Shown here in pieces: positions 1 through 64,000 of a DNA stretch of 64,000 nucleotides; the stretch's first letter is position 1; each line of letters starts with the position of its first letter. The position numbers and the translations under genes are program-made. Below the pieces are notes generated by a model. It saw nothing but the letters and a program-made list of their open reading frames with translations. It did not search any database and had not been told where the DNA came from. Where the stretch lies: NCBI RefSeq assembly GCF_900115555.1, contig NZ_FOWX01000026.1, positions 1-64,000 on the forward strand, written 5' to 3'. This DNA is from Pseudomonas borbori. Its GTDB lineage: Bacteria > Pseudomonadota > Gammaproteobacteria > Pseudomonadales > Pseudomonadaceae.

Positions 1-348
1 GCTACCGGCATCGCAAGATGGCGGGATGGGTGAGCAGAAGTCAGCCGAGGCCGTAGTAGCTGCTCGAAACCGGAGCAATGAAGGGCTGAACCTGCCATGA
101 GCGGATAGTCAGGTGTGCTCTCTGAGCGGGTCGTAGGCACAAGCTCCCTAATACGGAGGCCTGGACATTTAGGAAGTAGGGGCCGGAAGTCCCGAGGGCC
201 TGTCTGGGTGCTTAGATTACGCGGGCGACACATCGAACGAAACCAAGCTCGCTGACGCAGTTGGTCAGTAGGCAGGAACCGCCGTATACGGAACCGTACG
301 TACGGTGGTGTGGGAGGACGGCGGGGGCGACCCCGCCTTCTACCCGAT
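1..348 (+). mobile_element. Group II intron, 3' part (class C-like), cut by window start
   Basis: The last part of a group II intron runs to about 348. Domain V lies near 276-309: its lower stem pairs ACCGCCGTA with TACGGTGGT, and the catalytic triad position reads CGC rather than AGC, as in class C introns. Domain VI follows at 311-348 and ends TACCCGAT, with a candidate branch-point A at 342, seven positions from the AT 3' end. The motif CAGAAGTCAGCCGAGGCC at about 37 is, from memory, usually found just upstream of the reverse-transcriptase ORF, yet only about 300 bases separate it from the 3' end and no RT is encoded there. The copy may therefore have lost its ORF. The 5' end is outside the window, so the full structure and insertion site cannot be judged. 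Class C introns typically insert next to terminators. Confidence 0.75.
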
Positions 349-382
349 CGCGACAGCCGCGAGCAGGTCACCTGGTTTGGCG

Positions 383-838
383 CTATTCGCCGGGTTGACC
401 ATGCTTGGCCAGGCGCTCCAGCGCCGCGCGCAGCTTGGGGTCGGTTATACCCTCTGCGGTGGCCTGGATGTTCTCGGCAGCGCTACTGGACAGGCTGATT
501 GTGCGACCGGGTGCACGCCTTTCGGCAGTTGGCGGTTGCACCTTGAACAGGATCTTGGTTAAGGTCGCGAACTCTTCGAGTGTCTGCAACTGCCTGAGCA
601 GGCGCCGTTGCTGATAACGCAAACGGGTGGCCCAGTGGCCATCGGTGACTATAAGAAGCAGGCAACCCTCGCGCCAGGACGCTACATGACAGTGTTCGCG
701 GGCGGCGGGTTGCAGCTGGCTTTCCAGCAAGTGCTGCAGGCGATCGATGCGTTGCGCCTGGTTGAACAGCGCTTTCAGGGGCTTCGCTTCGCGCATTAGC
801 GCGGCGGGTGCTTTAGCCGGCAAAGGACGAAACGTCAT
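383..838 (-). CDS. dciA: DciA/DUF721 family DNA replication protein
   Basis: A 151-residue protein of the DUF721 family. DciA is the bacterial helicase-operator protein that helps load the replicative helicase DnaB in species lacking DnaC. The N-terminal half carries the conserved helical and KH-like region (about residues 10-95, including HCHVASWREG and RLRYQQRRLL); the C-terminal tail is low-complexity and probably disordered. I chose the ATG at 838 over the upstream ATG at 925, because the longer form adds 29 unlike residues and because the protein normally starts with MxxRPL. It is divergent from the M23 peptidase gene, which is the usual Pseudomonas layout. The 3' end lies 34 bases from the intron boundary, so the intron sits just behind this gene. 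Confidence 0.85.
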   Translation of the reverse strand: MTFRPLPAKAPAALMREAKPLKALFNQAQRIDRLQHLLESQLQPAAREHCHVASWREGCLLLIVTDGHWATRLRYQQRRLLRQLQTLEEFATLTKILFKVQPPTAERRAPGRTISLSSSAAENIQATAEGITDPKLRAALERLAKHGQPGE

Positions 839-919
839 GGCAGGACGCCTGAGATTGTGGGGCCGCCATGGTAGCAGAATCTCTGCTGCCGACTTGGGCT
901 CCGCCTTAAAGGGGAAGCC

Positions 920-1846
920 ATGCACATCATTCTACTCAATCGGAGTCACGGCGCCGCGCGTTCGCTGAGCCTGGATTTACGTTGGTTGCTGGTGGCGCTG
1001 CTCATGCTGCTCGCGACGGCGCTTGGCAGTGGCGTCGCGGTAGGGGCTTGGGTCGTGCCACACGTGGAGCACGTGCCGGGCAGTGCCCAGTTGACCGCGG
1101 CGCTGGATCGCCAGCGGGCGGAAGTGGGCGCGGTGCGGGTCGATGCCCAGCGCCAGCTGGACGCCTTCGCCGCCCATGTCGCCGAGCTGCAGGCGCGCTT
1201 GACCCGCCTGGATGCCCTGGGCGAGCGCCTGACCGAGCTGGCCGAGCTGGACTCCAGCGAATTCGATTTTTCCCTGAATGTCGGTCAGGGTGGCCCGGAC
1301 GAACTGTTCGGTGGCCCGGCCTATGCGCCGCCATCCTTCATCGCGACGCTGGATGAATTGGCCCTGCGCCTGGACAGCCGCGAGCAGCAGCTCGAGGTGC
1401 TGGAGCAATTGCTCGCCGACCGCCAGTTGAATGAGGCCGAATACCTCGCCGGGCGTCCGGTCTTGCAGGGCTATATCTCCTCGCCGTTCGGCCGGCGTAC
1501 CGATCCCCTGAACGGACGTTTGCGTGTGCATAAGGGCGTGGACTTCGCCGCCAAGGCCGGTAGTGATGTGGTCGCGGTGGCCGCCGGTGTGGTGACCGCC
1601 TCGAGCCGGCGTTCCGGTTATGGCAATACCGTGGAAATCAGCCACGCCGACGGCTACGTCACCCTGTACGCGCACAATCAGAGCAACCTGGTGCAGGTCG
1701 GCGATCTGGTGCAGCGCGGCCAGGTCATCGCCAAGGTTGGCAGCACCGGCCGCTCGACCGGTGCCCATGTGCATTTCGAAGTCAGTCAGAATGGCCGGGT
1801 GGTCAATCCCACCAGCTATATCGCTCGCGTCAGCGGCATCGAATAA
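920..1846 (+). CDS. M23 family metallopeptidase, membrane anchored
   Basis: A 308-residue predicted murein endopeptidase facing the periplasm. It has a short cytoplasmic start, one transmembrane segment at about residues 21-45, a coiled coil at about 60-115, and a C-terminal LytM/M23 domain from about 185 to 300. The zinc ligands are visible: H204 and D208 in HKGVD, and H283/H285 in HVHFEV. M23 enzymes cut peptide cross-links in peptidoglycan; coiled-coil members may instead act as regulators, but here the active-site residues are intact. The ATG at 920 follows AAAGGGGAAGCC. It lies immediately upstream of secA on the same strand. The substrate is not shown by the sequence. Confidence 0.9.
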   Translation: MHIILLNRSHGAARSLSLDLRWLLVALLMLLATALGSGVAVGAWVVPHVEHVPGSAQLTAALDRQRAEVGAVRVDAQRQLDAFAAHVAELQARLTRLDALGERLTELAELDSSEFDFSLNVGQGGPDELFGGPAYAPPSFIATLDELALRLDSREQQLEVLEQLLADRQLNEAEYLAGRPVLQGYISSPFGRRTDPLNGRLRVHKGVDFAAKAGSDVVAVAAGVVTASSRRSGYGNTVEISHADGYVTLYAHNQSNLVQVGDLVQRGQVIAKVGSTGRSTGAHVHFEVSQNGRVVNPTSYIARVSGIE

Positions 1847-1964
1847 CGCCGCTTTCTTCATCGTCGTTTCCGGGTAGAATGCCCCCTTCGCACGCAGCCA
1901 TGAGGGCTGCATGGGCGACTCATGGGGCCGCCCTCCATCCATACGCGTGGAAGACCCTGCCGAT

Positions 1965-4700
<2,736 letters not shown>

Positions 4701-4764
4701 TCTCGGGCTGACGCAACATAGCAGAAAGGGTAGCGGCTTCGGTTATGCTTGAGCCTGCCCCCCA

Positions 4765-4799
4765 AACGCCGCGAACGGCCTGGCCGCTCGCGGCGTTTT
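4765..4799 (+). terminator. Rho-independent terminator after secA
   Basis: The stem AACGCCGCGA (4765-4774) pairs with TCGCGGCGTT (4788-4797), and a short T run reaches 4799. It sits between the secA stop and the argJ start and would end secA transcription. Confidence 0.75.
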
Positions 4800-4859
4800 A
4801 CCATCGAATTCGGTCGTGCCCTGCGGTGCGACACTTAAACCCATCAAGGAGCACACCCT

Positions 4860-6077
4860 ATGGCTGTTGGTCTTGGCCCGCTGTCTACCCTGCACCCGGT
4901 TCCAGGTTTCGAGCTGGGCATCGCTTCGGCTGGCATCAAACGCCCGGGGCGCAAGGATGTGGTAGTCATGCGCTGCGCCGAAGGCTCCAGCGTGGCCGGG
5001 GTGTTCACCCTCAATGCCTTCTGTGCGGCGCCGGTGATCCTGGCCAGGAAGCGCGTGCTGGGCAGCGTGCGCTACCTGCTGACCAATACCGGCAATGCCA
5101 ATGCCGGCACCGGCGAGCCCGGCCTGCAGAATGCCGTGCGCAGCTGCGCCAGCCTGGCGCAACTGGCCGGTGTCGATGAGGGGGCGGTGCTGCCGTTCTC
5201 CACCGGGGTGATCGGCGAGCCCTTGCCGGTGGAAAAGATCGAAGGCGCCTTGCAGGCCGCTCTGGACGACCTGGATGCGGATCACTGGGCCGAGGCCGCC
5301 ATCGGCATCATGACCACCGACACTCTGCCCAAGGGCGCCAGCCGTCAGTTTGAGCATGATGGCGTCACTGTCACCGTCACCGGCATCAGCAAGGGCGCCG
5401 GGATGATCAAGCCGAACATGGCGACCATGCTCGGTTACATCGCCACTGACGCCAAGGTCAGCCAGGGCGTCTTGCAGGACTTGCTGCGCGACGCGGCTAA
5501 CAAGTCGTTCAACCGCATTACCATCGATGGCGACACTTCGACCAACGATTGCTGCATGTTGATCGCCACCGGCCAGGCGCCGCTGGAGGAAATCACCCAG
5601 GCCAGCGGCGCGTTGTTCGCCGCGCTCAAGCAGGCGGTGTTCGAGGTGTGCATGGAAGTGGCCCAGGCCATCGTGCGCGACGGCGAAGGCGCGACCAAGT
5701 TCGTCACCGTGCAGGTCAACGGCGGGGCGACTTATCAGGAGTGCCTGGACGTCGGTTATGCCGTGGCCCATTCGCCGCTGATCAAGACCGCGCTGTTCGC
5801 CTCCGACCCGAACTGGGGGCGCATCCTCGCCGCGGTCGGCCGCGCCGGTGTGGCGCAACTGGATGTCAGCCTGATCGACGTGTTCCTCGGCGATGTGTGC
5901 ATTGCCAGCCGTGGTTGCCGGGCCGCCAGCTACACCGAAGAGCAGGGGGCGGCGGTGATGGCCAGAGAGGAAATCACCATTCGCATCGAGCTGGGGCGTG
6001 GCACCTGCAGCGAGACGATCTGGACCACCGATCTGTCCCACGAGTACGTGAAGATCAACGCCGAGTATCGGACTTAA
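4860..6077 (+). CDS. argJ: Bifunctional ornithine acetyltransferase / N-acetylglutamate synthase ArgJ
   Basis: ArgJ moves the acetyl group from N-acetylornithine to glutamate, recycling it in arginine synthesis; some members can also use acetyl-CoA. The 405-residue proenzyme cleaves itself before a threonine in the signature KPNMATML, here T189, giving alpha and beta chains. The motif TNTGNANAGTG near residue 80 forms the oxyanion region. The ATG at 4860 follows AAGGAGCACACCCT, a strong ribosome-binding site. The gene is separated from secA by a terminator and followed by two tandem hairpins, so it is probably a single transcription unit. Whether it is mono- or bifunctional cannot be read from sequence alone. 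Confidence 0.97.
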
Positions 6078-6100
6078 GCGGCAAGCAGCAAGCGATAAGC

Positions 6101-6132
6101 TGCAAGCCTGTTCCCACCGCACACAGGCTTGC
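6101..6132. terminator. Hairpin downstream of argJ (first of two)
   Basis: TGCAAGCCTGT (6101-6111) pairs perfectly with ACAGGCTTGCA (6122-6132). It has no T run of its own and lies eight bases before a second perfect hairpin. Confidence 0.5.
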
Positions 6133-6140
6133 AGGCGGCT

Positions 6141-6178
6141 ATTCCCGTTGTTCATGGGGGCATGAACAACGGGAATTT
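6141..6178. terminator. Strong hairpin downstream of argJ (second of two)
   Basis: A 16-bp perfect stem (6141-6156 with 6161-6176) closes a GGGG loop. The flanks are AT-rich but lack a long T run. It probably ends argJ transcription, or stabilises the 3' end of the mRNA. Confidence 0.55.
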
Positions 6179-6249
6179 GCTATTGGATAGCGCGCCGTCT
6201 TAATGTCCAATGACCCCTCAGCAAGCGCATCACGCACGGAGTGCCCCCC

Positions 6250-6882
6250 ATGTCCCTGGTTCTGGTGATCGGCAACAAAACCTACTCGTCCTGGTCGCTA
6301 CGCGCCGCCCTGGCCATGGAACTGGCCGAGGCGCCGTATAGCGAAGTACTGATCCCGCTCGACCGTGCGGATAGCCGGGCGCGCATCCTCGAGCATTCGC
6401 CGACCGGCAAGGTGCCGTTGCTGAAGACCGAGGAGGGGCCGGTGTGGGACTCCCTGGCGATCGGCGAATACCTCGCCGAAAGCTTCCCCGAGGCCTATCT
6501 GTGGCCGCGCGGCGAGTATGCCCGGGCGGTGGCGCGCAGCGTCTGCGCCGAGATGCACAGCGGCTTCGTGGCGCTGCGCACGCACCTGCCGATGGATCTC
6601 AAGCGCGATCAGGCGCTGGACGCAATGCCGGCCGAAGCCGAGGCCGACATCCGACGCATCTGTGAACTCTGGGCCGAGTGCCGGGCCAGGTTTGGCCAGG
6701 ACGGCCCCTATCTGTTCGGTCACGCCAGCCTGGCGGATGCCTTCTTCGCGCCGGTGGCGGCGCGGCTACGCAGTTATCAGGTCAGCTTGCCGGAAACCGC
6801 TGCGGCCTATGTCGATAGCATTTACCAGTGGCCGGCATTTCAGCGCTGGTACCAGGCGGCGCAGGAGGAACAACTGGGGTGA
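6250..6882 (+). CDS. Glutathione S-transferase family protein
   Basis: A 210-residue GST-like protein. The thioredoxin-fold N-terminal domain covers about residues 1-80, with the glutathione-binding SPTGKVPLL and DSLAIGEYLAE segments; the helical C-terminal domain follows with DGPYLFGHASLADAFFAPV. The N-terminus IGNKTYSSWSLR matches a YfcF/maleylacetoacetate-isomerase-like subfamily. I chose the ATG at 6250, since CGGAG at 6237-6241 sits eight bases upstream; a GTG at 6241 would add three residues. The stop overlaps the start of the next gene (GTGA at 6879-6882), so the two are translationally coupled. The substrate is unknown. Confidence 0.9.
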   Translation: MSLVLVIGNKTYSSWSLRAALAMELAEAPYSEVLIPLDRADSRARILEHSPTGKVPLLKTEEGPVWDSLAIGEYLAESFPEAYLWPRGEYARAVARSVCAEMHSGFVALRTHLPMDLKRDQALDAMPAEAEADIRRICELWAECRARFGQDGPYLFGHASLADAFFAPVAARLRSYQVSLPETAAAYVDSIYQWPAFQRWYQAAQEEQLG

Positions 6883-7820
6883 AACGCATTCATGTAGCCG
6901 CCGCGGTGATCCGTGCCGCCGATGGCCGCATCCTGATCGCCAGGCGTGCGGCCGACCAGCATCAGGGCGGCTTGTGGGAGTTCCCGGGCGGCAAGGTCGA
7001 GCCTGGCGAGACGGTGCAGGCGGCCCTGGCGCGCGAACTGGAGGAAGAACTGGGCATTCGCCCGACTGCTGCGCGGCCACTGATTCAGGTGCATCACAAT
7101 TACCCGGACAAGCAGGTGCTGCTGGATGTCTGGGAAGTCTCGGCCTTCGTCGGCGAGCCGTATGGCGCCGAAGGCCAGCCGCTGGCCTGGGTCGCTGCGC
7201 GGCAGTTGACCGAGTATCGGTTTCCGGCGGCCAACCGGCCGATAGTGGCGGCCGCCCGTTTGCCCGACCGTTACCTGATCACGCCGGAAGGGCTGCCTGC
7301 GCAAGCCTTGCTGCAGGGCGTGCGAGCGGCCCTGGCTGGCGGCATTCGGTTGATCCAGCTGCGGGCGCCGGGGCTGTTCGATGCCCAGTACCGTGACCTG
7401 GCCCAGGATATCCAGGGGCTCTGCGCGGGCAAGGCACAGCTGATGCTCAAGGGACCGCTGGAGTGGCTGGGGGATTTCCCGGCCGCGGGCTGGCACCTGA
7501 CCTCCCGGCAACTGCACGAACTGGCCGCTGGCGGGCGACCGCTAGCGGCCGATCGCTGGCTGGCGGCCTCCTGCCATACGGCCGAGGAGCTGGCGCTGGC
7601 CGCGCAGGCGGGGGTGGATTTCGTCACCCTGTCGCCGCTGCAAACCACCCCGACCCATCCCGATGCGGTCGCGCTGGGTTGGGATCTGGCGGGCGAGTTG
7701 CTGCGCAGTTTCAATCAGCCGGCCTACCTGCTCGGCGGGGTCGGTCCGCAGCATCTGGAGCAGGCCTGGCAGGCGGGCGCCCAGGGCGTCGCCGGCATTC
7801 GCGCGTTCTGGCCGGTCTGA
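6879..7820 (+). CDS. Nudix hydrolase / thiamine-phosphate-synthase-like fusion protein
   Basis: A 313-residue two-domain protein. The N-terminal Nudix domain (about residues 1-130) has a full Nudix box, beginning GGKVEPGE and ending REL-EEELGI, as in MutT, which destroys 8-oxo-dGTP. The C-terminal domain (about 135-313) is a TIM-barrel resembling ThiE/TenI, ending GGVGPQHLEQAWQAGAQGVAGI. This fusion is usual in Pseudomonas. The GTG start at 6879 follows GGAGGAAC and overlaps the GST stop. The MutT activity is well supported; the ThiE-like part may be regulatory or degenerate, since it lacks an obvious full set of thiamine synthase phosphate-binding residues. Confidence 0.9.
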   Translation: MKRIHVAAAVIRAADGRILIARRAADQHQGGLWEFPGGKVEPGETVQAALARELEEELGIRPTAARPLIQVHHNYPDKQVLLDVWEVSAFVGEPYGAEGQPLAWVAARQLTEYRFPAANRPIVAAARLPDRYLITPEGLPAQALLQGVRAALAGGIRLIQLRAPGLFDAQYRDLAQDIQGLCAGKAQLMLKGPLEWLGDFPAAGWHLTSRQLHELAAGGRPLAADRWLAASCHTAEELALAAQAGVDFVTLSPLQTTPTHPDAVALGWDLAGELLRSFNQPAYLLGGVGPQHLEQAWQAGAQGVAGIRAFWPV

Positions 7821-7947
7821 AAACGCCACGTGCCGCCGCATGCAGGTCGTTCGCTCGCCATCGCGCAACAAATGGGCATTCACAAAGTGCTTCGGTATCG
7901 TCGCTGCCGGGCATACCCTCTTTTAAGCTTCCCGATCGAGTTCGCCG

Positions 7948-8841
7948 ATGTCCGTGTCTGCCCGTTCCCCATCCAACATGCGTCCCAGCACCCTGCATCT
8001 GCCCCAGGGCGACTGGCCGACGGTGCTCGATTGCCTGTGCGCGCACTTTCCGGCGATCGACCGCGAGCAATGGCTACAGCGCATGGCGCGTGGGCGGGTG
8101 CTGGACGCCAAGGGCGCGCCGATCGGCCCGGCGCATGCCTATCGGGTCGGCCTGCGCGTGCATTACTTTCGCGAGGTGGCGGCGGAGACGCCGATTCCCT
8201 TCGTCGAGAGCGTGCTCTATGTCGACGAGCACCTGCTGGTGGCCGACAAGCCGCATTTCCTGCCGGTGATGCCGGCCGGCGAGTATGTCGAGCAGACGCT
8301 GCAGGCGCGCCTGGCCAAGCGCCTGGGCAATGCCGACCTGGTGCCGTTGCACCGCATCGACCGGCATACCGCCGGGCTGGTGCTGTTTTCCACCAACCCG
8401 CAGAGCCGCGGGCTGTATCAGGCGCTGTTCCGTGAGCGGCAGATGGGCAAGCGTTACGAGGCGTTGGCGCCGGCGTTGCCGGGCCTGGAGTTTCCCCTGC
8501 GCCGGGCCACGCGCCTGGGCGCCGGCGAGCCGTTCTTCCGCATGCAGGAAGTCGCCGGCCTGGCCAATACCGAGACCCGTATCGAAGTGGCGCAGCGGCT
8601 GGGCGAGCACTGGCTCTATGGACTCTACCCGGTGACCGGCAAGAAGCATCAACTGCGGGTGCACATGGCCGCCCTGGGCGCGCCCATTCTCAACGATCCC
8701 TTCTACCCCGAGATCAGCGAAGGCCCCGGTGCCCCCGATGATTACAGCCGACCGCTCAAGCTGCTGGCCCAGGGCCTGGCCTTCAGCGATCCGCTGAGCG
8801 GCGAGCCGCGCCGCTTCGAGAGCCGCCTGAGCCTGCTCTGA
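7948..8841 (+). CDS. RluA-family RNA pseudouridine synthase
   Basis: A 297-residue pseudouridine synthase acting on rRNA or tRNA. The catalytic motif HRIDRHTAGL places the nucleophile at D138. The later GLYPVTGKKHQLRVHMA and GAPILNDPFYP segments are typical of the RluA catalytic fold. The N-terminal 80 residues may form a reduced S4-like module. The closest subfamily appears to be the YqcB/TruC-like or RluA-like group, but the exact RNA target cannot be named. The upstream gap of about 127 bases contains no gene. Confidence 0.9.
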   Translation: MSVSARSPSNMRPSTLHLPQGDWPTVLDCLCAHFPAIDREQWLQRMARGRVLDAKGAPIGPAHAYRVGLRVHYFREVAAETPIPFVESVLYVDEHLLVADKPHFLPVMPAGEYVEQTLQARLAKRLGNADLVPLHRIDRHTAGLVLFSTNPQSRGLYQALFRERQMGKRYEALAPALPGLEFPLRRATRLGAGEPFFRMQEVAGLANTETRIEVAQRLGEHWLYGLYPVTGKKHQLRVHMAALGAPILNDPFYPEISEGPGAPDDYSRPLKLLAQGLAFSDPLSGEPRRFESRLSLL

Positions 8842-8894
8842 TCCCGTAGATCCTATGTGCATACAGACCGCTTCTACAAATCCCCTGAGCCCTC

Positions 8895-8920
8895 GTAGCC
8901 CGGATGCAATCCGGGGAAGC
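8895..8920. repeat. REP-like palindrome
   Basis: TAGCCCGGATGCAATCCGGGG contains the stem CCCGGAT (8899-8905), loop GCA and ATCCGGG (8909-8915). This is a common extragenic palindrome type in pseudomonads. It lies between two convergent genes. Confidence 0.6.
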
Positions 8921-8934
8921 GGACGCTCTTGGGC

Positions 8935-9516
8935 TTAAGCCTGTGGTTTCGGCGCCGCCTGCCAGAGCACTTCGGCAATGTGCTGGCGCTTGGCGATCAG
9001 GCGGGCGGCGACGAACAGCAGGTCGGAGAGGCGGTTGACATAGGCCAGGCCGACGCCGCGTAGCGGTTCCTCGGCGTTCAGACGCTGGCAGCGGCGTTCG
9101 GCGCTGCGCGCCAGGCTGCGGCAGGCGTGGGCCTGGGCGACCAGGCGGGAGCCGCCCGGCAGGATGAAGTTCTGCAGCGGGCCGAGTTCCTCGTTCCAGC
9201 GGTCTATGGCCGCTTCCAGGCGTTCGACTTCGGCTGGTTGCAGGGCCTGGTACGCGGGCATGGCGAGTTCGCCGCCAAGGTCGAACAGGCGGTGCTGGCA
9301 GGGCGCGAGCACCTCGATGAGTTCGCTCAGCCCCGGCCACCTGGCCTGCTGTTCGGCCAGCTCGGCCAGCAGCAGGCCGAGCTGGCTGTTGAGCGTGTCC
9401 ATCTCGCCCATGGCCTCCACCCGCGGGTGATCCTTGGCCACCCGACGGCCATCGGCCAGCCCGGTTTCGCCGGCATCACCGGTGCGCGTGTAAATCTTCG
9501 ACAGTCGATAACCCAT
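8935..9516 (-). CDS. PduO-type ATP:cob(I)alamin adenosyltransferase
   Basis: A 193-residue enzyme that transfers the adenosyl group of ATP to cob(I)alamin, making adenosylcobalamin. The N-terminal ATP-binding signature YTRTGDAGETGLADGRR is intact, and the conserved C-terminal segments FILPGG and NRLSDLLFVAAR are present. I used the ATG at 9516 (MGYRLSK); the frame opens two codons earlier only at a TTG. The upstream sensor kinase gene ends at 9519, three bases before this start, so the two genes are likely cotranscribed in the minus direction. Confidence 0.93.
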   Translation of the reverse strand: MGYRLSKIYTRTGDAGETGLADGRRVAKDHPRVEAMGEMDTLNSQLGLLLAELAEQQARWPGLSELIEVLAPCQHRLFDLGGELAMPAYQALQPAEVERLEAAIDRWNEELGPLQNFILPGGSRLVAQAHACRSLARSAERRCQRLNAEEPLRGVGLAYVNRLSDLLFVAARLIAKRQHIAEVLWQAAPKPQA

Positions 9517-9518
9517 GT

Positions 9519-11537
9519 TCAATGACCTGTGTGGGGGATAGTTGCAGTCAGGGGCAGGCGCAGGGTGAAGCAGGTGCCCTGGTCTTTCTTGGATTGCACC
9601 TCCATCTGCCCTTTGTGGTTGTTGGTGATGATGAAGTAGGACACCGACAGGCCCAGCCCGGTGCCTTGGCCGACCTCCTTGGTGGTGAAAAATGGTTCGA
9701 AGATGCGTTTGCGCACTGATTCAGGCATGCCGACGCCGTTGTCTTCCACCTGGATTTCCGCCCAGGGCGGGGCCAGCCGGGTGCGCAGGATGATCTGTCC
9801 GGGCGTGCTGCTGTCTTCGCGCTGATGAATCGCCTGGGCGGCGTTTTTCAGCAGGTTGAGCAGCACCTGTTCCAGTTCGTTGGCGGTGCCGGGCACCGGG
9901 CCCAGGTCCGGGTCGAACTCGCGGTGGATGAGCAGGCTCTTGAAGTCGAAGCTTTCGGTCAGGTCATAGTCGTTGCCGGCGATTTCCAGGGCCTGGTCGA
10001 TCACCGCGGGCAGCATGCAGGGCGCCAGTTGGCGGTTGCTGCGGCGACTGAAGCTGAGCATGTGACTGACGATTTTCGCCGCGCGGGTGCCGGCCTGCTG
10101 GATATCGTCGAGCAGCCGGGGGATTTCCCGCGCCTGCAGGTAACGGTCGATGTTCGGCAGGCTGAGGCCAAGGCGCTCGGCGTGCTCGCGGTTCTTCTCC
10201 AGTTTCGGCGACAGGCGTCGACGAATGTTCTGCACGTTATGCAGGATGGCGCCGAGCGGGTTGTTGATCTCGTGGGCCATGCCGGCGGCCAGGCCGCCGA
10301 CCGAGAGCATTTTCTCCGACTGCACCATCATCTCTTCCAGATTGAGGCGCTGGGTGATGTCGTCGATACGGATCACCACGCCGCGGCCGGCCCCGCCCAT
10401 CAGCGGATAAAAGGTCAGGGCGTAGTGACGCGGTTCTTCGTCCTTGCTCCAGGTCACCCGCTCGATCTTCTCCACCTTGTGTTGCTCGACGGTGCGTTTG
10501 AGCATCGGCAGGAAGGGCTTGAGCGGCGGGAAAGCGAGGAACACCGGCTGGTTCAGCGCCTCGGTCAGGCGCGTGCCGGAGAGGGCGCTGGCCTCCTGGT
10601 TCCACTGGGTGACGTAGAGCTGTTCGTCGAGGGCGATCAGGGCCGAGGGCATGGAGTCGATGATGCTGTTGAGGTAGTTCTGGAAGCCGGTGAGCTTCTT
10701 CTCGATCTTGCTGCGTACCTGCACCTCCAGCTCCAGCTTGCGGTTGGAGTGGCGGGTTTCTTCGGCGAGATTATGCGCCTGATCGAATGCGGCCTGGGCG
10801 TCGTCGCGGGCGCGTTTGAGCTGTTGTTCGCGGCCTTCCATGCGCATCAGCATGGTGTTGAAGGCGTCGGCCAGACTGCCGATCTCGTCCTGATTGCCGC
10901 GCTTGGCCCGCAGCGAGTAATTCTCTTCGCGGGTGACCTGGCGCGACAGCTCTTCCAGCCGGCGGATCGGCTTGGTTATCAGGCGGCGGATCTGCCGCGC
11001 CACCAGCAGCCAGAGCAGCACGCTGAAGGCGAGAATCGCCAGGCTGGCGGTCAGGGTGCCGGTATAGAAGGCGCTGGGCAGTTCGCTGGAGGCGACCAGC
11101 AGCAGGTAACCGTGGCGAGCGCCAGGCTGGGGCAGTTCGACCAGCAGGTTGGTGCGGAATTCGCTATGGCGCCAACTGTCCAGTTGTTCGACTCGCACTG
11201 GCAAGTCCAGGGACTCGCCACGCTGCAGTTGCGCCAGGCTGACGCCATTGCTGTCGTAGATAACCGCGGCGCGCAGCGGCGGGTAATCATCCAGGCGCTG
11301 CAGCAGGGCTTGGGCGGCGCTCGTCGAGCTTAGCGCCTCCTGACCCAGGGCGGGGCTGGCGATCAGTCGGCCCAGGGTGTGCAAGGCCTGGGGGGCGACG
11401 CTCTGCTGGGAGATCCAGTAGGCCGCGCTGATGAAGGCCAGGTTGGCCATCAGCAGCACGGCGGCCAGCAATACCAGCAACGCGGCGAGCAGTTTACGGC
11501 CGACTGGAAGATTGTCGAGGCGCTGACGCAATGGCAT
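9519..11537 (-). CDS. Membrane sensor histidine kinase (PAS-containing)
   Basis: A 672-residue two-component sensor. Transmembrane segments lie at about residues 17-45 and 160-182 and flank a periplasmic sensing region. HAMP follows at about 180-235, then a coiled coil, a PAS domain at about 285-395, and the HisKA box with H422 in [10 protein letters not shown]. The HATPase domain has [16 protein letters not shown] and GTGLGLSVS. It resembles the P. aeruginosa kinase at the same locus (PA4398, reported to affect swarming and biofilm). No response regulator with an output domain is adjacent, apart from the degenerate GGDEF protein 1 kb upstream. The signal is unknown. Confidence 0.93.
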
Positions 11538-11587
11538 GGGCTGAAAAGTCGCGGTGGCCGGGAAGTTCGAGCAGGGTAACGCGCGGC

Positions 11588-12508
<921 letters not shown>

Positions 12509-13474
12509 CTAGTTCGCCAGCGGCAGGCGCATGGCCGCGACCCGGCCACTGGCGTAGGACTCCGGCAGCAGTTTGCGCGCATGCGCGATCAGATTGTCCG
12601 GGCCGGTGGGCAGGGCTTTGCCGTCGAGGCCGACCAGGCTGATGCCGGCCTTGAGGCTGATAAAGCCCTCGCTGGTCTTGAACGCCTTGAGGTTGATGCC
12701 CTCGTGCAGGCGCTTGAAGCTGCTCGGCGAACACTCATGCAGGTTTTCGAGCAGGGTGATCAGGGCGAAATGGTTGTCGTCCAGGCGCACCAGCACGTCC
12801 AGCGGACGCACCAGTTGCTGCAGGCGGCGAGCGACGCCATGCAGCAGTTCGCTGTAGAAGCCGTTGCCATGACGCTGGCGCAGTTCGTTGGCCTCCTGCA
12901 GGCCGATCAGCAGGTAACACAACGCGCCGCCGCGCGACTCGAGCTGGCGCAGGCTGTCGAGCAGTTTCTGGCGCAGGTAGCGTGCGTTGCCCAGACCGGT
13001 CAGCGAGTCGACCAGGTTGCGCTGTTCCAGGCTGGCGATGTTTTCCGTCAGCAGGCGGTTTTCCTGGAGCAGGCGCTGCAGGGTATTGCACAGCCGATCG
13101 GCGGCGTAGACCCGTGGCACCAGTTGTTCATTCATCTGCGCCTTGTTGATGAAGTCGTCAACCCCGCGGTCGAAGGCCTCGCCCAGCACATTTTCACCTT
13201 CCTTGCCGGTCAGCAGCATGACGTAGGTGTAGTGATCGGCCATTTCATCCAGTTGACGGACCCGTCCGGTCAATTCCAGGCCATCCATTTCCGGCATCAA
13301 CCAGTCTGCCAGGAGCACGCTGGCCGGGCGTTGTTCGAGCAGGCCGATGGCTTCTGCGGCGCTGTTGGCAAAGCGCAGGTCCTGGTAGCCGGCCTGGCTC
13401 AGGGCGCGGCCGATCATGGCGCTGGAGAACTTGGCGTCGTCCACCACCAGGATGCTGAGATGGGGGTTGGGCAT
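12509..13474 (-). CDS. Response regulator with degenerate GGDEF domain
   Basis: A 321-residue protein. The receiver domain (about 6-125) has the acidic pair DD at 12-13, the phospho-acceptor D57 in LLADWLMPEMDG, T89 and K111. The C-terminal domain (about 150-318) has the diguanylate cyclase fold, with LVDSLTGLGNARYL at its start, but the catalytic GGDEF signature reads LDDNHF (231-236). Diguanylate cyclase activity is therefore unlikely, and the domain may instead bind a partner or nucleotide. I start at the ATG at 13474 (MPNPHLSILVVDD); an upstream in-frame ATG at 13513 would add 13 poorly conserved residues. It neighbours panE and an orphan kinase. Confidence 0.9.
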   Translation of the reverse strand: MPNPHLSILVVDDAKFSSAMIGRALSQAGYQDLRFANSAAEAIGLLEQRPASVLLADWLMPEMDGLELTGRVRQLDEMADHYTYVMLLTGKEGENVLGEAFDRGVDDFINKAQMNEQLVPRVYAADRLCNTLQRLLQENRLLTENIASLEQRNLVDSLTGLGNARYLRQKLLDSLRQLESRGGALCYLLIGLQEANELRQRHGNGFYSELLHGVARRLQQLVRPLDVLVRLDDNHFALITLLENLHECSPSSFKRLHEGINLKAFKTSEGFISLKAGISLVGLDGKALPTGPDNLIAHARKLLPESYASGRVAAMRLPLAN

Positions 13475-13584
13475 GGGCGGGCTCGTAGAGGAAGTCGCAT
13501 AAGCCCGGTACATCGCCGGGCAGTGTTTGTCCTGGGAGTCTGTCTGGCTTGAACAGTGTTAAGTCAGGTAGGCTCCCAAGGCTA

Positions 13585-13590
13585 TATAAT
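13585..13590 (+). promoter_or_regulatory. Candidate -10 element upstream of yajQ
   Basis: TATAAT at 13585-13590 is a perfect -10 box, 79 bases before the yajQ ATG. The best -35 at the right spacing (AAGTCA, 13561-13566) is weak, so the promoter may depend on an activator or a different start. Confidence 0.4.
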
Positions 13591-13669
13591 GGCCGGGTTT
13601 TTCAACCGGCAACAAGCCACGCGTGTCCCGTCCGTGATCTGGGTCGCGCCGTCTATCTGGAGGAAACCC

Positions 13670-14149
13670 ATGCCCTCGTTCGACGTGGTGTCCGAACTGG
13701 ACAAACACGAAGTCACCAATGCTGTCGACAACGCCGTCAAGGAACTTGAGCGTCGTTACGACCTGCGCGGTAAAGGCAGCTTCGAGCTCAAAGACCTGAC
13801 CGTCAACCTGACGGCCGATGCGGATTTTCAGCTGGAGCAGATGGTCGAGATTCTCAAGCTCTGTCTGGTAAAGCGCAAGATCGATGTGCAGTGCGTCGAG
13901 TTCAAGGACGCTTACCCTTCGGGCAAGAGCGTCAAGCAGGAAGCGGTCTTGCGCGAAGGCATCGACAAGGAGCTGGCGAAGAAGATCGTCGCCCACATCA
14001 AGGACAGCAAGCTCAAGGTACAGGCCGCCATCCAGGGCGAGCAGGTGCGCATTACCGGCAAGAAACGCGATGACCTGCAGGAGGCGATTGCCGCCCTGCG
14101 CGCCAAGGACTTCGGCATGCCGCTGCAATTCAACAACTTCCGCGATTGA
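13670..14149 (+). CDS. yajQ: YajQ family nucleotide-binding protein
   Basis: A 159-residue protein of the YajQ/DUF520 family, a duplicated ferredoxin-like fold that binds nucleotides; some members bind cyclic di-GMP and interact with transcription factors. The start [15 protein letters not shown] and the C-terminal [11 protein letters not shown] are characteristic. The ATG at 13670 follows GGAGGAAACCC, an ideal ribosome-binding site; the open frame extends 38 codons further upstream but without family similarity. It is divergent from the GGDEF-type regulator, which makes a c-di-GMP link attractive but unproven. Confidence 0.95.
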
Positions 14150-14197
14150 TGCGGCAAGCCCGCCGGGCCTGGGTGGCGTGGCAGCAATGAGTGTAAA

Positions 14198-14230
14198 GCG
14201 ACCGCCATGGCTTGCCATGGCGGTCGCGTT
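14198..14230. terminator. Hairpin terminator after yajQ
   Basis: A 13-bp perfect stem (14198-14210 with 14215-14227) closes a CTTG loop and is followed by GTTTC. It probably ends yajQ transcription 25 bases before mscS. The T run is weak. Confidence 0.55.
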
Positions 14231-14254
14231 TCAAGCGTCGAAAAGGAGTGGCAA

Positions 14255-15082
14255 ATGGAAATGAATGTCGAGCAACTGGTGAAAATGTCCGAGACCTGGC
14301 TGCCGGTGGTGTTGCAATACGGCGGTCAACTGACCCTGGCGCTCATCACCTTGCTGATCGGTTGGTGGTTGATCAACGTGCTGACCCGCAAAGTAGGCGC
14401 CGTGCTGGATCGGCGCAACGTCGACCGCGCTCTGCACAGCTTCGTCGGTAGCCTGGCCAGTATCGTCCTCAAGGTACTGTTGCTGGTCAGCGTGGCCTCG
14501 ATGGTTGGGGTGGAAACCACTTCCTTCATCGCGGTGATCGGTGCCGCCGGCCTGGCCATCGGTCTGGCGCTGCAAGGCAGCCTGGCGAACTTCGCCGGTG
14601 GCGTGCTGATCATGCTGTTCCGTCCGTTCCGGGCCGGCGACTGGATCGAAGGGCAGGGCGTATCGGGCAGCGTCGACAGTATCCAGATCTTCCACACCAC
14701 CCTGAAAACCGCCGACAACAAGGTGGTGATAGTGCCTAACGGCAGCCTGTCCAACGGCAATATCACCAACTATTCGCGCGAAACCACGCGCCGCGTCGAT
14801 ATCAACCTGGGCATCGACTATTCCAGCGACATCAAGCAGGCCCGCGATGTACTGCTGCAGATCGCCGGGGATCCGCGCGTGCATCTCGATCCGGCTCCGG
14901 TGGTGTTCGTCACCGGCCTCGGCGACAGTGCGGTCAACCTGTCACTGCGCGTATGGGTGGATACGGCAGAGTACTGGCCGGTGACCTTCGCCTTCACCGA
15001 GCTGGCCAAGGAGCGCCTGACCCAAGCCGGTATCGGTATCCCGTTCCCGCAGCGGGTGGTGCATCTGGTTCAGGCCAGCTAA
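14255..15082 (+). CDS. mscS: Small-conductance mechanosensitive channel MscS
   Basis: A 275-residue inner-membrane channel that opens under membrane tension to release solutes during hypo-osmotic shock. Three transmembrane helices occupy about residues 20-125. TM3 is the pore helix, rich in Gly and Ala (GAAGLAIGLALQGSLANFAGG). The MscS beta domain follows with RPFRAGDWIE and VIVPNGSLSNGNITNYS, then the alpha/beta C-terminal cage. The ATG at 14255 follows AAGGAG at seven bases. The size matches E. coli MscS (286 residues). A bidirectional terminator follows. Confidence 0.96.
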   Translation: MEMNVEQLVKMSETWLPVVLQYGGQLTLALITLLIGWWLINVLTRKVGAVLDRRNVDRALHSFVGSLASIVLKVLLLVSVASMVGVETTSFIAVIGAAGLAIGLALQGSLANFAGGVLIMLFRPFRAGDWIEGQGVSGSVDSIQIFHTTLKTADNKVVIVPNGSLSNGNITNYSRETTRRVDINLGIDYSSDIKQARDVLLQIAGDPRVHLDPAPVVFVTGLGDSAVNLSLRVWVDTAEYWPVTFAFTELAKERLTQAGIGIPFPQRVVHLVQAS

Positions 15083-15106
15083 ACCGCCGCGCACGGCTCG
15101 CTTATG

Positions 15107-15146
15107 AAAATGCCGCGTTCCCTGCGATGGGAACGCGGCATTTTTC
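15107..15146. terminator. Bidirectional terminator between mscS and the SDR gene
   Basis: AAAATGCCGCGTTCC (15107-15121) pairs with GGGAACGCGGCATTTTT (15129-15145), giving a stem with A and T runs on both sides. The two flanking genes converge here. Confidence 0.9.
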
Positions 15147-15210
15147 TGCGCTGGGTCCGGCACTGCCAACTGCGCTTGATTACAGGTTGCAGGCCAGGCG
15201 GCTGCTGGAA

Positions 15211-15969
15211 TTACATGCGCAGGCCGCCGTCCAGTTCGAGGATACGACCGGTGTAATAATCGTTTTCCAGGATGTAGGCCACCGAATGGGCGATTTCGGC
15301 CGGCTTGCCCATGCGTCGCAGCGGAATGCCGGAAGTCATTTTTTCCAGGGCTTCGGGTTTCATGCTGGCGACCATTTCGGTCTCGATGAAACCGGGGGCT
15401 ACGCCCGCCACGCGGATGCCGTAACGCGCCAGTTCCTTGGCCCAGACCACGGTATCGGCGGCGACGCCGGCCTTGGCTGCGGAGTAGTTGGCCTGGCCCA
15501 TGTTGCCGGCGCGGGAAATCGAGGAAATATTGACGATCGCGCCCTGGTTCTGCAGTTCGATCATTTTCGCTGCCACTTCGCGGGTGCAGAGGAACACCCC
15601 GGTCAGGTTGACGTCGATCACCGACTGCCATTGGGCCAAGCTCATCTTGGTCATTTCGCCGTCCTTGACCTTGATGGTCAGGCCGTCGCGCAGGATCCCG
15701 GCGTTATTCACCAGGCCATTGATCGCACCGAAATCTTCGGCGACCTGGGCGACCATGTGAATCACCTGCTCTTCATTAGCCACGTTGCACAGGTAGGCGC
15801 GTGCTTCCACGCCATGGGCCTTGCAGGCGGCCACGGCTTCGTCGAGTTTTTCCTGGTTGAGATCGACCAGCGCCAGTTTGGCCCCTTTGCCCGCCAGGTA
15901 TTCGCCCATGGCACGGCCCAGGCCCTGGCAGCCGCCGGTGATGATGATAACTTTGTCTTCGAGTTGCAT
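15211..15969 (-). CDS. Short-chain dehydrogenase/reductase
   Basis: A 252-residue SDR oxidoreductase similar to 3-oxoacyl-ACP reductases (FabG-like). The cofactor motif [12 protein letters not shown] is at about residues 11-22, NNAG follows near 90, the catalytic serine lies in ISSIS, and the catalytic pair is YSAAK. The C-terminus [14 protein letters not shown] and GGLRM resembles FabG proteins. The ATG at 15969 (MQLEDKV) was chosen over the in-frame ATG at 15984. It stands alone between a convergent mscS and a divergent HugZ-like gene, so a dedicated fatty-acid role is not shown by context. Confidence 0.92.
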
Positions 15970-16072
15970 CGCGTATCCCCTCAAGGTGTTTCGTGTGGCC
16001 CCGCTGGCGCGCTGTAACGGCTATTCTAGGCGCCTGTCCGTTTGTGACGGATTCTTTGCGAGGAGTCATAAG

Positions 16073-16813
16073 GTGAGCGTGAAAGCCCGTAAGCATGCCC
16101 GAGAATTGCTGCTCAAGGAATACCGCGGGGTGCTCTCGACCCATTCGAAGGCCATGCCGGGCTTTCCTTTCGGATCGGTGGTGCCCTACTGCCTGGACGT
16201 TCAGGGCTGGCCGCTGATCCTGATCAGCCGCATCGCCCAACACACCCATAACCTCCGGCAGGACGCCAAGTGTTCGCTGTTCGTCGGCGAACGCGGCGCC
16301 GAGGACGTGCAGGCGGTCGGTCGTCTCACGCTACTCGCCGAAGCGCGACAGTTGTGTGACCAGGACGCAATCGAGGCGGCGGCTGCGCGTTATTACCGCT
16401 ATTTCCCCGAATCGCAGGATTATCATCGCGCCCATGATTTCGATTTCTGGGTGCTGGAACCGGTGCGCTGGCGCTATATCGGCGGTTTCGGCGCGATCCA
16501 CTGGCTGGACCAGGTGGCGCTGGCCAACCCGTTCGCGGCGCTAGCAGGGGGCGGCGAGCAGGGCATGCTCGAGCACATGAATGCCGACCATGCCAGCGCC
16601 ATCGCCCATTATGTCGCGCTGGCCGGTTTGCCCAGCCATGTGCCGGCCGAACTGGTGGGTATCGACAGTGAGGGGTTTCACCTGCGCATCGGCCAGGGGT
16701 TGTATTGGCTGGCCTTCGCCACCTCCTGCAACACTTGCGGCGAAGTGCGTCAGGCCTTTGTCCGGCTGGCTCGTGCCGAAACCTGGCCGACCGACGGCGC
16801 CGCGTTAGCTTGA
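16073..16813 (+). CDS. HugZ-like / pyridoxamine 5'-phosphate oxidase-fold protein with DUF2470
   Basis: A 246-residue protein. The N-terminal split-barrel FMN-binding-like domain (about 1-150) contains FPFGSVVPYCLD and LILISRIAQHTHNL; the C-terminal DUF2470 domain (about 165-240) starts MLEHMNADHASAI. This architecture is shared with HugZ haem-degrading proteins and related heme-utilisation proteins. The start is GTG at 16073 after AGGAG at 16061; a much longer open frame upstream overlaps the divergent SDR gene and is not coding. fxsA and groESL follow on the same strand. Haem binding is possible but not shown. Confidence 0.88.
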   Translation: MSVKARKHARELLLKEYRGVLSTHSKAMPGFPFGSVVPYCLDVQGWPLILISRIAQHTHNLRQDAKCSLFVGERGAEDVQAVGRLTLLAEARQLCDQDAIEAAAARYYRYFPESQDYHRAHDFDFWVLEPVRWRYIGGFGAIHWLDQVALANPFAALAGGGEQGMLEHMNADHASAIAHYVALAGLPSHVPAELVGIDSEGFHLRIGQGLYWLAFATSCNTCGEVRQAFVRLARAETWPTDGAALA

Positions 16814-16876
16814 ATTAGGCGGAATACCCCATACTTCACTCTTATTGGAAGCCGTTCTTCCGTTAAGGAATCCTTG

Positions 16877-17341
16877 ATGCGTGTTTTTCTGTTTTTGTTC
16901 TTGCTGTTTCCGATCATCGAGCTGGCGCTGCTGATCCAGGTCGGCAGCGCCATTGGCGTGCTGCCGACCTTGTTGCTGGTCATCGGTACGGCGATCCTCG
17001 GCAGCATCCTGCTGCGCGTTGCAGGCGTCGCCACCGCCTGGCGCGCGCGCGAGAAACTGGCGCGCGGCGAACTGCCCGAGCAGGAAATGCTCGAAGGCCT
17101 GCTGATTGCGGTCGGCGGCGGCCTGCTGCTGCTGCCGGGCTTCATCAGCGACATCTTCGGCGTGCTGTGCCTGATCCCCTTTACCCGTCGCTTGCTGGTC
17201 AACAAGATCCGTCTGCGGGCGGCCGAGCAAGCCATGCGCCAGCGGGCCTTTGCCGATGACCTGGCGGCGCGCTCCGGGCCGACCAGACCGGGCGCGGCCC
17301 GGCCGAATGTGCTGGAAGGCGAGTACGAGCGCCGCGACTGA
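16877..17341 (+). CDS. fxsA: FxsA family membrane protein
   Basis: A 154-residue inner-membrane protein. Hydrophobic segments lie at about residues 3-22, 25-45 and 70-100, with the family signature FPIIELALLIQVG near the start and a cytoplasmic basic tail. FxsA in E. coli prevents exclusion of phage T7 by the F plasmid when overproduced; its normal function is unclear. The start is ATG at 16877 (MRVFLFLF). It sits directly upstream of groES, as in many gammaproteobacteria, separated by 278 bases that hold the heat-shock promoter. Confidence 0.92.
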   Translation: MRVFLFLFLLFPIIELALLIQVGSAIGVLPTLLLVIGTAILGSILLRVAGVATAWRAREKLARGELPEQEMLEGLLIAVGGGLLLLPGFISDIFGVLCLIPFTRRLLVNKIRLRAAEQAMRQRAFADDLAARSGPTRPGAARPNVLEGEYERRD

Positions 17342-17444
17342 CGCCGTCATGCGGGCTGCGCCGAGCGTGCAGAGATGCTCGCCTGGCTATCGTCAATACG
17401 TCGTTACAGACGTTGATCCGCAGCAAAAAAAATCATCCTTCACC

Positions 17445-17472
17445 CTTGAAATCCCCTTGTGCGCCCTTATGT
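17445..17472 (+). promoter_or_regulatory. Candidate sigma-32 (RpoH) promoter for groESL
   Basis: CTTGAAA at 17445-17451 matches the -35 of heat-shock promoters. After a 12-base spacer, CCCTTATGT at 17464-17472 resembles the consensus CCCCATNT. It lies about 150 bases before the groES start, the usual place for an RpoH promoter in this operon. No other element was seen in this 278-base gap. Confidence 0.7.
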
Positions 17473-17619
17473 AGCGGTCACCGCAAGGTTTTCTGTCGGT
17501 TTCGGCAGAACAGACTTCCGCGTTGTACTTCGGTGCAGCGCAACCGGCCCCGCCGGACTTTGCTAACCCGCTGGTGTGAACACCGGCCGATGTAAACAAC
17601 CTATTGGGAGAGATCGACA

Positions 17620-17913
17620 ATGAAGCTTCGTCCTCTGCATGACCGCGTCGTGATCCGTCGCAGCGAAGAAGAGACCAAAACCGCAGGCGGCATCGTGCTG
17701 CCGGGTTCCGCTGCCGAGAAGCCGAACCAGGGCGAAATCGTCGCTGTAGGCACCGGTCGCGTGCTGGACAACGGCGAAGTGCGCCCGCTGGCCGTCAAGG
17801 TCGGTGACAAAGTGGTGTTTGGTCCTTACTCCGGCAGCAATGCCATCAAGGTCGACGGCGAAGAGCTGTTGGTCATGAGCGAGAGCGAAATCCTGGCCGT
17901 GCTCGAAGCCTGA
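17620..17913 (+). CDS. groES: Co-chaperonin GroES
   Basis: The 97-residue lid of the GroEL chaperonin. It forms a heptameric cap over the folding chamber in the cytosol. The sequence starts [14 protein letters not shown], has the mobile-loop region [16 protein letters not shown], and ends [19 protein letters not shown], the full family length. GGGAGAGATCGACA precedes the ATG. It is followed 60 bases later by groEL on the same strand, under a candidate heat-shock promoter. Confidence 0.99.
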
Positions 17914-17961
17914 TTTCCGCCTCCGCCATAGCGCATCGCGTTCCACCAAAACGAATTTTGA

Positions 17962-19623
<1,662 letters not shown>

Positions 19624-20245
19624 TGCGACGAGAGTCGCTATAGGTAGCTAGCCTAGCGGGCTACACAGTGGTCGCCACATGGTTTGGCGACCCAAGTGCC
19701 ACCACATGGTTGGTGGCACGTTCCCGCAGAAAATAGCACTGTTAAACCCGATCCCGGGCCACTTCAGCCCGGTTTCGGTCACCCACAAGGTGTCGAATAC
19801 AGGGTAAGTGCGCCTTTAATTTGAGGTCTTACCCGACCACAAGTTACCCACCAACAGTTCACCTGCGGGCTACTGTTCAAGCTGGGATCTTGTTTTACAG
19901 CGCTTGGCTGCTCTCTATAGGGCGCAAGCTGTATCTGTCATTGTTTTATGCTCGAGTGCTGCGGTACTCGGGCATAAAACCTTTTGTTCAGCCAAAAGTA
20001 GCCTAGGGATAGTGCGTCACTGGTAACGGTGGGGTGCGAAGCTTCCTGACAATGTAGTCCCACGATGTCTGTGGTGTGTGGTCGCCGTGAGGTGCCATGC
20101 AAATCCTGCGAGCAACACGCGGGTGCGACGCTAGGCTGGTTGGTATGGTCAACGTAAGTGAACTGCTGATAAACACCGTCAACCGCATGGAGCCAAAGTT
20201 GCTGATAGGCTTCGACCAAAATGGTGCATGACTGGTTGTCTCTTT

Positions 20246-20251
20246 TACATC
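20246..20251 (+). other. Candidate EBS1 of the groEL intron
   Basis: TACATC is the exact reverse complement of GATGTA, the last six exon bases before the intron (19617-19622). Such EBS1-IBS1 pairing defines the 5' splice site and the retrohoming target. Its distance from the intron start (about 624 bases) is larger than typical. Confidence 0.5.
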
Positions 20252-20653
20252 TGGAGACACGCTGACATTGAGTCATCGGTGAATAGGCAGGACCTAACCC
20301 TTCCTTGTGACAGGTATGGAACTCGGTAAACCCGTATTTTCGCCACTGACTGTTATGGCAGAGGCAAGCTAACCGCAAGGGAGGCCCATGGAAGTGCGGG
20401 CAAAGGATGTCGGAAAAAGCGAATGCCAGGCTGTAATGGACTGGATAGGGGTTATGCCCTGACTGGAAACGGTGCTGACTTCCGACGGGTCTTTGATCGC
20501 GAAACGGCGTGTAAAGCCATCAAGAAGTGATGTTTGCTGGTCTAACTGGCAGCATCTATCAAATAGAAATCCCTTACGGGGCAGTGAACTCACTCCCCGC
20601 AAGGGGCTCGTGCGTCTGCTGCCCTCCGGGAAATATTTCTGGAGGAACGCAAG

Positions 20654-22315
20654 ATGAGTACGGCACAAACAGCAGTACCTGCATCCTCCCACCTGACTGC
20701 CAATTGGCATTCGATTGACTGGGAGACCAGTCATCAACAGGTGAGAGGGCTACAGGTACGAATCGCGAAGGCAGCTAAGAACCAACAATGGCGCCGGGTG
20801 AAAGCCCTACAGCGCATGCTGGTTCGCTCATTCGCCGCCAAGGCATTGGCGGTGAAACGAGTCACTGAAAACCGGGGTCGTAGGACTCCGGGTGTCGATG
20901 GGGAAACCTGGAGCACACCTGAAAGTAAGTGGGGAGCCATATTCCGGCTAAAGCGAACGGGTTACCAGCCCCGGCCACTGCGACGGGTCTACATACCCAA
21001 AGCGAATGGTCAGCGCCGACCGCTGGGAATACCAACGATGCTGGATAGGGCCATGCAGGCGTTATACCTGCTGGCACTCGAACCGGTATCTGAAACCACA
21101 GCCGACAGAAATTCCTATGGTTTTCGTCCTTACCGATCCACGGCAGACGCAATCGAGCAATTGTTCGTCAATCTCGGTCGCAAACACTCTGCGCAGTGGG
21201 TCATGGAGGGTGATATCAAAGGGTGCTTCGACAATATCAACCATGACTGGCTGATCACCAATATCCCATTGGACAAGGTGGTCTTACGGAAATGGTTGAA
21301 GGCAGGGTATATGGAATCCGGCCTACTGAACCCAACCGAAGCGGGGACTCCGCAAGGAGGCATCATCTCCCCGGTGCTGGCCAATATGGCGCTTGATGGT
21401 CTGGAAAAGGTGCTTGAGTCTCGATTCGGGCAACGCAATACCAAAGCCAGCTACAAGACCAAGGTCAACTATGTGCGTTACGCGGACGATTTCGTCATCA
21501 CCGGTATTTCGAAAGATCTGCTGGAGAACGAGGTTAAACCTATCGTCGATGCCTTTATGGCAGAGCGTGGGTTGAGCCTCGCGGTGGAGAAGACGTTGTT
21601 CACGCATGTATCGGAGGGTTTCGACTTCCTTGGTCAGAATGCTCGCAAGTACGGTGACAAGCTGCTGATAAAGCCAGCCCACAAGAACGTGAAAGCATTT
21701 TTGGCAAAGGTGAAGGCACTAATTGATGGAAACAAAACGCTGCCGGCCAGCTTATTGATAGACAAGCTCAACCCCGTCATTCGGGGGTGGGCCAACTACC
21801 ACAGGCCGGTGGTCGCCAAGCAGACCTTCAATTATGTGGATTACAGGATCTGGAAATTGCTATGGCGATGGTGCAGGCGGCGACATTTGAATCGCTGCAA
21901 ACGCTGGATCAAGGAAAAGTACTTCAAGTGTGTGGGAACACGCAGTTGGGTATTTTCCGGGCTTCATCCCAGCGGCAAACTGGCCACCTTGCTGTATGCC
22001 AGCGACGTCCCGATCAAGCGGCATACCAAAATCAGAGCGGAAGCCAATCCTTATGATCCGGCAGACGAGACGTACTTCGAGGAAAGATTAGAATACGCCT
22101 GGAGGAACTCGGACGAAGGTAAACGGAAAACGCTGAGGCTTTGGATTGCCCAGAGCAAGCGCTGTCCCATGTGCAAGCAATTGATCACGTTCGATACGGG
22201 GTGGAACATCCACCACATCGTCGAGCGGCACAAAGGCGGAGGCGACGAACTGGAAAATTTGGTCTTGCTGCATCCCAACTGTCATCGGCAGCTACACGCT
22301 CAGAGAAAACTGTAA
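20654..22315 (+). CDS. ltrA: Group II intron reverse transcriptase/maturase with HNH endonuclease (LtrA-like)
   Basis: The 553-residue intron-encoded protein. The reverse transcriptase domain (about 60-300) has GDIKGCFDNI (186-195), TPQGGIISP (232-240) and the catalytic YADD (276-279). The maturase X domain covers about 310-440 (including LNPVIRGWANYH). A C-terminal HNH/En domain has the CPMC pair (504-507), IHH (519-521) and HPNCH (541-545). It therefore appears able to assist splicing and to retrohome into DNA by target-primed reverse transcription. ATG at 20654 follows GGAGGAACGCAAG. No frameshift or lost catalytic residue is visible, so it is probably functional. Confidence 0.97.
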   Translation: MSTAQTAVPASSHLTANWHSIDWETSHQQVRGLQVRIAKAAKNQQWRRVKALQRMLVRSFAAKALAVKRVTENRGRRTPGVDGETWSTPESKWGAIFRLKRTGYQPRPLRRVYIPKANGQRRPLGIPTMLDRAMQALYLLALEPVSETTADRNSYGFRPYRSTADAIEQLFVNLGRKHSAQWVMEGDIKGCFDNINHDWLITNIPLDKVVLRKWLKAGYMESGLLNPTEAGTPQGGIISPVLANMALDGLEKVLESRFGQRNTKASYKTKVNYVRYADDFVITGISKDLLENEVKPIVDAFMAERGLSLAVEKTLFTHVSEGFDFLGQNARKYGDKLLIKPAHKNVKAFLAKVKALIDGNKTLPASLLIDKLNPVIRGWANYHRPVVAKQTFNYVDYRIWKLLWRWCRRRHLNRCKRWIKEKYFKCVGTRSWVFSGLHPSGKLATLLYASDVPIKRHTKIRAEANPYDPADETYFEERLEYAWRNSDEGKRKTLRLWIAQSKRCPMCKQLITFDTGWNIHHIVERHKGGGDELENLVLLHPNCHRQLHAQRKL

Positions 22316-22655
22316 GGGAGGGTCTCTCCTCCCCTATAGCGACTTAAAGCAATATGAGCATCACGAGGAGCAGCACAAGCTTCGGGTCTATTCTGAATGT
22401 CAATTCCATGAATAATCTCCAAGAGTGAATCTAAAGTTTGTGAAAGAGAACGGTTGTTAAGCCGCTCAAGTTCACGCCGCAGAGTGCTAGCACTCTGGTG
22501 GTTTGGGCAGATGCGACCTGCCGGCCCCACTTTCGCTCACTTTTACACTTGGAAAATCAGAACTGGCCTGATCCTATATGCTTAACCGAAGGTAGTTCAA
22601 GAGATCAGTGATCTGAGATGCCGGCCCGCACACGTTGTGAGGCTTTCAAAGGCTT

Positions 22656-22730
22656 GAGCTGTATGCGGGGAAACTCGCACGTACAGTTCTTAGGGGAGGG
22701 GTGGCCAGTAATGGTCGCCTCTTACCCGAC
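22656..22730 (+). ncRNA. Group II intron domains V and VI
   Basis: Domain V (22656-22689) reads GAGCTGTATGCGG, a tetraloop-like GAAA, then the complementary CGCACGTACAGTTC, a 34-nt hairpin with the catalytic AGC triad. Domain VI (22693-22730) forms a stem around the branch A at 22724 and ends with the 3' splice site AC. Confidence 0.9.
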
Positions 22731-22757
22731 AGCCAGCCTGCTTCCCGGCAGTCATTG

Positions 22758-22786
22758 AAAAACCCGCGCCTCGGCGCGGGTTTTTT
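22758..22786 (+). terminator. groESL terminator, downstream of the intron
   Basis: ACCCGCGCC (22762-22770) and GGCGCGGGT (22773-22781) form a stem followed by a run of six T. It lies 28 bases after the intron 3' end, so groESL transcription must cross the whole intron before termination. Confidence 0.9.
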
Positions 22787-23149
22787 ATTGGGTGCGTGAA
22801 AGCCTGCCCGGCTTATGTACGGTGAATGGACTGCATTGCACCTGGCCGAGGCTGCCAGGCAATGCGCCATGGCGAGTGAGCGAATTACGCCGGCGCCTAA
22901 CCGCCAGCGGCTGGTGCGGGGGCGCAGAATTTTTGCGTGGTGCGAAAATTGCTGTAAGTTCCAGCTCGGCTGTCAGCGTGCAACCACCGATTGGTTCGGC
23001 CCTGCAGCCAGGGGCTTCAGGGGGAGCTTGTGCGTCGGCGCGCGGAAATGCGTTCGGGTTACGCGAGTGGTGTTTTGTTACCGTTGGTGACTGGGTAGGG
23101 CTTCTGGCCAAGTCTGGTTGTAGTGATAGTTGGCTTGCAGGCGAATGAA
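22787..23149. other. Intergenic stretch, no gene seen
   Basis: About 360 bases between the groESL terminator and the InaA-type gene. Short frames on both strands have no recognisable sequence. It may hold the promoter of the downstream gene, but no convincing -35/-10 pair was found. Confidence 0.4.
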
Positions 23150-23839
23150 ATGACAGCAGCGATGGTGTTCGATCAGTGGTGGCAACTGCAGGGTGAATGG
23201 GTCGAGGAACCGAACCAGCGGCGTGGCGGCGAGAGCGGCGTGCAGCGCCTGCACCTGGGCGATGGCCAGGTACTCTATGCCAAGCGCCAGGTGGGCCACT
23301 TCTACCGCAGCCTGCGTTATCCCTTCGGCCGGCCCACGGTGCTGCGCGAGCGTGATGCCCTGCTGGCCCTGGAGAAGATCGACGTCAAGGCGCCGAGCCT
23401 GCGCTATTGCGATGTGCAGCGCGATGGCGCCGGGTTATGGCGCGGACTGCTGGTATCGGAGGAGCTGAAAGGCTTTCAGGAGCTCAGCCAGTGGTACGCC
23501 GAAGGTGGCCGTGAGCGTTTCGGCGTGGCGGTCAACGAGCAGCTCCTCACGCAAGTGGCCGGCATGCTGGCGCGTTTCCACCGGGCGGGCTGGCAGCATG
23601 GGAGCCTCTACCAGAAGCATCTGTTCGTGCGAGTCGAACAGGTGGGCGAGCGCATCGAAGTCGAAACGGCCCTGCTGGACCTGGAAAAGAGCCGGCGACG
23701 TTTCAGTGCGCGCCAGGCCGCTCGCCACGACATGCTGCAACTCAAGCGCCATTCGTCGTGGGGTGCTGGTGACTGGGATCGATTGGTCTACTGTTACCAG
23801 CAAGCGTTTGGCAGCGCTATCAAGGGGTTGCGGTTATGA
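23150..23839 (+). CDS. InaA-type lipopolysaccharide kinase family protein
   Basis: A 229-residue protein with a kinase-like fold of the InaA/WaaP/Rio group: an N-terminal lobe with LYAKRQVGHFYRSLRYPFGRPTVLRE, the conserved QHGSLYQKHLFV loop that resembles the catalytic HxDLxxxN loop, and LLDLEKSRRR in the position of the metal-binding DxD/DFG motif. InaA is induced by weak acids, while WaaP phosphorylates LPS heptose. The start is ATG at 23150 (the frame begins 27 bases earlier at a GTG-like codon). The small exported protein gene overlaps its end by four bases, so the two form an operon. Confidence 0.82.
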   Translation: MTAAMVFDQWWQLQGEWVEEPNQRRGGESGVQRLHLGDGQVLYAKRQVGHFYRSLRYPFGRPTVLRERDALLALEKIDVKAPSLRYCDVQRDGAGLWRGLLVSEELKGFQELSQWYAEGGRERFGVAVNEQLLTQVAGMLARFHRAGWQHGSLYQKHLFVRVEQVGERIEVETALLDLEKSRRRFSARQAARHDMLQLKRHSSWGAGDWDRLVYCYQQAFGSAIKGLRL

Positions 23840-24066
23840 AGTTAGAAATTGCTAGAGGTGTTTTCCTGGTCGCGGCGCTGGGCGTGGCCTCACTGGCCGC
23901 CGCTGCCTGGCATGAGCCGGGGCCGGTCATGCTGGGTGACTCCGGCAGTCTGGAGCGCTGTCCACTGCCGCGCAAAACCAGCAAGGCGATGCAACAGCTT
24001 GCCCCGGACAAGGATTTGCTGCTGTTCATGTTCGGCCTGTCGCAGAGCCTGGCCGGACAGAAATGA
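23836..24066 (+). CDS. Small secreted hypothetical protein
   Basis: A 76-residue protein with an N-terminal signal peptide (about residues 1-23, with AAAAWHE at the cleavage region), then a short mature part containing two prolines and a single cysteine. It begins four bases inside the stop of the InaA-type gene and is therefore coupled to it. I do not recognise its function. A hairpin terminator follows. Similar short proteins occur near groEL in other pseudomonads, but the role is unknown. Confidence 0.75.
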   Translation: MKLEIARGVFLVAALGVASLAAAAWHEPGPVMLGDSGSLERCPLPRKTSKAMQQLAPDKDLLLFMFGLSQSLAGQK

Positions 24067-24102
24067 GCGAACGGCCTGCCTGACAGATCCTGCTGCCATA
24101 CC

Positions 24103-24144
24103 AATGCCGTGCACTCGACCCGAGTGCGCGGCATTGCTGTTTTT
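24103..24144 (+). terminator. Terminator after the InaA-type operon
   Basis: AATGCCG-GCACTCG (from 24103) pairs with CGAGTGC-CGGCATT (to 24135), with one mismatch, followed by a T run at 24140-24144. The convergent RND gene ends just after it. Confidence 0.8.
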
Positions 24145-24213
24145 GCCGACTTGCTTTGCCCGGTCCCGCAGCGGCTTGTCGTCAGTCCTGCAGCGTCGCC
24201 GCTGGCGTGGCGC

Positions 24214-27200
24214 CTAAGGCGCGGCAGGCTCTGGCGTGGGTTCCGGGTCCGGCGTGGCCAGCAGGCTATACACGCAGGGCAGGACGAACAGGGTGAACAG
24301 GGTGCCCACGGACATGCCGGTGGCGATCACCAGGCCGATGTCGAAACGGCTCACCGCGCCGGCGCCGCTGGCGAGAATCAGCGGGATCATGGCAAAGACC
24401 ATGGCCGCGGTGGTCATCAGCACCGGCCGCAGGCGGATCGCCGCGGCTTCCTCGACCGCCGCGCGGCGCGTCAAGCCGTGGCGGTGACGCAACTGGTTGG
24501 CGAACTCGACGATCAGGATGCCGTGCTTGGTGATCAGGCCGATCAGGGTCACCAGGCCCACCTGGGTGTAGATGTTCATGCTGGAGAAGCCGAGGAACAG
24601 CGGGATCAGCGCGCCGCAGATCGACAGCGGCACCGTGACCAGGATCACCAGCGGATCGCGGAAGCTCTCGAACTGCGCCGCCAGCACCAGGAAAATCAGG
24701 GCCAGGGCCAGGCCGAAGGTGGCGTACAGGGCACTGCCTTCCTGGATGAACTGGCGCGCCGCGCCGGCATAGTCGGCGGCGAAGCCGGCCGGAGCTTCCT
24801 CGGCCATGATCTGCCGCACGGTCTCGATTGCCTCGCCCATGCTGACGATGGGCACACCCTGGATGATCGCCGAATTGAGCTGCTGGAACTGGTTGAGTTG
24901 GGTCGGCCGCGCGCGATCGTTAACCGTGATCAGGGTCGACAACGGCAGCATCTCGCCGCTTTCGCTCTTGACCTGATAGTGGCCGAGCCAGCCCGGGTTG
25001 TCGCGGTAGGCGCGTTCGACCTGGGCGATCACCTTGTAGCTGCGCCCATCGATGGTGAAGCGGTTGATCTCGCCCTCGCCGAGCAGGGTCGCCAGGGTCA
25101 GGCCGATATCCTCCATGGACACGCCCATCTGCGCCGCCTTGGCGCGGTCGATGTCGACCACCACTTCGGGCTTGTCGAAGGCCAGGTCGATGTCGAGGAA
25201 GGCGAACTTGCCGGAGGCCAGGGCGCGTTGCTTGACCCGCTCGGCGACCTGCAGCAGCGACTCGTAATCGTTCGGCGTATTGATCACGAACTGGAACGGC
25301 AGGCCCTCACCGGTGCCCGGCAGCGAGGGCAGGTTGAAGCCGAAGATCTGCAGGCCGGCGATCCGGTCCAGGCGCGCCTGCACCTGCGGCAGGATCTCCA
25401 TCTGGGTGCGCTCGCGCTGGTTCCATGGCGTCAGCAGAAAGCCGCCGATGCCCGATTGCACGCCATTGAAGCCGTTGATCTGGAACGAGGAGTAGTACTC
25501 GGGGAACGCCTTGAAGATCTCGACGAACTGCTCGGTATAGCGGTTCAGGTACTCGAGATTGGTCGGCTGCGGCGCGTTGGCCATGAGGAAGACGATGCCC
25601 TGGTCTTCCTCGGGCGCCAGTTCGCTCTTGGTGAACATCAGCAGCAGCGGGATCAGGCACAGCACGATCAGGGCGAACACCAGCACCACCGGACGGGTTT
25701 CCAGGGTGCCGTGCAGGGCGCGCTGGTAGCGCCGCTTGAGCGAGTCGAACAGCAGGTCCAGGCGATGGGCCAGGCCGCTGGGGTTTTCCTCGTGGCGCAG
25801 CAGCTTGGCGCACATCATCGGCGACAGGGTCAGGGCGACGATGCCAGAGATGATCACCGCGCCAGCCAGGGTCAGGGCGAATTCCTTGAACAGCGCGCCG
25901 GTCAGACCCTCGAGAAAGCCGATCGGGGCGTAGACCGCGGCCAGGGTGATGGTCATCGACACCACCGGTACGGCGATCTCGCGGGCACCTTCGAGGGCGG
26001 CATCGAGAGGCGTCTTGCCCTCCTCGATATGCCGATGGATGTTCTCCACCACGACTATGGCGTCGTCAACCACCAGGCCGATGGCCAGGACCATGGCGAG
26101 CAGGGTCAGCAGGTTGATCGAATAGCCCATCAGCTGCATGAAGAACAGTACGCCGATCATCGACAGCGGGATGGTGATCACCGGGATCAGCACCGAGCGC
26201 AGCGCGCCGAGGAACAGGAACACCACGACGATGACGATCAGTACCGCCTCGAGCAGGGTCTTCACTACCTCGTCGATCGACACCTGGATGAACAGGGTGG
26301 CGTCGTAGGCGATGGACACCTTGAGGTTGGGCGGCAGCTGCGCCTCGATCTCGGGCATGATCTGCCGCACTTCCTTGATCACGTCCAGCGGGTTGGCGCT
26401 CGGCGTGCCCTTGATGGCGATGTACACCGAGGGCGTGCCGTCGAACGAGCTGATCGAGTCGTAGCTCTGCGCGCCCATCTCTACCCGCGCCACATCGCCG
26501 AGCAGCACGCGGCTGTCGCCGATGGTTTTCAGCGGGATGGCGGCGAACGCCTGCGGCGATTTCAGATCGGTGCTGGCATTGATGCTGGTCAGCACATATT
26601 CGCCCTTCACTTCGCCGGCGGCGGCGAGGAAGTTGTACTGGCGCACGGCGTCGTTGATGTCGCTGGCGCTCAGCTCATAGGCGGCCATCTTCAGCGGGTC
26701 GAGCCACAGGCGCATGGCGAACACCTGGTTGCCGAGGATTTCCGCTTCGGCCATGCCTGGCAGGGTGGCCAGCTTGGGTTGGATCACCCGCGACAGGTAG
26801 TCGGTAATCTGCGGGTTGCTCAACTGGTCGCTGTAGAAGCTGATGTACATCAGCGCCGAGGCGTCGGCCGCTTCCTTGCTCAGTACCGGGTCTTCGGCGT
26901 CCTGCGGCAGCTGGTTCTTCACCTCGTTGGCCTTGGCCAGCAGCTCGGTGAACAGGCGATCGCTGTCGGCGCCGATGCGCGCGTAGATGGACACGGTCGA
27001 GACGTTCTGCCGGCTCACCGAGGTCATGTAGTCGATGCCTTCGGCGCTGGCCAGGCTCTGCTGCAGGGGCTGGGTGATGTAGCCCTGGATGGTCTCGGCA
27101 TTGGCGCCCGGGTAGGCGGTGGTGACCGTGATCAGGGCGTTCTCCAGCTGCGGGTACTGGCGGATGGTCAGCTTGTCGAAGGCCTGCAGGCCGAGCAGGA

Positions 27201-27264
27201 CGATCAGCAGGCTGACCACGGTCGCCAGCACCGGGCGACGGATGAAGGGGTCGGTAAAGGCCAT
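24214..27264 (-). CDS. mexW: RND multidrug efflux permease, MexW-like
   Basis: A 1,016-residue inner-membrane proton-driven pump of the HAE-1 family. It has the twelve-helix RND layout with two large periplasmic loops. The second hydrophobic block includes the proton-relay pair in GLVVDDAIVVVENI, and the N-terminal loop starts QYPQLENALITVTTAYPGA. Closest in memory to MexW, which works with MexV and OprM to export fluoroquinolones, tetracycline, chloramphenicol and others. It follows the adaptor gene, transcribed together, with 52 bases between them. No outer-membrane channel gene lies next to it, so an unlinked OprM-type channel is likely. Substrates cannot be read from the sequence. Confidence 0.93.
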   Translation of the reverse strand: MAFTDPFIRRPVLATVVSLLIVLLGLQAFDKLTIRQYPQLENALITVTTAYPGANAETIQGYITQPLQQSLASAEGIDYMTSVSRQNVSTVSIYARIGADSDRLFTELLAKANEVKNQLPQDAEDPVLSKEAADASALMYISFYSDQLSNPQITDYLSRVIQPKLATLPGMAEAEILGNQVFAMRLWLDPLKMAAYELSASDINDAVRQYNFLAAAGEVKGEYVLTSINASTDLKSPQAFAAIPLKTIGDSRVLLGDVARVEMGAQSYDSISSFDGTPSVYIAIKGTPSANPLDVIKEVRQIMPEIEAQLPPNLKVSIAYDATLFIQVSIDEVVKTLLEAVLIVIVVVFLFLGALRSVLIPVITIPLSMIGVLFFMQLMGYSINLLTLLAMVLAIGLVVDDAIVVVENIHRHIEEGKTPLDAALEGAREIAVPVVSMTITLAAVYAPIGFLEGLTGALFKEFALTLAGAVIISGIVALTLSPMMCAKLLRHEENPSGLAHRLDLLFDSLKRRYQRALHGTLETRPVVLVFALIVLCLIPLLLMFTKSELAPEEDQGIVFLMANAPQPTNLEYLNRYTEQFVEIFKAFPEYYSSFQINGFNGVQSGIGGFLLTPWNQRERTQMEILPQVQARLDRIAGLQIFGFNLPSLPGTGEGLPFQFVINTPNDYESLLQVAERVKQRALASGKFAFLDIDLAFDKPEVVVDIDRAKAAQMGVSMEDIGLTLATLLGEGEINRFTIDGRSYKVIAQVERAYRDNPGWLGHYQVKSESGEMLPLSTLITVNDRARPTQLNQFQQLNSAIIQGVPIVSMGEAIETVRQIMAEEAPAGFAADYAGAARQFIQEGSALYATFGLALALIFLVLAAQFESFRDPLVILVTVPLSICGALIPLFLGFSSMNIYTQVGLVTLIGLITKHGILIVEFANQLRHRHGLTRRAAVEEAAAIRLRPVLMTTAAMVFAMIPLILASGAGAVSRFDIGLVIATGMSVGTLFTLFVLPCVYSLLATPDPEPTPEPAAP

Positions 27265-27316
27265 GGGCAGTTCCTATACACCGGCAACGCGCTGAGCGGA
27301 GCCGGTTGGCTGTGTG

Positions 27317-28459
27317 CTATTCGGTGGTTTCGACGGCATCGAGCGCATCGGCGACTATGGCCACGCGGGCGCCGTTATCCAGCTTGAGCTGGCCGGCGCT
27401 GACCACCCGTTCGCCGGCCTGCAGGCCCTTGAGAATCACCACCTGACCTTCGCGGCGTTCGCCGGTCTCGACGAAGCGGCGCTCGACCCGCAGGACCGCT
27501 TGGCCGTCGGCAGCGCTGGCTGGACTGTCGGCACCGCCCTCGTCGGCCTGTTCCTCGATCACGTATACCGAATTGCCGTACAGGGTGTAGGTGATCGCGG
27601 TTTCCGGCACCAGCACCTGCGGAGTCTCGCCGACCAGCAGCACCTGCAGGTTGGCGAACATACCGGGTAGCAGCTTCTCGTCCGGGTTGGCCAGGCTGGC
27701 GCGCACCAGCAGGTTGCGTGTGGTCGCCTCGACCTTGGGGTTGATCGCACTGATCCGGCCTTCGAATATCTGGTCGGGATAGGCCGCCACCTGGACGCGC
27801 ACGTCTTGACCGATGGCCAATTGCGGCACGTTCTGCTCCGGCAGGAAGAAGTCGACGAACAGGGTCGACAGATCCTGCAGGGTGGCGATGGTGGTGCCCG
27901 AGGCTAGGTAGTCGCCGACATCGACCTGACGAATGCCGATGGTGCCGGCGAAGGGCGCGAGGATGCGCTTCTTCGCCAGGGTGGCCTGCAACTGGGCGAC
28001 GCTGGCGTCGGCTTTCTGCAGCTCGGCGGAGAGCCGGTCGAACTCGCTCCTGGAGATGGCCTGGCGAGCGATCAGATTGCGTCCGCGCTGGTACTCGACC
28101 CGTGCCAGGCCCAGTTCGGCCTGGGCGGTGGCCAGACTGGCCTGTTCCACCTCGCTGTCCATCTGGATCAGCGGCTGGCCGAGGCGGACCTTCTCGCCGG
28201 ACTGGAACAGCACATCGCGTGCGGTGCCGGCGACCTCGACGGTCAGGTCGATGCCCTGGAAAGCCTTCAGCGTACCGATGGCCGGCAGGCGGCTCTGCCA
28301 GGGCCGTTCGACGGCTTCGGCGGCGTTGACGCTGATTGGTGGCTGCGGCGTCGAGAACTGCTGGATTTCCCGGTAGATGGCCAGGCCTTTATAGGCGGCG
28401 AGGGCGAGTACCATGAGGGCAACCACGCCCAGCATGATCAACATGCGGCGGAGCAACAT
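27317..28459 (-). CDS. mexV: RND efflux periplasmic adaptor, MexV-like
   Basis: A 380-residue membrane-fusion protein. An N-terminal membrane anchor (about 5-25) is followed by the biotinyl-lipoyl-like domain, an alpha-hairpin (about 100-165), a second lipoyl segment with KKRILAPFAGTIG, and a beta-barrel and membrane-proximal domain with LLPGMFANLQVLLVG. It links the inner-membrane pump to the outer-membrane channel. There is no lipobox cysteine, so it stays as a transmembrane anchored protein. It is the first gene of a two-gene unit with the permease. Confidence 0.92.
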   Translation of the reverse strand: MLLRRMLIMLGVVALMVLALAAYKGLAIYREIQQFSTPQPPISVNAAEAVERPWQSRLPAIGTLKAFQGIDLTVEVAGTARDVLFQSGEKVRLGQPLIQMDSEVEQASLATAQAELGLARVEYQRGRNLIARQAISRSEFDRLSAELQKADASVAQLQATLAKKRILAPFAGTIGIRQVDVGDYLASGTTIATLQDLSTLFVDFFLPEQNVPQLAIGQDVRVQVAAYPDQIFEGRISAINPKVEATTRNLLVRASLANPDEKLLPGMFANLQVLLVGETPQVLVPETAITYTLYGNSVYVIEEQADEGGADSPASAADGQAVLRVERRFVETGERREGQVVILKGLQAGERVVSAGQLKLDNGARVAIVADALDAVETTE

Positions 28460-28688
28460 ATTCCGGTTCCTTGGCAGGGCTGATTGGGCCTGGGAATAGG
28501 CTAGACGGGCACCTTAGTACCAAGGCTGGGGCAAGTCAAAAGGGCGCATTTGCAAAAGATTGCGAGCGCCCGCTTGGGTTGCCAGAAGTCGCCAGCTTTC
28601 GCTGCAATTGCCGGAAGATGAACGGGTTCTTGCCGTAATTTGCGCGCTGGGTGCGCCGCCGCGGATGCTCGCAGTGGCGCGGGATGCC

Positions 28689-30320
28689 TCAGGCGCTGAG
28701 GTGTCGGGTCACCTCGCGCAACTGACCGGACAGGCCGTGTAGGTTCTGGCTGGCGGCCTCGGTGCGTTGCACGTTCTGCTGGTTGCTGGTGGCGATCACG
28801 GTGATCTCGGTGAGGTTGCGTGAGATGTCCTCGGCCACCGAGGTCTGCTCCTCGGCGGCGGTGGCAATCTGCCGGTTCATGTCGCGGATCGCCTCCACCG
28901 CGCCGGTGATGCGCTGCAGCATGGCGCCGGCCTCGGTGACCTGGGTCACGCCTTCCTCGCTGCGGCTCTGCCCGCTCTCGATGGCACGTACCGCATTCAC
29001 CGCGCCGGTCTGCACGGTGTCGATGATCTGGTGGATCTCCGCGGTGGATTCGGCGGTGCGCTGGGCCAGAGTGCGCACCTCGTCGGCGACCACGGCGAAG
29101 CCACGGCCCTGCTCGCCGGCCCGCGCCGCCTCGATGGCGGCGTTGAGGGCGAGCAGGTTGGTCTGTTCGGCGATGCCGCGGATCACTTCCAGCACCTTGC
29201 CGATGCGTGCGCTGTCGGTTTCCAGGCGGCGGATCACGTCGGCGGTGCTGGCGATCTCGCCGCGCATGCCGGTGATGGTCTGGATGGTCGCCTGCATCAC
29301 CAGTTCGCCCTGTTGGGCCGACCGGTCGGCATCATCGGCGGCGCTTGCAGCAGCAGCTGCATGGCGGGCGACCTCTTGGGCGGTGGCGGACATTTCGTGC
29401 ATGGCCGTGGCGACCTGATCGGTGCGCGAGAACTGTTCGTGGGTGCCCTGGGCCATCTGGGCGGAGATGGAGCTCAGTTCACTGCTGGCGCTGTCCAGAT
29501 TGACCGTGCTCTGCTGCAGGCGGCTGAAGGTGTCGGCGAGGAAGTCACGCAGGGTGTTGGCGGCCTCGGCCAGGCGGCCGAGTTCATCGCCACGGCTGGC
29601 GTCGAGGCGTTGGCCGAAGTTGCCCTGACTGAGCTGGGCGATGTGTTCGATCAGTCCGCGGATCGGGGTGATCATGTTGCGGTTGACCAGCCACAGGCTG
29701 AACAGACCGATCAGCGCGCTGGAGAGCAGCATCACAGTCAGGCCCAGCCACACCGTTTGCTCGGCCGAGGCGCTGATGGTCTGCGCTTGCGTCTGGCCAT
29801 GTTGATTGAGTTGGCTGACCAGCGCGCTCATCTGTTCGCTGGCGGTGCGGTCTATGCCTTTGACGGCGGCGTCGCCCACTGCCGGCTCGGCCCCGCCAGC
29901 GACAAATGCGGCATAACCCTTGCGGTAGGCGTTGCCCATGCCTTGGTGTTCGTTGCGCAGCCGCTCGATCTGGTTTTGCAATGTGCGGTCCTGCTGCATG
30001 CTGGCACTCTCGATCAGTTCGGTCAAAAGCGCCTGCACCTTGCCTTCCTGGGTCTGAAACTGGTTCCAGTACTTATCCCGGTCGGCCGGGTTCTTGCCGC
30101 GCAACAGAACGTTTTTCCACTCCTGAACCTGCACCTTGAATTCGACGTTGGCACTGTCCACCAGCCGCGAGGCGTGCAGCGTGCCGTCGACGAGGTTGCG
30201 GTAGGACTGGATGCTGTTGGATAGGAAGGTGAAGCTGGCCAGGGCAATCAGCAGGATCAGGATCAAGCTGACACCAAGCAGGCCGAGGATTTGTGCACGC
30301 AAGGAGCGTTGTTGGGGCAT
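28689..30320 (-). CDS. Methyl-accepting chemotaxis protein
   Basis: A 543-residue chemoreceptor. TM1 lies at about residues 9-35, a periplasmic four-helix-bundle-like ligand region with helical heptads at about 36-190, TM2 at about 190-212, HAMP at about 212-265, and a long coiled-coil signalling domain with the tip [20 protein letters not shown] and [12 protein letters not shown]. It signals to CheA/CheW. I start at ATG 30320 ([10 protein letters not shown]), since the open frame upstream to 30437 adds 39 non-conserved residues and includes repeat-like sequence. There is no C-terminal CheR-binding pentapeptide. The ligand is unknown. Confidence 0.93.
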
Positions 30321-30397
30321 GTTGTGTGACACCTCGAAATAGCGAGTGGGAGTCGGTTTGCGCAGCGGGTGAGTTGAACCGGTAGCCAAGAAGGGTT

Positions 30398-30475
30398 GGC
30401 AGGCTGTGGAAAAAGGTAGCGAGCGAAGGCTAGGCAAGGCGAAAGCAGCCGGGTAATAGTCGGCCTGGCGTCAGC
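30398..30475. repeat. Degenerate Pseudomonas-type repeat fragment
   Basis: GGCTGTGGAAAAAGGTAGCGAGCGAAGGC is followed by AAGGCGAAAGCAGCCG. It resembles the left arm of the palindromic element at 40702-40847, but only part is present. It lies between the MCP and DUF1513 genes. Confidence 0.35.
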
Positions 30476-30517
30476 ATTCTTTAATTGGCGCCGCCTGCAG
30501 CGGGTCGCCGTAGCTAG

Positions 30518-31627
30518 CTAGACCAGGCGCAGATGGTTGTCCCAGAGCCCGGCCGGCAGCTGCAGCGGCTGGGCGGTGATTGCGCCACTGCGGCAATCGA
30601 ACAGCCGGCAGCGACTCACGCCGGTGCTGACCACGAAGCCCTCGGCCACCGTGCCGATTCCGGCGCAATCGGCCAGCGGCGCATCCAGGCGCAGGGCGGC
30701 GCTGTCCAGGTCCCAGATGAACACCCGGTTGCCGCGCGGCGCGGTCAGCGCCAGCAGGCGCAGTTCGCTGTGAATCGCCACGCTGGCGCTGTACTGCTTC
30801 ATCGCCTGGCGTTGCGCCTCGCCCAAGGCGAAGTGCTGGAACGCCTGGCCCGGCCGTTTGATCGCCAGCAACGGCACCGGATCGGCAGGGTCGCCCATGT
30901 ATTGCTGGGCGCTGACGATAGTGCCGTCGCTGGCCACCGCCAGATGGCGTACGCTGTTCATCCGCTCGGGCAAGCGTTCCTGGCTCAGCAGGCCGCCGTC
31001 GCGGTCGAGCAGCACCAGGCTGGAATCCATGCTGTCGAGGTTCATCTCCACCCGGCTCTCGGCTTCGGTGCGGATGCCGCCGTTGGCCACCACCAGGGTC
31101 TCGCCATCGGGCAGCCAGAGCAGTTGGTGTGGGCCCAGGCCGTGGCTCGACAGTTCGCCGGTGCGTTGCAGTTGCCCACCTTGCAGGCGATAGACGCCGA
31201 GTACGCCGCGACCGGGATCACTGGTGTCGTTCTCGGTGGCGTACAGCCATTGGCCATCCTTGTGGAATACCGCGTGGCCGTAGAAGTGCCGCTGTGCCGG
31301 TGACTCCAGGGTCTGCAGCAGGCGGCCGTCGCGAGTGTCGAGCAGATAACTACGGGTACTCGGTCGGCGACCGACGAACAGCGCCAGCGGCAGGCTGGGG
31401 TGTGCCACCACGTCATGACAGCGCTCGCCGACCCGGGTGGCGAAGACCTGGCTGCCATCCAGGCGGTAGCCCACCGCATAGTGCTTGCCGGTCGCATCGT
31501 TGCGCGCGGACAGCAGCAGGGGTTGCACGCCGTTGCCGCCCAGGGTCCAGCCGGCGAAAGCGCCGGCGGCCACCGCGCCAGCGGCCAGGGTAGCGCCGCT
31601 CAGGGCGAGAAAGGTTCTGCGTTTCAT
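30518..31627 (-). CDS. DUF1513 domain protein, probable Tat substrate
   Basis: A 369-residue protein of the DUF1513 family with a beta-propeller-like sequence (repeated short beta segments such as HGLGPHQLLWLPDGETLVVANGGI). The N-terminus MKRRTFLALSG carries a twin arginine, so export through Tat is likely, with cleavage near residue 25-28. I start at ATG 31627, with AGGA ten bases upstream; an ATG at 31636 would be too near it. It is the last gene of a four-gene exported cluster: imelysin, di-heme oxidoreductase, imelysin, DUF1513. That conserved set is associated with iron; its exact role is unknown. Confidence 0.85.
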   Translation of the reverse strand: MKRRTFLALSGATLAAGAVAAGAFAGWTLGGNGVQPLLLSARNDATGKHYAVGYRLDGSQVFATRVGERCHDVVAHPSLPLALFVGRRPSTRSYLLDTRDGRLLQTLESPAQRHFYGHAVFHKDGQWLYATENDTSDPGRGVLGVYRLQGGQLQRTGELSSHGLGPHQLLWLPDGETLVVANGGIRTEAESRVEMNLDSMDSSLVLLDRDGGLLSQERLPERMNSVRHLAVASDGTIVSAQQYMGDPADPVPLLAIKRPGQAFQHFALGEAQRQAMKQYSASVAIHSELRLLALTAPRGNRVFIWDLDSAALRLDAPLADCAGIGTVAEGFVVSTGVSRCRLFDCRSGAITAQPLQLPAGLWDNHLRLV

Positions 31628-31639
31628 CAGGGCCATGTC

Positions 31640-32701
31640 CTAGTCGCCATCGTGGGCGTTGAAACCCATCTGGATGCCGAGGCTGTTCGCCAGTTCGGTT
31701 TCGTGCAGACGGTGCAAGGCATTGAGGCTGTCGTACAGCGCATTCAGCTCGCCGCGCCCGGCCTGGTCGCCGAGCAGTTCGCCGAGCGGGCGTTGCAGGG
31801 CCGCGAGGCGCTGGCGGGTGTCGCTGTAGGCGGCGTCGATGCGTTCTTTCAGTTCGTTGCGCTCGCTGCCAAGCAGTGCCTGGATGCCGTCCTGCTCGGC
31901 GCCGCGCCAGATACGTTCGGCGCTGGCCAGCCCGGCCGCCAGGTTGGCCAGGCTGGCCTGGCTGCGCCAGGCCTCGGCCTGATAGGGCTGCGGCTGGCCT
32001 TTGCTCTGGCGGCCGAGCGGGGTGCCGAGCTTTTTCTTCAGGCCGTCGAGGGCGCTGACCTGGGTGCGCAGCAGTTCGGCCACGGCTTCGGCTGCTTCGG
32101 CGTAGCGCTGGTTGGGAAAACCCTGCAGTTGCGCGGCCATGCCGTCCTTGGCTTGCCAGCGTTCGAGGACATCGGCTGCCAGGGCTCGCTGGTGCTGACC
32201 GATGGCGACCAGCAGCGGGCAATAGCGGGCCTTCTGCTCGGCATTGGCGAGATCGATGGTCGGGTCGTACACCAAGTATTCGTAAGCGGTCAGGCCTTGC
32301 ACCACCACGCTGGCTTTATCCAGGTCGGCGGGCGTCAGCGCGGGTTTGCTCTTGAGCAGGGCTTGGACCTGGCGTGCCACCAGGTTCTTCTTGTCCGGCC
32401 AGAACTGCACCTGCCAGGCGCGGTTACCTTCGGCCAGCGGGCCGATCTGCAGCGGTTGCAGGCCGGCCCAGGCGCTTTGCGCGGCGAGAAAGGCCTGGCG
32501 TGCGTCGCTCAGCGTCTGCCCGTCGGCGCAGAAGGCCTGGCCGCTCTGGGCCAACTGGCCATTGGCCTCGGCCCAGCTGCTGTAGGCCGGCAGCAGTACG
32601 CCGTCAGTCAGGGCGCTGCTGACGGCCTGTTGCGGGTCGACAGGGGAACAGGCGGCGAGTGCCAGGCTCAGCAGGGCGAGAGTCAAGGGCGAACGGATCA
32701 T
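31640..32701 (-). CDS. Imelysin family lipoprotein
   Basis: A 353-residue imelysin-like (peptidase M75) lipoprotein. The signal peptide ends LLSLALAAC with the lipobox cysteine at residue 18. The remainder is helical. The imelysin signature GxHxxE is absent here; the corresponding region reads GLTAYEYLVY, which keeps the glutamate but not the histidine. It may thus not have the same metal site as the upstream paralogue. It starts 10 bases after the di-heme gene stop and ends 12 bases before the DUF1513 start, so it belongs to the same operon. Confidence 0.88.
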   Translation of the reverse strand: MIRSPLTLALLSLALAACSPVDPQQAVSSALTDGVLLPAYSSWAEANGQLAQSGQAFCADGQTLSDARQAFLAAQSAWAGLQPLQIGPLAEGNRAWQVQFWPDKKNLVARQVQALLKSKPALTPADLDKASVVVQGLTAYEYLVYDPTIDLANAEQKARYCPLLVAIGQHQRALAADVLERWQAKDGMAAQLQGFPNQRYAEAAEAVAELLRTQVSALDGLKKKLGTPLGRQSKGQPQPYQAEAWRSQASLANLAAGLASAERIWRGAEQDGIQALLGSERNELKERIDAAYSDTRQRLAALQRPLGELLGDQAGRGELNALYDSLNALHRLHETELANSLGIQMGFNAHDGD

Positions 32702-32711
32702 GCGCGGCTCC

Positions 32712-34124
32712 TTACAGCGAATTCAAAAAGGCCAACAGCGCGGCGCGCTGGTCGGCGGAAAAAGTCAGGACCTTCTGCTTGGCCGTTTCGGCTTCGCCGC
32801 CATGCCAGAGGATGGCTTCCAGCAGGTTGCGGGCACGGCCGTCGTGGAGAAACTGGGTGTGGCCGCTGACCGCCTCGGTGAGGCCGATGCCCCAGAGTGG
32901 CGGGGTGCGCCACTCGCGGCCAGTGGCGAGAAACTCGGCGCGGTCGTCCGCCAGGCCTTCGCCCATGTCGTGCAGCAGCAGGTCGCTATAGGGACGAATC
33001 GGCTGGTTGGCCAGTTCCGGCTCGGCGGCATCGCTGGCGGTGGTGAATTGCGGGGTATGACAGCGCTGACAGCCGGCCTGGTGGAACAGCCCCTTGCCCG
33101 CGAGCACCTCGGGCGCCTCGACATCGCGGCGTGCCGGCACGCCCAGGTTGCGGCTGTAGAACAGCACGCTGGCGAGAATGCCGTCGCTGACTTCCGCTTC
33201 GCCGCCGTGGTTGGCGCTACGGCAGTCGCTTTGCGCCGACGTGCAGTCGTCCGCGGCGACCAGTGAGCTGGTCAGGCCCATGTCGCCGGCGAAGGCGTGG
33301 GCATTCTGCTGGTTGAGCGTCGGTTGCCCGGCCTTCCAGCCGAAGCGGCCGAGCACGGTTTGCTCCAGGGCCGCGTCCCAGACCCGGTTGGCGCGCCCGG
33401 AGATGCCGTCGCCATCGCTGTCGTGCGGGTCGGCATTGGCCATGATCGCCGCTTCGGGGATGGCTTCGAGCAGGCCCAGGCCGATCATCGGCGGGGCGAT
33501 GCGGGCGGAAAAACGCGTGTCCGGGTGCAGCGGGCCGTAGCCCAATTTGCTGATCTCCAGGGTCGGCCGGCGCAGTTCCACCGAGTGGCCATCGGTAAAG
33601 CTGACGATCTGCCGGCTGTAGTTGACCCGCACCTTGCCCTCGGGAGCGATGCCGGGGTTGGCCATGTCTTGCAACTGGCCGCCGTAGGTCGGCTCGGCCA
33701 GCACGCCCAGGCGCTCGATGATCGCCGCGTGCTCGCTGCCCGCCGGTAGCGACAGGCGCACCAGCATCGAGGCGGCGCTGACTGCATCCGGGCCGGGCGG
33801 GTGGCCGCGGCCGTCCTTGATATGGCAGTTCTGACAGGCATTGGTGTTGAACAGTGGCCCCAGGCCGTCGCGCGCGGTGGTGGTGGCCGGGGCGATCACC
33901 CAGGGATTGCGGAAGAAGCTGTTGCCGACGCTGAAATCTAGGCGGCGCGAGGGCGGCAGATTGGCCGCGGGCAGGGAGAAGGCGTTGTGGTCGAACTTGA
34001 ACACGGTGGCGCTGCCGGCGGATAGCGCTTCCCCTGGCTCGGCCTGGGTGAAGTGTGGCGACTGGTCACAGCCGGCCAGGCCCAGGAGCAGGCTCAGCAG
34101 CAGACGAGGGGACGGGGCAGGCAT
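32712..34124 (-). CDS. Di-heme oxidoreductase family lipoprotein (thiol oxidoreductase-like)
   Basis: A 470-residue periplasmic protein of the DHOR/DUF1111 family. The lipobox cysteine is at residue 19 (LLGLAGC). Two c-type haem sites are visible: CQNCH (97-101) and CQRCH (352-356). It may transfer electrons in the periplasm, possibly to reduce or oxidise iron or a partner protein. It lies between two imelysin genes in an operon-like series. The stretch 34125-34261 separates it from the first gene and contains a hairpin. The substrate is not shown by sequence. Confidence 0.9.
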   Translation of the reverse strand: MPAPSPRLLLSLLLGLAGCDQSPHFTQAEPGEALSAGSATVFKFDHNAFSLPAANLPPSRRLDFSVGNSFFRNPWVIAPATTTARDGLGPLFNTNACQNCHIKDGRGHPPGPDAVSAASMLVRLSLPAGSEHAAIIERLGVLAEPTYGGQLQDMANPGIAPEGKVRVNYSRQIVSFTDGHSVELRRPTLEISKLGYGPLHPDTRFSARIAPPMIGLGLLEAIPEAAIMANADPHDSDGDGISGRANRVWDAALEQTVLGRFGWKAGQPTLNQQNAHAFAGDMGLTSSLVAADDCTSAQSDCRSANHGGEAEVSDGILASVLFYSRNLGVPARRDVEAPEVLAGKGLFHQAGCQRCHTPQFTTASDAAEPELANQPIRPYSDLLLHDMGEGLADDRAEFLATGREWRTPPLWGIGLTEAVSGHTQFLHDGRARNLLEAILWHGGEAETAKQKVLTFSADQRAALLAFLNSL

Positions 34125-34211
34125 CGACAGGGATCCGCGGCAGAAAGTCAGGCGGGCAAGCTTAGCAGGCTAACTGCGTTTAAATAAGACGGATTTGCGT
34201 TAACGTGGATG

Positions 34212-34245
34212 GTAAAGCCGATGCGATCGGGCGATCGCACCGGCT
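34212..34245 (-). terminator. Hairpin after the first imelysin gene
   Basis: On the minus strand AGCCGGTGCGATCG pairs with CGATCGCATCGGCT and is followed by TTTACC. It sits between the imelysin gene and the di-heme gene, so it may attenuate or end transcription. The T run is short. Confidence 0.45.
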
Positions 34246-34261
34246 GCTGTTGCGCGCCGAC

Positions 34262-35596
34262 TTAGAAGGTGTGGTCGGCGGTGTCCGGGTTGAGGTCGCC
34301 GATGTTCAGCTTGCCGGCGGCCTGTTCGATGGCACCGGTCTGCTTGACCAGGGCGGCGATGGCGTCGCGCACGATCTGCTGGCCGGCGGCGTTGTCGGCG
34401 CCGATCAACTGGTCGAAGTGCTGGCCGTTAGCGGCGCTGGCGACCAGGGCCTGCAACTTGGCTTCGGTCGCTGCCAGGTCGGCTTGCAGGGCGCTGTCGG
34501 CCGCGGCGCCGACCTTGGCCACCAGGGACGACAGGCTCGGGCCGGTCAGGGTGGTGCCGTCGACCTTCTGGTACTCGCCCAGGTAGACATTGCGAATGCC
34601 CTTGCCATTGTAGAAGTGCGAGTTGTGGGTGTTGTCGCTGAAGCAGTCGTGCTCGTCTTCGGTGGAGTTGGCTTCCAGCGCGACCTTCATGCGCTCGCCG
34701 GCCAGTTCGCCGAGGGACAGGCTGCCCATGCCGAAGAGCATCTTGCGCAGGCCGTTCTCGGCCGATTCGGCCTGCAGACTGGCGCGGTAGTTGTCGGCAT
34801 TGCCGGCTTGCCATTGCACGACCATCGCATCGAGGTCGCTGACCAGCAATTCGCCGGCGGCCTTGAGGAAGGCGCGGCGACGTTCGTTGTTGCCGCCGGT
34901 AGCGCCTTCGCCGACCACGAAGTCAGTGGCTGGGCGCGCGCCGGCACCCGGGTTGCTGCCATTCAGATCCTGGCCCCAGAGCATGAATTCGATGGCGTGG
35001 TAACCGGTGGCGACGTTGGCTTCGGAACCGCCCAGTTCGTTCAGGCTGGCCAGCAGTTGCGGGGTGATGGTGGTGACATCGAGCTTGTCTTCGCCGACCT
35101 GGAGTTCGGTGTTGGCGATGATGTTGGCCGTGGCGCCCGGGTTGCCCAGGGCGTGCTGGTAGTCGGCGGCCACGTAATCGATCAGGCCCTCGTCCAGCGG
35201 CCAGGCATTGAGCTGGCCTTCCCAGTCATCGACCACGGCGTTGCCGAAGCGGAACACTTCGGACTGCATGTAGGGTACGCGCGCTGCCAGCCAGGCTTCG
35301 CGGGCGGCTTGCAGGGTGGCGTCGGTCGGGTTGGCGAGCAGTGCGTCGATGGCGCCCTGCAGCGCCTTGCCGGTGCTGGCGGCGTCGCTGAATACGGCCA
35401 GGGCCAGGTCGGCATAGTGGCTGACCACGGCCTTGCCGGCTGCTTCGTCGATTTGGCTGGCCACGGCTACCGGGGCGCTGGCGCTGCTGGCGGCAGGTGC
35501 CGGGGTTTGGCTGACGGGCGCCTTGTCTTCGCCGCAGCCGGCGAGGGATATGGCGATGGCCAGCAGGCTGGCGGAAGCCAGGGGCATACGAATCAT
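34262..35596 (-). CDS. icmP: Imelysin family lipoprotein, IcmP/IrpA-like
   Basis: A 444-residue imelysin (M75) lipoprotein. The signal peptide ends ISLAGC with the lipid cysteine at about residue 21. The signature GYHAIEFML matches GxHxxE, the proposed metal motif of the family. P. aeruginosa IcmP was described as an insulin-cleaving metalloproteinase, while cyanobacterial IrpA is required for iron-limited growth. The ATG at 35596 follows AAGGAATTC. A candidate Fur box lies at 35661-35679. The frame extends upstream to 35695 without a signal peptide, so the shorter start is preferred. It heads the four-gene group. Confidence 0.9.
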   Translation of the reverse strand: MIRMPLASASLLAIAISLAGCGEDKAPVSQTPAPAASSASAPVAVASQIDEAAGKAVVSHYADLALAVFSDAASTGKALQGAIDALLANPTDATLQAAREAWLAARVPYMQSEVFRFGNAVVDDWEGQLNAWPLDEGLIDYVAADYQHALGNPGATANIIANTELQVGEDKLDVTTITPQLLASLNELGGSEANVATGYHAIEFMLWGQDLNGSNPGAGARPATDFVVGEGATGGNNERRRAFLKAAGELLVSDLDAMVVQWQAGNADNYRASLQAESAENGLRKMLFGMGSLSLGELAGERMKVALEANSTEDEHDCFSDNTHNSHFYNGKGIRNVYLGEYQKVDGTTLTGPSLSSLVAKVGAAADSALQADLAATEAKLQALVASAANGQHFDQLIGADNAAGQQIVRDAIAALVKQTGAIEQAAGKLNIGDLNPDTADHTF

Positions 35597-35660
35597 GACG
35601 AATTCCTTTGCAAGGGTATTTTTAGAGGTGCACGCGGAGGTGTACGCAACGCTGCAACAT

Positions 35661-35679
35661 AATGCGAAAGATTTGCATT
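35661..35679 (-). promoter_or_regulatory. Candidate Fur box upstream of the imelysin cluster
   Basis: AATGCGAAAGATTTGCATT is a 19-bp imperfect palindrome (AATGC / GCATT arms) that resembles Fur boxes of the form AATGATAATCATT. It is 65 bases upstream of the icmP ATG. It could also serve lemA, which is divergent. Confidence 0.5.
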
Positions 35680-35824
35680 TTGCGCAAAGGGTCATTGGGA
35701 ATAAATCGCATAAAGCCGTGCAGCGGATCTCCGTATCGGCAGGTCGATGCCGCTAGAATGCCAGCATCCGGCAAGTCCGATCGGCTGGCAGCAGCCATGG
35801 CCCCATCGTTACGGAGCAAACCAC

Positions 35825-36397
35825 ATGAGTCTTACCAGTGTTGCCGTCCTCGTGATTGTGTTTCTGCTCGCCGCCTATGCGGTGGTTCTCTACAACGCGC
35901 TGGTGCGTTTGAAGCACGGGCTGAGCAAGGCCTGGGCGAATATCGATGTGTTGCTCAAGCAGCGCCACGAAGAGCTGCCCAAACTGGTGGAAACCTGCAA
36001 GCAGTACATGCAGTACGAGGGCAGCACCCTGGAGCGGGTGATTGCCGCGCGTAGCGCCGTCGCCCGCGCCCGCGAGCAGCATGATGTCGGTGCTCTGGGC
36101 AAAGCCGAGAGTGGCCTGCGCCTTGGTCTGGGGCAGCTGTTCGCCCTGGCCGAGAACTACCCGGAACTGAAAGCCAACGACAGTTTTCAGCACCTGCAGC
36201 AGCGCATCAGCGGCCTGGAGAACGGCATCGCCGACCGCCGCGAGCTGTACAACGAGGCGGTCAACCTGAACAACGTGCGTATCGAGCAGTTTCCCGATGT
36301 CTTGCTTGCCCGGCTGTTTGCTTTCCAGGCGGGCGAGCTGCTGGAGTTCAGCGACGCGGAGAAGGCCGACGTCGATATCAAGTCGCTGTTCGGCTGA
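35825..36397 (+). CDS. lemA: LemA family protein
   Basis: A 190-residue LemA-type membrane protein. An N-terminal transmembrane segment at about residues 3-24 is followed by a helical domain with KHGLSKAWANIDVLLKQRHEELPKLVE. The function is unknown; members often sit beside GIDE or YgcG-like proteins in membrane quality-control contexts. The ATG at 35825 follows CGGAG. The GIDE-domain gene follows seven bases later, so they form a pair. It is divergent from the imelysin cluster. Confidence 0.92.
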   Translation: MSLTSVAVLVIVFLLAAYAVVLYNALVRLKHGLSKAWANIDVLLKQRHEELPKLVETCKQYMQYEGSTLERVIAARSAVARAREQHDVGALGKAESGLRLGLGQLFALAENYPELKANDSFQHLQQRISGLENGIADRRELYNEAVNLNNVRIEQFPDVLLARLFAFQAGELLEFSDAEKADVDIKSLFG

Positions 36398-36403
36398 GTG
36401 GCG

Positions 36404-37297
36404 ATGGATACAGGGCATCTGCTCGGCCTGGCCTGCGCGGTCGGCGCCACGACTGGTGGTGCCTGGTGGTGTCTGCGGCGCCTGGGAGAGGCGCGCCATC
36501 TGCTGGATACGCCGACCTCGAAGATCCGTTCTGCAGCCCAGGGTTACGTCGAGTTCTACGGCGTGCTGCGCGAACAAGCGAACACCGCGATAGTTGCGCC
36601 GCTGACCGGCAAGCCATGCCTGTGGTGGCGCTTCAGGATCGAGGAGTACCAGGCCAGCGGCAAGAGCCACAGCTGGCGGCTGGTCGACAGCGGTAGCAGC
36701 GAAGGCTGGTTGCTGTTGGACGACGGCACTGGCAGCTGTCTGATCGACCCGCGGGGTGCGCAGGTGCGGCCCACGACCCGTGAGGTATGGCGGGGCAATC
36801 TGCGCCACCCGCGCGGGCCGGCCAGGAGCGGCTGGGCCGCCTGGTTCTCGGCCGGCAAGCGTTATCGCTATAGCGAGGAGCGCTTGCACGCTGGCCAGCC
36901 GCTGTATGCCATCGGCGCTTTCCGCAGCAGTGGCGGCGGTCGCCAGGGGCTCGATGTGGGTGCTGCGCAGAGCGAAGTGATTGGTCAGTGGAAGGGCGAT
37001 TTCGCCGGTCTGCTGCAGCGCTTCGACAGCGATGGCAATGGCCGCTTGGATGAGCAGGAATGGAACCGCGTGCGTCTGGCCGCGCAACTGGAGGCCGAGG
37101 ATCGCCATCGCCAGCACAGTCAGCAGCCGGCGCAGCATCATATGGGTAGGCCGGGTGAGGCGCAGCCGTTTATTTTGTCCAGTGCCGGGGAGGACGAACT
37201 GGCCCGCCACTTCTACTGGCAGGCGGCCGGTGGCGCCGTGCTGTGTCTGGCCGGAGCCCTGGCGACGGCCTGGTTGCTCGGGGTGACGAGGCTCTAG
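36404..37297 (+). CDS. GIDE domain membrane protein with an EF-hand
   Basis: A 297-residue protein that follows lemA. The N-terminus has one transmembrane segment (about 5-22), the middle a GIDE-like domain (about 35-195, with PCLWWRFRIEEY), then a canonical EF-hand loop D208-E219 (DSDGNGRLDEQE), and a C-terminal TM (about 270-292). GIDE is found in the mitochondrial E3 ligase MUL1, where it lies between two membrane helices. Calcium binding through the loop is plausible. The start may be GTG at 36398, directly after the lemA stop, or ATG at 36404; the latter is used here. The function in bacteria is not known. Confidence 0.82.
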   Translation: MDTGHLLGLACAVGATTGGAWWCLRRLGEARHLLDTPTSKIRSAAQGYVEFYGVLREQANTAIVAPLTGKPCLWWRFRIEEYQASGKSHSWRLVDSGSSEGWLLLDDGTGSCLIDPRGAQVRPTTREVWRGNLRHPRGPARSGWAAWFSAGKRYRYSEERLHAGQPLYAIGAFRSSGGGRQGLDVGAAQSEVIGQWKGDFAGLLQRFDSDGNGRLDEQEWNRVRLAAQLEAEDRHRQHSQQPAQHHMGRPGEAQPFILSSAGEDELARHFYWQAAGGAVLCLAGALATAWLLGVTRL

Positions 37298-37326
37298 TGT
37301 CGCGACACGAATCATCTGTCGCTTTG

Positions 37327-37417
37327 CGTGGGAGGGGCCGGGCGGCGTTCCGCTTTAGCCGCGAGCTTTCAGCGCCCTCAAGGTCCATCGCGCCCCTGGG
37401 GGCGGTTGCTACAGGGT
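37327..37417. repeat. REP-like element
   Basis: GGCCGGGCGGCGTTCCGCT at 37336-37354 is found again at 49073-49091, and an overall palindromic layout links GGAGGGGC to GCCCCTGGG downstream. It looks like a Pseudomonas extragenic palindrome, and its right edge touches the bifA stop. Confidence 0.4.
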
Positions 37418-39475
37418 GGCCGGGTTGCTCGCCGCTGCGCTGAGGCGCCGGGCCTGTTTGAGATAGAGCGTCAGTTCGCGGGCTGGCAACGGCTTGCTGT
37501 AGAAGTAGCCCTGACCTTCGTTGCAGCCCTGGGCAATGATATAGGCCTCCTGCTCGAGGGTTTCCACGCCCTCGGCGATCACCTGCATGCCCAGGCTCTT
37601 ACCGAGCTGGATGATGGCGCGCACGATGGTGGCGTCGTCTTCGTCCTCGAGCAGGTCCTGGACGAAGCTCTTGTCGATCTTGATCTTGTCCAGCGGCAGG
37701 CTTTTCAGATAACTCAGCGAGGAGTAGCCGGTGCCGAAGTCGTCGATGGCGATCAGTGCACCGGAGCGGCGCAGGCTGAGCAGGTGCTGGGCGGCGGTGG
37801 TGATGTCTTCCATCAGGCCGGTTTCGGTGACTTCCAGTTCCAGGCTGCGCGGCGGCAGGCGGTAGATCTGCATCAGGTTGTTGACCACCCGCGGCAGTTC
37901 GGCGTGGTGCAGTTGCACGGTAGAGAGGTTGACGGCCATGCGCAGCTCGCTGAAGCCCTGATCGTGCCATTCGCGCAGTTGCCGGCAGGCCTGGTCGAGA
38001 ATCCATTCGCCGATGGCGATGATGGTGCCGTTCTGTTCGGCCAGCGGGATGAACAGGTCGGGCGGTACCAGGCCGTGTTGCGGGTGCTGCCAACGCAACA
38101 GCGCTTCGACGCCAACCACGTTATGGTTGCGGTAGTCGATCTGCGGCTGATAGACCAGATGAAACTGGTTCAGGGCCAAGGCTTCGCGCAGATCCTTCTC
38201 CAGCTCGCGGCGTCGGCGCATTTCGCTGTCGACGCTGGCGATGTAAAACTGGTAACGGTTGCGTGAGCGGCTTTTGGCCAGGGTCATGGTTTGTTCGGCT
38301 TTCTGCAGCAGCTTCTCGGTGCTGTCGCCGTCCTCCGGGAACAGGGTGATGCCGATGGTGGCGCGCAGGCGCACTTCCTGCTGGTCGAGGACAAAGGGCA
38401 GCTCCAGGTCATCCAGCACGCTTTGCGCCAGCTCGGCGGCCTCGTAGGGCTGCTCGATGTCGGCCTGGACCAGGGCGAACTGGTCGCCGCCCAGGCGGGC
38501 CAGGGCGCCGAGGCGGCCGCTGTGGCTGCGCAGGCGGTCGGACAGGGCCAGCAGCAACTGGTCGCCGGTCTGGTAGCTGAACTGTTCGTTGATGCCCTTG
38601 AAGTCGTCCAGGCCGACGCAGAGCACGGCAACCCGGTGTTGCAGGCGGCCGGCATCATCGAGGATCTGGTCGAGTTGCTGCTGCAGTTGCTGGCGGTTCG
38701 GCAGACCGGTGAGAAAATCGTACTGGGCCATGCGCAGCAGGCTGCTTTCCGCCTCGCGGCGCAGGTGCGTGTTGCGTTCGATGGAGGAAAGCAACTGGTT
38801 GGCGGTATTGATCCACAGACCCAGCTCGTTTTTTTCGTTGCCTTTGAGCATCGGCAGTTTGTGCGCGCTGGGGCGGTCCGGGTTGATCTGGCTGAGGTGC
38901 TCGATGATTTTCGACAGGGGTTTGGTCAGCAGCCAGTGGTAGACCAGGTACAGCACCAGGCCCATGGCCAGGGCGCGCAGCACGCCGGCAATGAAGATGA
39001 CCACCGAACTGGTGACGAAGCTCTCACCGTAGCGCGCGGTGTCGAGGGTGATGCTGAGGTCGCCGTAGTATTCGCTGTAGGGGCCGCGGCCCACCAGTTT
39101 GGTGCTGAAACTCTGTTCCTGGCCGAGGATCGGGTCGGTCAGCCAGCGGGTGGGCAATTGCGCCGGGGCACGGGATTTTTCCGCGAGCATCGGCTCGTTG
39201 GGATGGCCGATGGCCGCCATGCGCACCGATTCGTGCTGGAACAGGCCTTCGATGACCTGCATGCCCATTTCGCGGTCCAGGCTGTAGACCGCCTGGGTCG
39301 AGGGGTCGCGGAACATGCCGAGGATACGCTGGGCATCGTTGTTCACCGCCTGGCGGGTCTTGTATGCGTCGAAGACAATTTGCGCGCAGCTCAATACCAC
39401 CCCAACGGCAAGCGCGGAAAGCAGTACTACACGCAGCAGCTTCAAAGACAGGCTGTTCTTGAGTTCCAGCTTCAA
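37409..39475 (-). CDS. bifA: Cyclic di-GMP phosphodiesterase BifA-like
   Basis: A 688-residue membrane protein. TM helices lie at about 12-35 and 155-185, flanking a periplasmic region; then a degenerate GGDEF domain (GGDQF at 329-333) and an EAL domain (EAL at 457-459, with the DDFGTGYSS and KIDKSFV motifs). BifA in P. aeruginosa breaks down c-di-GMP and favours swarming over biofilm; it too has GGDQF and an active EAL. The same combination here supports phosphodiesterase activity with an inactive cyclase domain. It is downstream of sodB in the usual PA4367-PA4366 order. Confidence 0.95.
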   Translation of the reverse strand: MKLELKNSLSLKLLRVVLLSALAVGVVLSCAQIVFDAYKTRQAVNNDAQRILGMFRDPSTQAVYSLDREMGMQVIEGLFQHESVRMAAIGHPNEPMLAEKSRAPAQLPTRWLTDPILGQEQSFSTKLVGRGPYSEYYGDLSITLDTARYGESFVTSSVVIFIAGVLRALAMGLVLYLVYHWLLTKPLSKIIEHLSQINPDRPSAHKLPMLKGNEKNELGLWINTANQLLSSIERNTHLRREAESSLLRMAQYDFLTGLPNRQQLQQQLDQILDDAGRLQHRVAVLCVGLDDFKGINEQFSYQTGDQLLLALSDRLRSHSGRLGALARLGGDQFALVQADIEQPYEAAELAQSVLDDLELPFVLDQQEVRLRATIGITLFPEDGDSTEKLLQKAEQTMTLAKSRSRNRYQFYIASVDSEMRRRRELEKDLREALALNQFHLVYQPQIDYRNHNVVGVEALLRWQHPQHGLVPPDLFIPLAEQNGTIIAIGEWILDQACRQLREWHDQGFSELRMAVNLSTVQLHHAELPRVVNNLMQIYRLPPRSLELEVTETGLMEDITTAAQHLLSLRRSGALIAIDDFGTGYSSLSYLKSLPLDKIKIDKSFVQDLLEDEDDATIVRAIIQLGKSLGMQVIAEGVETLEQEAYIIAQGCNEGQGYFYSKPLPARELTLYLKQARRLSAAASNPATL

Positions 39476-39855
39476 ATGGCGGTTCCTTGTTCGATGCCAG
39501 ATGCGTCAGACCGCTGAGAGTATTAGCAAACTCGCGGTTACCGTCAAAGGGCCATTACACCAATACAGCGAAGTCGGCCGGTTGGGACATGTTGGCACTA
39601 CTGCGCCAGGACGTTGCTCTGCGTTCTGCGATGTCGGCGTGCGGGAACGGGTACTTGAGCGGGTTGCCCAAATGACAGCGCGTGGCCGGGTCTGCCGGCC
39701 GTCATTATTAGCATGCCGAACTCGGCATCGACGCCACATTTTCGCAGCCATAACGCTGCTGGGCGGGCGCTGGAGCACGGCTGTGCGGTGTTCCATGTGC
39801 CTGGATCTGAAGCTGTTGTAGCGCTTACTGAGGGCGGGGTAGCGGCGGAAAGTAA
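39476..39855. other. Intergenic stretch, no gene seen
   Basis: About 380 bases between bifA and the sodB terminator. Short frames on both strands have no recognisable product. It may hold the bifA promoter. Confidence 0.4.
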
Positions 39856-39881
39856 AAAACCCGGCGGTCAGCCGGGTTTTT
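39856..39881 (-). terminator. sodB terminator
   Basis: AAAACCCGGC (39856-39865) pairs with GCCGGGTTTT (39871-39880) around a GGTCA loop, with six or more A upstream, which read as T on the minus strand. It lies 42 bases after the sodB stop. Confidence 0.9.
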
Positions 39882-39922
39882 CACAGCGTGCGCGGACCCT
39901 GAGGCCCGCACAATGGCAGGTC

Positions 39923-40504
39923 TCAGGCAGCGTAGTTGTTTGCTACGAAGTCCCAGTTGACCAGGTTCCAGAACGCTTCGACGTACTTCGGCCGCAGGTT
40001 GCGGTAGTCGATGTAGTAGGCGTGCTCCCATACGTCGCAGGTCAGCAGCGGGGTGTCGCCGCTGGTCAGCGGGCAGCCGGCGCCGATGGTGCTGGCCAGG
40101 GCCAGGGAACCGTCGGCCTTCTTCACCAGCCAGCCCCAGCCGGAACCGAAGGTGCCGATGGAAACCTTGCTGAACTCTTCCTTGAACTTGTCGAAGGAGC
40201 CGAAGGCTGCGTTGATCGCGTCGGCCAGGGCGCCAGTCGGTTGACCGCCGCCGTTGGGCTTCATGCAGTTCCAGTAGAAGGTGTGGTTCCAGACTTGAGC
40301 GGCGTTGTTGAAGATGCCGCCCGAAGAGGTCTTGACGATCTCTTCCAGGGTCTTGCCTTCGAACTCGGTGCCAGGCACCAGGTTGTTCAGGTTCACGACA
40401 TAGGTGTTGTGGTGCTTGTCGTGGTGGTATTCCAGGGTTTCCTGGGAAATATACGGCTGCAGAGCGTCATGTGCGTACGGCAGTGGCGGCAATTCGAAAG
40501 CCAT
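39923..40504 (-). CDS. sodB: Superoxide dismutase (Fe)
   Basis: A 193-residue iron superoxide dismutase; it converts superoxide to oxygen and hydrogen peroxide in the cytosol. The metal ligands are visible in [17 protein letters not shown] and [11 protein letters not shown] (His, His, Asp and His). The GGG-Q context near GSGWGWL is typical of Fe-type. The start [15 protein letters not shown] is conserved, at ATG 40504. A terminator follows the stop. It is in the usual Pseudomonas position next to bifA. Confidence 0.97.
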
Positions 40505-40701
40505 GGTTGATCTCCTAATCAGGTCAGGTGCGGTGTTCGCGAAGCCGATCACGGGCGGCCATATCTGCGGCGGGAGTTATCTCTTTGCGCCGCGAGCCAA
40601 GAATAATAGCACCGGGTCTGCGACATAACCACGCAGCAACTGTGTGGGAAAGCCGGTGTCAGGGCCTTTGCCCAGGCCGTCGAGAGGCGCGGCGGCGGGC
40701 T

Positions 40702-40847
40702 TAACAGACCGTTGAAAAACGTAGGTGAGGCAGGCAAGACAAGGCAAAAACAGGCGAGGAAGCGCAGTTTACGAGCTGTAAATGAGCATTCCGAGCCTGT
40801 TTTTAACGCAGTATTGCCAACGCAGGTAGTTTTTCAACGGCCTGTTA
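40702..40847. repeat. MITE-like palindromic element touching the argO stop
   Basis: A 146-base near-palindrome. The ends are TAACAGACCGTTGAAAAAC and the complementary GTTTTTCAACGGCCTGTTA, with a second inner pair AAAAACAGGC / GCCTGTTTTT. It carries no ORF. The right end supplies the TAA stop of argO. Similar sequences are common in intergenic regions of pseudomonads, so it is probably a non-autonomous mobile repeat. Confidence 0.65.
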
Positions 40848-41456
40848 GCGAGGGGCCGAGTCGGCCAGCAGCTGCCAGGCGATGGAGAACATCATCAAGG
40901 CCACTGCCAGGTCGATCAGGCGCCAGGTTAGCGGTCTTGCCAGTTGCGGGGCCAGCCAGGCGGCGCCGAGCGCGAGACTGAGAAACCAGATCAGCGAGGC
41001 GCTGGCAGCGCCCAGGGCATAGGCTCCGGGCACAGTCTGCTGGGCGCCGAGCGAGCCGATCAGCAACACGGTATCGAGATACACGTGGGGGTTGAGCAGG
41101 GTCACCGCCAGCGCCGCGAGCAGCACGGCGCGCAGCGAACGCGGGGTGGTCTGTGCCGCTTGATCGAGCCCCTGCGGCCGGCAGGCGCGCAGCAGAGCCT
41201 GGAGGCCATACCAGAGCAGGAAGGCGGCGCCGCCCCAGCGGGCGACACCCAGCAGCAGCGGGTTCTGCGCCAGCAGCGCGGCCAGACCGAACACCCCGGC
41301 GGCCACCAGCAGCGCATCGCAGGCCACGCAGAGCAGGGCCACCGGCAGGTGGTGTTCGCGGCGCAGGCTTTGCGCCAGGACGAAGGCGTTCTGTGCGCCG
41401 AGGGCGATGATCAGCCCGGCGGCGACCAGTAGACCATTCAGATAGCTGTGCCACAT
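40845..41456 (-). CDS. argO: Arginine/lysine exporter ArgO (LysE family)
   Basis: A 203-residue LysE/ArgO translocator. Six hydrophobic segments can be placed (about 5-27, 37-58, 65-83, 110-130, 145-165 and 178-197). LysE exporters remove excess arginine or lysine from the cell. ArgP, encoded divergently 500 bases away, activates argO in E. coli in response to arginine, which fits here. The stop lies within the palindromic repeat described separately. It is followed upstream by the ACT-domain gene with 5 bases between. Confidence 0.93.
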   Translation of the reverse strand: MWHSYLNGLLVAAGLIIALGAQNAFVLAQSLRREHHLPVALLCVACDALLVAAGVFGLAALLAQNPLLLGVARWGGAAFLLWYGLQALLRACRPQGLDQAAQTTPRSLRAVLLAALAVTLLNPHVYLDTVLLIGSLGAQQTVPGAYALGAASASLIWFLSLALGAAWLAPQLARPLTWRLIDLAVALMMFSIAWQLLADSAPR

Positions 41457-41461
41457 ATCGG

Positions 41462-41863
41462 TTATTCCGCGCTGTCGGTGAGCTGTTGCAGGACGGCCAG
41501 CGCACGTGGCCCATCGGCGTGGGCGACGAATAGGTGGTCGTGGTAGAAGCCGGCAATCACGTTGCAGCTGATCCCGGCTTGAGCCAGTGCGCCGGCAACG
41601 GCGGCCGTCAAACCGACTGCTTCCAGCGCCGAATGCACGTGCAAGGTCAGCCAGGCCGCGACATAGCTGTAGGGCAAACGCAGTTGTTCGGCCTGCAAAC
41701 GCGGCAGGATCACGGTGAGGCCTTCAGCCTCTTGAAAACTGCCCAGTGGCTGTACGCCGTCCAACTGCGCGGCATCGGTCAGGCTGCAAAATACGTAAGC
41801 GCCATCGTTCAGCTGCGGGTTCATGCTGCGCAGCAATGTCGTCAGTGAAGTTTCGCCGGCCAT
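41462..41863 (-). CDS. ACT domain protein
   Basis: A 133-residue protein with two ACT-like halves (ACT_7 type), including VLPRLQAEQLRLPY and LTAAVAGALAQAGISCNVIAGFYHDHLFV. ACT domains bind amino acids and can regulate enzymes. It sits between argP (divergent) and argO (same strand, five bases away) and is thus probably coexpressed with the exporter, perhaps as an amino-acid sensor. The ligand is not shown by sequence. Confidence 0.85.
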   Translation of the reverse strand: MAGETSLTTLLRSMNPQLNDGAYVFCSLTDAAQLDGVQPLGSFQEAEGLTVILPRLQAEQLRLPYSYVAAWLTLHVHSALEAVGLTAAVAGALAQAGISCNVIAGFYHDHLFVAHADGPRALAVLQQLTDSAE

Positions 41864-41962
41864 GCGGATTGCCTTGTTCGAGGTGGTTGATGCTGGTCAG
41901 TCTGGGGCGCGTGGCTGTATAAGAAAAATCAATCTTGCTGATTACTCATTAGGAGAATTGAT

Positions 41963-42868
41963 TTGTTCGATTACAAGCTGCTGGCCGCCCTGGCCGCGGT
42001 GGTGGAGCAGGCCGGTTTCGAGCGGGCGGCCCAGGTGCTGGGTCTGTCGCAATCGGCGGTGTCGCAGCGGATCAAACTGCTCGAGGCGCGGATTGGCCAG
42101 CCGGTGCTGGTGCGTGCCACGCCGCCGGCACCCACCGAGATCGGCCGGCGCCTGCTCAACCATGTGCAGCAGGTGCGCCTGCTCGAGCGCGATGTGCAGG
42201 CGCAGGTGCCGGCGCTGGACGAAGGCGGAGTGCCCGAGCGCCTGCGCATCGCCCTCAATGCCGATAGTCTGGCGACCTGGTGGGCGACTGCCGTGGGCGA
42301 GTTTTGCGCCCGGAACCGGCTGTTGCTGGAGTTGCTGGTGGAGGATCAGGACGTCGGTCTGAAGCGCATGCGTGCCGGTGATGTCGCCGCCTGCGTATGT
42401 GCCACGGACAGGCCGGTGGCCGGTGCGCGCAGCCAGGCCCTGGGCGCCATGCGTTACCGCGCGTTGGCCAGTCCGGCATTCATTGCCCGGCACTTTCCCC
42501 GGGGCGTCACCCCGGCGGCGCTGGCGCGGGTACCGGGCATCGTGTTTGGCCCGGATGACCTGTTGCAGCATCGCTACCTGGCCGAACTCGGCGTCGAGGG
42601 TGGTTTTGTGCATCACCTGTGTCCGTCGTCCGAGGGCTTCGTGCGCTTGACCCTGGGCGGTCTTGGCTGGGGCCTGATGCCGGAACAGCAGGTGCTGAAT
42701 GAGCTGGCCCGTGGCGAGCTGGTCGAACTGATCGCCGAGCGGCCGGTCGATGTGCCACTGTACTGGCATCACTGGCGCAACGGCGGCGAGCTGCTCGAGC
42801 GCCTGACCGGGCATCTGCGCAAGGCGGCCGGCGAGTGTCTGGTTCCGCCGGGGCAAGCCGTGGGCTAG
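41963..42868 (+). CDS. argP: LysR-family transcriptional regulator ArgP
   Basis: A 301-residue LysR regulator. The N-terminal winged helix-turn-helix has GFERAAQVLGLSQSAVSQRIKLLE, closely matching E. coli ArgP/IciA; the C-terminal effector domain binds lysine or arginine in ArgP. The frame opens at a TTG at 41963 with AGGAG at 41951-41955, seven bases upstream, which I take as the real start. It is divergent from the ACT gene and argO, the likely target. The region after it is gene-poor. Confidence 0.93.
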   Translation: MFDYKLLAALAAVVEQAGFERAAQVLGLSQSAVSQRIKLLEARIGQPVLVRATPPAPTEIGRRLLNHVQQVRLLERDVQAQVPALDEGGVPERLRIALNADSLATWWATAVGEFCARNRLLLELLVEDQDVGLKRMRAGDVAACVCATDRPVAGARSQALGAMRYRALASPAFIARHFPRGVTPAALARVPGIVFGPDDLLQHRYLAELGVEGGFVHHLCPSSEGFVRLTLGGLGWGLMPEQQVLNELARGELVELIAERPVDVPLYWHHWRNGGELLERLTGHLRKAAGECLVPPGQAVG

Positions 42869-43408
42869 GAGGCTGTCCGAGAACAGGCAGGCGCAGCGAA
42901 CCGCTCGCCGGTCTGGCCTGCGGGTCTTCAGTCAGCAATGGATGGCCGGCCTGCTGGCGGGTCTCTGCGCTGGTCGACGTCAGGCAGGCGCTGAGCATCG
43001 AGTCGATCGCGTCCGGCTGGCTCATGCGGATATCCACCGCCAGTTCCTCGCGCAGCCTGCGGCGCAAGCGCTTCATGCAGTCCAGAACTTATCTGTTCAG
43101 TTCCATGTGCCTTCCCCTGTTAGTGGCGTGGGCTGGGTGTCGCTCATCCTGAAGGGCACCAAGCAGAGCGCCGGGGCTGCCGCCTCTATCAGGCTCTGGC
43201 GCTGCGAGTAGGTCGCGCCTGAGAGGGCGCAAAGCGCGTACCTGCTCATCGACTGCGGAACTGCGCGCCCTGCAGGCAGTCATTGTGTCCGTACCGCGCT
43301 TCGTCTCAGTGCGTCTTGCCCCCGGCTTGGCGCGACACTGAAGCGTTGCGCGCGAACCGTTATACTGGCCGGCATTTCGCGTCTTCAGCGTTTTTTAAAG
43401 GTTTACTC
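42869..43408. other. Intergenic stretch with a possible gene remnant
   Basis: 540 bases between argP and the coiled-coil protein gene. Apart from the remnant annotated within it, no gene, hairpin or promoter stood out. The remnant is on the minus strand at about 42931-43106. Confidence 0.4.
42931..43106 (-). pseudogene. Possible decayed small gene
   Basis: The minus strand reads MELNR, a TAA stop, then VLDCMKRLRRRLREEL-AVDIRMSQPDAIDSMLSACL and further. A purine-rich GGGGAAGG lies just before the ATG at 43106, and codon use past the stop looks natural. The frame then runs without a stop into the antisense of argP. This looks like a small protein gene with a nonsense codon and a lost 3' end. 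An intact gene starting at ATG 43076 is an alternative. I do not recognise a family. Confidence 0.3.
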
Positions 43409-44272
43409 ATGCGTAACGATGCCCACGACGAACTCGATCATGTGCCCAGCCTGACCACCGACACGCGTGATCGCGATGATTTCGCTACGGGTCACCACGA
43501 ACCCGCCATGCGGACGCCTTCCCGCGTCGCTGCGGCACCAGCCAGGGCGGCCAGTACCGGCGCCCTGTGGGCGTTGGTCGGTGCCCTGACGATCGCCCTC
43601 GGCGGGCTGGGCTGGTGGAGTTTTCAGCAGATCAGCCTGATGGAGCAGCAACTGGTGGCCACCCAGGAGAGCTTCGCGCGCATCAGCGAGGAGGCTGCCG
43701 GACGTATCCAGGATATCCGTGGCAAGGTGGTGGCGACCGAGTCCACGGTCACCAGCGGCAGTGAAGCGCTCAAGCTGCAGGTCAAACAGCTGGAAAACAA
43801 GCTGGCCGAACTGGGCAAGCAGCAGCAGAGCGTGGCCGCCCAGCAGGGCAGCCAGGACAAGCGCATCGAGCAATTGGCGGCCGAGCTGAAGACCCAGCAG
43901 GGTGTGGCCAGCAAGCTCGATGGCAGCCTGAAGAGCCTGAGCAGCGAACAGGTGGCGCTGAAAAGCGCGCAGACCTCGCTGCAGGCCGAGCAGGCGTCCC
44001 TGAAAACCGCGCAAGCCGGGCTGGTCAAGCTCGACGGCGAGCTGAAAAGCCTGGGCGGCGAGATCGCAGCGCTGAAGCAGATCGGCGATCCGAATCCGGC
44101 CATCGGCCGTCTGGAGCAGGACCTGCTGGTGCTGCGCAGCGAGCTGGACAACCGCCCGGCGCCGAAAAGCAACACCGCCGAGTTCGATGCCTTCCGCGCC
44201 CAGATGACCCGCAATATCAGCACCCTGCAAGCCCAGATCCAGAATCTGCAGCAGCAGATCGACGCACGCTGA
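43409..44272 (+). CDS. Coiled-coil membrane protein, hypothetical
   Basis: A 287-residue protein. The first 45 residues are acidic and hydrophilic, followed by one transmembrane segment at about 48-70 (ALWALVGALTIALGGLGWWSF) and a long coiled coil to the C-terminus, with heptads such as LKLQVKQLENKLAELGKQQQSV. The segment 130-215 contains imperfect repeats (LKSAQTSLQAEQASLKTAQAGL). The N-terminus is cytoplasmic and the coil probably periplasmic. Start ATG 43409 is preceded by AAAGGTTTACTC. The function is unknown. It resembles uncharacterised Pseudomonas proteins. Confidence 0.85.
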   Translation: MRNDAHDELDHVPSLTTDTRDRDDFATGHHEPAMRTPSRVAAAPARAASTGALWALVGALTIALGGLGWWSFQQISLMEQQLVATQESFARISEEAAGRIQDIRGKVVATESTVTSGSEALKLQVKQLENKLAELGKQQQSVAAQQGSQDKRIEQLAAELKTQQGVASKLDGSLKSLSSEQVALKSAQTSLQAEQASLKTAQAGLVKLDGELKSLGGEIAALKQIGDPNPAIGRLEQDLLVLRSELDNRPAPKSNTAEFDAFRAQMTRNISTLQAQIQNLQQQIDAR

Positions 44273-44312
44273 TACCGGCGGCTGATGCAGCCGAGCGTCT
44301 CCGCCCGGGCGC

Positions 44313-45266
44313 TCAGGGCGCTTGCTGCATGCGCCGGCGAAAGGCGCCCGGGGTTTCGCCGCAGAGTTGCTTGAACAACTTGGCGAAGGTCGCGCGATCG
44401 GCATAACCGACCTGTGCGGCAACCTGCTCCAGCGAGCGCGTTGGCTGGCGCAGGGCGGTTTGTGCGGCGCCGATGCGCAGGCGCTGCAGGTAGTCATTGG
44501 GCGTCAGCCCGGTACTGCTCTTGAAACGGCGCAACAGGGTGCGCGGCGAGCAATTGGCCCGTTCGGCCAGGCGCTTGAGATCGATCGGCTCGGCGTGGTG
44601 GCGTTGCATCCACTGCAGCAACGGGGCGAGCGGGCTGTCGGCGGAGCCGCTTGCCGGCAGCAGCGGGGCAAACCGTGACTGGCGGCCGCGCTGGCTATCG
44701 AACACCAGGGCGTTGGCGACCTGTTGCGCCAGCCACTCGCCGGCATGCCGGGCGATCAGGTACAGGCACAGGTCCAGCCCGGCATGGGCGCCACCCGAGC
44801 TGTACAGGTTGCCGTCGTGGCAGAGCAGTTCGTCGATTTCCAGCTGTACCAGCGCGAAGCGCTGGCGGAACTGGCTGGCCAATGCCCAGTGGGTGGTGGC
44901 CCGCCGGCCATCGAGCAGGCCGGCGGCGCCGAGCAGAAACGCGCTGCTGCACAGGCTGGCGATTGCTTGGTTGACCGGACGTTGTGCCAGCCAGGGCAAC
45001 AAGGCGGCATTGGCAGCGAGGCTGAGGTCGATGGCACTGCCGGTGGCCGGCAGCATCAGCAGATCGGCCTGCTCGGCCAGGGCCAGGCCACCGTCGACCC
45101 GGATCCGCGCGAAGTCGAGGTCGACCGGCTGGGCATCCAGGCTGAAGCGCTGCAGCTCGAACAGCGGCTTGCCGGCCAGGCGATTGGCCAGGGCGAAGGC
45201 ATCGCAGGCCATGCTCAGGCTGGAGCAGACCGTTTGCCGACAGACGTAGAGGGCGATGGTGGGCAT
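44313..45266 (-). CDS. GlxA-like AraC family transcriptional regulator
   Basis: A 317-residue regulator. The N-terminal half is DJ-1/PfpI-like (about 1-180), with SLCSSAFLLGAAGLLDGRRATTHW, the region around the nucleophile elbow. The C-terminal half is an AraC/XylS helix-turn-helix pair (about 215-315), with LAERANCSPRTLLRRFKSSTG and the second VAAQVGYADRATFAKLFKQLCG. Such regulators often sense amines or small metabolites. It is divergent from the SnoaL-like gene at 45387, so that gene may be its target. The effector is unknown. Confidence 0.92.
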   Translation of the reverse strand: MPTIALYVCRQTVCSSLSMACDAFALANRLAGKPLFELQRFSLDAQPVDLDFARIRVDGGLALAEQADLLMLPATGSAIDLSLAANAALLPWLAQRPVNQAIASLCSSAFLLGAAGLLDGRRATTHWALASQFRQRFALVQLEIDELLCHDGNLYSSGGAHAGLDLCLYLIARHAGEWLAQQVANALVFDSQRGRQSRFAPLLPASGSADSPLAPLLQWMQRHHAEPIDLKRLAERANCSPRTLLRRFKSSTGLTPNDYLQRLRIGAAQTALRQPTRSLEQVAAQVGYADRATFAKLFKQLCGETPGAFRRRMQQAP

Positions 45267-45386
45267 GGCGAGCGAGTCGATTGCGAGATTGTGGCGATTA
45301 TGGACACAAAGTTGGCGTGCACGCCAATCGCCATCGGCCCCTTAGCCGACAATACTGAGGACACTTGTCCCTCTGGAGCCGTGCCC

Positions 45387-45857
45387 ATGACTCACCCCAA
45401 CGCCGAACTCATCTGTCGGTTCTACCAGGCCTTCCAGCAGCGCGACGCCGAGGCCATGGCGGCCTGCTACGCCGAGGATGTGCGCTTCAGTGACCCGGTA
45501 TTCCAGGATCTGCGCGGTCGCGAGGCTGCGGACATGTGGCGGATGCTGACGGCGCGCGCGCAGAATTTCTCGCTGACCTTCAGCAACGTCCAGGCAGACG
45601 AGCGGCAGGGCAGCGCCCAGTGGGTGGCGACCTACCTGTTCGGCCAGACCGGCAATACGGTGGTCAACCGTATCGAGGCCCACTTCGTCTTTCGCGACGG
45701 CAAGATCGTCGAGCATCGCGACCAGTTCGACCTGTGGCACTGGGCGCGCCAGGCCCTGGGCATGAAAGGGCTGGTGCTGGGCTGGGCGCCGCCGGTGCAG
45801 AACGCCATTCGCCGTCAGGCGGCCAAGGGCCTGGCGCAATTCAGGGCATCCCGCTGA
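45387..45857 (+). CDS. Nuclear transport factor 2 / SnoaL-like fold protein
   Basis: A 156-residue protein with the NTF2/SnoaL fold: ELICRFYQAFQQRDAEAMAACYAEDVRFSDPVF, then VNRIEAHFVFRDGKIVEHRDQFDLW. Such proteins bind small ligands or act as isomerases or cyclases; none of the specific catalytic sets can be assigned. ATG 45387 was chosen, as the open frame extends 221 codons upstream as the antisense of the divergent regulator gene. It lies opposite the GlxA-like regulator. Confidence 0.85.
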   Translation: MTHPNAELICRFYQAFQQRDAEAMAACYAEDVRFSDPVFQDLRGREAADMWRMLTARAQNFSLTFSNVQADERQGSAQWVATYLFGQTGNTVVNRIEAHFVFRDGKIVEHRDQFDLWHWARQALGMKGLVLGWAPPVQNAIRRQAAKGLAQFRASR

Positions 45858-46034
45858 CCCTTGGCGGTTAGCCGCAACAACCAGCGCAGTGGTAGGCTTT
45901 CTGGTCTGAACCCCAGGCGCAGGTTGCGAATCTGGACTATTCGTTGAATGCAAGGCCGTTGCTGAACGCGGCCTAACCGAGTGCAGTTGCCCTTCAGCTG
46001 CCGGCCAAGAGCCAGTCCGTCAGGAAGCCCGATC

Positions 46035-46745
46035 ATGAGTGTAATGTCGTTGTCCGCCAGCGAAGCCAAGGCCTGGAGCGTGCACGCCGTCACCGCCAGC
46101 GGGGTGATTCTGGCGTTGCTGGCCTTGCTGGCGGTGCTCGATGGTCGACCGCAGGTCTGCCTGCTCTGGTTGGGGGCGGCGCTGTTGGTGGACGGCCTGG
46201 ATGGCACCCTGGCGCGCAAGTTCGACGTCAAGGTGGTGTTGCCGCACTTCGATGGTTCGACTCTGGATCTGGTGATCGACTACCTCACCTATGTGTTCAT
46301 CCCGGCGATCTTCGTCTATCGCTTCATTGCCCTGCCCGAATACAGCCTGCTGCTGGCGGTCGGGGTGATCCTGTTGTCGTCGTTGTTCTGCTTCTGCAAC
46401 CTCAACATGAAGAGCAAGGACAACTACTTCGTCGGCTTTCCGGCGGCCTGGAACGTGGTGATCGTCTACCTCTACCTGCTGGACTTCGCGCCCTGGCTGA
46501 GTCTCGCCACCATCCTGCTGTTGTCGGGGCTGACCCTGAGCAAGATGAAGTTTCTCCACCCGTTTCGGGTCAAGCAATTCATGCCGCTGAATATCGGCGT
46601 GACCCTGCTGTGGATGGCGGTCTGCGCCTTGCTGATCGTCCAGTACCCGCTCAACCAGACCTGGCTGCTGCTGGTCTGGGGGCTGACCAGCGTCTATTTC
46701 GTTGCTATCTGCCTGTGGCGCACGGCCCGCGAATGGCTGGCATGA
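46035..46745 (+). CDS. pcs: Phosphatidylcholine synthase
   Basis: A 236-residue membrane enzyme of the CDP-alcohol phosphotransferase family that condenses CDP-diacylglycerol with choline to form phosphatidylcholine. The catalytic motif DG-(x)2-AR...G...D is present in DGLDGTLARKFDV and FDGSTLDLVIDY. Six to eight transmembrane helices follow. The fold, length and the VVLPHFDGSTLD segment match bacterial Pcs. ATG 46035 follows CAGGAAG at 46021-46027. It was presumably kept from a lineage with phosphatidylcholine membranes. Confidence 0.92.
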   Translation: MSVMSLSASEAKAWSVHAVTASGVILALLALLAVLDGRPQVCLLWLGAALLVDGLDGTLARKFDVKVVLPHFDGSTLDLVIDYLTYVFIPAIFVYRFIALPEYSLLLAVGVILLSSLFCFCNLNMKSKDNYFVGFPAAWNVVIVYLYLLDFAPWLSLATILLLSGLTLSKMKFLHPFRVKQFMPLNIGVTLLWMAVCALLIVQYPLNQTWLLLVWGLTSVYFVAICLWRTAREWLA

Positions 46746-46769
46746 AGCTGTGCCGGGGTGCTGCCGGCG

Positions 46770-47069
46770 ATGACTGAGGCTGCGGACAAAGCCTGGTTCG
46801 TCTACCTGGTGCGGGCGCAGAACGGCGCGCTCTATTGCGGGATCAGCGACGACCCGCAGCGGCGTTTCGCCCAGCATCGGAGCGGCAAGGGCGCGCGCTT
46901 CTTCCATTCCAGCCCGGCGGCGGCACTGGTCTACATCGAGTCCTGCGCGGGCAAGGGCGATGCGTTGCGCCGGGAACGGGCGATCAAGCGCCTGGGCAAA
47001 CCGGCCAAGGAAGTGCTGGTGGCCGGAGGCAGTCTTATCGCTGTGGCTGATGGCGCACTATCAGGCTGA
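46770..47069 (+). CDS. GIY-YIG nuclease superfamily protein
   Basis: A 99-residue protein of the GIY-YIG family (UPF0213/YhbQ type). The motif reads [16 protein letters not shown], with the YCG in place of YIG, then [18 protein letters not shown] and the catalytic-type Arg and Glu positions. These small proteins have nuclease-like folds, but the substrate is not known. I start at ATG 46770; an alternative GTG at 46758 would add four residues. It follows pcs with 24 bases between. Confidence 0.85.
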
Positions 47070-47134
47070 GCGGGTAGGCCGCAGCGGACTGCGCGGGTAA
47101 GCTGGGTGCTTCCTGAATAGTTGCGGAGCCTGTC

Positions 47135-48064
47135 ATGCACGAGTTGATCCTGCACCATTACCCGACCTCGCCGTTTGCCGAGAAGGCGCGCCTGATGCTG
47201 GGCTTCAAGCAGTTGTCCTGGCGCTCGGTGCTGATCCCCGCGGTGATGCCCAAGCCGGATCTGACCGCCTTGACCGGCGGCTACCGCAAGACCCCGGTGC
47301 TGCAGATCGGTGCCGACATCTATTGCGATACCGCGCTAATCGCCCGGCGTCTGGAGGCGGAAAAAGCCACGCCGGCGCTGCTGCCCGAAGGCCAGGAATT
47401 CAATGTCGCCAGCTTCGCCCAATGGGCCGACACGCTGGTGTTCCAGCATGCGGTGAGCCTGGTATTCCAGCCGGAGTCGGTGGCCGTGCGCTTCGCCAAG
47501 CTGCCGCCCGAGGCGGTCAAGGGCTTCCTGGCCGACCGTGCCGGGCTGTTCAGTGGCGGCACTGCCAGCCGCCTGCCGCTGGAACAGGCCCAGCACGAAT
47601 GGCCGGTGCTGATGAGCCGTTTGCAGCAGCAACTGGAGCGTGAACAGGGCGACTTCCTGTTCGGCGAGCCGTCGCTGGCCGACTTCGCCATGGCCCACCC
47701 GCTGTGGTTCCTGCGCGGCACCCCGGTGACCGCGCCGCTGGTTGACGAGTATCCGGCAGTGGCGGCCTGGCTCGGCCGGGTGCTGGGTTTCGGCCATGGT
47801 TCGCACAGCGAGATGAGCGGCGAAGAGGCCGTGGCGATTGCGCGCGAGGCGACGCCGGCCGAGCTTCCCGACGAGGCCTTGATTGACGGTTTCACGCCCG
47901 GCCAGCGGGTGGCCATTGCGGCCATCGATTACGGTGTCGATCCGGTCGAGGGCGAGTTGCTGTTCAGTGGCCGCGAAGAGCTGATCCTGCGCCGCGAAGA
48001 TCCGCGGGCCGGGGTTGTGCATGTGCATTTTCCGCGCATGGGCTTTCGCATCGAGGCGCGCTGA
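47135..48064 (+). CDS. Glutathione S-transferase family protein, long form
   Basis: A 309-residue GST-like protein, longer than usual. The N-terminal thioredoxin fold (HHYPTSPFAEKARLMLGFKQL, then RKTPVLQIGADIYCDT) covers about 1-80, the helical domain follows to about 220, and an extra C-terminal domain (about 225-309) contains GQRVAIAAIDYGVDPVEGELLFSG. This matches uncharacterised GSTs with a C-terminal DUF-like extension. The substrate is unknown. ATG 47135 follows GCGGAGCCTGTC. The stop lies 11 bases from the end of the convergent metallopeptidase gene. Confidence 0.88.
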   Translation: MHELILHHYPTSPFAEKARLMLGFKQLSWRSVLIPAVMPKPDLTALTGGYRKTPVLQIGADIYCDTALIARRLEAEKATPALLPEGQEFNVASFAQWADTLVFQHAVSLVFQPESVAVRFAKLPPEAVKGFLADRAGLFSGGTASRLPLEQAQHEWPVLMSRLQQQLEREQGDFLFGEPSLADFAMAHPLWFLRGTPVTAPLVDEYPAVAAWLGRVLGFGHGSHSEMSGEEAVAIAREATPAELPDEALIDGFTPGQRVAIAAIDYGVDPVEGELLFSGREELILRREDPRAGVVHVHFPRMGFRIEAR

Positions 48065-48075
48065 GACGCGCTTGG

Positions 48076-48990
48076 TTACGGCCTGCGACAGCTGTCGCAG
48101 GCCTGCAAGGCCGCCTGGCGCAGGCGCGGCAACTGCACGGCAAGCAGCTGGAAGTGCACCAGACGTTCGTAACACAGCACCAGTTCGCCGCCGGTGCGGC
48201 TGTACCAGGCATCCGGCGCGCCGCAGCTGGCCAGGCGCAGCACCAGATCGCGGGGGAGGCGGTAGGTCTGGCTGGCCCGAGCGGCGATGGCCTCCACTTC
48301 GCCCGAGCGGCGGATCTGGTCGAGCAGGCGCCGGCTCTCTTCCGGGCGCAGGCTCGGCGGCTCGTAGATCACCTGGATACGGTGCTCAATCGGCTCGCCC
48401 GGACGGCGGCCGTGTTGTTGCTCGACCCAGGCCAGGGCCTTGCGCACCTGGGCGTATTCCTGGTCGCAATAGAGCGCGCGTTCCACCGGTAAACCGGTGA
48501 TCTTGGGCACCCATTCCAGCCGATCCGGATCGCTGCCGTAGATCAGGCAGGCCAGATTGTAGAAACGCTGTTCGTCGAGGCCATGGCTGGCCCAGGCGTA
48601 CACTTGCTCATGCTCCGGTTTCACCCGTTGCCATTCCAGCCGCCAGTAATCGGCGATGTCCAGCAGTTTGGCGTAGAAGTCGGCGTCGCGCTGACGCCCG
48701 GAGGAGAGGAACAGGCTGATGAAGCCGAGTTGATCGGCGGCATCCTCCTCGCGGCCGAGCAGTGGAAGATTCAGCTCGGCGATCAGCAGATGGCCCATTT
48801 CGTGCGCCAGGGTGAACTCGGCATTCACCGCGACGAAGCGTGCGCTGTCGCTGCGCAGTGCTTCCGGTGGCGGTTCTTCAGTGGCCATGCTCGCCGCGCC
48901 GGTCAGTAGCAGTGCCAGGCATAGCGTGGCGCGCACAACCAGACGGCGACCTCGGGTCGCCAGGCTGGGCTGGCTGCAGGACGGTTTCAT
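48076..48990 (-). CDS. DUF4344-type putative metallopeptidase, exported
   Basis: A 304-residue protein with a signal peptide (about 1-36) and the zinc motif HEMGH (about 63-67) in LAHEMGHLLIAELNLPLLGREEDAADQL, with the downstream EEDAADQLG as the probable third ligand. This architecture fits the DUF4344 family of predicted metallopeptidases in the envelope. The last codons overlap a perfect 24-bp palindrome (48080-48103). The gene converges on the GST gene. The function is inferred from the motif only. Confidence 0.85.
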   Translation of the reverse strand: MKPSCSQPSLATRGRRLVVRATLCLALLLTGAASMATEEPPPEALRSDSARFVAVNAEFTLAHEMGHLLIAELNLPLLGREEDAADQLGFISLFLSSGRQRDADFYAKLLDIADYWRLEWQRVKPEHEQVYAWASHGLDEQRFYNLACLIYGSDPDRLEWVPKITGLPVERALYCDQEYAQVRKALAWVEQQHGRRPGEPIEHRIQVIYEPPSLRPEESRRLLDQIRRSGEVEAIAARASQTYRLPRDLVLRLASCGAPDAWYSRTGGELVLCYERLVHFQLLAVQLPRLRQAALQACDSCRRP

Positions 48991-49072
48991 CCCCGACTCC
49001 TCGCGGCAGACGGTGGAACCATTACCTCTGACTCTAGCAGCCCGCCGGGCTCGGGGTTGCGCGTGTGGAAGC

Positions 49073-49091
49073 GGCCGGGCGGCGTTCCGCT
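49073..49091. repeat. REP-like element, second copy of 19-bp sequence
   Basis: GGCCGGGCGGCGTTCCGCT here matches 37336-37354 exactly and is followed by a similar AGCCGCG stretch. It lies between a metallopeptidase gene and the PPK2 gene and resembles a Pseudomonas extragenic palindrome. Confidence 0.4.
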
Positions 49092-49117
49092 GCAGCCGCG
49101 GTTACCGCACAGTGGCG

Positions 49118-49939
49118 CTAGTCCGCACCCAGCAGCTCGGCCTCGGTGAAGGGTGGCGGGCGCTGCGGCCATTCCAGCTGCAAGCGCTCGAACTCGCGGG
49201 CCAGCAGGCTGGCCAGCAGCCAGTCGCGCAGCCAGCGATGCTCGGCCGGGATCACATACCAGGGCGCCGCCTGGCTGTGACTGGCCGTCAGCAGTTCGCC
49301 CCAGCGTTGCTGGCGCTGAGCGTATTCGCGGTAGGCCAACAGATCGCTGGGGCGCAGTTTCCAGCGTTTGTCCGGGCGCTGCAGGCGTTGCAGCAGGCGC
49401 GCCTGCTGCTCGTCACGGGATATCTGCAGGTAGCACTTGAGCGGATGCAGGCGCTGCGCCGGCAGGCCTGCCTCCAGGGCCAGCAGGCGCTGCAGGCGCG
49501 CCGGTAGCTCGGCGGCGCTGATCAGGCCGTCGAACAGATCGCTGGCCAGGCCTTCGTAGTAACTGCGGTTGAACACCCCGAGCAGTCCGGGGGCGGGTAG
49601 CCGTCGCCGATAACGCCAGAGAAAGTCATGCCGCCGTTCGCCGGCGTCCGGTTGCTTGAAGCTGTGCAGGCGCAGGCCTTGCGGATCGATGGCATTGAGC
49701 ACGCGCCTGATCACGCCGTCCTTGCCGGCGCAGTCCGGGCCTTGCAGCACCAGCAGCAGGGCGTCCTGGGCGTTGGCCCAGAGCCGCCGCTGCTGATCGT
49801 TGAGCCAGGCGCGCAGTTCGGGCAGGGCCAGTTGCGCGCTCTTTCGGTCCAGGCCGAAGTCGCGCGCCGGATCCTGGGCAAACGGCGCCGCCGGATCGAG
49901 CCGGCAATCGTCGAGAACAGTGTCGGGCAGGCGTGACAT
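49118..49939 (-). CDS. Polyphosphate kinase 2 family protein
   Basis: A 273-residue PPK2-type enzyme, which uses polyphosphate to phosphorylate nucleotides or the reverse. The Walker A-like GPDCAGKDG is at about residues 69-77, followed by the lid and Walker B region; NRSYYEGLA is typical of the PPK2 core. Single-domain PPK2 class I/III members phosphorylate ADP or AMP, but substrate class cannot be told. It lies 31 bases upstream of yejK in direction of the gene end (same strand). Confidence 0.9.
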   Translation of the reverse strand: MSRLPDTVLDDCRLDPAAPFAQDPARDFGLDRKSAQLALPELRAWLNDQQRRLWANAQDALLLVLQGPDCAGKDGVIRRVLNAIDPQGLRLHSFKQPDAGERRHDFLWRYRRRLPAPGLLGVFNRSYYEGLASDLFDGLISAAELPARLQRLLALEAGLPAQRLHPLKCYLQISRDEQQARLLQRLQRPDKRWKLRPSDLLAYREYAQRQQRWGELLTASHSQAAPWYVIPAEHRWLRDWLLASLLAREFERLQLEWPQRPPPFTEAELLGAD

Positions 49940-49970
49940 GGCGCGATGCCTCAGCGGGAGTGAAAAACCC

Positions 49971-50978
49971 TCAATCCTTGCGGCGTTTCAGCTGGTCGGT
50001 CAGTTGGGTCGGCAGGTTGCGGATGATCAGGGTGCCCTGGCTCTCGTCGTATTCGACTTTCGAGCCGAGCAGATGCGCCTCGAAGCTGATCGACAGGCCT
50101 TCGGCGCGACCGGTGAAGCGTTGAAACTGGCTGAGGGTGCGCTTGTCCGCGGGGATCTCCGGCGACAGGCCGTAATCCTTGTTGCGGATATGCTCGTAGA
50201 AGGCCCGCGGGCGCTCCTCGTCGATCAGCCCGGACAATTCCTGCAAGCCCATGGGCTCGCCGAGCTTGGCCTGGCTGCTGGCGTAGTCGACCAGCGTCTT
50301 GGTCTTCTCGCGGGCAGCTTCTTCCGGCAGGTCCTCGCTTTCGACGAAGTCGCTGAAGGCCTTGAGCAGGGTGCGGGTTTCGCCCGGGCCGTCGACGCCT
50401 TCCTGGCAGCCGATGAAGTCGCGGAAGTACTCCGAGACCTTCTTGCCATTCTTGCCCTTGATAAAGGAGATGTACTGCTTGGAGTTGGCGTTGTTCTGCC
50501 ATTCGGAAATGTTGATCCGCGCCGCCAGGTGCAACTGGCCCAGGTCCAGGTGCTTGGCCGGGGTCACGTCCAGCGCCTCGTTGACCGCCACGCCTTCGCT
50601 GTGATGGAGCAGGGCGATCACCAGGTAGTCGGTCATGCCCTGCTGGTAGTGGGCGAACAGCACGTGGCCGCCGGTGGAGAGGTTGGACTCCTCCATCAGC
50701 TTCTGCAGGTGTTCGACCGCCTGGCGGCTGAACGCGGCGAAATCCTGGCCAGCGTCCAGATAGGTCTTCAGCCAGCCGCTGAACGGGTAGGCGCCGGACT
50801 CGGCGTGAAACAGGCCCCAGGCCTTGCCCTGCTTGGCGTTGTAGCTCTCGTTGAGGTCGGCGAGCATGTTCTCGATGGCCTGCGAGGCGCCCAGTTCATT
50901 GTTGCGGGCATGCAGCACGGCGGGCGTGCCATCGGGTTTCTTGTCGATCAGGTGGACGATGCAGTGGCGGATCGGCAT
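49971..50978 (-). CDS. yejK: Nucleoid-associated protein YejK (NdpA)
   Basis: A 335-residue nucleoid-associated protein of the NdpA/YejK family. The sequence [29 protein letters not shown] and the later FKGKNG-like [27 protein letters not shown] are conserved. It binds nucleoid DNA; a specific role is not established. It borders the unusual minus-strand island (51034-56725), whose last gene ends 56 bases beyond its start. This junction marks the left edge of the island. Confidence 0.95.
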
Positions 50979-51033
50979 GGGGGTTCTCGTCGGTTAAACG
51001 GAAAAGATGGCGCAGTTTACCCCGACTCAATGC

Positions 51034-51738
51034 TCAAGAATCTTCCAGTTGGCTGGAATAGTGGTTGTAGATGAACCGGTTGTAGAACAGATAGGCAGCG
51101 CCGCCGATGCAGGCCGACACGATACTCGCCAGGGCCATGGCTCCATAGATGGGTAGCGGCAGGCTTGGCAGGTACTTGCCCAGCCAATCGAGGATCAAGC
51201 CTTGCATAAGGACAACGGATGAAGGCTTGAGCGCGAGCCCGTATAGACCACAACTGATATAGGTCGCCACGGCCCAGCGGAAAGCGATTAGGCGGCTCAA
51301 GGGGACGGTCCAGTCTCGCAGGCGTTCATCGGGGAGCGTGAGCAGTTCGTGGCAGATGGCCTTGCTATCGCTCAGATCCTGTAGCAGTTCGTTGGCCTCG
51401 GCATTGAGCTTCGCCCCCAGTGCGCTCCCTGCGTGAAACATGCCGTCCTTGCGGCGCCGCAAGTGCTGGCCTTCGCTGGCAACCCGCGTCAGGCGCTTCT
51501 CGATCTGTTCGATATGCGCTTCGACTTGGGTCAGCTCTTCCTCTTCATACTCTTGCAGCAAGATATCCGCTTCGGCTGGCGTCCTGGGGTATTTGCCGTA
51601 AAGCAACTCACAGGCCACCCAGCCAAGCCAGATGACCAAGGTGGCCAGAACCGTGAAGATGATCAGCAGCAGGCTCAGTAGCCAGATGATCAGCAAGCCG
51701 ATGGGGTTTTGCTTCTTTTTTCTGCTCATGGCGGTCAT
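51034..51738 (-). CDS. Island gene 6: membrane protein, hypothetical
   Basis: A 234-residue protein. An N-terminal double or long transmembrane stretch (about 10-42), a central helical coiled coil (about 60-130, EEEELTQVEAHIEQIEKRLTRV), then two hydrophobic segments near 155-185 and 193-218. I do not recognise a family. The start at ATG 51738 overlaps the stop of the preceding gene (ATGA), and the next in-frame ATG at 51729 is an alternative. It is the last gene of a six-gene operon. A role as membrane partner of the NTPases is possible but is inference. Confidence 0.75.
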   Translation of the reverse strand: MTAMSRKKKQNPIGLLIIWLLSLLLIIFTVLATLVIWLGWVACELLYGKYPRTPAEADILLQEYEEEELTQVEAHIEQIEKRLTRVASEGQHLRRRKDGMFHAGSALGAKLNAEANELLQDLSDSKAICHELLTLPDERLRDWTVPLSRLIAFRWAVATYISCGLYGLALKPSSVVLMQGLILDWLGKYLPSLPLPIYGAMALASIVSACIGGAAYLFYNRFIYNHYSSQLEDS

Positions 51739-52331
51739 CAATAGGGGAAAGCGATATTGGCGTCACGTGAAGGGGCGCGGCCTTTGGTATGGCGCATCAT
51801 CTGGGTAATCAGGGTGCGGCATTCGTCGCGTTTCTGCTTGTGGCTGAACATCAACTGATAGGAGCCGAAGTCGCCCGACAGGTTGAGGGCGAAGCGCTTT
51901 CTACGGAAGTTGCCTCGGCCGATCCGCAAGTTATCGTTGTCCAGGCGCTCGATGTCGGTAATAGCCACGCTGATACGCCTGGCATGATCGAAGAAGCGGC
52001 GCAGGCTCAGAATGTCATGCAGGCTGTTCTCGAGGTCGTCCGCGCTAAAACTGAGGGTCGCACTACGCGGGTCAATCCTGATCCCGGCGGCTTGTGCGCG
52101 CCAGACTCTCCAGGCGAACAGGCTGGCCACGACCGCGCTGGCGAACAGCCAGAACCACGGCCAGCCTCTCGGTAGAAAATCACCGGCAAGCATCCCCAGC
52201 AGCATGCCGCCGCCAATTGCCAGGGCCGCGGCGAACCAGAGCCAGCATTTGAGGGTGGTGAATAGCGCATGCCAGATGTCCACTACTATGTATGTCTTGC
52301 CGTACAGGTCGCGTCGGTTTTTACGCATCAT
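51738..52331 (-). CDS. Island gene 5: membrane protein, hypothetical
   Basis: A 197-residue protein with two adjacent transmembrane helices (about 25-75: LWFAAALAIGGGMLLGMLAG, then WPWFWLFASAVVASLFAWRV) and a C-terminal soluble domain of about 110 residues, with beta-rich sequence and DNDNLRIGRGNFRRKRFALNLSGDFGSYQLMF. The soluble part resembles PH-like or photosystem-type barrels only loosely; I assign none. The start at 52331 is two bases after the stop of the tail-anchored gene, and its stop overlaps the next start. Confidence 0.72.
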   Translation of the reverse strand: MMRKNRRDLYGKTYIVVDIWHALFTTLKCWLWFAAALAIGGGMLLGMLAGDFLPRGWPWFWLFASAVVASLFAWRVWRAQAAGIRIDPRSATLSFSADDLENSLHDILSLRRFFDHARRISVAITDIERLDNDNLRIGRGNFRRKRFALNLSGDFGSYQLMFSHKQKRDECRTLITQMMRHTKGRAPSRDANIAFPY

Positions 52332-52333
52332 GG

Positions 52334-52702
52334 TTAGCCACGCACTAAAAAGAAGACGGCCGCCAGGGCGACGAGTAAGCCAGGCAGATAGAAATGCCAA
52401 TTGGCGATTTCATTGAGCGGACGCGAGTGCCACGAACTTTCCACCGGCTCTTGAAGACGCGGCGCGCGGTGGGCTGGCTCGGGACGCGAGTATGGCTCGG
52501 CCGCAGGCGGTTCCTGAGCTGGCGGTTCGTCCGCTAGGGAAACAGGCTCGTACTCTTCCTGCTCATCTTCCCCCACGTCATCGGTGCAATTTTCCAAGGC
52601 TTGCCTGAAGGCGTTTTCCACACCTTGCAACAGTTCGACGCCATAGGCATCGATATAGGCGTGGGTATGCCGAAGGCTGGTTTTCAGCGTGTCATCGGTC
52701 AT
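52334..52702 (-). CDS. Island gene 4: tail-anchored protein, hypothetical
   Basis: A 122-residue protein. The N-terminal 45 residues look helical (HAYIDAYGVELLQGVENAFRQALENC), the middle is acidic then proline-rich (about 50-90), and the last 20 residues form one transmembrane helix (WHFYLPGLLVALAAVFFLV). It is thus probably tail-anchored in the inner membrane with a cytoplasmic domain. It starts four bases inside the preceding AAA+ gene (52699-52702). No homologue is recognised. Confidence 0.72.
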   Translation of the reverse strand: MTDDTLKTSLRHTHAYIDAYGVELLQGVENAFRQALENCTDDVGEDEQEEYEPVSLADEPPAQEPPAAEPYSRPEPAHRAPRLQEPVESSWHSRPLNEIANWHFYLPGLLVALAAVFFLVRG

Positions 52703-54036
52703 GTCGGTATATCCGCTGCCGTCAGGGTGCAGAGTTGTTCGCGGGTCGGGTTCGTGACGTGGGACAGGCGATTGGCATGCAGTTGCATGACTTTCTCGAA
52801 GAAGGTGCGCACCTCGCGGGCATTGCCGAAATGCTCGCCGCGCTTGTCCCAGATGGTCTTGATGGCTTGTGCGCTTTTGTTCAGGGCGTCGGCCTGCAAC
52901 TTAAGCTCATGTTGGTCGCATAGCCGCAGGAAAATCTTCATCAGCTCGGGGCCGCTGTAGTCATCGAAATGGATATAGCGGGTGAAGCGCGATTGCAGTC
53001 CGGGGTTGACGCGGATGAACTCCTGCATCTCTTCGGTATAGCCCGCAACTATCACGATCAGGTCGTCGCGGTGATCCTCCATCATCTTTAGCAGGGTATC
53101 CACGGCTTCCTTGCCATAGTCTCCGCTGGAGCGGTCTACCACCAGCGAGTAGGCCTCATCGATAAACAGCACGCCACCCAGCGCGCTCTCGACCACCTCG
53201 CGTACTTGCACGGGAGTTTGCCCGAGGTACTGGGCGACCAGTTTTGAACGGTCGGTTTCCACTAGATGACCTTTGCGCAGCAGGCCGACATCCCGGTAGA
53301 TGTCGGCCACCAGGCGGGCGACAGTGGTTTTGCCGGTGCCAGGGTTGCCGGTGAAAACCATATGCATGGAAGTGGGCGCGACAGGCAGGTCATTTTCACG
53401 GCGGTTAAGCATATAGCGGGCGAAGTTGCTGCTGTTGCGTACCTCGCGCTTGACGCTATCCAGACCGATCAGGCTTTCCAATTCACGTAGCGCTTCGCCG
53501 GGCACCTTCTGGCTTGCGGTTTCGGAAGCGGCTGGGGCGCTTGTGGACGTTGTCAGGCTGTCCAGCCGAAAGTGACGGCGGATCGGTGCCAGCACTTGCT
53601 CGGTTCGGTCTATGTCTTCCAGCGTCTTTTCGCCATCCCAGGCGGTAGCCGCTTGAATCAAGGTGTCCAGGCAGGGGTAGACCCCCTCGCAAAAGCCTGG
53701 CTGCAAGCGCTCGGCGATCAGCAGGAAGGCGGGCAGTACATTGGGGTCGAACGGTACGTTCTTCTGCCGCAAGGCCCGGTCGGCATCGTTCAGCTCGCTG
53801 ACAGTAAGGTCGTTGGCCAGGATTTGATTGAGGAACTGCTTATGCACCCGACCGACCCGCTCATCACCCGTCATCACGTAGTCGAGCATGGGGAACAGCC
53901 AGCCAACGGTCAGTAGCGTCAACGAATGCGGCAGCCTGGGATTCGCCCGGGCAAAGCGTTCGTCGAGACCATTGCTGATCAGTTGGTCGAGCATATGCAT
54001 CATGGCGATTTTGGCGTCGTTGAGATGCATGGTCAA
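52699..54036 (-). CDS. Island gene 3: CbxX/SpoVK-type AAA+ ATPase
   Basis: A 445-residue ATPase. The AAA+ module (about 180-445) has Walker A GNPGTGKT (230-237), a YLGQT loop, Walker B VLFIDEA (289-295), and the sensor region ending GLQSRFTRYIHFDDYS. It belongs to the CbxX/CfxQ/SpoVK group of remodelling ATPases. The N-terminal 160 residues are helical and may be TerB-like (AAATAWDGEKTLEDID-type signature), with moderate confidence only. The start ATG 54036 overlaps the KAP gene stop by four bases. AAA+ remodellers of this type work with a partner substrate protein, and none is recognised here. Confidence 0.85.
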   Translation of the reverse strand: MTMHLNDAKIAMMHMLDQLISNGLDERFARANPRLPHSLTLLTVGWLFPMLDYVMTGDERVGRVHKQFLNQILANDLTVSELNDADRALRQKNVPFDPNVLPAFLLIAERLQPGFCEGVYPCLDTLIQAATAWDGEKTLEDIDRTEQVLAPIRRHFRLDSLTTSTSAPAASETASQKVPGEALRELESLIGLDSVKREVRNSSNFARYMLNRRENDLPVAPTSMHMVFTGNPGTGKTTVARLVADIYRDVGLLRKGHLVETDRSKLVAQYLGQTPVQVREVVESALGGVLFIDEAYSLVVDRSSGDYGKEAVDTLLKMMEDHRDDLIVIVAGYTEEMQEFIRVNPGLQSRFTRYIHFDDYSGPELMKIFLRLCDQHELKLQADALNKSAQAIKTIWDKRGEHFGNAREVRTFFEKVMQLHANRLSHVTNPTREQLCTLTAADIPT

Positions 54037-55991
54037 TTAGTGCCAGATAGTTCGTAAGCCTCTATTGCAGAGTCTATGAAGTTCTTTATAGCGCTGAATT
54101 CTTCAGTTTTATTGAGTTTTTTAGTGTCTATTTCAAGTGACTTTTGTGTTAGGTCTTCCGGGAGGTGGAACTCGTAAGTGCTTCCGTCTTTGTCCCAGGC
54201 GTCAAGGGCCGTAAGCTTTTTCATTGTTGCACGGAATTTTGTGGCGGCGCGGTAGGGGGCGCTGGCATGTATATATACAGAGAATGTTTTGTATTCTTTT
54301 TCCCAAAATATTTCTATTTTGCTGATTGTTGGATTGTTGGTTTCATGAGTCAGTGTTCTGCTGCCGCTTTCTCCATGGCGGCGAATAGCATATTGATTTT
54401 CGGGTTCATCAAGTTCACTGTAGGGATACCCAGAGTCTTTCATGTAGTTAATTATTTCTTGTGCAATAAGTCTGCAGTTATGCGTTACGCTATCTTCTCT
54501 GTTGCTTTTCTTTTTGTTTTGGGGTGGGAGGTCGGTGCTTGTGATGCTGACGGAGTTTAATACTTCGCCAAGTATTTGAAAACCTTCGTTTCCTTCGTTT
54601 CCTTCGTTATTGCTTTTAATTGCTTCATTCAAGGTGTTGATTATATCCAAAATGTCTTCTGATTTATTTTTTAAGTATTGATGTTTCCCTGTTAAGGTGA
54701 TTAGCGCTTTTTGCCATTCTGTTTCTGCATTTTTTCCATAAAGACTGATTTGTTCATCACTTGTGCTTTTGTCAATGCCCCAAGACTTTGATACGGCGGC
54801 AACATCCCAATTTAGAAAGTCGGAGTCGGCTAATAGTGCTTTATGAATGTCGGGGAAGTTTATCTGGATGCATACGATGATAAATTGTATTTTGATAAAC
54901 AATTTTTCGTAGTCATCAGGTTTTTTTTGAAAGGTGCCGTTTTTTTTCTCTATTTTTAGAGTTGTTTTGTTGTCTTCTGATTGCTTAATTATCCTTAGGA
55001 GCGACATTGTATTAACTACACGCTTGACGCTGCGGGGAACACCTTCAGTTGCTTTCAGAACTACTTTAGCTAGAATGTTTTGGTCGTGAGTGTCTATATC
55101 GATGCCGAGTGTGTTGAAGAATTCTTTTAATAGTGGGGTGATATTTTTTTTGTAGGCAGCTGTTGGCATTGAAAATGGAATCTGGATGATTTTATCAAAA
55201 TATTGGCGAAATTCTCTTTCATTCTCATGGTTTTTTTCGCCGAATTTTTCTCGTAAGCCTTTTATTATCACGTCATAATCAACAGCTAATACGGAGACTA
55301 GGCCTGGAATGTCGAAGATATTTTTCAATACGTCAAGTATTTCAACTGCTGTGTGCGGTTGGATCCTGTCAAGGTCGTCGACGAAAATGACAAAGCGCTG
55401 GATGCTTGTTCTGTCTATAACTTCTTGGGTGGCTCCGCAGAGGCTTTCGCGTAATTTTTTTAGGGTTTGCGATGGTTTATATTGGTCTTCCTGTTGATTT
55501 TGTTGAGAATCGCCACCTTCAACTCCTGCATAGCTGCGAACAGCAATTTTAGCCGCTTGTATGGCGATACCGCCTATTATTTTTCCGGCCTTTTGTAGGT
55601 GAGAATCTTCATTTAGGATTTTTTTCTTTAATTCAGGATTAATGCCGTCATTGGATTTAATTTTATCCAGCATTTCACTGTGAACGCTTTCAAGTAGCGA
55701 GATCGCAATGTGGCCGCTTGCACCTGACGTGAACAGTGACTGCTGCCACGCGTTGACATTGATACAGATGCACTCCCCTGTGCTTTCCAACTCGCGTTGA
55801 AGCATATTGATCAAGCTGGTTTTCCCGCTGCCCCAACCTCCTTGGATACCAATGGTGATAGGCGCGTCGGCGATCTTGATAAACTCGACCAGCCCTTTGG
55901 CATACTGATTATTCTTGAGGGTGTCGTTATCGGCATTTAGCAGTGGCTGGTCACTGATGCAGCTTTTGATTATGGATTGTTGTTCGGACAT
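54033..55991 (-). CDS. Island gene 2: KAP-family P-loop NTPase
   Basis: A 652-residue NTPase of the KAP type. Walker A GGWGSGKT is at 51-58, Walker B FVIFVDDLDRI at 200-210, and the KAP-specific region IPGLVSVLAVDYDVI follows. A hydrophobic helix at about 137-156 may be the membrane insertion typical of KAP proteins. The C-terminal 250 residues have no recognised domain and include three in-frame copies of NEG. Base composition is clearly AT-rich, unlike all neighbours, which points to recent transfer of at least this gene. Its stop overlaps the AAA+ start. KAP NTPases are known in some anti-phage systems, such as QatA. Confidence 0.88.
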   Translation of the reverse strand: MSEQQSIIKSCISDQPLLNADNDTLKNNQYAKGLVEFIKIADAPITIGIQGGWGSGKTSLINMLQRELESTGECICINVNAWQQSLFTSGASGHIAISLLESVHSEMLDKIKSNDGINPELKKKILNEDSHLQKAGKIIGGIAIQAAKIAVRSYAGVEGGDSQQNQQEDQYKPSQTLKKLRESLCGATQEVIDRTSIQRFVIFVDDLDRIQPHTAVEILDVLKNIFDIPGLVSVLAVDYDVIIKGLREKFGEKNHENEREFRQYFDKIIQIPFSMPTAAYKKNITPLLKEFFNTLGIDIDTHDQNILAKVVLKATEGVPRSVKRVVNTMSLLRIIKQSEDNKTTLKIEKKNGTFQKKPDDYEKLFIKIQFIIVCIQINFPDIHKALLADSDFLNWDVAAVSKSWGIDKSTSDEQISLYGKNAETEWQKALITLTGKHQYLKNKSEDILDIINTLNEAIKSNNEGNEGNEGFQILGEVLNSVSITSTDLPPQNKKKSNREDSVTHNCRLIAQEIINYMKDSGYPYSELDEPENQYAIRRHGESGSRTLTHETNNPTISKIEIFWEKEYKTFSVYIHASAPYRAATKFRATMKKLTALDAWDKDGSTYEFHLPEDLTQKSLEIDTKKLNKTEEFSAIKNFIDSAIEAYELSGTN

Positions 55992-56038
55992 TAAATACTC
56001 CTTGCAGATAGGGAAAATAAATAAAGGAAGGGCTGCAT

Positions 56039-56725
56039 CTAGCCCAATTCAGGCCATGCGCACTCAATCAACTCTTCGGTAATGTTTTCCGGATAACGCT
56101 TGTACTTGGCCCGTTGCATCAGGCAGATGCAATCCATCAGAGGTTCACCATTGGTGCCGAGAGGCATTAATGGATTGAACTTAGACAGGGCGCTGGCAAA
56201 GGTCTCCAGCAACTCGTCTTGGTCGGCGGCATAACCTTCGAGGGTGAAGGCTATGGCTTCCATGATCGCCAGCTCGATCAGCAGGGAGGAGAGCCAGTCG
56301 ACCGAATGCCGGTAGGCGAATACCCAGCGGGTTCGGTTGATCAGTAAGGGCGTCCAGAGGTTGGCGTCACGTGCACCGACCAGGCAACTGCTAATGATCA
56401 CACCTTCGATCTTGCCGCCGTTCATCGCCACTTTCTCAAGAATGCTGCTGGCACGACCATTGGCGATGCTGGTTTCGCTGCCGTGAGCGCCTATGTAGAG
56501 AATCTGGCGTTTCTCGTGGGTTTTGGTCAGATCTAGAGACAGCGCTGCCTCGAACCCTCGGGTGTCATAGAAGGTCGAGTAGTAGATGTTGAAATGGTCA
56601 TGCAGGCGTTCCAACCCCTGGAAAAAGGGTAGGGATGAGGCGCGGGTGGGGTTGTCTTTGGGCGTCCACCAGGGGGACTCAAGCAGCAAAAGTGCAAAAT
56701 CATCAAGCATGATGTCCCTATCCAT
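56039..56725 (-). CDS. Island gene 1: putative CHAT/caspase-like peptidase
   Basis: A 228-residue protein. The core ILYIGAHGSETSI (about 75-87) and GVIISSCLVGARD (108-120) place H81 and C114 at the ends of predicted strands, as in CHAT and other caspase-fold peptidases. The next segment RWVFAYRHSVDWLSSLLIELAIMEA fits the strand and helix that follow the catalytic Cys in CHAT proteins. There is no signal peptide. Two starts are possible: ATG 56725, or ATG 56710 with a better ribosome-binding site (TAGGGA). The peptidase assignment is inference from pattern; no database search was run. It is the first gene of the six-gene operon. Confidence 0.65.
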   Translation of the reverse strand: MDRDIMLDDFALLLLESPWWTPKDNPTRASSLPFFQGLERLHDHFNIYYSTFYDTRGFEAALSLDLTKTHEKRQILYIGAHGSETSIANGRASSILEKVAMNGGKIEGVIISSCLVGARDANLWTPLLINRTRWVFAYRHSVDWLSSLLIELAIMEAIAFTLEGYAADQDELLETFASALSKFNPLMPLGTNGEPLMDCICLMQRAKYKRYPENITEELIECAWPELG

Positions 56726-56806
56726 TTATTCCGTGCGGGAGGATTGATAGCACATTGCCTTTCTGGCGTCATTTATTCGTTGTGAATCAATCATTCACCG
56801 GGCGCT
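56726..56806 (-). promoter_or_regulatory. Putative promoter region of the island operon
   Basis: 81 bases separate the TAXI gene stop from the first island gene. An AT-rich segment (TTGATTCACAACGAATAAAT on the minus strand) could provide promoter elements, but no clear -35/-10 pair with normal spacing was found. Confidence 0.3.
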
Positions 56807-58150
56807 TCATGATTGAACCGTCGCGCTTGGCTCCCTCCTTTTCTGCAAGGTGTGCAGCCGCTCGATCACATAGCGCAAATGCACATGCAGCTCGTACAGC
56901 TCATTGGAGTAGGACAGCGGCACTTCGACCTTGGCCAGTTCGTCTTCCAGCTGTTCCAGGCGCTCGACTTCGGTGTCCAGGCGATCCGGCAGGGTGCCGG
57001 CATCGAGTTGCCGGTCGATCTCGCGCAGGTGCTTGTACCAGCGGTAGATGCGCGCGCGGATGCGCCAGCGATAGAGCGGGCCGACTGCCTTGAGCAGCGG
57101 GATCAGCACCACCAGCAGGGGAATCAGCAGGATGATGTAGCGGTCGGCCAATGAGGCGATGCGAAACGGCAGGTAGCGTTGCAGCAGCGGCGGGCCGTTC
57201 TTGTAGTAGTGCTCGGCGTCGCCGGACAGGGTGAAGGTCCGCGGTTCGGCGCTGGGGAAGGCGCCGGCCTTGTCCAGCAGGGTGCCGTGCTTCATCACCT
57301 CGCGGCTGGCTTCGAGGAACAGCGGCACCAGGCCGGGATGGAAACCCCGGTTGATCACCAGGGTGGCGACCGGCGAGAGGGTGATGGTGGTCTGTGGCGG
57401 GCTGTTCTGCGCCAGGTTGAGCAGTCCTTCGTCGATGGTTACGCGCTTGAGAAATGGCAGGCGCGCCTCGTAGGCGGCGGCGCGGCGAAAGTTGGCCAGG
57501 CTCAGTTCGGGGTTGGCAGCCAGCTGTTGCACTCGGGTGTTTTCCGCCGGGCCGACGAAGAAGGCGGCGTCCAGCTCGCCGGTGATCAACGCGCTGGCGG
57601 CCTTGTTGCCGCCCAGGCTCTGCCAGGTAGTGGGGTATTGCCCGGGATCGATCGCGTTGGCGTCGAGGATGGCCTCGGTTGCGGCTCGGGTGCCACTGCC
57701 TGCAGTGCCCAGGGCCAGGCGTAACGGCAGCAGGTCGGCGATACGATCGAGGCTGATGTCCCTGCGGTGGAACAGCCACAACGGTTCCTGATAGACCGCG
57801 CCCAGGCTGTGCAGGCGGGCATTGTCGGCGGCGTCGAGCTGGCGCTCCAGGCCGCTCTGCACCAGGGCGATCTCGACCTGGCTGTCTTCCGCCAGCAGCC
57901 GCTCGAGGTTGTCCCGCGAACCGGCGCTGGGCACCAGGGTCAGCTCGAAACCCTGCTTGGCCAGCTCCTGCTTGAGCTTCTCGGCAAAGATCCGGTAACC
58001 GCCGCCCTCGGCGCCGGTGGCCATGCGCGCGCTCATCGGCGGCGGCGGGGCGACGAAATAGAACACCGCACCAATCAAGGCGGCCAGCACCGGGACTATC
58101 CACAGGTTGGCCAGGAGCATGATCTTCAGGTCTTTGAGCACGCGGTGCAT
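56807..58150 (-). CDS. TAXI-family TRAP transporter solute-binding protein, membrane anchored
   Basis: A 447-residue protein. The N-terminal membrane helix (about 10-35) is followed by a TAXI periplasmic binding domain (about 40-330, with TGAEGGGYRIFAEKL and LGTAGSGTRAATEAIL), then a second TM (about 335-365) and a cytoplasmic coiled tail (about 375-447). TAXI proteins bind small acids such as glutamate for TRAP uptake. No TRAP membrane subunit is next to it, so it may act in sensing or with a distant partner. ATG 58150 is preferred (AAGGAAG upstream); an ATG at 58168 is possible. Confidence 0.9.
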   Translation of the reverse strand: MHRVLKDLKIMLLANLWIVPVLAALIGAVFYFVAPPPPMSARMATGAEGGGYRIFAEKLKQELAKQGFELTLVPSAGSRDNLERLLAEDSQVEIALVQSGLERQLDAADNARLHSLGAVYQEPLWLFHRRDISLDRIADLLPLRLALGTAGSGTRAATEAILDANAIDPGQYPTTWQSLGGNKAASALITGELDAAFFVGPAENTRVQQLAANPELSLANFRRAAAYEARLPFLKRVTIDEGLLNLAQNSPPQTTITLSPVATLVINRGFHPGLVPLFLEASREVMKHGTLLDKAGAFPSAEPRTFTLSGDAEHYYKNGPPLLQRYLPFRIASLADRYIILLIPLLVVLIPLLKAVGPLYRWRIRARIYRWYKHLREIDRQLDAGTLPDRLDTEVERLEQLEDELAKVEVPLSYSNELYELHVHLRYVIERLHTLQKRREPSATVQS

Positions 58151-58239
58151 GGGGCTTCCTTTCGACATTCTTTGCCCAAGGATAGAGGCAGGCGGCGTGC
58201 GCGGTCACTTTTGCCGGCGAATAGACGAAGGGATTGGCT

Positions 58240-58265
58240 GCAGGCGCGAATGAATTCGCTCCTGC
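58240..58265. terminator. REP-like hairpin after the exporter gene
   Basis: GCAGGCGCGAAT (58240-58251) pairs with ATTCGCTCCTGC (58254-58265) with one mismatch. It sits just past the stop of the APC exporter gene and may end its transcription; it also looks like a Pseudomonas REP sequence. Confidence 0.45.
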
Positions 58266-58272
58266 GGCCTGT

Positions 58273-59550
58273 TCAAATCGAAGGCGGTGTTTCGCCCAGC
58301 AAGCGACGCAAGCGCAAACTGCGCGCGCAATCGAGCAGCGCCAGCACGGCAAACAAGCCCAGGGCATACCAGGCGTCGCCGCCGAGCATGACCAGCACCA
58401 GGGCGCAGAGCAGCGTGCTGAGGCCGGCCAGCCAGCGCCAGACGCCGCGCAGCAAGACTGCGCCTGCGGCCATGCTCAGCAGGTAGATGACCACGAAGTT
58501 GCCGTTGGCGTAGCGGATCAGGTCGTCCACCGAGAGGTTGAGCAGGCCGGCCAGGCTGGCGCACAGGGCGCAGCTCAGCACCACCAGCAGCAGGGCGCGG
58601 GCGGGGACGCCGTGGTGGTTGCGCCGGGCCAGGAGAGCCGGCAGTTTGCCTTCGTCGGCCAGGCTCCAGATCAGCCGGGCGAAACCCTGGATATACACGT
58701 TCATCGAAGCGAAGCAGGCCAGGTAGCCGACCAGCGCGATCAGCCAGCGCGCGCGTTCGCCCAGCAACAGGTCGAACAGGCGCGGTAGCGAGGCGGCGTC
58801 GCTGTGCACATTACCGTAAGCCTGAAAACTCAGCACCGCCACCGAACAGGCCCAGTACACCAGGCCGGCGAGCAGTACGCCGAACAGCAGGGCCAGGGGG
58901 AAGTCGCGCGCGGGATTCTTGAACTCTTCGCCCATGTGGGTGAAGGCCTCGATGCCGACGAAGCACCAGAACATCACCCCCAGCGCGGCGGGCAGCAGGT
59001 GCCAGGAGCCCGCGATGGGCGGCAGCAGCGGCTGGCTGCTCAGGGGCAAGTCGCCGACCCACCAGATCAGCGCGACGCTGCCGACGATGGCCACGGCGAT
59101 CAGGCCCTGCACCAGCCCCGAGGCCTTGGCCGGACGCTGGCCGAGCAGCAGGATGGCGCCGAGGGTGGCGAGCTGGATGGCCAGCACCTGGTTGCGACTC
59201 AAGTCGACCACGGCCTGCCAGAAGCCGCTGGCGATGTTCAGCGCCGCCGGCAAACCGACCGGCAACACGGCGAGGAACAGCAGGGCGCTGAGGCGCTCCA
59301 TGCGCGGGCCGAAGGCACGGCCGATCAGGTGCGGCGCACCACCGGCATGGGGGTAGTGACGACCCAGTTGGGCGAAGGTGAAGGCGATCGGCAGGACCAG
59401 GGCGATGAGGATCATCCAGGCCCACAACGAGGCCTCGCCCGCCGCGGTGGCGGCCAGCGCCGGGACGACGAAAATCCCGGTGCCGAGCAGCGAGGTGCTC
59501 AGCAGGCCGATGCCTTGCAGCAGGCCCAGTTCTTGGTTCAGGCGGCTCAT
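58273..59550 (-). CDS. yjeH: YjeH-like L-methionine/branched-chain amino acid exporter
   Basis: A 425-residue APC superfamily transporter with about 12 transmembrane helices. The N-terminus MSRLNQELGLLQGIGLLSTSLLGTGIF, then VPVGLPAALNIASGF and WCFVGIEAFTHMGEEFKNPARDFP, match E. coli YjeH, which exports methionine and branched-chain amino acids. ATG 59550 was selected; the open frame upstream to 59655 adds 35 unconserved residues. A divergent Lrp/AsnC regulator starts 128 bases away and may control it. Confidence 0.92.
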   Translation of the reverse strand: MSRLNQELGLLQGIGLLSTSLLGTGIFVVPALAATAAGEASLWAWMILIALVLPIAFTFAQLGRHYPHAGGAPHLIGRAFGPRMERLSALLFLAVLPVGLPAALNIASGFWQAVVDLSRNQVLAIQLATLGAILLLGQRPAKASGLVQGLIAVAIVGSVALIWWVGDLPLSSQPLLPPIAGSWHLLPAALGVMFWCFVGIEAFTHMGEEFKNPARDFPLALLFGVLLAGLVYWACSVAVLSFQAYGNVHSDAASLPRLFDLLLGERARWLIALVGYLACFASMNVYIQGFARLIWSLADEGKLPALLARRNHHGVPARALLLVVLSCALCASLAGLLNLSVDDLIRYANGNFVVIYLLSMAAGAVLLRGVWRWLAGLSTLLCALVLVMLGGDAWYALGLFAVLALLDCARSLRLRRLLGETPPSI

Positions 59551-59678
59551 GTTGTATGCTCTGCTGTTTCGTTCGCCATGATAATCCGCCCGCCTGCCGC
59601 AGGATGCTGGCGAAGCGTCGGCTTTGTCCGACGAACTGGCGGAATTGACCGGCACATTGCCTTTATCCGAGAGCCCAA

Positions 59679-60098
59679 GTGGACAAGTTCGATCAGCAGA
59701 TTCTCGCCCTGTTGCGCGCCGATGCGCGTATCCCCGTCAGCCGAGTCGCCCGCGAGGTCAACCTGTCGCGTTCGGCGGTGAGCGAGCGGATTCGCCAGCT
59801 GGAGCAGCGCGGCATCATCAGCGGCTACCACGCCCAGGTCGCTCCCCCGGCCGATGCCGGGATCAAGGCCTACCTGGAGTTGTTCTACCAGGGCGGGCGC
59901 TGCGAGAACTACGTCGAGCGCATGCGCAGCTTCAGCGAGGTGCGTCGCTGCAGCGGTATCAGCGGCGAGACCGACATGCTGGTGTATATAGAGGCGCCCT
60001 CGATGCAGCGCTTCAGCGAGATCCGCGGGGAGATCGAAAACTACCCCGGCATGCAGAAGGTCAAGACCCATATGGTGGTCAAGGATTGGGCATTTTGA
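59679..60098 (+). CDS. Lrp/AsnC family transcriptional regulator
   Basis: A 139-residue regulator with an N-terminal helix-turn-helix (LDQQILALLRADARIPVSRVAREVNLSRSAVSERIRQLE) and a C-terminal RAM/AsnC ligand-binding domain. These proteins respond to amino acids. The start is GTG at 59679, the first codon of the conserved MDKFDQQIL segment. It is divergent from the yjeH-like exporter, the probable target, and precedes sbcD on the same strand with 74 bases between. The ligand is not known. Confidence 0.9.
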   Translation: MDKFDQQILALLRADARIPVSRVAREVNLSRSAVSERIRQLEQRGIISGYHAQVAPPADAGIKAYLELFYQGGRCENYVERMRSFSEVRRCSGISGETDMLVYIEAPSMQRFSEIRGEIENYPGMQKVKTHMVVKDWAF

Positions 60099-60172
60099 GC
60101 CGAGCCGACGACGCCTTGCCGGTTTTGCCCCCGCGACTCTTTCACAACCCCTCAGCCTGGTAGTCACCGCCC

Positions 60173-61393
60173 ATGCGCATCCTCCACACCTCCGACTGGC
60201 ACCTCGGCCAGCACTTCATGGGCAAGACCCGCCAGGCCGAACACCAGGCCTTCTGCGTCTGGCTGATCGAGCAGGTACGCGTGCATGAGGTCGATGCGCT
60301 GCTGATCGCCGGCGATGTGTTCGACACCGGTGCGCCGCCCAGCTATGCCCGCGAGCAGTACAACCGCTTTATCGTCGAGCTGCGCGGCAGCGGTTGCGAG
60401 CTGGTGGTGCTCGGCGGCAACCACGATTCGGTGGCCATGCTCGGCGAGAGCAAGACCCTGCTGGCGCAACTGGATACCCGGGTGATCCCTGGCGTCTGCG
60501 CGGATCTGCGCGAGCAGCTGCTGGTACTCAAACAACGCGATGGCAGGCCCGGCGCGTTGCTCTGCGGCATTCCCTTTATCCGTCCGCGCGACGTGTTGCA
60601 GAGCCAGGCCGGACAGAGTGCGCAGGACAAGCAGCTGTCGCTGCAGCAGGCGATCCAGCAGCACTACCAGGCGCTGTATGCCCTGGCGCTCGGCATGCGC
60701 GCCGAGCTGGGCGGCGAGCTGCCGATCATCGCCACGGGGCATCTGACCACGGTCGGCGCCAGCGCCAGCGAGTCGGTGCGCGAGATCTACGTCGGCAGCC
60801 TGGAGGCCTTCCCCACCAGCGCCTTCCCGCCGGCCGCCTATATCGCCCTGGGCCATATCCACCGGCCGCAGAAGGTCGGCGGCCTGGAACATATCCGCTA
60901 CTGCGGCTCGCCGATCCCCTTGAGTTTCGACGAGGCCAGGCAGCAGAAGGAGGTGCTGCTGGTCGAGCTGGATGGCAGCGGCTTGCGCAGCGTTACCGCC
61001 CTGGAGGTGCCGCGTTTCCAGCCGTTGCTGTCCGTGCGCGGCTCGCTCAAGGAACTGCAGCAGGCGATTGCCGAGGCGGCGCAGCAGGGCAGCAGCGAGA
61101 CCCCGGTGTGGCTGGAAGTGCAGGTGAGCAGCGATGACTACCTGAGCGACCTGCAGCAACGCATCGCCGTGCTGTGCGAGGGCCTGCCGGTCGAGGTGCT
61201 GCGCATCCGCCGCGAGCGCGGCAACGCCGTGGCCACGTTACAGGGCCAGGCCCGGGAAACCCTGGACGAGTTGAGCGTGGAGGAGGTATTCGCCCAGCGC
61301 CTGAGCAGCGAAACCCTGGACGAGGCGCAGCAGGCACCCTTGCTTGCCTTGTACCGCCAGGTGGTCGGCGACCTGCGCGAGGGCGAGGCATGA
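60173..61393 (+). CDS. sbcD: Exonuclease subunit SbcD (Mre11-like)
   Basis: A 406-residue Mn2+-dependent nuclease of the Mre11 family. Calcineurin-like phosphoesterase motifs are clear: DWHLGQHF at about residues 8-15, GDVFDTG near 48, GGNHD near 82, and GHIH near 231. SbcCD cuts DNA hairpins and covalently blocked ends, acting in repair and replication. The ATG at 60173 is the conserved MRILHTSDWHLG start. It overlaps sbcC by four bases (ATGA at 61390-61393), so the subunits are translationally coupled. Confidence 0.97.
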   Translation: MRILHTSDWHLGQHFMGKTRQAEHQAFCVWLIEQVRVHEVDALLIAGDVFDTGAPPSYAREQYNRFIVELRGSGCELVVLGGNHDSVAMLGESKTLLAQLDTRVIPGVCADLREQLLVLKQRDGRPGALLCGIPFIRPRDVLQSQAGQSAQDKQLSLQQAIQQHYQALYALALGMRAELGGELPIIATGHLTTVGASASESVREIYVGSLEAFPTSAFPPAAYIALGHIHRPQKVGGLEHIRYCGSPIPLSFDEARQQKEVLLVELDGSGLRSVTALEVPRFQPLLSVRGSLKELQQAIAEAAQQGSSETPVWLEVQVSSDDYLSDLQQRIAVLCEGLPVEVLRIRRERGNAVATLQGQARETLDELSVEEVFAQRLSSETLDEAQQAPLLALYRQVVGDLREGEA

Positions 61394-64000
61394 AGATCCT
61401 CAGCCTGCGCCTGAAGAACCTCAATTCGCTGAAGGGCGAATGGAAGATCGACTTCACCGCCGAGCCGTTCAAGGACAACGGCCTGTTCGCCATCACCGGG
61501 CCGACGGGCGCCGGCAAGACCACCCTGCTCGATGCCATCTGCCTGGCCCTGTACCACCGCACGCCGCGCATGAGCAGCGTATCGGCGAGCGCCAACGAAC
61601 TGATGACCCGGCACACCGGCGATTGCCTGGCCGAGGTCGAATTCGAGGTCAAGGGCGCGCGCTACCGCGCGTTCTGGAGCCAGCGCCGCGCCCGTGACAA
61701 GGCAGGCGGTGCGCTGCAGGCGCCCAAGGTGGAACTGGCGGCGGCCGATGGCTCGATTCTCACCGACAAGATCAACGAGAAGCTGCGCGAGACCGAGCGC
61801 CTCACCGGCCTGGACTTCGAGCGCTTCACCAAGTCCATGCTGCTGGCCCAGGGCGGTTTCGCCGCCTTCCTCGAGGCGGGTGCCAACCAGCGCGCCGAGC
61901 TGCTGGAAGAGCTGACCGGCACCGATATCTACGGGCAGATTTCCCAGCGGGTGTTCGAGCAGACCCGCGAGGTCAAGGTCGCCCTCGACCAGCTGCGCGC
62001 CCGCGCCGCAGGCGTCGAGCTGTTGAGCGAGGAACAACGTAGCGAACTGCAGGGCGAAGCCGAACGCCTGGGCACCGCAGACAGCTGCCTGCATGCCGAG
62101 CAGGCCGAACTGCAGCGCCAGCGCCAATGGCGCGACGAGTTGGCCAAGGCGCACAGCCAGCAGCAAGGCGCCGCCGTCGCCGAGCTGCGCGCGCAAGAGC
62201 AATTGCAGGCTGCCCAGGTGCAGTTGGCGCAACTGGCCGCCAGCGAACCGGCCGCCAGGTTGCAGCCGGTCCATCGCGCTTGGCAGCAGGCGCAGCAGGC
62301 CGTGCGCCAGAGCGAGCAGGTATTGCAGCAGACCCGGACCGAGCAGCAGCAGGCCGCGCAACGCATCGCCGAATGCCTGTGGCAGGCCCGCCAGTTCAGT
62401 CAGCAACTGCTCGGCGAGCGGCAGCAGGCGCGCGACCACCTGGCCGCGCAGCGCCAGCAACTGGAGACCCGCCTGGCCGAGCAGGCGCAACACGGCCGGC
62501 TCGGTGAGCAACTGGGCGCCTGGCGCAGCCAGTTCGCGGCGCGCCAGCAGTTGGCCGTGGACATCGACCAGCTCGGTAGCCGGCAACAGCAGACCGAGCA
62601 GGCCGCACAAGCGCTCAAGACCCAGCTGGCCGAACAGGCCGCGCAGCTAAGTGGCGAGCAAGCGCGCTTGCTCGAGGCGCAGCGGGCGGAAGGCGAGCAG
62701 CAGCGGCAACTCGATGGCCTGCTGGCCGGGCGCAGCGAGGCCGCCCTGCGCGAGCGCTGGCAACTGCTGCATCGCCACAGCGGCCTGCTGGCCCAGCTCA
62801 AGCAGCTGGCCGCCAGTCGCCAGCAACTGGCCGAACAGCAGGTGCAACTGGACGCCAAGTTGAGCGAGTTGCATGGCCAGCACGCTGCCAAGGATGCCGA
62901 GGTGACAGCCCTGCGCGCGCGCTATAAGGAGCTGCAACAGCAGGTGCGCGACCAGGAAAAACTGCTGGAGCAGGAGCAGCGCATCCAGGCCCTGGAAACC
63001 TACCGCGCCCAGTTGCAGGAGGGTGAAGCCTGCCCGCTGTGCGGCTCCCACCAGCACCCGGCGATTGCCGCCTACCAGGCGCTGGACGTCAGCGCCACCC
63101 AGCAGACCCTGCTGGCGAAGAAGGCCGAGCTGGAAGCCCTGAGCGGCAGCGGTCAGCGCCTGGCCAGCGAACTGGCGACCCTGACCAGCCAGCTCGAACA
63201 GCATCGGCAGCAGCTGCAACGCAGTCGCCAGGAACAGACGGAGCAGGGCGAACGCTGGCAACAATTGACCGAACAGCTCGGCAGCGCGCTGGCCGATACG
63301 GCCGCCCTGGCCGAGCACGAGCGACAGCTGACGGCCGAGCTGGACAGCATCCAGCGCAGCCTGGATCAGCTCGATCGCCTGAAAGCCGCTTACGAAGGCG
63401 CGCGCACCACGCGCCAGCAGCTCGAACAGCGCTGCGCCGCCATGCAGCAACAGCAGGCTCTGGCCAGCCAGCAGCTGCAGCATCAGGACAGCCAACTGGC
63501 GGACATCGCCAGCCGCCTCGAGCAGCTGCAGCGCCAGCGCAGCGAACGCGACAGCAGCCTGAGCGAGGAACTGGCCGCATTCGGCTACAGCCTGCCGGGC
63601 GACGGCGCCGCCTGGCTGCATGAGCGCGAAGTCGAGTGGCAGGGCTGGCAGCAGGCGCAACAGCAGCATCAGCAACTGCAGGACCAGCAGCGTGAACTGG
63701 AACACGCCCTCGGCGTTGCCCGCGAACTGCAGGGCGCCTGGCGGCAGCGCTGGGCAGCATTGCAGCAGGCCGAACCGCCGCCACTGGCGGCGGTCGCCGA
63801 TGCGCTGGCCACCCTGCAGCAAACCGAGGCGCAGCTAAGCCAGGAGCACAGCCGGCAGCAGCAATTGCACGGCAGCCAACAGACCCAGGCGCAGCGGCTG
63901 AGCGAGGATCAGCACGACCTGCAGGCCAAAGCGCAGCAGTGGGCGGCCGCCCTGGCCGACAGCCCGTTCGGCGACGAGGGCGCCTTCCAGGCCGCGCTGC
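61390..64000 (+). CDS. sbcC: Exonuclease subunit SbcC (Rad50-like), cut by window end
   Basis: The ATPase partner of SbcD, about 870 residues visible before the window end. The N-terminal Walker A GPTGAGKT (37-44) and Q-loop LLAQGGFAAFL are present, followed by long glutamine- and leucine-rich coiled coils and the zinc hook CPLC (548-551), by which two SbcC arms join. The C-terminal coiled coil is entered, but the ABC signature and Walker B lie outside the window. It overlaps the sbcD stop. Confidence 0.97.
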   Translation, partial: MKILSLRLKNLNSLKGEWKIDFTAEPFKDNGLFAITGPTGAGKTTLLDAICLALYHRTPRMSSVSASANELMTRHTGDCLAEVEFEVKGARYRAFWSQRRARDKAGGALQAPKVELAAADGSILTDKINEKLRETERLTGLDFERFTKSMLLAQGGFAAFLEAGANQRAELLEELTGTDIYGQISQRVFEQTREVKVALDQLRARAAGVELLSEEQRSELQGEAERLGTADSCLHAEQAELQRQRQWRDELAKAHSQQQGAAVAELRAQEQLQAAQVQLAQLAASEPAARLQPVHRAWQQAQQAVRQSEQVLQQTRTEQQQAAQRIAECLWQARQFSQQLLGERQQARDHLAAQRQQLETRLAEQAQHGRLGEQLGAWRSQFAARQQLAVDIDQLGSRQQQTEQAAQALKTQLAEQAAQLSGEQARLLEAQRAEGEQQRQLDGLLAGRSEAALRERWQLLHRHSGLLAQLKQLAASRQQLAEQQVQLDAKLSELHGQHAAKDAEVTALRARYKELQQQVRDQEKLLEQEQRIQALETYRAQLQEGEACPLCGSHQHPAIAAYQALDVSATQQTLLAKKAELEALSGSGQRLASELATLTSQLEQHRQQLQRSRQEQTEQGERWQQLTEQLGSALADTAALAEHERQLTAELDSIQRSLDQLDRLKAAYEGARTTRQQLEQRCAAMQQQQALASQQLQHQDSQLADIASRLEQLQRQRSERDSSLSEELAAFGYSLPGDGAAWLHEREVEWQGWQQAQQQHQQLQDQQRELEHALGVARELQGAWRQRWAALQQAEPPPLAAVADALATLQQTEAQLSQEHSRQQQLHGSQQTQAQRLSEDQHDLQAKAQQWAAALADSPFGDEGAFQAAL

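What the first reader, a model, noticed from the sequence alone, without database searches (positions are those of the whole stretch)
51034..56725. Candidate undescribed six-gene system: CHAT-like protein, KAP NTPase, AAA+ ATPase and three membrane proteins
Six minus-strand genes in a row are joined by overlaps or gaps of a few bases (47 bases only between genes 1 and 2), so they form one transcription unit. They lie between conserved chromosomal genes (yejK and a TAXI protein). A putative protease, two different P-loop ATPases and three membrane proteins suggest a sensor-effector complex at the membrane. KAP NTPases occur in the Qat anti-phage system, and CbxX-type ATPases and CHAT proteases are recurrent in bacterial conflict systems. 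I do not know a named system with this combination. Basis: gene order and motifs are seen; the defence or stress role is inference.
Basis: partly seen in the sequence, partly recalled or inferred. Interest (0 to 1): 0.8.

Follow-up and report, generated by a model that had tools for sequence, protein, structure and literature searches.

The report
Membrane protease operon with swappable module
Six neighbouring genes in this Pseudomonas-like bacterium form a mobile unit that looks like a virus-defence system: a caspase-like protein, a ring-type ATPase and three membrane proteins stay together in several species, while the remaining slot is filled either by another ATPase or by a completely different signalling pair, one half of which resembles a human nerve-death enzyme.

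Summary
The six genes are real, exactly where stated, and form one islet between a TAXI gene and yejK; three relatives have the empty site. The unit needs redrawing. Five genes are a conserved core: g1 (caspase/CHAT fold, His81/Cys114 invariant in 30 aligned rows), g3 (CbbX/SpoVK-type AAA ATPase with its own N-terminal domain) and g4-g6 (small membrane proteins of no known family). The second position is an exchangeable module. In seven core loci it is a KAP NTPase in two and, in five, an unrelated two-gene cassette: a SLOG-like protein with SLATT-like membrane segments plus a TIR protein (SARM1-like). Both types occur at the TAXI/yejK site; three loci lie elsewhere, two beside WYL regulators, one of these beside a type I R-M system. 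The g3 tree rejects grouping the KAP carriers (AU p 0.0005). KAP and TIR proteins keep their N-terminal parts and diverge in their C-terminal parts, as sensors may. Best reading: an abortive-infection type system in which an interchangeable trigger unleashes a membrane-held, AAA-controlled caspase-like protease. Defence is inferred, not shown. Eight literature searches, PADLOC and NCBIfam gave no description of this combination. New variant of a known kind.

The parts
56039..56725 (-). g1: CHAT/caspase-fold protein, predicted cysteine protease (His81-Gly82, Ser113-Cys114); likely start ATG at 56710
   Evidence: AlphaFold2 model pLDDT 89.5, pTM 0.89; best structural match activated SAVED-CHAT filament 8tl0, Z 14.3, 174 residues, rmsd 3.3; H81, G82, C114 invariant in 30 rows
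54033..55991 (-). g2: exchangeable module, here a KAP-family P-loop NTPase (Walker A 51-58 GGWGSGKT, Walker B 201-209 VIFVDDLDR); GC 41%
   Evidence: PF07693 E 7.6e-39; motifs; replaced by a SLOG-TM gene plus a TIR gene in 5 of 7 core loci
52699..54036 (-). g3: AAA+ ATPase of CbbX/SpoVK/EccA type with a core-specific N-terminal domain (residues 1 to about 165); likely start ATG at 54030
   Evidence: PF00004 and PF17866; TIGR02881 E 1.4e-82; CbbX 3syk E 8.2e-67 with the family profile; outside core loci only the part from about residue 163 on was matched, apart from a short ORF in L050
52334..52702 (-). g4: small protein with conserved N-terminus (LKTSLRHTHAYI) and one C-terminal hydrophobic segment
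   Evidence: ORF; hydropathy; alignment A7
51738..52400 (-). g5: probable membrane protein with an N-terminal hydrophobic region and a conserved remainder (FSADDLENSLHDILSLRRFFDHA); likely start 52331 or 52328
   Evidence: ORF; alignment A5; start; hydropathy (marginal in the window copy)
51034..51741 (-). g6: membrane protein, hydrophobic segments near both ends around a charged, perhaps coiled middle; likely start 51729
   Evidence: ORF; alignment A6; hydropathy
51022..56843 (.). extent of the islet: flank homology to relatives with the empty site ends at about 56843-56859 (end of the TAXI gene) and resumes at about 51022 (just upstream of yejK)
   Evidence: blastn against L037 and L038; adjacency of TAXI and yejK in L037, L038, L040
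49971..50978 (-). yejK (37-kD nucleoid-associated protein), conserved downstream flank
   Evidence: PF04245 E 1.9e-97
56807..58168 (-). TAXI/NMT1-like binding protein, conserved upstream flank
   Evidence: PF16868 E 1.4e-17

Best explanation
A modular anti-phage (abortive-infection type) system. SHOWN: a five-gene core (caspase-fold g1, CbbX-type AAA g3, membrane proteins g4-g6) recurs in several species and sites, and the slot between g1 and g3 carries one of two non-homologous modules. INFERRED: the module is the trigger. In the window a KAP NTPase senses infection through its fast-diverging C-terminal part. In sister loci a SARM1-like TIR protein, also with a diverging C-terminal part, senses infection and makes an NAD-derived signal read by the SLOG part of the SLOG-SLATT membrane protein. 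INFERRED: g4-g6 hold the complex at the inner membrane, the AAA protein g3 remodels or gates it, and the caspase-like g1 (Cys114/His81) is released to cleave host or membrane targets, stopping growth or killing the infected cell.
For: Core order in seven loci, L045 being cut off by its contig end. Two non-homologous modules in the same slot, both found at the same chromosomal site. g3 phylogeny rejects the KAP carriers as one group, delta logL 70.7, AU p 0.0005. KAP and TIR genes have lower GC than every core gene in all seven loci; the SLOG gene in four of five. Empty site in 3 relatives. KAP N part 57% against C part 25% identity; TIR N 49% against C 17% (L045/L047) and 85% against 55% (L045/L049). 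g1 fold and invariant dyad. TIR of L045 closest among solved chains to SARM1, E 3.6e-20, with WVxxEI aligned. Defence-type neighbours: type I R-M and WYL at L049, WYL and an AAA protein matching IetA models at L048. SLATT was predicted elsewhere to be a nucleotide-responsive pore that at times accompanies TIR effectors (PMC7159879, passages).
Against: No phage, toxicity or protease data. The window copy has no TIR or SLOG, so the signalling half is seen only in relatives. The window's immediate neighbours (yejK, TAXI gene) are not defence genes; the rest of the window was not surveyed for them. Tree conflict rests on g3 alone; g1, g5 and g6 do not decide. The SLOG protein diverges evenly along its length, and g3 is itself somewhat less conserved in its N-terminal part, so divergence is not a clean sensor signature. 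If the SLOG-SLATT protein is itself a pore, the module could be the effector. The family is rare, so the counts are small.
Confidence: 0.5

Rival explanations
1. The swappable module is the effector and the core is the sensor or safety device. SLOG-SLATT plus TIR would be a complete Thoeris-like signal and pore pair, the KAP protein a membrane-acting effector, and the caspase-like g1 with the AAA protein would activate or restrain them by proteolysis.
For: SLOG-like, SLATT-like and TIR parts together could make a self-sufficient signalling pair; effector exchange is common in defence systems (recalled); [quoted passage not shown]
Against: The rapidly diverging C-terminal parts of KAP and TIR proteins look like recognition parts; a caspase-like protease is more often an effector than a sensor (recalled).
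Confidence: 0.25
2. Not defence: an accessory envelope or protein-quality stress system, in which the AAA protein and protease act on membrane proteins and the module senses a stress.
For: Three membrane proteins and a CbbX-type remodelling ATPase; no phage association shown; 4 of 7 loci sit at one housekeeping site.
Against: Sparse distribution and several sites; module exchange; TIR, SLOG, SLATT, KAP and CHAT domains are typical of conflict systems (recalled, and passages); neighbours at L048 and L049.
Confidence: 0.17
3. Chance neighbours in a hot spot: g1 and the KAP gene are independent cargo beside an unrelated g3-g6 operon.
For: g1-family proteins mostly occur without the rest: 24 of the 29 g1 loci found (23 distant ones and L050) have no match to g2, g4, g5 or g6 in the flank held, nor do three plasmid copies.
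Against: In the close g1 clade, 5 of 6 loci found by g1 alone carry g3 and g4 in the same order, and L078, found by g5 alone, carries g1.
Confidence: 0.05

Closest known systems
Thoeris (TIR ThsB plus SIR2-SLOG or TM-macro ThsA; PMC11204291, passages)
   Same: In five sister loci a TIR protein is encoded beside a SLOG-like protein with membrane segments, the layout of a signal maker and receptor pair.
   Different: No SIR2 or macro match in the three such proteins scanned; embedded in a protease/AAA/membrane core; window copy has no TIR at all; the L045 TIR scores 39 bits against a 220-bit cut-off for ThcB4.
Qat anti-phage system (QatA KAP ATPase)
   Same: g2 is a KAP NTPase whose P-loop domain matches QatA.
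   Different: Far below the QatA cut-off; no QatB, QatC or QatD model matched among the six.
SAVED-CHAT effectors (of type III CRISPR-Cas; role recalled)
   Same: Closest solved fold to g1: CHAT domain of the activated SAVED-CHAT filament, Z 14.3.
   Different: g1 is a single domain without SAVED or another sensor domain, in a different operon.
CbbX / SpoVK / EccA AAA+ ATPases
   Same: AAA plus AAA_lid_6 domains of g3.
   Different: Below all three equivalog cut-offs; own N-terminal domain; no Rubisco, sporulation or type VII secretion gene among the six.
MoxR-vWA (VMAP) ternary conflict systems
   Same: An NTPase core with TIR or caspase-type parts, as described in PMC7159879 and PMC10907252 (passages).
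   Different: No vWA or VMAP domain matched in the six proteins; the AAA is CbbX-type, not MoxR.
PifA (plasmid F exclusion of T7; recalled)
   Same: Best PADLOC model for g2, E 5.6e-34, over the KAP domain only.
   Different: C-terminal half not matched; PifA acts without such a core (recalled).

Membership tests
Qat | QatA above the equivalog cut-off | tested here: not met
   116.3 bits against 600
Qat | QatB, QatC (QueC-like) and QatD (TatD-like) beside QatA (components recalled) | tested here: not met
   none of the other five proteins matches a Qat model in PADLOC or NCBIfam
Thoeris | TIR-domain ThsB in the operon | tested here: not met
   no TIR match in the window's six proteins; TIR genes are present in the sister loci L045, L047-L050 and L078
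Thoeris | ThsA with SIR2-SLOG or TM-macro | tested here: not met
   the SLOG-TM proteins of L045, L047 and L050 show no SIR2 or macro match; those of L048, L049 and L078 were not scanned but are 70-76% identical to L045 or L047
CHAT/caspase (clan CD) proteases | caspase fold | tested here: met
   predicted model: Foldseek E 5.7e-6 to 8tl0_C; VIA Z 14.3; caspases Z about 10
CHAT/caspase (clan CD) proteases | His/Cys catalytic dyad | tested here: met
   H81 and C114 invariant in 30 of 30 rows; that these two are the dyad is by position and precedent, not by assay
CHAT/caspase (clan CD) proteases | proteolytic activity | not testable with these tools
   needs an assay
KAP NTPases | KAP P-loop domain with Walker A and B | tested here: met
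   PF07693 134 bits; motifs
CbbX / SpoVK / EccA equivalogs | score above equivalog cut-off | tested here: not met
   SpoVK 276.6 of 422.95, CbbX 222.6 of 459.25, EccA 245.2 of 466.65 bits
MoxR-vWA (VMAP) ternary systems | MoxR AAA with vWA and VMAP partners | tested here: not met
   no such Pfam match in the six proteins up to E 1
PifA | full-length similarity and T7 exclusion | tested here: inconclusive
   match covers residues 11-331 of 652 only; exclusion not testable

The most novel reading that the evidence does not exclude
A bacterial plug-in immune platform: a membrane-held, AAA-controlled caspase-like protease that accepts interchangeable trigger cassettes (a KAP NTPase, or a SARM1-like TIR plus SLOG-SLATT pair), so that quite different infection signals feed one proteolytic output.
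Probability: 0.4. Interest if true: 0.85.

Novelty: new variant of a known kind. Interest (0 to 1): 0.7.

Why it matters
If true, one conserved proteolytic core can be wired to two unrelated triggers, a natural experiment for separating sensor from effector in bacterial immunity. It would place KAP NTPases and SARM1-like TIR signalling in equivalent positions of one pathway, and would give the poorly understood KAP family a testable role. g4, g5, g6 and the g3 N-terminal domain match no family in the libraries searched and would be worth solving.

Tried and rejected
Qat and Thoeris membership were tested and not met (see Membership tests). Phage or plasmid carriage of the islet: no confirmed relative in five pattern-based scans of viral contigs (searches used single proteins and reach close relatives only); no g1 match in 50,697 phage records; g3 matched in 11 phage records, none over 80% of its length, the five listed only in its AAA part. 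No tRNA in the window; no repeat pair joins the two islet ends among the 20 of 33 direct families shown and the 22 inverted pairs. E. coli: no DNA match for g3-g6 in 20,395 records. Plasmids: g6 none; g2 in 78 records, none over 80% of its length, the 20 listed only in the KAP domain; the L047 SLOG-TM protein only by its SLOG part in 2 Streptomyces records, and the one I inspected (L081) has no TIR gene annotated nearby.

The g3 N-terminal domain was folded alone, but the model is weak (best 79 pLDDT, the other four 53-67) and matched nothing clearly; best Z 5.5 to a bestrophin homologue. I do not interpret it. The weak EACC1 (E 0.51) and SAVED_TM (E 0.091) matches of g5 are treated as chance. 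The tree test did not decide for g1, g5 and g6; L045 lacks g5 and g6, so those two could not have decided.

WYL genes near distant g1 homologues were counted (9 of 23 loci L051-L073, by similarity to three WYL proteins) but without a background control, and only L051 and L054 of the nine were confirmed by Pfam. My ORF filter lost the g1 ORF itself in L055, L060, L070 and L072, so neighbour lists there are incomplete. Rows dropped: L072 (fragment) was left out of A8 and a second g1-like gene of L048 was added; several A8 rows are the matched stretch, not the whole ORF. L077 and L079 are identical to L049 and L047, and L044 to L054; they were not counted again. The genome-contig scan uses short patterns and missed L078, so 29 loci is a lower bound. 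In one search only 11 first-look candidates per genome were scored in many genomes.

Literature searches, seen as listings, without a description of the combination: (66, 95 and 100 listed only part of their hits). The 2020 J. Bacteriol. survey PMC7685563 is not held and the 2015 survey of SLOG/SLATT systems was not looked up, so a mention there cannot be excluded.

Full report
WHAT IS THERE. Six minus-strand ORFs occupy 51034-56725 exactly as reported. Gaps and overlaps are a few bases except 47 bases between g1 and g2 and an apparent 67-base overlap of g5 with g4. Relatives suggest ATG starts slightly downstream for g1, g3, g5 and g6, which removes that overlap. The genome is a 5.27 Mb unnamed assembly; the window is contig C77. 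The closest named loci are in Pseudomonas and Stutzerimonas species.

THE ISLET. Of 24 genomes searched with the TAXI protein, the window's own included, 5 have it at E 1e-60. In 3 of the other 4 (L037, L038, L040) the TAXI gene is followed by yejK, with 63 to 384 bases between the ends of the matches; in the fourth, L039, yejK is not in the 1.5 kb held. Flank homology stops near 56843 and resumes near 51022, so the six genes are an insertion with almost nothing else in it. No tRNA was found, and no integrase lies among the ORFs listed there. GC is 55% for g1, 41% for g2, 57-59% for g3-g6, and 63-69% for the flanking genes.

THE PROTEINS. g1 has no family match, but AlphaFold2 with 30 sequences gives pLDDT 89.5 and pTM 0.89. 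Foldseek and VIA put it with CHAT and caspases: the activated SAVED-CHAT filament 8tl0 has Z 14.3 over 174 residues; C11 proteases, gingipain and caspases follow at Z 10-12. His81-Gly82 and Cys114 are invariant in all 30 rows, which include distant homologues of 26-41% identity. g2 is a KAP NTPase. g3 has the AAA and lid domains of CbbX, SpoVK and EccA but falls below each equivalog cut-off. Among 274 genomes of the class, 26 (own included) match g3 at E 1e-40 or better; all 28 places outside the window start at residue 163 or later. g4, g5 and g6 have no family above its cut-off in Pfam or NCBIfam; hydropathy makes g4 and g6 clear membrane proteins and g5 a probable one.

THE CORE AND ITS SWAPPABLE SLOT. 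A pattern-based scan of the genome collection (84,980 species) with a g1 alignment gave 29 loci. Six are close (67-80% identity, L045-L050); 23 are distant (26-40%). Of the six, five (L045-L049) have g3 at 68-72% identity and g4; four of these also have g5 and g6, and in the fifth (L045) the contig ends inside g4. The sixth (L050, a Methylococcaceae MAG) has only a short ORF resembling the start of g3. None of the 23 distant loci has a match to g2, g4, g5 or g6 in the flank held (up to 10 kb, less in L063 and L072); one has a weak AAA match. A search with a g5 profile found it in 4 of 258 family genomes, which added one new locus, L078; two others were repeats of L049 and L047. With the window that makes seven core loci. 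The window and L046 carry KAP between g1 and g3. L045, L047, L048, L049 and L078 carry two other genes. L050 has the same kind of pair, with two TIR domains.

THE ALTERNATIVE MODULE. Its first protein (548-556 aa) begins with a SLOG-like domain, by the motifs GHRD and GLxEGAD, YAcAr at E 0.003-0.005 in L045 and L050 but not L047, and weak ShosA matches; this assignment is by weak matches. It goes on with hydrophobic segments that match DUF4231 (E 1.9e-6, above cut-off, in L047; 1.8e-4 and 1.1e-3 in L045 and L050) and, weakly and in L047 only, SLATT_3 and SLATT_4. DUF4231 is placed in the SLATT superfamily in PMC9812332 (passage). SLATT proteins were predicted to be nucleotide-responsive pores and to accompany TIR effectors at times (PMC7159879, passages). 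The second protein has a TIR domain (E 3.9e-16 in L045, 3.7e-13 in L047). The closest solved relative of the L045 TIR is the NADase SARM1 (E 3.6e-20), and the WVxxEI stretch that holds the SARM1 catalytic Glu (recalled) is aligned. The nearest NCBIfam family is ThcB4 of Thoeris type III, far below its cut-off. The modules of L048, L049 and L078 were assigned by identity to these.

EVIDENCE FOR EXCHANGE. Both module types occur at the TAXI/yejK site: KAP in the window and L046, TIR type in L045 (TAXI side; contig ends) and L047 (yejK side only). g3 of L046 (KAP) is 87% identical to g3 of L047 (TIR type) but 72% to g3 of the window (KAP). The g3 tree rejects the KAP carriers as a group (delta logL 70.7, AU p 0.0005); g1 does not decide, and g5 and g6, missing from L045, cannot. 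KAP and TIR genes have GC 41-47% against 52-59% for core genes in the seven core loci; the SLOG gene is 49-56%.

LOCATION. Besides TAXI/yejK (4 of 7), L049 lies between a type I R-M operon and a WYL regulator; L048 between a WYL regulator with a second g1-like gene and a DDE transposase, with an AAA protein matching IetA models nearby; L078 at a further site without TAXI or yejK in 19 kb. L048 is labelled Planctomycetaceae, but its operon is 91% identical in DNA to that of L078, a genome of the genus that also holds L049 and L047 (Stutzerimonas), so the label is doubtful. Of the distant g1 loci, 9 of 23 have a WYL-like protein in the flank held, 2 have type I R-M genes, and 1 is next to LeoBC/LeoA; there is no background control.

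DISTRIBUTION. g2 in 1 of 298 genus genomes at E 1e-20, g6 in 1 of 298, g5 in 1 of 274 class genomes, g1 profile in 3 of 274 (own, one clear solo copy, one weak), g5 profile in 4 of 258 family genomes and 3 of 56 of the Stutzerimonas-like genus, close g1 in 1 of 234 order genomes. The system is rare and patchy.

HOW IT PROBABLY WORKS. KAP and TIR proteins keep a conserved N-terminal engine and a diverging C-terminal part: KAP 57% against 25%; TIR 49% against 17% (L045/L047), 85% against 55% (L045/L049), 91% against 78% (L048/L049). The SLOG protein diverges more evenly (71% and 65%), and g3 is a little less conserved at its N-terminal part (68% and 75%, window/L046). The pattern is what one expects if KAP or TIR recognises the invader and the core executes. 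I therefore read the module as trigger, g4-g6 as the membrane seat, g3 as the ATP-driven gate and g1 as the executioner protease. The reverse assignment (module as effector) is the main rival, because SLOG-SLATT plus TIR could act alone. Defence against phage is inferred from domain content, patchy distribution, module exchange and the neighbours of two loci.

KNOWN OR NEW. Not Qat and not Thoeris by their defining features. Parts resemble known conflict domains, but the core combination, the three membrane families and the two-way module slot were not found in PADLOC, NCBIfam or the papers searched. The library lacks most subscription papers. I file it as a new variant of a known kind.

Noticed in passing
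window 20654-22315 (+): By eye, a group II intron type reverse transcriptase/maturase ORF (553 aa) lies shortly after a groEL-like ORF (17974-19623) and coincides with a second drop in GC (53%); no family search was made.
   Followed up: no
L057 9977-14676 (Rahnella sp. AA): A distant g1-family gene sits directly upstream of a LeoBC/LeoA dynamin-like pair (PADLOC E 2e-164 and 5e-170), suggesting that the protease family joins other defence operons too.
   Followed up: partly
L048 8470-9282: A second, divergent g1-like gene stands between a WYL regulator and the core operon.
   Followed up: no
L050 10004-15014 (Methylococcaceae MAG): A reduced form: g1, SLOG-TM protein, a 731-aa protein with two TIR domains and a short ORF like the g3 start; no match to the AAA domain or g4-g6 nearby. 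Remnant or minimal form.
   Followed up: partly
L002 (V. parahaemolyticus plasmid P2): A solo g1 homologue lies in a run of short same-strand genes that looks like an integron cassette array; attC sites were not checked.
   Followed up: no
window 51738-52400: The long g5 ORF overlaps g4 by 67 bases; the apparent conservation of its first 24 codons may only reflect g4 in another frame.
   Followed up: partly
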